In this document: positions 1 through 17,061 of the stretch, one piece after another
Position numbering within the stretch: position 1 is the first letter of the stretch
Layout: each line of letters opens with the position of its first letter
Source: Butyriboletus loyo
Lineage: Eukaryota > Basidiomycota > Agaricomycetes > Boletales > Boletaceae
NCBI GenBank assembly: GCA_038093515.1
Contig: JBBPSI010000383.1
Coordinates: 1-17,061, forward strand
DNA length: 17,061 bases
Direction: 5' to 3'
The notes under the pieces: generated by a model
What the model saw: the letters and a program-made list of their open reading frames with translations, nothing else
The model's database searches: none
Told to the model about the DNA's origin: nothing
Translations under genes and position numbers: made by a program

Positions 1-67
1 AGGAAAGGTGAAGAAATTGCTCGAAGTGTAATTACATCTCTAGAGATACTATGTGATACTTAACACG

Positions 68-3000
68 TCATGGGAGATCAAACTCCTCCATCTGGGTCGT
101 ATTGTTCTCGTCCTCGAGGTCTGTGAAGCTCTGTTCGATAGCTTTAATGTAGGCGTTCATCTTCCACATCTCACCGATCTTGATGTTGGCGTGATCAAAT
201 GCCAGAGCCAGGGTTGGATCTCCAGGATTGTGTTCCGTCACCACGGATGGAGGTATATTTGGATACCTCGCTGAAAAATGGGTGAGGAGGGTGTTGCGAG
301 CCTTCATTCTACGAAGTGGTGAGTAGGCTGCATTACTGCAGAGAAATACCCATACCTCCTTCCAATTTCAATTGCCTGACCAACGGTACTGTGCATCTTG
401 GCTGTAGCCATTTCTGCCTGATCATCAGCCATAGTGGATTCATGAATGAGCAAAGTCGCGTTTTCTCCCGCTTGCACCAATTTCTGTGTGGGAATAGTGT
501 CTCCCGAATATCTGATGGGACAGTGAGTGCCGACGTGTTGAAGAAGTCGTGCATATACTTACACGATGCTCCAACCGTCCATATGCTTGATGATCGCCCC
601 ATGACAACTCGTGCGGTGTATTACATCAACACTTCGGAAACTTTCTAGGCCAAGCGAAGCACACATGTCATGGTGAGCCAAAATGGAGCTGAGAGTGCGA
701 TTGAGAGAAGTATAAATACGTCTACGTGCACGCGTACCTGCGGGAAACCTCTTGGATCAAAGGAGAGGAGAAATCGTTCTTCCAATGGATGGCGTCCACT
801 GAGATCGAAATGACGGGACTTTTGGAATAAGGTAAGAGTCCAAGTTCCTCAAGGGCTGCATATTCATGGAGATACAAAAAGATATTCTCGTGACCCACGA
901 TATATAGTGGCGCACCGCAGGGTGGATCTAGCTGCATGCCATTCAATGCGTGAGGTATGATATCTCGAGAGTCCGAACGCTTACTTGTTGTCGCATTGCT
1001 AAAATCTTCGCCAGTCCGATGTGATGGTCGCCATGCATGTGACTAATAAAGATGCACTTCAGCTCACGAAGGACCTGCCATACGCTTGAGGTTGACGTGA
1101 AGTCATCTCCAAACTTTCGTGCTAGTTGACCCCATGTGCCTTCTCCGGCATCAAGTAAAACATAACCGTAATTTGGGATGTGGATAAGTGTTGCAGAAAC
1201 TAAAAACATATGAGCGTGAAGTCAAGGGCAGAGACATCGAGAACCTCGGAATCACCGTTTCTGTATTTACTGGGCATTGCACTGTTTGTACCTAGTGGAC
1301 AGATTGTTACGTCTCCGCCGCACATCTCCTCCAATTCAGTGCGGGCGACATATGATTGAGCGTCCGCAAAGTTATTACGAGTTGATTCTGGTAAAAATAG
1401 TGGAGAACTGGAAGACACTGCAGGATGGAAAAGATCGCCCTTTCCGGGATCTAGGTCTGGGAGTGGTGGACGTGGAGGATGCAAGTTAATGAGCATGTTT
1501 TTTTGCATTGCCGTAACGTGAGCGGGCAATCCAGGAATATCTTCACAGCCATGTCAACTGTGCTTGAACGAAAAAATATATACACAGAAACGTACCACTT
1601 ATCGCCTGGTCAGCGGTGCACGAATACTTTTGTATTGGGAACATATTGGGGTCTAGCTGGTTGAGTCGAAGCTGACTGTATGCGGCACTCGTAAATGTCA
1701 TCGGATTCGGAAGATACTTGCGTGAAGCGACGACATGCTTGCATATGATAGGTGACACAATTTGGGGCAGGTAATTTGGACACATACATGAACCTCAGGC
1801 CCAAAATCGTCCATGAATGTCTTGTAACACTCGTCTTCGAGGACTCCATCCCCACACAAATGTATTATCGCTCGGACTTTATGTTGTTTGGAGTGCTCCG
1901 CGTGCTTCCATAGGTATTTGGCAAAATGTTCAGAATCGACGAAACCTGAAAGCAAGGCGGGGATGTGGGCTAATGTTGGTGTGTCGAAGAGCAATACTGC
2001 CTACAAAAGCTTACTCTTCCGGCTAAGAGAAGCACGAGACATGACTCACCGCTGGAGTCACACTCTCTCCGATACAATCTTCCGGTTTTATTTCGCGATC
2101 GACAACGTTACCATTACTGTCTTTGATCTGTACAGTCACGCTCTCTCCCTTGACTAGTCTCGCGCGCAGTGGACCGGGAGGCAGACCCAGAGCGACTGCC
2201 TTTTTCCCGTCGAATTTTCCGCGTATCCGGGGTCCTACGATGGCATACGCAATCGTTGGCTTGAGAGTCGGATCAGAATAACCGATGAGAGCTCGTTCAG
2301 GGACTGGCAACGGTTTACTAAACTTTGGTGGGAAGGGAACGCGTGTAACAGTCGAGGTAGCATCTCCCTTTGCGCTGACATTGGGGCCCTTGGCCTTCCG
2401 TGTATCTTGGGATTTTCCCGGGTCGTTACGGTCCGGAGTTGCCGACGACATCTGAGACGCAGGAAACATGGATTGTACCATAAGTTGCCTCCATGCTTGA
2501 GCAACCTCCCCGCTCAACGAAGCAGGATCAAAATCGGGCGCAGATGCGGCGTGGCGCAAAAATTCCGTCGTGGCCATGATATCACCTGCGAGTGGATTCG
2601 CGCCATGCTGATTTGACAGTCGCTTGAATGATCGCCTGGGTGAGCCTTCGCGTTTCCGCTTTAACGGGCCCACCGCTTCACCTCGAGGGTTCACAACTTG
2701 CAAAGGTAATTCTGGGGGGATAACAGGAAGCGCAAAAACAGATATATTGTCGTCCTTGTACACAGGTCGATTCTCAGTTTCCGTACATGATGGGACGAGG
2801 GGGATTTCGACAGGAGTGACGATGAGGTTGTCGCTTGAAAACGTTTGTTAATGATAAACATGCGATAGATGTGACATGGCTCACCGGTAAGTGTACTTCC
2901 GCATAGAAGCTATTAGATGCAAGAGCCCAGAGGGACCGGTGATCTGCATCTGGGATTGACCAGCATCGGCCAGAGTCATGAACAATCCTGGGGAACAGGC

Positions 3001-3245
3001 AACTGAGTGAGATCAAAAGCTGTTGAAATGAATTAAGCTCTACCAGGGAGACCACTGGCGCGTTGAGTGCCCACTGAAGTGAGGAACAGTGCGCGCGTTT
3101 TTTTCCAGTTTTGCCGGCTTTGCAAAAAGGCTCTGGTGGTATTCTCACCAACATTGAATATATATTTGGCGGAATCGAATGTGATCACCACGGTTGGCTC
3201 AGTGTCGGAGGACGCTGTGCTCAGGACAGATGCATTCCAGAGCAT
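68..3245 (-). CDS. trz1: tRNase Z, long form (tRNA 3'-end processing endonuclease), 11 exons
   Basis: Metallo-beta-lactamase endonuclease that removes 3' trailers from precursor tRNAs, expected in nucleus and/or mitochondria. Exons read by hand (minus): 3245-3044, 2987-2885, 2833-2050, 2000-1788, 1737-1596, 1540-1256, 1199-985, 931-738, 688-563, 511-356, 308-68. All ten introns are GT-AG and 47-56 nt; exons sum to 2661 nt, giving 886 residues plus TGA. The N-terminal half carries the degenerate domain (FDSAKYIFNVGE, LTSVGTQR, then LADAG). The C-terminal half is catalytic: PSKYRN (571-576, the PxKxRN loop), LLDAGEGTW (about 591-599), metal-binding HMHGDHH (630-636), SGDT (757-760), HEST (778-781) and THFSARY (816-822). 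Length fits the family. The ATG at 3245 was chosen because MLWNAS..SSDTEP precedes the conserved FDSAKY block at the family's usual distance. No damage seen; probably functional. Gene name is by family. Confidence 0.95.
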
Positions 3246-3493
3246 TGAGCAACAAATTGATGAACGATGGAAGGGACGAGGAGGAGGAATTAAAAAACGA
3301 AGTATGTTACACGGATCACGACGGCATAGCAAGTTAGCCAGCCTTACTGAACCGAGTTTTGACGAAGAACGACCAGTGATTTGAAGGTGGTTGGCTGGAA
3401 TACAAGTTGTTTACGTAACGTTTATCCTTGTTGACTCGTGCAAAATGCGGCAGACATACAATATTGGACCAGCACTTGTGCCAACAAAAATTA
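3246..3493 (-). promoter_or_regulatory. 5' leader and promoter region of the tRNase Z gene
   Basis: About 245 bp separate the tRNase Z start codon from the Harbinger insertion, so the upstream control region is short. An out-of-frame ATG at 3327 opens a three-codon upstream ORF (M-P-S-stop, 3327-3316) before the main start. The main frame stays open upstream of the ATG to at least 3332 and is arginine-rich. No clear TATA box was recognised. TTA at 3491-3493 is the left target duplication of the Harbinger element. Confidence 0.5.
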
Positions 3494-3548
3494 GAGCCAG
3501 TTCGGCAACTCCAAATTGGCCATGTTGGTGTTTGGTTTGTGTCGGCAG
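3494..3548 (+). repeat. Left terminal inverted repeat of the Harbinger element
   Basis: Begins GAGCCAGTTCGGCAACTCCA and matches the reverse complement of 9505-9559 at 52 of 55 positions. Preceded by TTA. It still holds CpG sites that the right end has lost. Confidence 0.88.
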
Positions 3549-3885
3549 GAATCATGCCGCTCTGTCGGAGATTGAACATACTAGTACCCGCGCCAGAGTA
3601 TTATCAGTGCTGATTGATATCAATTGATGTGCCATCGCTCTGAGTCCTGCCACCATGGATTGTGTACTAGCTCTTGAACATCTTGCTGTGGCACTCTGCC
3701 ACCCACTTTGGCCAGAAATGTGCCTCCATTTAATGCAATATACAATTCTGATTGTCAGTATCATCATGTCTGCAGCAGCAGATGTGATGCAATCAATGCT
3801 TTGCAAGCAACCTGAACCATATCATACATCGGCACTTTCTGGGGAAGGATGGGTCCTAGAGCTTTTGACTGGCCACCCTGAATGC

Positions 3886-5118
3886 TGTAGAGAACACATA
3901 TTGTTACGCTAGCAACACACGGTCGAATGCCAGTACGAATGCCTTGTCACACAGGGTCCACTACAGTTGCAGGTATACACAAATATCTGGCAAGTATGAA
4001 CTAGGAGTTCTAGCTTAGTCCTCAACTGTTGCCAGCGAATAGACAAGTGGTTAAAACTAGGGAATCCTAGTCTTACCACGAGCCTTTATATATTGTACAG
4101 AGATGCGCACAGACCATGCTGTGCATGAGATGAACTACTATACATGGATAGACTAAAGAAGAGAAGCGCAACGGTGATTAATCACACGAGGCACAGGGAT
4201 CATAAAGAAGAGAAGTAAATGGAGATTAAATACATGTGTCGTGACATCATAGAGTCTAGGCCTGGTCTAGGCCATGACATCATATGCTTAGTCAGCAAGG
4301 GATCACATGTAAGTTCCCACAATCACGTGACCTTTGAAAGTGAAATTGACTAAGTCCGAATTGAAAGTGTACGAAGTGTTCGAAGTGCGCGAGTAGAATG
4401 TTATGATTATAACACATATCCTCTAGGTTGCAATTGCTCCTCCGCCTGGCAATTCAGCAATTACATGCATTGCAAACAATCACTTTGCAACTCTCTTCAC
4501 TTCCATTCCTGTTCCTCATCAGGTTCCATCCTATTCCAATATTTCTGTGGTCATCAAGGTTCTGTGTCAAGGTTCTGTGTGTCTGGAAAGTGTTTGCAGG
4601 CAGGTTTCTTTCTATTCAATCTCATACTTATTATATCCATTCAACTTCTATGACAACTGCTATAATTAAATACATTCTGTCAATGATTTCCTTGACCTTT
4701 CTACTTAGTTTTCACTTATCCCTAGTGTTTCAAGTCTTGGGAAATGCCCAGACTATACAAAGGTTGTAACTACAACCTAAAATATTACTTTTCAACTCTC
4801 CTGCCTCTCTGTGCAATTGTCTAGTCACTCGCCACCCTTGTTTCTCGATCTTCAAGCCATAGCCAATGGATTCCACCCATCACCTTGTATCTCCATGTCC
4901 TCTCCAGTCCGTTCCACAGTGGAGGAAGTCCGGAATATCGGGTTTTCTGTAAAGACATCAGTGGAAATGACCTTCCCTGGTGTTCTTCTCTTTGTTGCCT
5001 CTCTACTTCTCTTTGGGGTCGATCATATCACAACTTTTTTTTTATTTCTTTGCTTTTGATTGGATTAAGTTCTTCCTGTAGTAGGGTTCTTCACTCTTAG
5101 TCCTGTCTAGCATCATTC
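3886..5118. mobile_element. Unidentified insertion in the Harbinger nuclease (about 715 bp without the nested LTR)
   Basis: The nuclease frame ends at GAATGC (3880-3885) and resumes at AATGC (5119-5123); joining at AATGC restores HPECIHCELG. This looks like an insertion with a 5-bp AATGC duplication (or 4-bp ATGC, which would give TG..CA ends). The inserted DNA, apart from solo LTR 3902-4414, is AT-rich with a pyrimidine-rich plus strand. It has a short direct repeat (TCAAGGTTCTGTGT twice, around 4555-4582) and a run of T near 5033-5042. ORFs at 4428-4769 and 4811-5059 have no recognisable domain. No LTR promoter motif was found. An unusually long intron is less likely because no GT-AG pair gives the right frame. 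Confidence 0.5.
3902..4414 (-). mobile_element. Solo LTR, family B copy 1 (513 bp, duplication CATAT)
   Basis: Starts TGTTACG and ends TATAACA, with CATAT on both sides (3897-3901, 4415-4419). Closely matches 8853-9347, 12410-12855 and the reverse complement of 13867-14370. Strand is set by the promoter: on minus, GGTCTGTG is followed by TATATAAAGG starting 23 nt after its first base. No internal retrotransposon DNA adjoins it, so it is a recombined solo LTR. It keeps some CpG sites. Confidence 0.9.
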
Positions 5119-7013
5119 AATGCATTCACTGTGAGCTTGGTATGCACACAGATATATTTTCCCAGCTCATAAAAGAACTTCATGCCTTGGGTCACACCAA
5201 CTCAAGATTTGTCTCTCTTGAGGAGCAGTTGGCCATTTTTCTGTATATCTGTGTAACAGGCCTAACCATCTGGCATGTTGGCAAGTGCTTTCAGCAATCA
5301 AATGAAACAATCTCCAAGTAGGTAATCAATATATAGAGGGATTTAACTTGTATTCATTCCCATTGCAGCTACTTCCAAAAAATGCTCCAGATATTCTCCA
5401 GTCCTCCATTTTACACCACATATGTTGAATTCCCAGCTGGTGGATCTATCCCCTCAAAAATACAGTACAATCCCAAATTCTTTCCATATTTCCAGCATGC
5501 GCTTGATGCAATAGATGGCAGCCATATCCATGTTGCACCCCCTGCATTTTCATGCCCAAATTATTGGAATCAGAAAGGATTTGTATTGCAGAACTGTCTC
5601 TTTGTTCGTGATTTTGATCTGAATTTCACTTATTCACTTACAGGATGGGAAGGGTCAGCCATTGATGCTTGTATTTTTGAGGATGTGTTTACAAGTGACC
5701 TTTATATCCCTGATGGAAAATGTCTTCTTGCTGATGCTGGATTTCCACTACAGCATGAGCTGCTTGTTCCATACTGTGGTGTCTGCTACCATCTAGCCAA
5801 ATGGGGCCATGCCAATGTCGGGTATGATTTTCTTTCTCTATATTTTCACAAATCTGATTATGAGAACAATAGGCCAATGAAAAAAGAGGAATTATTCAAT
5901 CTATGTCATGCATCAGCCTGAAATGTCATTGAACATATTTTTGGTGTACTGAAACACTGCTATTGTATTCTGTTATTAGCACCACAGTACAGTCTTGAAA
6001 ACTAGGTGTGCATTCCAACTGCATTGTGTGCACTTCACAACTTCATTCACCACCACAATCCTGATGAGGGTAATCTATCTGATGCTCCTCCTGTAGTTCA
6101 TGATGAACAACAATACCATCCAAATGACATGCTACAATCAGGACCTAGTGTTGAGGAAAATGATAATAGGGAGGTCAGAGAAGCAAAGCAGATGCATGAC
6201 AACATTGCACAAGCAATGTGGGTGGCATATCAGGAGATTTTGAGGGAGGGGATTGCAAATGGTACATATCCTGAGGATGTCAATGATATATTGGAGGAGG
6301 AGGAATCCATACTACAGGACAATGATACAAGCATGTTCTCTGGGGTGGTCTAAATGTATTGTAGATGATATCCTGAGACAGATTTCAATGACAGTGAGAA
6401 AGATATATAATTCAGAGCCATACAAGTACAGTAAAAGATATCAGGACTCCAATTGAAGTTGAAGCCAGTACTAGGTACCTGTATCATCAACAGACATATA
6501 GTAGTAATGCCAGCAATAGAAGTACCAGCATGAGACACAGAGTCAGTGGTGGCAATGGCAGCGATAGAAGTATCAGTCTAAGACATGGAACCAATGGTTT
6601 TTCTATGGAATGCAGAAAGCCAACCATGGCACAACTTGTCATCAGTGATTCCTGCATAGATTACTGAAACACCCTTGGTATTTTCATCTGCCTGCTGCAG
6701 TATGTATATTCATCAAAAAAATGTGCTGGTCCAATGGAAGTATCTTGTCCACACCCAACAGAAGCTGTAATGCCTCCACTGTCATGTCCCCCTTAGTGGC
6801 AGTTGACATGGAATTCCGAAGAATTGATCCAAGATGGTTGAGAGAGCCTTGCATGCCCACCATGGCAACTGCAGGTGTAACATTTTGATTCTTCACCACT
6901 TGAGCTTTCTTTACCAACAGGGGTTTCTTTGATTTGCTGCTCACATCTGCAGCAACTCAGCCTTTTTTGCTAGAAGTGGCGTGTGAGGACATATCAACCA
7001 TGGAAGCAGGAGG

Positions 7014-7824
7014 TGTTATGCTGATGTGCAAAACAAACTAGCAGCAAGCACTCAATAGGGGCTCGAGCCTAATCAGGTAATGGCTGACTTGTATAGATAA
7101 CACTATCAGGGTTCTGCAGAGCAAGTGTCAGTGAGATGTCATGTGGTGGCAACCAGATGAGATCAAGCAGGCTCTTGTCGGCTCTATCAGCAGAGTGGGT
7201 ATGATGCTAGATTGCTAGGCACTTGGTAGATGTGTAGAATTAGCTAAAGAGTCTGTACTGTCTAAGTACTGCTATATATACAAATGGTTATATGTGCACA
7301 GACCAAGCTGTGCATGGCAGTGAGGGCTGAGAGTTCTGAGTCGACTCAAGTCAGAATGAAGAATAAAGGGGATGGCAAAGTGCTGGTAACAAGGGAGCAA
7401 AGCTCTGGGCAAGATGGTGACATCACCAGTGAATAAGAAGAGCTGAATATGAAGCAGCAATGTCCAGGGTGTGGGACCCACAGGGCAAAGGGGACACGAG
7501 TAGCAGAGACCTTGGATACAGGTCTCAGCACACTAGTCAAGACATGTTGTAATCTAGTCATGTGCTAGTCATGTGATGTAACAAATGTCATTGGTTAAGA
7601 ATGAAGGGGATGTGATAGCTCAGCTGAAGGGTCTGGTCTGGCAAGACAGCAATAGGGGCTGTCTCAGTGTCTTGGGACATCTAGGAATAACTGGGAGAGT
7701 GGATGGTAGTCCACTGGTGACTGGGGAGTGGGCAATAGGCTGTATCGTGGAGACAGTGGGGTGGCAGGGCACATTAGCATGGGAAAACAAGTGGCAGGGT
7801 ACACTTAGGGTTAAAACTGTAATA
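7014..7824 (-). mobile_element. Solo LTR, family D copy 1 (811 bp, duplication GGAGG), old
   Basis: On plus it starts TGTTATGCTG and ends CTGTAATA (family end CTGTAACA with one C to T change). GGAGG flanks it at 7009-7013 and 7825-7829. It is the inverted counterpart of 8028-8847. It is strongly CpG-depleted against that copy: most CpG sites there read TpG or CpA here. On minus, GGTCTGTG is followed by TATATATAG starting 24 nt after its first base. It sits inside the second Harbinger ORF. Confidence 0.9.
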
Positions 7825-8027
7825 GGAGGTAGCATCAATAATACATCTGAGCCAGTGGTTGATTGAAGTTCAGTGGCAGACATCACCAAAAAGGAGCATT
7901 TAGTTGTGAGAGATGGATGAGATCCAGAGGCAAAGACTGTTGCCATGGCCTGAGTGACCTGAGCAGGAGGGGATGTGACTGGGGGAACTGCAGCATCATT
8001 TATGATTGGATCAGTGAACTTGGAATC

Positions 8028-8847
8028 TGTTACAGTTTTACCCCTAAGCGTACCCCGCCACTTGTTTTCCCACGCTCACGCGTTCCCGCCGCCCCTGCCA
8101 CCTTGCGAGGCTGCCCATCACTCGCTCCCCAGTCGCCTAGTGGACGTCATCCACTTCCCCAGTCGTTCTGCAAGTCTCAGTGTCGCTACACTGAGATAGC
8201 CCCTGTCTTGTCGCCCCGTCGGGCCGGACCCACAGTTGAGCTGTCGCGTCCTTCATTTCTTAACCAATGACATTTGTTACATCACGTGACTAGCACGTGA
8301 CTAGATTACGATGTGTCTTACCTTCGCATCAAGACCTGTATCCAAGGGCTCCGCCGTTCGCATCCCCTTTGCCCTGTGGGCCGCACCTCGTGGACATCGT
8401 CACTTCGCATTCTGATCTTCTCATTCGCTGACGATGTCGCCACTTTGCTCGGAGCTTCACTCCCTCGTTACCAGCACTTTGCCGCTCCATCATTTGCCAT
8501 TATGACTCGGACAGACTCATAACCCTCCGCCCTCGCTGCCACACACAGCTCGGTCTGTGCACGATACCCAGTAGTATATATACGCGTACTTAGACTAGTA
8601 CGAGTTCTCTAGCTAATTCTACGCATCTACCAAGTGCATAGTAATCTAGCAATATACCCATTCCTCTTGCCGATAAAGCCAATAAGAGTCTGGTCGATCT
8701 CGACAGGCATCCACCTTTCGATATCTCCCGACACTTGCTTTGCAAGACACCCGATAGCGTCGCTACGCAAGTCGGCTAGTTTCCTCATTAGGCTCGAGCC
8801 CCTATAAGTGCTCGCTTGCTAGCTTGTTGTGCGCTTACAGCATAACA
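8028..8847 (+). mobile_element. Solo LTR, family D copy 2 (820 bp, duplication GAATC), young
   Basis: Starts TGTTACAG and ends GCATAACA, flanked by GAATC at 8023-8027 and 8848-8852. Rich in CpG, so younger or less methylated than copy 1. GGTCTGTG at 8552 is followed by TATATATAC at 8575. The right-hand GAATC is also the left duplication of the adjoining family B LTR. Confidence 0.9.
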
Positions 8848-8852
8848 GAATC

Positions 8853-9347
8853 TGTTATGACAACGAAGTTATCAGGCACACGGGGTTCCGCAACTGTTGC
8901 AGTACTACACAGGTACTGGCGATGGTAATGAGGAATAGCTCAGGACCTTAATCTCTCAACTGTTGCCAGCGAATAGACAAGTGGTTAAAGCTAGGGAATC
9001 CTAGCCGCAACCACGAGCCCTTTTTATATTACAAGGGAATGCGCACAGACCATGCTGTGCATGAGACTAGTTACTATACATGTACATACGAAGGAGTCAC
9101 GAGTCGACGATGATGGGAAATAGAAGTCGACGGTGATCAAAAAAGAAGAGAAGCAAACGGAGATTAAATACATGAGGCATGACGTCATAGAGTCTGGGCC
9201 AGTCTGGACCATGACATCATATGCTTAGTCAGCCTGTGATCACATGTATAATCCCACGATCATGTGTGCTAAGTCACGTGACCTTTGAAAGAGAAATATG
9301 ATGAAGTCTGAATGCAAAAGATAGTTATAAGAGATACGATTATAACA
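8853..9347 (-). mobile_element. Solo LTR, family B copy 2 (495 bp, duplication GAATC)
   Basis: Starts TGTTATGAC and ends TATAACA, flanked by GAATC at 8848-8852 and 9348-9352. It abuts the family D LTR with only the 5-bp duplication between them. On minus, GGTCTGTG leads to TATAAAAAGGG at 23 nt. It keeps a CRE-like TGACGTCA at 9180-9187 and several CpG sites. Confidence 0.9.
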
Positions 9348-9504
9348 GAATCAAGCTGTGTAAATCTTGAAGCATGGTGATTGCAGTGTATTGTGTACAA
9401 AAGAGGGTGATGGTAATAGCTAACCACACAGGCCAAAGAACATCCAAATCCATGGTATTCAAGGACAAGGTTCATAATTCAATCTCAGCCAAGCAGCTCA
9501 CTTT

Positions 9505-9559
9505 CTGCCAACACAAACCAAACACCAACATGGCCAACTTGGAGTTGCTGAACTGGCTC
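9505..9559 (-). repeat. Right terminal inverted repeat of the Harbinger element
   Basis: Reverse complement of the left repeat with 3 transitions. Followed by TTA at 9560-9562, completing the target-site duplication. Confidence 0.88.
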
Positions 9560-9562
9560 TTA

Positions 9563-9873
9563 GGTGGCTCATATTCTACAACACAACAATTTTTTGTGTG
9601 TTGGACACTGAGGATGGGTTGATATGTATTGAAACAGCTACCATAAAAAATATAGAGTACATCTGAAGTGTTTTTCTATTGTAGAAATAGAAACAAAATT
9701 TGGTGCTTTATTATGCATACTCTGTCACTTATGCCAGCACAGAAAAGAGTAAATTAGTAAGATAACTGTTATCATTCTGTCATATCATGAGATTATCTCA
9801 GCAATCACATCTATACTCCCACCATCAGAATATTGTCATTCCCCTCAGTTGCTTCCTCCTCATTGCCTCTGGC
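9563..9873. other. AT-rich spacer between Harbinger and the split LTR
   Basis: No gene, RNA or repeat recognised. The stretch is AT-rich and almost free of CpG, like the old transposons around it, so it may be decayed repeat DNA rather than host unique sequence. Confidence 0.4.
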
Positions 9874-10062
9874 TGTTATAATACTATATTATATCAATGC
9901 TTTTTGGACTTGTCATTTCAACTTTCAAAGTCACATGACCTAGTGCACATGATCATGAGACAGTACATGTGACTAGGTCTAGACAGAGCCTATGACATCA
10001 TGGTTCAGACCAGCCTATAACATCATCAGTCTAGACCATGGTATCATATTTCATATACTGTA

Positions 10063-10268
10063 TAGTGGGCAACAAAACTGTTGCAATGTTGGCAACATTT
10101 TGATTGTTAAGCTAATAACTCAAGAACCACTAAAGGCAAACCTCCTAAACCTACCCATAGCAGAAAGCCATAATCAAGGGCTTTCCAAAAATATATACAT
10201 TGCTTATGTAATTCATTCTATATTCACCAATCAAGCAAGGGTACTCATTGCAACAGTTTTGTTGCTGA
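10063..10268 (+). repeat. Left terminal inverted repeat of the Tc1-like element
   Basis: Matches 11928-12143 in reverse complement. It begins and ends with the same 20-bp unit in opposite orientations: 10069-10088 and, as CATTGCAACAGTTTTGTTGC, 10246-10265. Confidence 0.88.
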
Positions 10269-10285
10269 TATCAAGGGTATCTAAA

Positions 10286-11878
10286 TTAGTATGAAGTATA
10301 TCCTCCTTTGGCTTTAATCACCTCCTGAATCCTTCTAGGCATACTCTCAATCAACTCCTGACACTGTGCAATCCCAATCCTATCCCACTCTGCCTGTACA
10401 CACTCCCACAACTCCAAAACCCCCTTAGGTGACTCAGGATACTCTGCTAGCCTTCTTTTGAGAAGAAACCATAGGTGTTCTATGGGGTTGAGGTCTGGAG
10501 ACTGAGCAGGCCACACCATGACCTCAAATCCATTGTCAGCAAACCACTCCTTGGCTCTCCTGCTGGTATGCTTGGGGTCATTATCCTGCTGAAAGATAAT
10601 GTCCTCTGGAGTTTTTCCATAATACTGAAGGGTTTGTTGGAGTTCATCCTCCATGATCTGCACATAAAGATTAGCATCCATCTTACCATCAATCTTGCAA
10701 GCCATTCCAACTCCTTCCCAGGTCATACAACCCCATATCATCACTGATTTCCTCCAAACTTCACTGTACCTTCCACCAGCCTATCACTTAGGCCCTCTTC
10801 TGCCTTTTTCCACACCCATTTCCTTCCATCTGACCCAATGTGATTGATTTTGGTCTCATCTGACCATATGACATGCTTCCAGTCCTCCACAGTCCAATCC
10901 TGATGGCTTAAAGCAAAGTCCATTCTTGCCCTCCTATGACACATAGAGAGAAGGGGGTGTTTCTTCTTCACCACAGCCTTCATACCAGCCTTCCTGAGGT
11001 GATGACAAATGGTTTGGGGGGAGATGGGATGGTTCTTGATGTCCTGAAGAGTTTTGGTAACCTGGACAGCATTTTCAGCCTTTCTAGTACCAATTGTTAC
11101 GCTTGGACTGGGTAAGTACGAGCGTAGACTTGGATATAGTTCTGGAACTCAAGAAGTCTTCTAGACATTCAAGTCTAACCTTCAAGATGAAGGATTTATC
11201 TGGTGTTCAAGTTGAAGAAAGACGACTTGCTACTAGAGACAAGAGGACGAGGATATCAATGATGATTCCAAGTAGATCTAGCTTAGAGTACAACATAGCT
11301 AGATCTCGTCATTTTATAATACAGGGGAGCATGCATGGACCAAGGATAGAAGAGGAAAGATGGCTATTGTATGATATGGAGGAGAATTGCCATTGGGCGA
11401 AGGGAAGTCGTACAATAGAAGGTTATGGAATATTCCATAGGACTACCTTAAAGGGAAGCGATAGATCGAGGGTTGGATCTCGCTATCTAAGAAGCGAAAG
11501 AAGAATATTCCAAGTTGAGTTGGCTAAGGGATAAGCTATCGTGAGATATGCTTAAGTAGAAAAGAAAAGAAAAGAATGAATCGTAACACCAATAAGACAA
11601 ATGGCATGGCACATGTCAGTGGGAGTTATGAGGGATGGGTGACCACCAGAGGCTTTGAGTAGGTCTGGACAGTGTTTGGAGCAAAGTCTACTAATGGTAG
11701 AGTGGTTGAGACCAGTAGAATGTGAGATCTGGCAAGTGGATTGACCCATTTCCAGGCAGGAGATGATTTGGTTGGTTTGTTCAATAGAAAGGGATTTCAT
11801 GATGGAAGTAATGGAAAAAGCGATGGTGTTTTGATGTGTTTGCACAATGTTGAACTTCTTATGCATCACATGACCCAT
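10286..11878 (-). pseudogene. Tc1-family transposase (DD34E), inactivated
   Basis: Cut-and-paste transposase. The N-terminal helix-turn-helix part lies at 11878-11589 (STCQISHSTGLNHSTISRL) and rejoins in frame at 11094 once the solo LTR and one CCAAT copy are removed. The DDE core then follows: VIWSDETK (first Asp), FQQDNDPKH (second Asp) and SPDLNPIEHLW; the Asp of QQD and the Glu of PIEHLW are 34 residues apart, the Tc1 DD34E spacing. A one-base frameshift near 10744-10750 separates VKFGG from VMIWGCMTW. The C-terminus ends at the stop around 10286. Start is 11878 or the internal Met at 11800. The frameshift and LTR insertion make it non-functional; the catalytic residues are intact. Confidence 0.88.
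11095..11588 (-). mobile_element. Solo LTR, family E (494 bp, duplication CCAAT)
   Basis: Starts TGTTACGC and ends CGTAACA, flanked by CCAAT at 11090-11094 and 11589-11593. Inserted in the Tc1 transposase, which rejoins in frame without it. Strand is set by the promoter on minus: GGTCCATG (from 11341) then TATAAAATG starting at 11318, 23 nt on. Its minus-strand end, CCAAGCGTAACA, equals the end of the Gypsy LTR at 13804. It has many CpG sites, unlike the surrounding Tc1 DNA, so it is younger. A 146-codon ORF on plus (11094-11534) is antisense to the LTR and probably chance. Confidence 0.87.
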
Positions 11879-11927
11879 TGCTTATGTAATACTCAGCCAC
11901 AACATATGATTCTAACATTTTATAGGG

Positions 11928-12143
11928 TCAGCAACAAAACTGTTGCAATGAGTACCCTTGCTTAATTGGTGAATATCTCCTGATATAGAATGAATTACAT
12001 AAGCAATGTATATATTTTTGGAAAGCCCTTGATTATGGCTTTCTGCTATGGGTAGGTTTAGGAGGTTTGCCTTTAGTGGTTCTTGAGTTATTAGCTTAAC
12101 AATCAAAATGTTGCCAACATTGCAATGGTTTTGTTGCCCACTG
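11928..12143 (-). repeat. Right terminal inverted repeat of the Tc1-like element
   Basis: Reverse complement of the left repeat, with a 10-bp insertion around 11976-11990. The 20-bp unit is present at 11931-11950 and, inverted with two changes, at 12118-12137. Confidence 0.88.
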
Positions 12144-12269
12144 TACATACTTAATCTCTGTTATGCTTCTCTTCTCTTTGATCACCATGTACTTTTTAGT
12201 CTATCCATGTATGTATGGTAGATCATCACATGCATAGCTTGGTCTATGTGCTGTTCTGTACAATATATA

Positions 12270-12902
12270 TGTTGAATGTATATTAGAATCTGATTACATA
12301 ACATGTGTAGTCAGATCATATATGTACTTCGAACTCAGCTTATCTGAGTTTTAATCAATCTTGTTCTTACACCATGACATGCATACCAGCAAGCCTCTAA
12401 CAACCAATTTGTTGTGATTGCTAGAGTGTAAACTCAAAAAATGCCACAAGAAGTTTCACTAAGGTTGCAGTACTACACAGATACTGGTGATGATAAGAGT
12501 GATAGCTGTTGCCTTAGTCCCTCAACTGTTTCCAGTGAACAAGACAAGTGGTTAAAGCTAAGGGGACTTAGCCTGAACCATGAGCCTTTATATATTGTAC
12601 AGAATGGTGCACAGACCAAGCTGTGCATGTGACAAACTACTATATATGGTTAGACTAAGAAGCCAATGGTGATCAGAAAGAAGAGAAGTAAATGGAGATT
12701 AAGTACATGAGATATGATGTCATGAGCCAGTCTGGACCACCTCTGTCTAGACTCTGATCACATGTACTGTCCCATGATCATGTGCACTGGGTCACATGAC
12801 CTTTGAAAGTGAAAGGGAAAGTTTGAAAGCATGGAAATAATATAGTATTATAACACAATTAGTGAGTACCTTCAGTACATCCTCACATGCACACTTTCCA
12901 CA
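12270..12902 (+). mobile_element. 5' LTR of the left Copia element (about 182 bp without its nested LTR)
   Basis: Runs from TGTTGAATG to TTTCCACA, immediately before a Copia-type primer site at 12903. A family B solo LTR (12410-12855) lies inside it. It begins inside the TATA region of the older family B LTR; the expected left duplication is ATATA (12265-12269), and its partner lies outside the window. The left boundary is inferred from the TG start. Confidence 0.65.
12410..12855 (-). mobile_element. Solo LTR, family B copy 3 (446 bp, duplication CAATT), old
   Basis: Starts TGTTGTG and ends TATAACA, flanked by CAATT at 12405-12409 and 12856-12860. It aligns with the other family B LTRs but has almost no CpG: GCGCACAG reads GTGCACAG, CACGTGACC reads CACATGACC and TGACGTCA reads TGATGTCA. 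On minus, GGTCTGTG leads to TATATAAAGG at 23 nt. It sits in the left Copia 5' LTR. Confidence 0.9.
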
Positions 12903-12917
12903 GGTTATGAGCCCTGC
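12903..12917 (+). promoter_or_regulatory. Copia primer-binding site, half initiator-Met tRNA
   Basis: GGTTATGAGCCCTGC is the complement of the anticodon stem-loop of eukaryotic initiator methionine tRNA (GCAGGGCTCATAACC). Priming from an internally cut initiator tRNA is known for Drosophila copia and yeast Ty5. It follows directly after the LTR end, and the same 15 bases recur at 15858. Confidence 0.82.
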
Positions 12918-13377
12918 TATGCTCAGTTGAGCCCATTAGTGCAGTCAGAAACAATTTGCACAATGGTGTCTCCTGATGCCAAGGTTAATTGGCTGCAGTG
13001 TAAGTTGATGACAATTTGTGCTGGCCAACTCATTCTTTTTGGTAGTTTCCTCTGGACTCCAATTTGATGTGAAGTAATCATTGTGATGTGCTCCCCAGCA
13101 TTCCAACTTGATCCTTCTACAGATTTTGAAGAATGAATTCATGTCAGGACTTTGCATTTCTCATACAACTTGCATCCATCCTCTATAAATATTTACAATG
13201 TTTACCTTCACTGTGGATGACTATTCCCAGTACATTACCTGGACAAAGGCAAATGACATGATTGCTGGCACCATTATGTGCCACCTCTCCCCTCCTCTCC
13301 AAGTGAAGTATGGAGGAGAGATGCTGGCCTCTGACTTGATCAAGGCTCTCAAGGATGAATTTGTGACTACCAGGATC
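12918..13377 (+). pseudogene. Left Copia leader and truncated gag
   Basis: 12918-13197 is a leader with no recognised gene. An ATG at 13198 opens 60 codons to 13377 (DDYSQYITWTKANDMIAG, then a LSPPLQ..LIKALKDEF pattern). This resembles the start of a Copia-type Gag: W, Ala-rich helix, then LIKAL..EF. The frame is cut by the Gypsy LTR at 13378; codons beyond that belong to the LTR. The remaining gag-pol of this element should resume after the Gypsy element, outside the window. CpG is depleted here, so it is older than its invader. Confidence 0.6.
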
Positions 13378-13804
13378 TGTTATGGTAGTGGTCTACTTTT
13401 TCTCTCCACTACCATTTGGACTACTGTTTTCTCCTAGCATTCTGCTAGTTCCCTTTGAACGGTATGAACCGTTCTAGCTTAGTCACCATTTCCCGCGCAC
13501 GGACACTGTTTCCTCCATACTCCAGAAGTCTCTAGAGTATTCCGTCCTCTTTCGTCTTTACGACTCACACGACCCGATTGGGCCATGGTCTGTGTGCAGA
13601 CCCTTGTACTATATAAACCCAACCTCTGTACAGTAGCACCCCATCTAGTTCTATGCAGTCACCTGCTAGCAATTAGTTCTCTTCCAGACTCTTAGTGTGC
13701 GCACTAAGACATAGTCTGAGACCCATCCAAGAATCGTCTCAAGAGTCCTGCGGCTACTCCAGAGTGCCGCCTCAGAGTTCTTGTTGTTAGTGCCAAGCGT
13801 AACA
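13378..13804 (+). mobile_element. 5' LTR of a Gypsy element (427 bp)
   Basis: Runs from TGTTATGG to GCGTAACA. GGTCTGTG at 13587 is followed by TATATAAA at 13610. An 18-bp inverted repeat, GAACGGTATGAACCGTTC, lies at 13457-13474. The left target site would be GGATC (13373-13377); the right copy lies beyond the window. The left edge rests on the TG start, the truncated Copia gag before it, and TGTTA/TAACA symmetry. No clear primer site was identified just after 13804. Confidence 0.72.
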
Positions 13805-13866
13805 AAAGAACTAGATCTTCACCTTGCTTCTGCTTCTCAGCAGTAAAGCTGCCCTCCCCTCTCACC

Positions 13867-14370
13867 TGTTATAATCATAACATTTATTCGTACACTTCGT
13901 ACACTTTCAACTCAGACTTAGTTGTTTTCACTTTCAAAGGTCACGTGACATAGCGCACGTGATCGTGGGAACTTACATGTGATCTCTTGCTGACTAAGCA
14001 TATGATGTCATGGCCTAGACCAGGCCTAGACTCTATGACGTCACGACACATGTATTTAATCTCTGTTTACTTCTCTTCTTTTTGATCCCCGCGCCTCGTG
14101 TGGTTAATCACCGTTGCGCTTCTCTTCTTTAGTCTAGCCATGTATAGTAATTCCTCACACGCACAGCATGGTCTGTGCGCATCTCTGTACAATATAAAAA
14201 GGGCTCGTGGTTAGACTAGGATTCCCTAGCTTTAACCACTTGTCTTATTCGCTGGCAACAGTTGAGAGATTAAGACTTGAGCTATCCTCATTACACCACG
14301 CCAGTTACTGTGTATAGCTGCAACAGTTGCGGAACCCCGTGTGACTTGATAACATTGTTGTCTCGTAACA
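13867..14370 (+). mobile_element. Solo LTR, family B copy 4 (504 bp, duplication TCACC), young
   Basis: Starts TGTTATAATC and ends CTCGTAACA, flanked by TCACC at 13862-13866 and 14371-14375. It is the reverse complement match of the copies at 3902, 8853 and 12410. GGTCTGTG at 14170 leads to TATAAAAA at 14193. Upstream elements include two CACGTG E-boxes (around 13943 and 13957) and a CRE-like TGACGTCA at 14036-14043. High CpG content marks it as the youngest B copy. It sits in the Gypsy 5' region. Confidence 0.92.
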
Positions 14371-15624
14371 TCACCCACCATTTCCATCCCACAATCAAGA
14401 CACGTTGGTCGCTCTTTCCACATTCCATTTCCTGAACCGGAACCCATTGTCATTGACAATCCGTCACTGCCCCACTCTCCTGCCCAAACAAACCCTCAGC
14501 CCCAGCCCGACCCTGAACCCTCTTACCAACCCGAGGACCAGGGTCTAGGGCAAGAATCTGAACAGGCACCGGACGACGATGAATACAACAGCAACTATCT
14601 TGATAGGACCCCCCATGCCTCTCGCTCTCCATCCCCACTGTACTATCCACCCGCACCCTTTCCCATCGACAACAATGACAACAACATGTCCAGTGAAAGA
14701 AAAAACATTGTCCCCAAGGACTTCTCTGGCTTGAACAAGGATGCCTCCCGATGGCTCCTCACCATGCACACCTACTTCGACATGAACCAGACAGCATTCC
14801 CCGACAACAAGTCAAAGATCAGAGCCCTCCTCACCAAGATGAGCGAAGGAAAAGGAAAGATGTTTTCCGAAGGTTGGATGGCCCTCACCCTAGACAGAAA
14901 CCCCACCGAACATCAGAAAGAATTCAAGATGGTCTGCGAGGACTTTCAAAGAGTCTTCCACCCCTTTGACATAGGAGAGAGTGCCCAAATTGATCTGGGG
15001 AACCTCACCCAGAACAAAGCCAACCACAAGGATGGCTACAACACCTATGTCACAGAGTTCCAGCTCCTCGCAGCCAAATCTGGAATCATCGACGAGAAGG
15101 CACTCATCGAATGGTTGATTCATGGTCTTGACCCCCGCCTCGCTGAAGCAGTTCTCTCGTGCGAGAAAGTTCCCACCACTCTCACTGGTTGGGCCGACAA
15201 AACTTCCGCCTTCCATGTGCAGCACAAGAGGATTGATGACCTCTGTGCCAGGAAACGATACATCCCCACCTTCTCTTCCTCGTCCAAACCCTTGTCTAGC
15301 CAAAGAGACCCAAACACCATGGATGTTGACACTGTCCAACTTACTCCTGTACAACATGCAGAGTACATGAAGCAGAACAAATGCTTTATCTGCCACCAAG
15401 TTGGCTGTCACTTGACCAACCACCCTCGCAATGGACAGAGCTCCTGCAGACCCCCTCCTTGCCCCCCTCGCAACCCCAAACGCACATGTGCCGCCATCTT
15501 CGCATCTCCTGAACCAAAGCCCTCCCCACTCGTTGACTACTTGTCCAAGTTGAAAGGTAGAGGCACCCAGCAGGACAATGTCCTGAATATACTCGAAGCA
15601 TGCTTCAATGATGATGAAGAAAGT
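14371..15624 (+). pseudogene. Gypsy (Ty3-type) gag, truncated by Copia insertion
   Basis: Structural capsid/nucleocapsid protein of a Ty3/Gypsy retrotransposon. The first ATG is at 14686, giving 313 codons to 15624, but the frame is open without a Met back to 14371 (105 more codons, Pro- and acid-rich) and then through the solo LTR junction to a TAA at 13844-13846. Residues from about 5 to 200 (numbered from the ATG) form the Gag capsid region (KDFSGLNKDASRWLLTM, WLIHGLDPRL). A nucleocapsid knuckle follows at 233-246, CFICHQVGCHLTNH, with the order C-C-C-H rather than C-C-H-C. The end (LNILEACFNDDEE) resembles the gag/protease boundary; the last codons after 15624 are Copia LTR. Protease and polymerase are not in the window. 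Confidence 0.83.
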
Positions 15625-15857
15625 GTTACATTTACTTATTTCGCACTCTGCGCATTTCCAGAGTGTTACCTTAGTCATACTGTCAGCCACATTGTGGCGC
15701 ATTATTTACTGTTGTTGTAGCGCTTCGCATGTAGCTTGGAGCTCACTGTCTTTGTCTCTCAGTTTCTGACAGTGAGCTCCAGGTATGTGAAGTTAGTTCT
15801 ACTTGAATATATAGTTTCTGACAGTGAGCTCCAGCTGAGAGATTCCAGCTGCTAACA
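15625..15857 (+). repeat. 5' LTR of the right Copia element
   Basis: Runs from TGTTACATT to GCTAACA, directly followed by the primer site. It contains a 22-bp exact direct repeat (15761-15782 and 15813-15834) and a 13-bp inverted repeat (GGAGCTCACTGTC at 15738-15750; GACAGTGAGCTCC at 15768-15780 and again at 15820-15832). A weak TATA-like stretch lies at about 15806-15812. It lacks the GGTCTGTG-TATA layout of the other LTR families here. Confidence 0.8.
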
Positions 15858-15872
15858 GGTTATGAGCCCTGC
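15858..15872 (+). promoter_or_regulatory. Copia primer-binding site, half initiator-Met tRNA
   Basis: GGTTATGAGCCCTGC, identical to 12903-12917 and complementary to the anticodon stem-loop of initiator methionine tRNA. It abuts the LTR end at 15857. Confidence 0.85.
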
Positions 15873-15987
15873 GCTCTAGTCGCATCACCATTGTTCGCAC
15901 TACATCGCCGAAAATACTTCAAAGTCCGCCTCCGTGCACCGAAACCGCACTTCGTCGCTGCTATCCACCCCCATTCTATCCAAAACC

Positions 15988-17061
15988 ATGTCTGATCACC
16001 AACAACACTCCCATCGCATCCAACACCTCACTGGCCCTAACTACATTACCTGGAGCGAGGAGATGAAGGCACTGTTCCGCTCCAAGGGACTCTGGAGACT
16101 TGTAGATGGAAAAGAGGTTCGACCTTCTACTTCTGGAGCAGACCAGACAGCCTGGGACATCAAGCAGGACAGGGCAGCTGGCGAGTTAATGCTCAATATT
16201 GCGCCAGACCAGCGAGTTCACATCCGAGCGGACCAGGACGACCCCACTGCAGCCTGGGCAGCGCTGAAGAAGGTCTTTCTCCAGCAGAAGGCCAGCAGCA
16301 GATTTGTGGCCTACGACGAGTTCTTCAGCATCCGGAAACGCGCTGAGGAGTCCCTGCCTGGGCTTGCAGCGCGAGTCGAGGAGTCTATGCTCCGAATCCA
16401 GGATCTGCGCGGGTCAAGCTTCGACATGAAGACTCTGGATGCCGAGCTGACCTGCATGGCGATGATTCGGGCGCTTGGGCCCGATTACAGCCATTTTGTG
16501 TCGTCTTTGGCACTCCTCACGGACCTCGACAAAGACAAGGTCAAGGCCGCATTCCACACCGAGGAAATCAATCGTCGCCCTCGCTCAGATGCCCCTGCAG
16601 CTCCCATCGACTCCGCACTCGCCACATCATCATCCACCTGCGCTTGCCCACGAAATTCACCATGCTCGTTCTGTGACAAGCCAGGCCACTGCCAATGCAA
16701 GTGCTATTCGCTCCAACGAGCGAAAAAGTACTACAAGACGAACCACCACAAGGACAGGAAGGGTGAACAGTCTGCTTCGGTTGCCTCGGGAACTCAGGAG
16801 GTCGTCGAACGAGCTGGAAATGCAAGTTTGCGCACTACGGATCACTCTGATCCATTTTCGCCGCTCCAACTCGATGCTGACCACGATTGGAATGCAGACT
16901 CGGGGGCCACTTCTCATATGACACCCCATCGTCATTGGCTGCGCAACTATGCGCCGAAACGCGTCCCAATCAAACTCGCCGACAACACCATCATCTATTC
17001 AGCCGGAGTGGGGTCTGTGGTGTTCCATCCAGTGATAGACGGAAAGAGGTGCAGAGCGGTC
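15988..17061 (+). CDS. Copia Gag-Pol polyprotein, N-terminal 358 residues (partial)
   Basis: Retrotransposon polyprotein: capsid, nucleocapsid, then protease, with integrase and reverse transcriptase expected beyond the window. Start ATG at 15988 (AAAACCATGTCTG). Gag begins LTGPNYITWSEEMKALF (residues 14-30), the usual Copia pattern of a NY..W helix, and continues through LRSSF-type helices to about 200. A CCHC zinc knuckle, CSFCDKPGHCQCKC, sits at residues 226-239 (C226, C229, H234, C239). The protease active site is D304-S-G-A in WNADSGATSHM, followed by the expected flap region. No stop or frameshift in 358 codons, so the element may be active. Codons are rich in CpG, unlike the neighbouring old transposons. 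Confidence 0.9.
   Translation, partial: MSDHQQHSHRIQHLTGPNYITWSEEMKALFRSKGLWRLVDGKEVRPSTSGADQTAWDIKQDRAAGELMLNIAPDQRVHIRADQDDPTAAWAALKKVFLQQKASSRFVAYDEFFSIRKRAEESLPGLAARVEESMLRIQDLRGSSFDMKTLDAELTCMAMIRALGPDYSHFVSSLALLTDLDKDKVKAAFHTEEINRRPRSDAPAAPIDSALATSSSTCACPRNSPCSFCDKPGHCQCKCYSLQRAKKYYKTNHHKDRKGEQSASVASGTQEVVERAGNASLRTTDHSDPFSPLQLDADHDWNADSGATSHMTPHRHWLRNYAPKRVPIKLADNTIIYSAGVGSVVFHPVIDGKRCRAV

Follow-up and report, generated by a model that had tools for sequence, protein, structure and literature searches.

An upstream word at a fixed distance from the TATA box in four LTR families of Butyriboletus loyo

Described LTR promoters and the pair in the window

Few parts of a retrotransposon change as fast as its LTR promoter. 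In yeasts, such promoters are bound by host activators, Atf1 and Sak1 at Tf elements and Gcr1, Ste12 and Tec1 at Ty1, where one host factor drives the LTR from U3, much as the protein proposed below would do. To our knowledge, such host-activator sites are not known as a fixed-distance word common to unrelated families. Tf1 is presumably a chromodomain member. The Tf1/sushi-type self-priming elements of Schizosaccharomyces, Tf1, Tf2 and Tj1, resemble the families described here in their Ty3-type pol and in a PBS that is complementary to the RNA 5' end (PMC4600332). The portion of that paper available to us does not describe an upstream word at a fixed TATA distance across families, whereas here such a word is common to four families. 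Benachenhou et al. 2013 (PMC3601003) treat LTR structure that is conserved from clade to clade; in the available portion of that work the modules are generic and lack both an 11-nt core and an exact TATA spacing. Among titles and abstract openings we found no shared LTR word at a fixed TATA distance, and among the titles listed for GGTCTGTG together with retrotransposons none concerned fungal LTRs.

The window, that is, the whole 17,061-nucleotide stretch of DNA analysed here, contains LTRs of four families, G (the Gypsy LTR of the earlier sequence-only reading), D, B and E. That reading claimed that TATA begins 23 nt after the first G of the motif in each of them, and rechecking all four places confirmed it. 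The family G LTR (13378-13804, + strand) is the 5' LTR of a Ty3 element, the gag of which (14686-15717, +) matches Pfam just below the curated cut-off; the family was identified from an LTR pair at C3:635817/642409 and further copies. Its motif, GGTCTGTG, occupies 13587-13594 and its TATA 13610-13613 (both +), and with CAGACC at 13597-13602 the motif forms the inverted repeat GGTCTG-N4-CAGACC. Within this G element stands a family B LTR (13867-14370, +) with GGTCTGTG at 14170-14177 and TATA at 14193-14196, both on the + strand; this copy is solo and flanked by the 5-bp target duplication TCACC (13862-13866 and 14371-14375), which corrects the earlier reading. The family D solo LTR (8028-8847, +; target duplication GAATC) carries GGTCTGTG at 8552-8559 and TATA at 8575-8578 (both +), with a left half site, ACACAG, at 8543-8548. 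The family E solo LTR (11095-11588, - strand; target duplication CCAAT) is inserted in a Tc1/mariner-like element and has a decayed motif, GGTCCATG, at 11334-11341, which keeps 6 of the 8 letters of GGTCTGTG, and TATA at 11315-11318 (both -). Of 14 E-pattern sites across the genome, 13 have GGTCTGTG exactly. Exact motifs at a spacing of 23 also occur on the - strand in a B LTR copy (4108-4115, TATA at 4092) and in two B-type copies, one of a second B subfamily (9044-9051, TATA at 9028) and one at 12610-12617 (TATA at 12594); a further copy at 12241 (+) has one mismatch and the same spacing. The old D copy (7297-7304, -) has a spacing of 24, as had been noted, and among 19 D copies 14 have 23 and 3 have 24.

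Abundance, conservation and the inferred RNA start

We searched one genome of 30.3 Mb, whose proteins point to an agaricomycete, using the reversed word as control. The exact pair of GGTCTGTG and TATA at 23 nt occurs 1788 times, against once for the reversed word, and accounts for 58% of all 3095 genomic GGTCTGTG; the remaining 1307 (3095 - 1788) are near background (1105 for the reversed word). In a repeat-rich sample of 206,883 bp, 67 of 83 GGTCTGTG have TATA at +23, and when each of the four LTRs was dinucleotide-shuffled 3000 times, the pair never appeared. Genome-wide, the core lengthens to GGTCTGTGCRC, with 1793 copies against 28 in the control. The totals for TATA at spacings of 0-29, 1011 and 1720, count each site once per TATA and are not site counts. 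In viral_contigs, the extended pair was present in 21 stretches, a raw count to which we give no weight for or against.

Conservation of the motif reaches 1.000, 0.990 and 0.994 in B, G and D (32, 26 and 20 copies), against LTR means of 0.892, 0.867 and 0.898, while the letters of the spacer are variable (0.78, 0.86 and 0.73). In the eight E copies the motif is conserved no better than the rest of the LTR. The idea that the spacing itself is conserved was upheld in part: it is kept at 0.94 in B, 0.92 in G and 0.70 in D, with a modest margin over equally variable LTR stretches (0.75, 0.87 and 0.54).

Proteins of the CENP-B/Abp1 or zinc-finger kind recognise repeats, and the word could be read by such a host silencing factor, staying in place because it overlaps a step that the elements need. 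The extended word does lie far over background genome-wide, and its sites cluster among the matches listed (about 100 places). A pure silencer site would nevertheless be expected to be lost by the elements, and a fixed TATA distance in LTRs that do not align better suits a promoter role, so that we consider a silencer improbable.

The RNA start was placed by Tf1-like self-priming, in which the 10-12 nt behind the LTR (PBS) are complementary to an LTR site just downstream of TATA. Such a complement is present in 8 of 8 G copies, 2 of 2 in D, 2 of 3 in B (the third being the window's solo LTR, which has no PBS), 2 of 2 in E and 2 of 2 in H, a further Ty3 family; it was not found in the tested Copia LTR. 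Its distance behind TATA is 32-33 nt in G (8 copies), 36-37 in D (2), 34-36 in B (2) and 34 in E (2). In the window, the inferred RNA 5' end of G is ATCTAGTTCT (13643-13652, +), 33 nt after TATA and complementary to the PBS at 13807-13816. Those of B (AGCTTTAACCA, 14228-14238, +, 35 nt after TATA), D (AGCTAATTCT, 8611-8620, +, 36 nt) and E (TAAGCTAGATCT, 11274-11285, -, 33 nt) were located through PBS complements from two other LTRs of each family, 5' LTRs in the case of B. As the inferred start lies 32-37 nt behind TATA in all four families, the motif-linked TATA is probably the real promoter in each.

Family relationships and the origin of the shared pair

Pfam matches to ORFs of a B element (contig C6), a G element (C3) and an E element (C185) place these three families among the Ty3/Gypsy chromoviruses, with RVT_1, integrase domains and a chromodomain between the LTRs. 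LTR pairs of G and E flank RVT_1 matches, and an element on C118 with an RVT_1 match has B LTRs at both ends. For D, 2 of 15 full-length LTRs run into a G-like leader and then into other sequence; a complete D element was not seen. On C163, a D site that follows a Copia RT by 1.9 kb had raised the possibility that D is a Copia LTR, which we rejected because that D LTR stands apart within gag-like sequence and is a separate insertion. GGTCTGTG at 23 nt before TATA is absent from two Copia LTR families, the window type (15624-15857) and the C163 type, the window type coming nearest, with GGTATGTG at a distance of 26 nt. It is likewise absent at that place from H, which has the same self-priming geometry.

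The LTRs of the four families had been said to align poorly with one another, and our alignments agree. Only B and G exceed all of their 60 shuffles, and they do so through the motif alone, in the 17-mer AGCATGGTCTGTGCGCA (score 34; best shuffle 26). The best G-E and D-E alignments span the motif through TATA with scores no higher than that of the top shuffle. For B-D, B-E and G-D the best match lies elsewhere than the motif, that of D and G being a similar LTR 3' end at shuffle level. The four LTRs are thus not alignable as wholes, and plain inheritance, in which they would be subfamilies whose motif descended with everything else, is refuted as stated for B against G and E. D and G do share about 50 bp of leader (82-84% identity), similar inferred RNA starts and the similar 3' end, but the LTRs do not align lengthwise and the pol of B and G is only 41% identical, which makes such descent very unlikely as a general account.

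Pol identity between G and E is 48-54%, rising to 63% in an RT piece, and that of H to B and G is 39-41%, about the divergence of B from G. The integrase tree unites E and G in a clade (100/100) with B and H outside, and the RT tree leaves the placement of B unsettled. A search of viral_contigs for sequences closely related to G or B pol found none. These relationships bear on whether template switching or recombination carried the motif-to-TATA block from one family to another, as against its long retention under selection. Exchange would account for the 17 identical bases of B and G, which include 5 nt upstream of the motif, for the span of the best G-E match, for certain spacer letters that recur between families, and for a motif lacking in H, which stands at about the pol distance that separates B from G, with both B and H outside the E and G clade. 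However, no contiguous homology beyond motif and TATA marks a moved block, the spacers are mostly unlike, the half sites are arranged in one way in B/D and in other ways in G and in E, and the RT tree does not fix the position of B. We regard exchange as a serious but less probable reading. The proposal of a transcription-factor site kept during divergence stands in part: pair and spacing are common to LTRs that cannot be aligned over their length, and neither objection named in advance by the sequence-only reading, full-length alignability or starts elsewhere, is borne out on this indirect evidence. A transcription factor would be the putative reader of the site, which may have been exchanged or acquired rather than kept from a common ancestor; H, of similar pol divergence, lacks the motif. 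Descent with selection on the motif-TATA block alone may also have operated. One word and one distance persist, in any case, across families whose remaining LTR no longer aligns.

Palindromes, host DNA and a putative shared protein

The palindrome GCACAG-N6-CTGTGC described for family B is present at 14161-14178 and holds GGTCTGTG. On its far side lies a mirror TATA (14143-14146, -), 23.5 nt from the centre. The left mirror TATA occurs in 33 of 33 B copies, and in 31 of the 33 both TATAs are exactly placed; genome-wide there are 630 left-hand mirror sites against 0 in the control. Allowing TATA anywhere from 4 to 26 nt before the left half gives 763, each site being counted once per TATA. Among the matches listed, the surplus TATAs lie mostly farther upstream, in the second B subfamily. 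The left half of D is nearly identical to that of B, the palindrome of G differs from that of B and is placed to the right of the motif, and E has no palindrome at the motif.

The shared word could instead belong to an RNA hairpin common to the families, located in the transcript's 3' U3 and serving packaging, poly(A) or stability; the distance to TATA would then be incidental. When five stretches were folded against shuffles, that of B gave z -2.1 (7 of 200 shuffles as good) and that of G contained a 6-bp stem, yet G was no better than its shuffles (z -0.29) and nothing of the kind appeared in D (z +0.74) or two E copies (z -0.24 and +1.49). A conserved stem-loop in all families was rejected on this basis, and we find a hairpin scarcely credible.

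At the level of DNA, the B palindrome with its mirrored TATAs predicts a divergent promoter. Fission yeast LTR retrotransposons are transcribed antisense to full-length elements, an output of the sort that we predict for B (PMC2848245). A palindrome with mirrored TATAs is not described in the available part of that paper, and the words 'TATA' and 'bidirectional' are absent from its main text. Antisense LTR transcription from the double TATA could in turn give rise to small RNAs by which these elements are silenced.

The sequence-only reading had proposed looking for the same pair in host promoters, and here the search was negative: on C1, one large contig taken as bare sequence, none of 27 exact GGTCTGTG sites, listed to position 847,909, has TATA at +23. 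The motif shows no excess on C1, which would be odd for an ordinary host activator.

From the motif, its spacing, symmetry, near-exclusivity and conservation and the position of the inferred start, we infer protein binding, activation and, in B, divergent firing. The reading that we favour, and hold to be rather probable, is that GGTCTGTGCRC is a candidate site of one host DNA-binding protein acting on TBP/TFIID at a fixed distance. In several self-priming Ty3 families the site is part of U3: its first base precedes TATA by 23 nt, or about two helical turns, and the inferred RNA start by about 55-60 nt. A single sequence-specific host protein would bind there and help to position TBP/TFIID, and because placement would occur at a fixed distance, word and spacing would be preserved even as the remainder of the LTR is free to change. 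In B, where a TATA stands equidistant on each side of the palindrome, a dimer could fire both sense and antisense transcription. The shared pair suggests that all four families rely on the same putative protein for switching on, and it offers a handle on host factor dependence, the joint switching of many families and the movement of promoter modules.

A bolder and, in our view, rather doubtful extension is that the pair forms a near-private promoter code of mobile elements: separate chromovirus lineages may have arrived independently at, or passed between them, an 11-nt site hardly used by the host, with a single protein setting TBP at one distance and, in B, on both sides. If so, a large share of the genome's self-priming retrotransposons would have one shared switch, and one control point, in that protein.

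Abundance of the motif–TATA pair

All four pairs of GGTCTGTG with a TATA starting 23 nt after its first G, placed by the sequence-only reading in LTR families B, G (the Gypsy LTR), D and E, were recovered at their given positions in a window scan allowing up to two mismatches; the same scan picked up the other B copies (spacing 23) and the old D copy (spacing 24). Across the assembly (30.3 Mb, 420 contigs, the window being contig C383), the exact pair GGTCTGTG-N15-TATA occurs 882 + 906 = 1788 times, and its reversed-word control 0 + 1 times. GGTCTGTG alone is found 3095 times (reversed word 1105), with TATA at exactly +23 in 58% of all copies; the 1307 copies without it come close to the control count. 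The lengthened core GGTCTGTGCRC has 1793 copies, compared with 28 in the control. A repeat-rich sample of 206,883 bp, picked because it contains pairs, holds 83 motif copies, 67 of them with TATA at +23; TATA itself has a frequency of ~0.004 per position. Dinucleotide shuffling of the four LTRs, 3000 times each, never produced the pair, and the 8-mer anywhere turned up in 29 (B), 10 (G), 10 (D) and 6 (E) shuffles.

LTR families sharing the pair

When single observed copies were locally aligned and each comparison was set against 60 dinucleotide shuffles, the outcome agreed with the poor alignment described earlier between families: the LTRs are not alignable as wholes, as subfamilies would be over their full length. 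B–G is the only LTR pair beating all 60 of its shuffles; its best match, scoring 34 against 26 for the best shuffle, is the 17-mer AGCATGGTCTGTGCGCA. The best match runs from motif to TATA in G–E (30 vs best shuffle 30) and, at shuffle level, in D–E (23 vs best shuffle 30). The best matches of the remaining comparisons, not above the best shuffle, are a pair of CACGTG boxes (B–D), the LTR 3′ end (G–D) and a stretch other than the motif (B–E). These paired CACGTG boxes (TCACGTGAC..AGC..CACGTGA), at window positions 13941–13963 (B) and 8282–8301 (D), look like a second upstream module common to the two LTRs, though the match stays at shuffle level.

Within families, conservation of the 8-mer is 1.000 in B (32 copies), 0.990 in G (26) and 0.994 in D (20), against whole-LTR means of 0.892, 0.867 and 0.898, which places it at percentiles 0.97, 0.93 and 0.96 among all 8-nt stretches; the spacer letters reach 0.78, 0.86 and 0.73, respectively. 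Among eight similar E copies, the 8-mer is no better conserved than the rest of the LTR (percentile 0.32). In copies with the exact 8-mer, the spacing is 23 in 30/32 (B), 22/24 (G) and 14/19 (D), and six of seven E copies have an earlier TATA at 18; E sites from two further scans have one at 23 in addition. Spacer length is kept only modestly better than in equally variable LTR stretches; what speaks strongly for a fixed distance is therefore that the families agree with one another, rather than any absence of indels within them.

B, G and E each occur as LTR pairs, with LTRs of about 505 bp (B), 427 bp (G) and about 500 bp (E). Their interiors, with reverse transcriptase and integrase domains and a chromodomain, identify these families as chromoviruses; for B, an element on contig C118 has a reverse transcriptase hit between two B LTRs. 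D copies measure about 820 bp; of the 15 sampled at full length, 13 are flanked by a 5-bp target duplication (exact in 12, near-exact in one), which marks these as solo LTRs. The two without (L027 and L016, repeat-rich stretches) run into a leader of ~50 bp that matches the G leader at 82–84% identity and is followed by other sequence. The interior behind these D 5′ LTRs (L016:1-1096, minus strand; L027:9486-10000) has only the 50-bp leader in common with G; its reading frame, in which CRADCRNPFH-like motifs recur, is a different one. D is possibly a non-autonomous family. Solo LTRs in the window comprise D at 8028–8847 (target duplication GAATC), E at 11095–11588 (CCAAT) and B at 13867–14370 (TCACC), the last inside the G element.

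Anatomy of the site and the putative RNA start

The palindrome previously noted in B is present as a left-hand inverted repeat, GCACAG-N6-CTGTGC, which also occurs in D; some copies deviate from it slightly. G has a right-hand repeat, GGTCTG-N4-CAGACC, and E a single site. B carries a second TATA across the palindrome, such that the left TATA ends and the right begins 23.5 nt from the centre (in the window 14146, 14193 and 14169.5, respectively). The left TATA is found in 33/33 B copies, with both exactly placed in 31/33, and at the exact place genome-wide at 630 sites (control 0). Two B subfamilies, with left half GCACAG or GCACTG, keep the distance and differ in the intervening letters. Given the TATA frequency, this mirror arrangement is unlikely to have arisen by chance, an estimate from a post hoc test on non-independent copies of one family; no D or G site of the sample has a TATA at the mirror position.

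The simplest reading of these sequences is a DNA-binding protein whose helical distance from TBP/TFIID would be fixed. Judging by how the half-sites are arranged, the predicted protein may be able to bind as a monomer in E, and together with another subunit, on one side or the other of the site, in B, D and G. From its symmetry, the B site is predicted to drive divergent transcription; in fission yeast, full-length LTR elements are reported to be transcribed in the antisense direction (PMC2848245).

In all four families, 10–12 nt lying 1–2 bases behind the LTR are complementary to a site in their own LTR, a sequence mark of Tf1-type self-priming. As the RNA 5′ end primes its own reverse transcription in such elements (PMC4600332, on Tj1), the complementary site is likely to be the RNA 5′ end. 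Counted from TATA, it begins 32–33 nt downstream in G (8 copies), 36–37 in D (2), 34 in E (2) and 34–36 in two of three B copies, the third being the window solo LTR without a primer binding site; distances are anchored at +23, so that figures for two copies with spacing 24 are 1 nt too high. In the window, the distances are 33 (G), 36 (D), 35 (B) and 33 nt (E). The motif would thus stand about 55–60 nt upstream of the putative start.

Families without the motif, origin and genomic setting

A further self-priming Ty3 family, H (244-bp LTR; L036:5818-6061 and L037:2386-2629), has its putative start 36 nt after TATA (2 copies), the same geometry as the motif families, and no GGTCTGTG near its TATA. 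As an internal control, H shows that the motif, unlike the TATA-to-start distance, is not general. Pol identity is 41% for G–B, 39% for G–H, 41% for B–H and 48–54% for G–E. An integrase tree of 15 rows (7/18 database rows were too short and dropped) places E and G together in an eight-row clade (100/100), leaving B and H outside; a reverse transcriptase tree (22 rows) puts B on a long branch without settling its position. The proposal of a shared factor site kept while the LTRs diverged stands in part. Word and spacing are common to non-alignable LTRs; on the evidence of one genome, in which H lacks the site and the integrase tree, the better resolved of the two, keeps B apart from E and G, the site may be ancestral, exchanged or convergent.

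A limited host-promoter test on contig C1 (listed sites up to 847,909) found 27 GGTCTGTG, none with TATA at 23 and two with TATA in the searched range, at 26 and 27 nt; weaker host sites would escape this exact-word search. The window Copia LTR (234 bp; 15624–15872 including the following GGTTATGAGCCC) has GGTATGTG 26 nt before TATATA in all six LTR copies seen. GGTTATGAGCCC resembles a half-tRNA primer site (initiator Met anticodon arm), as in Drosophila copia.

Window bases 1–3300 hold an apparent intron-containing host gene, whose frame 2026–2847 has relatives named ribonuclease Z by their sources. Among its 22 matches, the one with an organism name is from Suillus, which makes an agaricomycete the probable host. 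Beyond it lies a nest of mobile elements, including, by Pfam, a DDE_Tnp_4 transposase fragment (5382–5918; presumably Harbinger-like), DDE_3 transposase pieces, a Copia gag and, just below cut-off, a Ty3-type gag. A Tc1/mariner-like element (DDE_3; 10059–12147) with long inverted terminal repeats contains the solo E LTR. By eye, old B-type LTR copies (4000–4430, 8850–9350 and 12130–12660) seem low in CpG and high in TpG/CpA, and appear to bear the pattern left after cytosine methylation.
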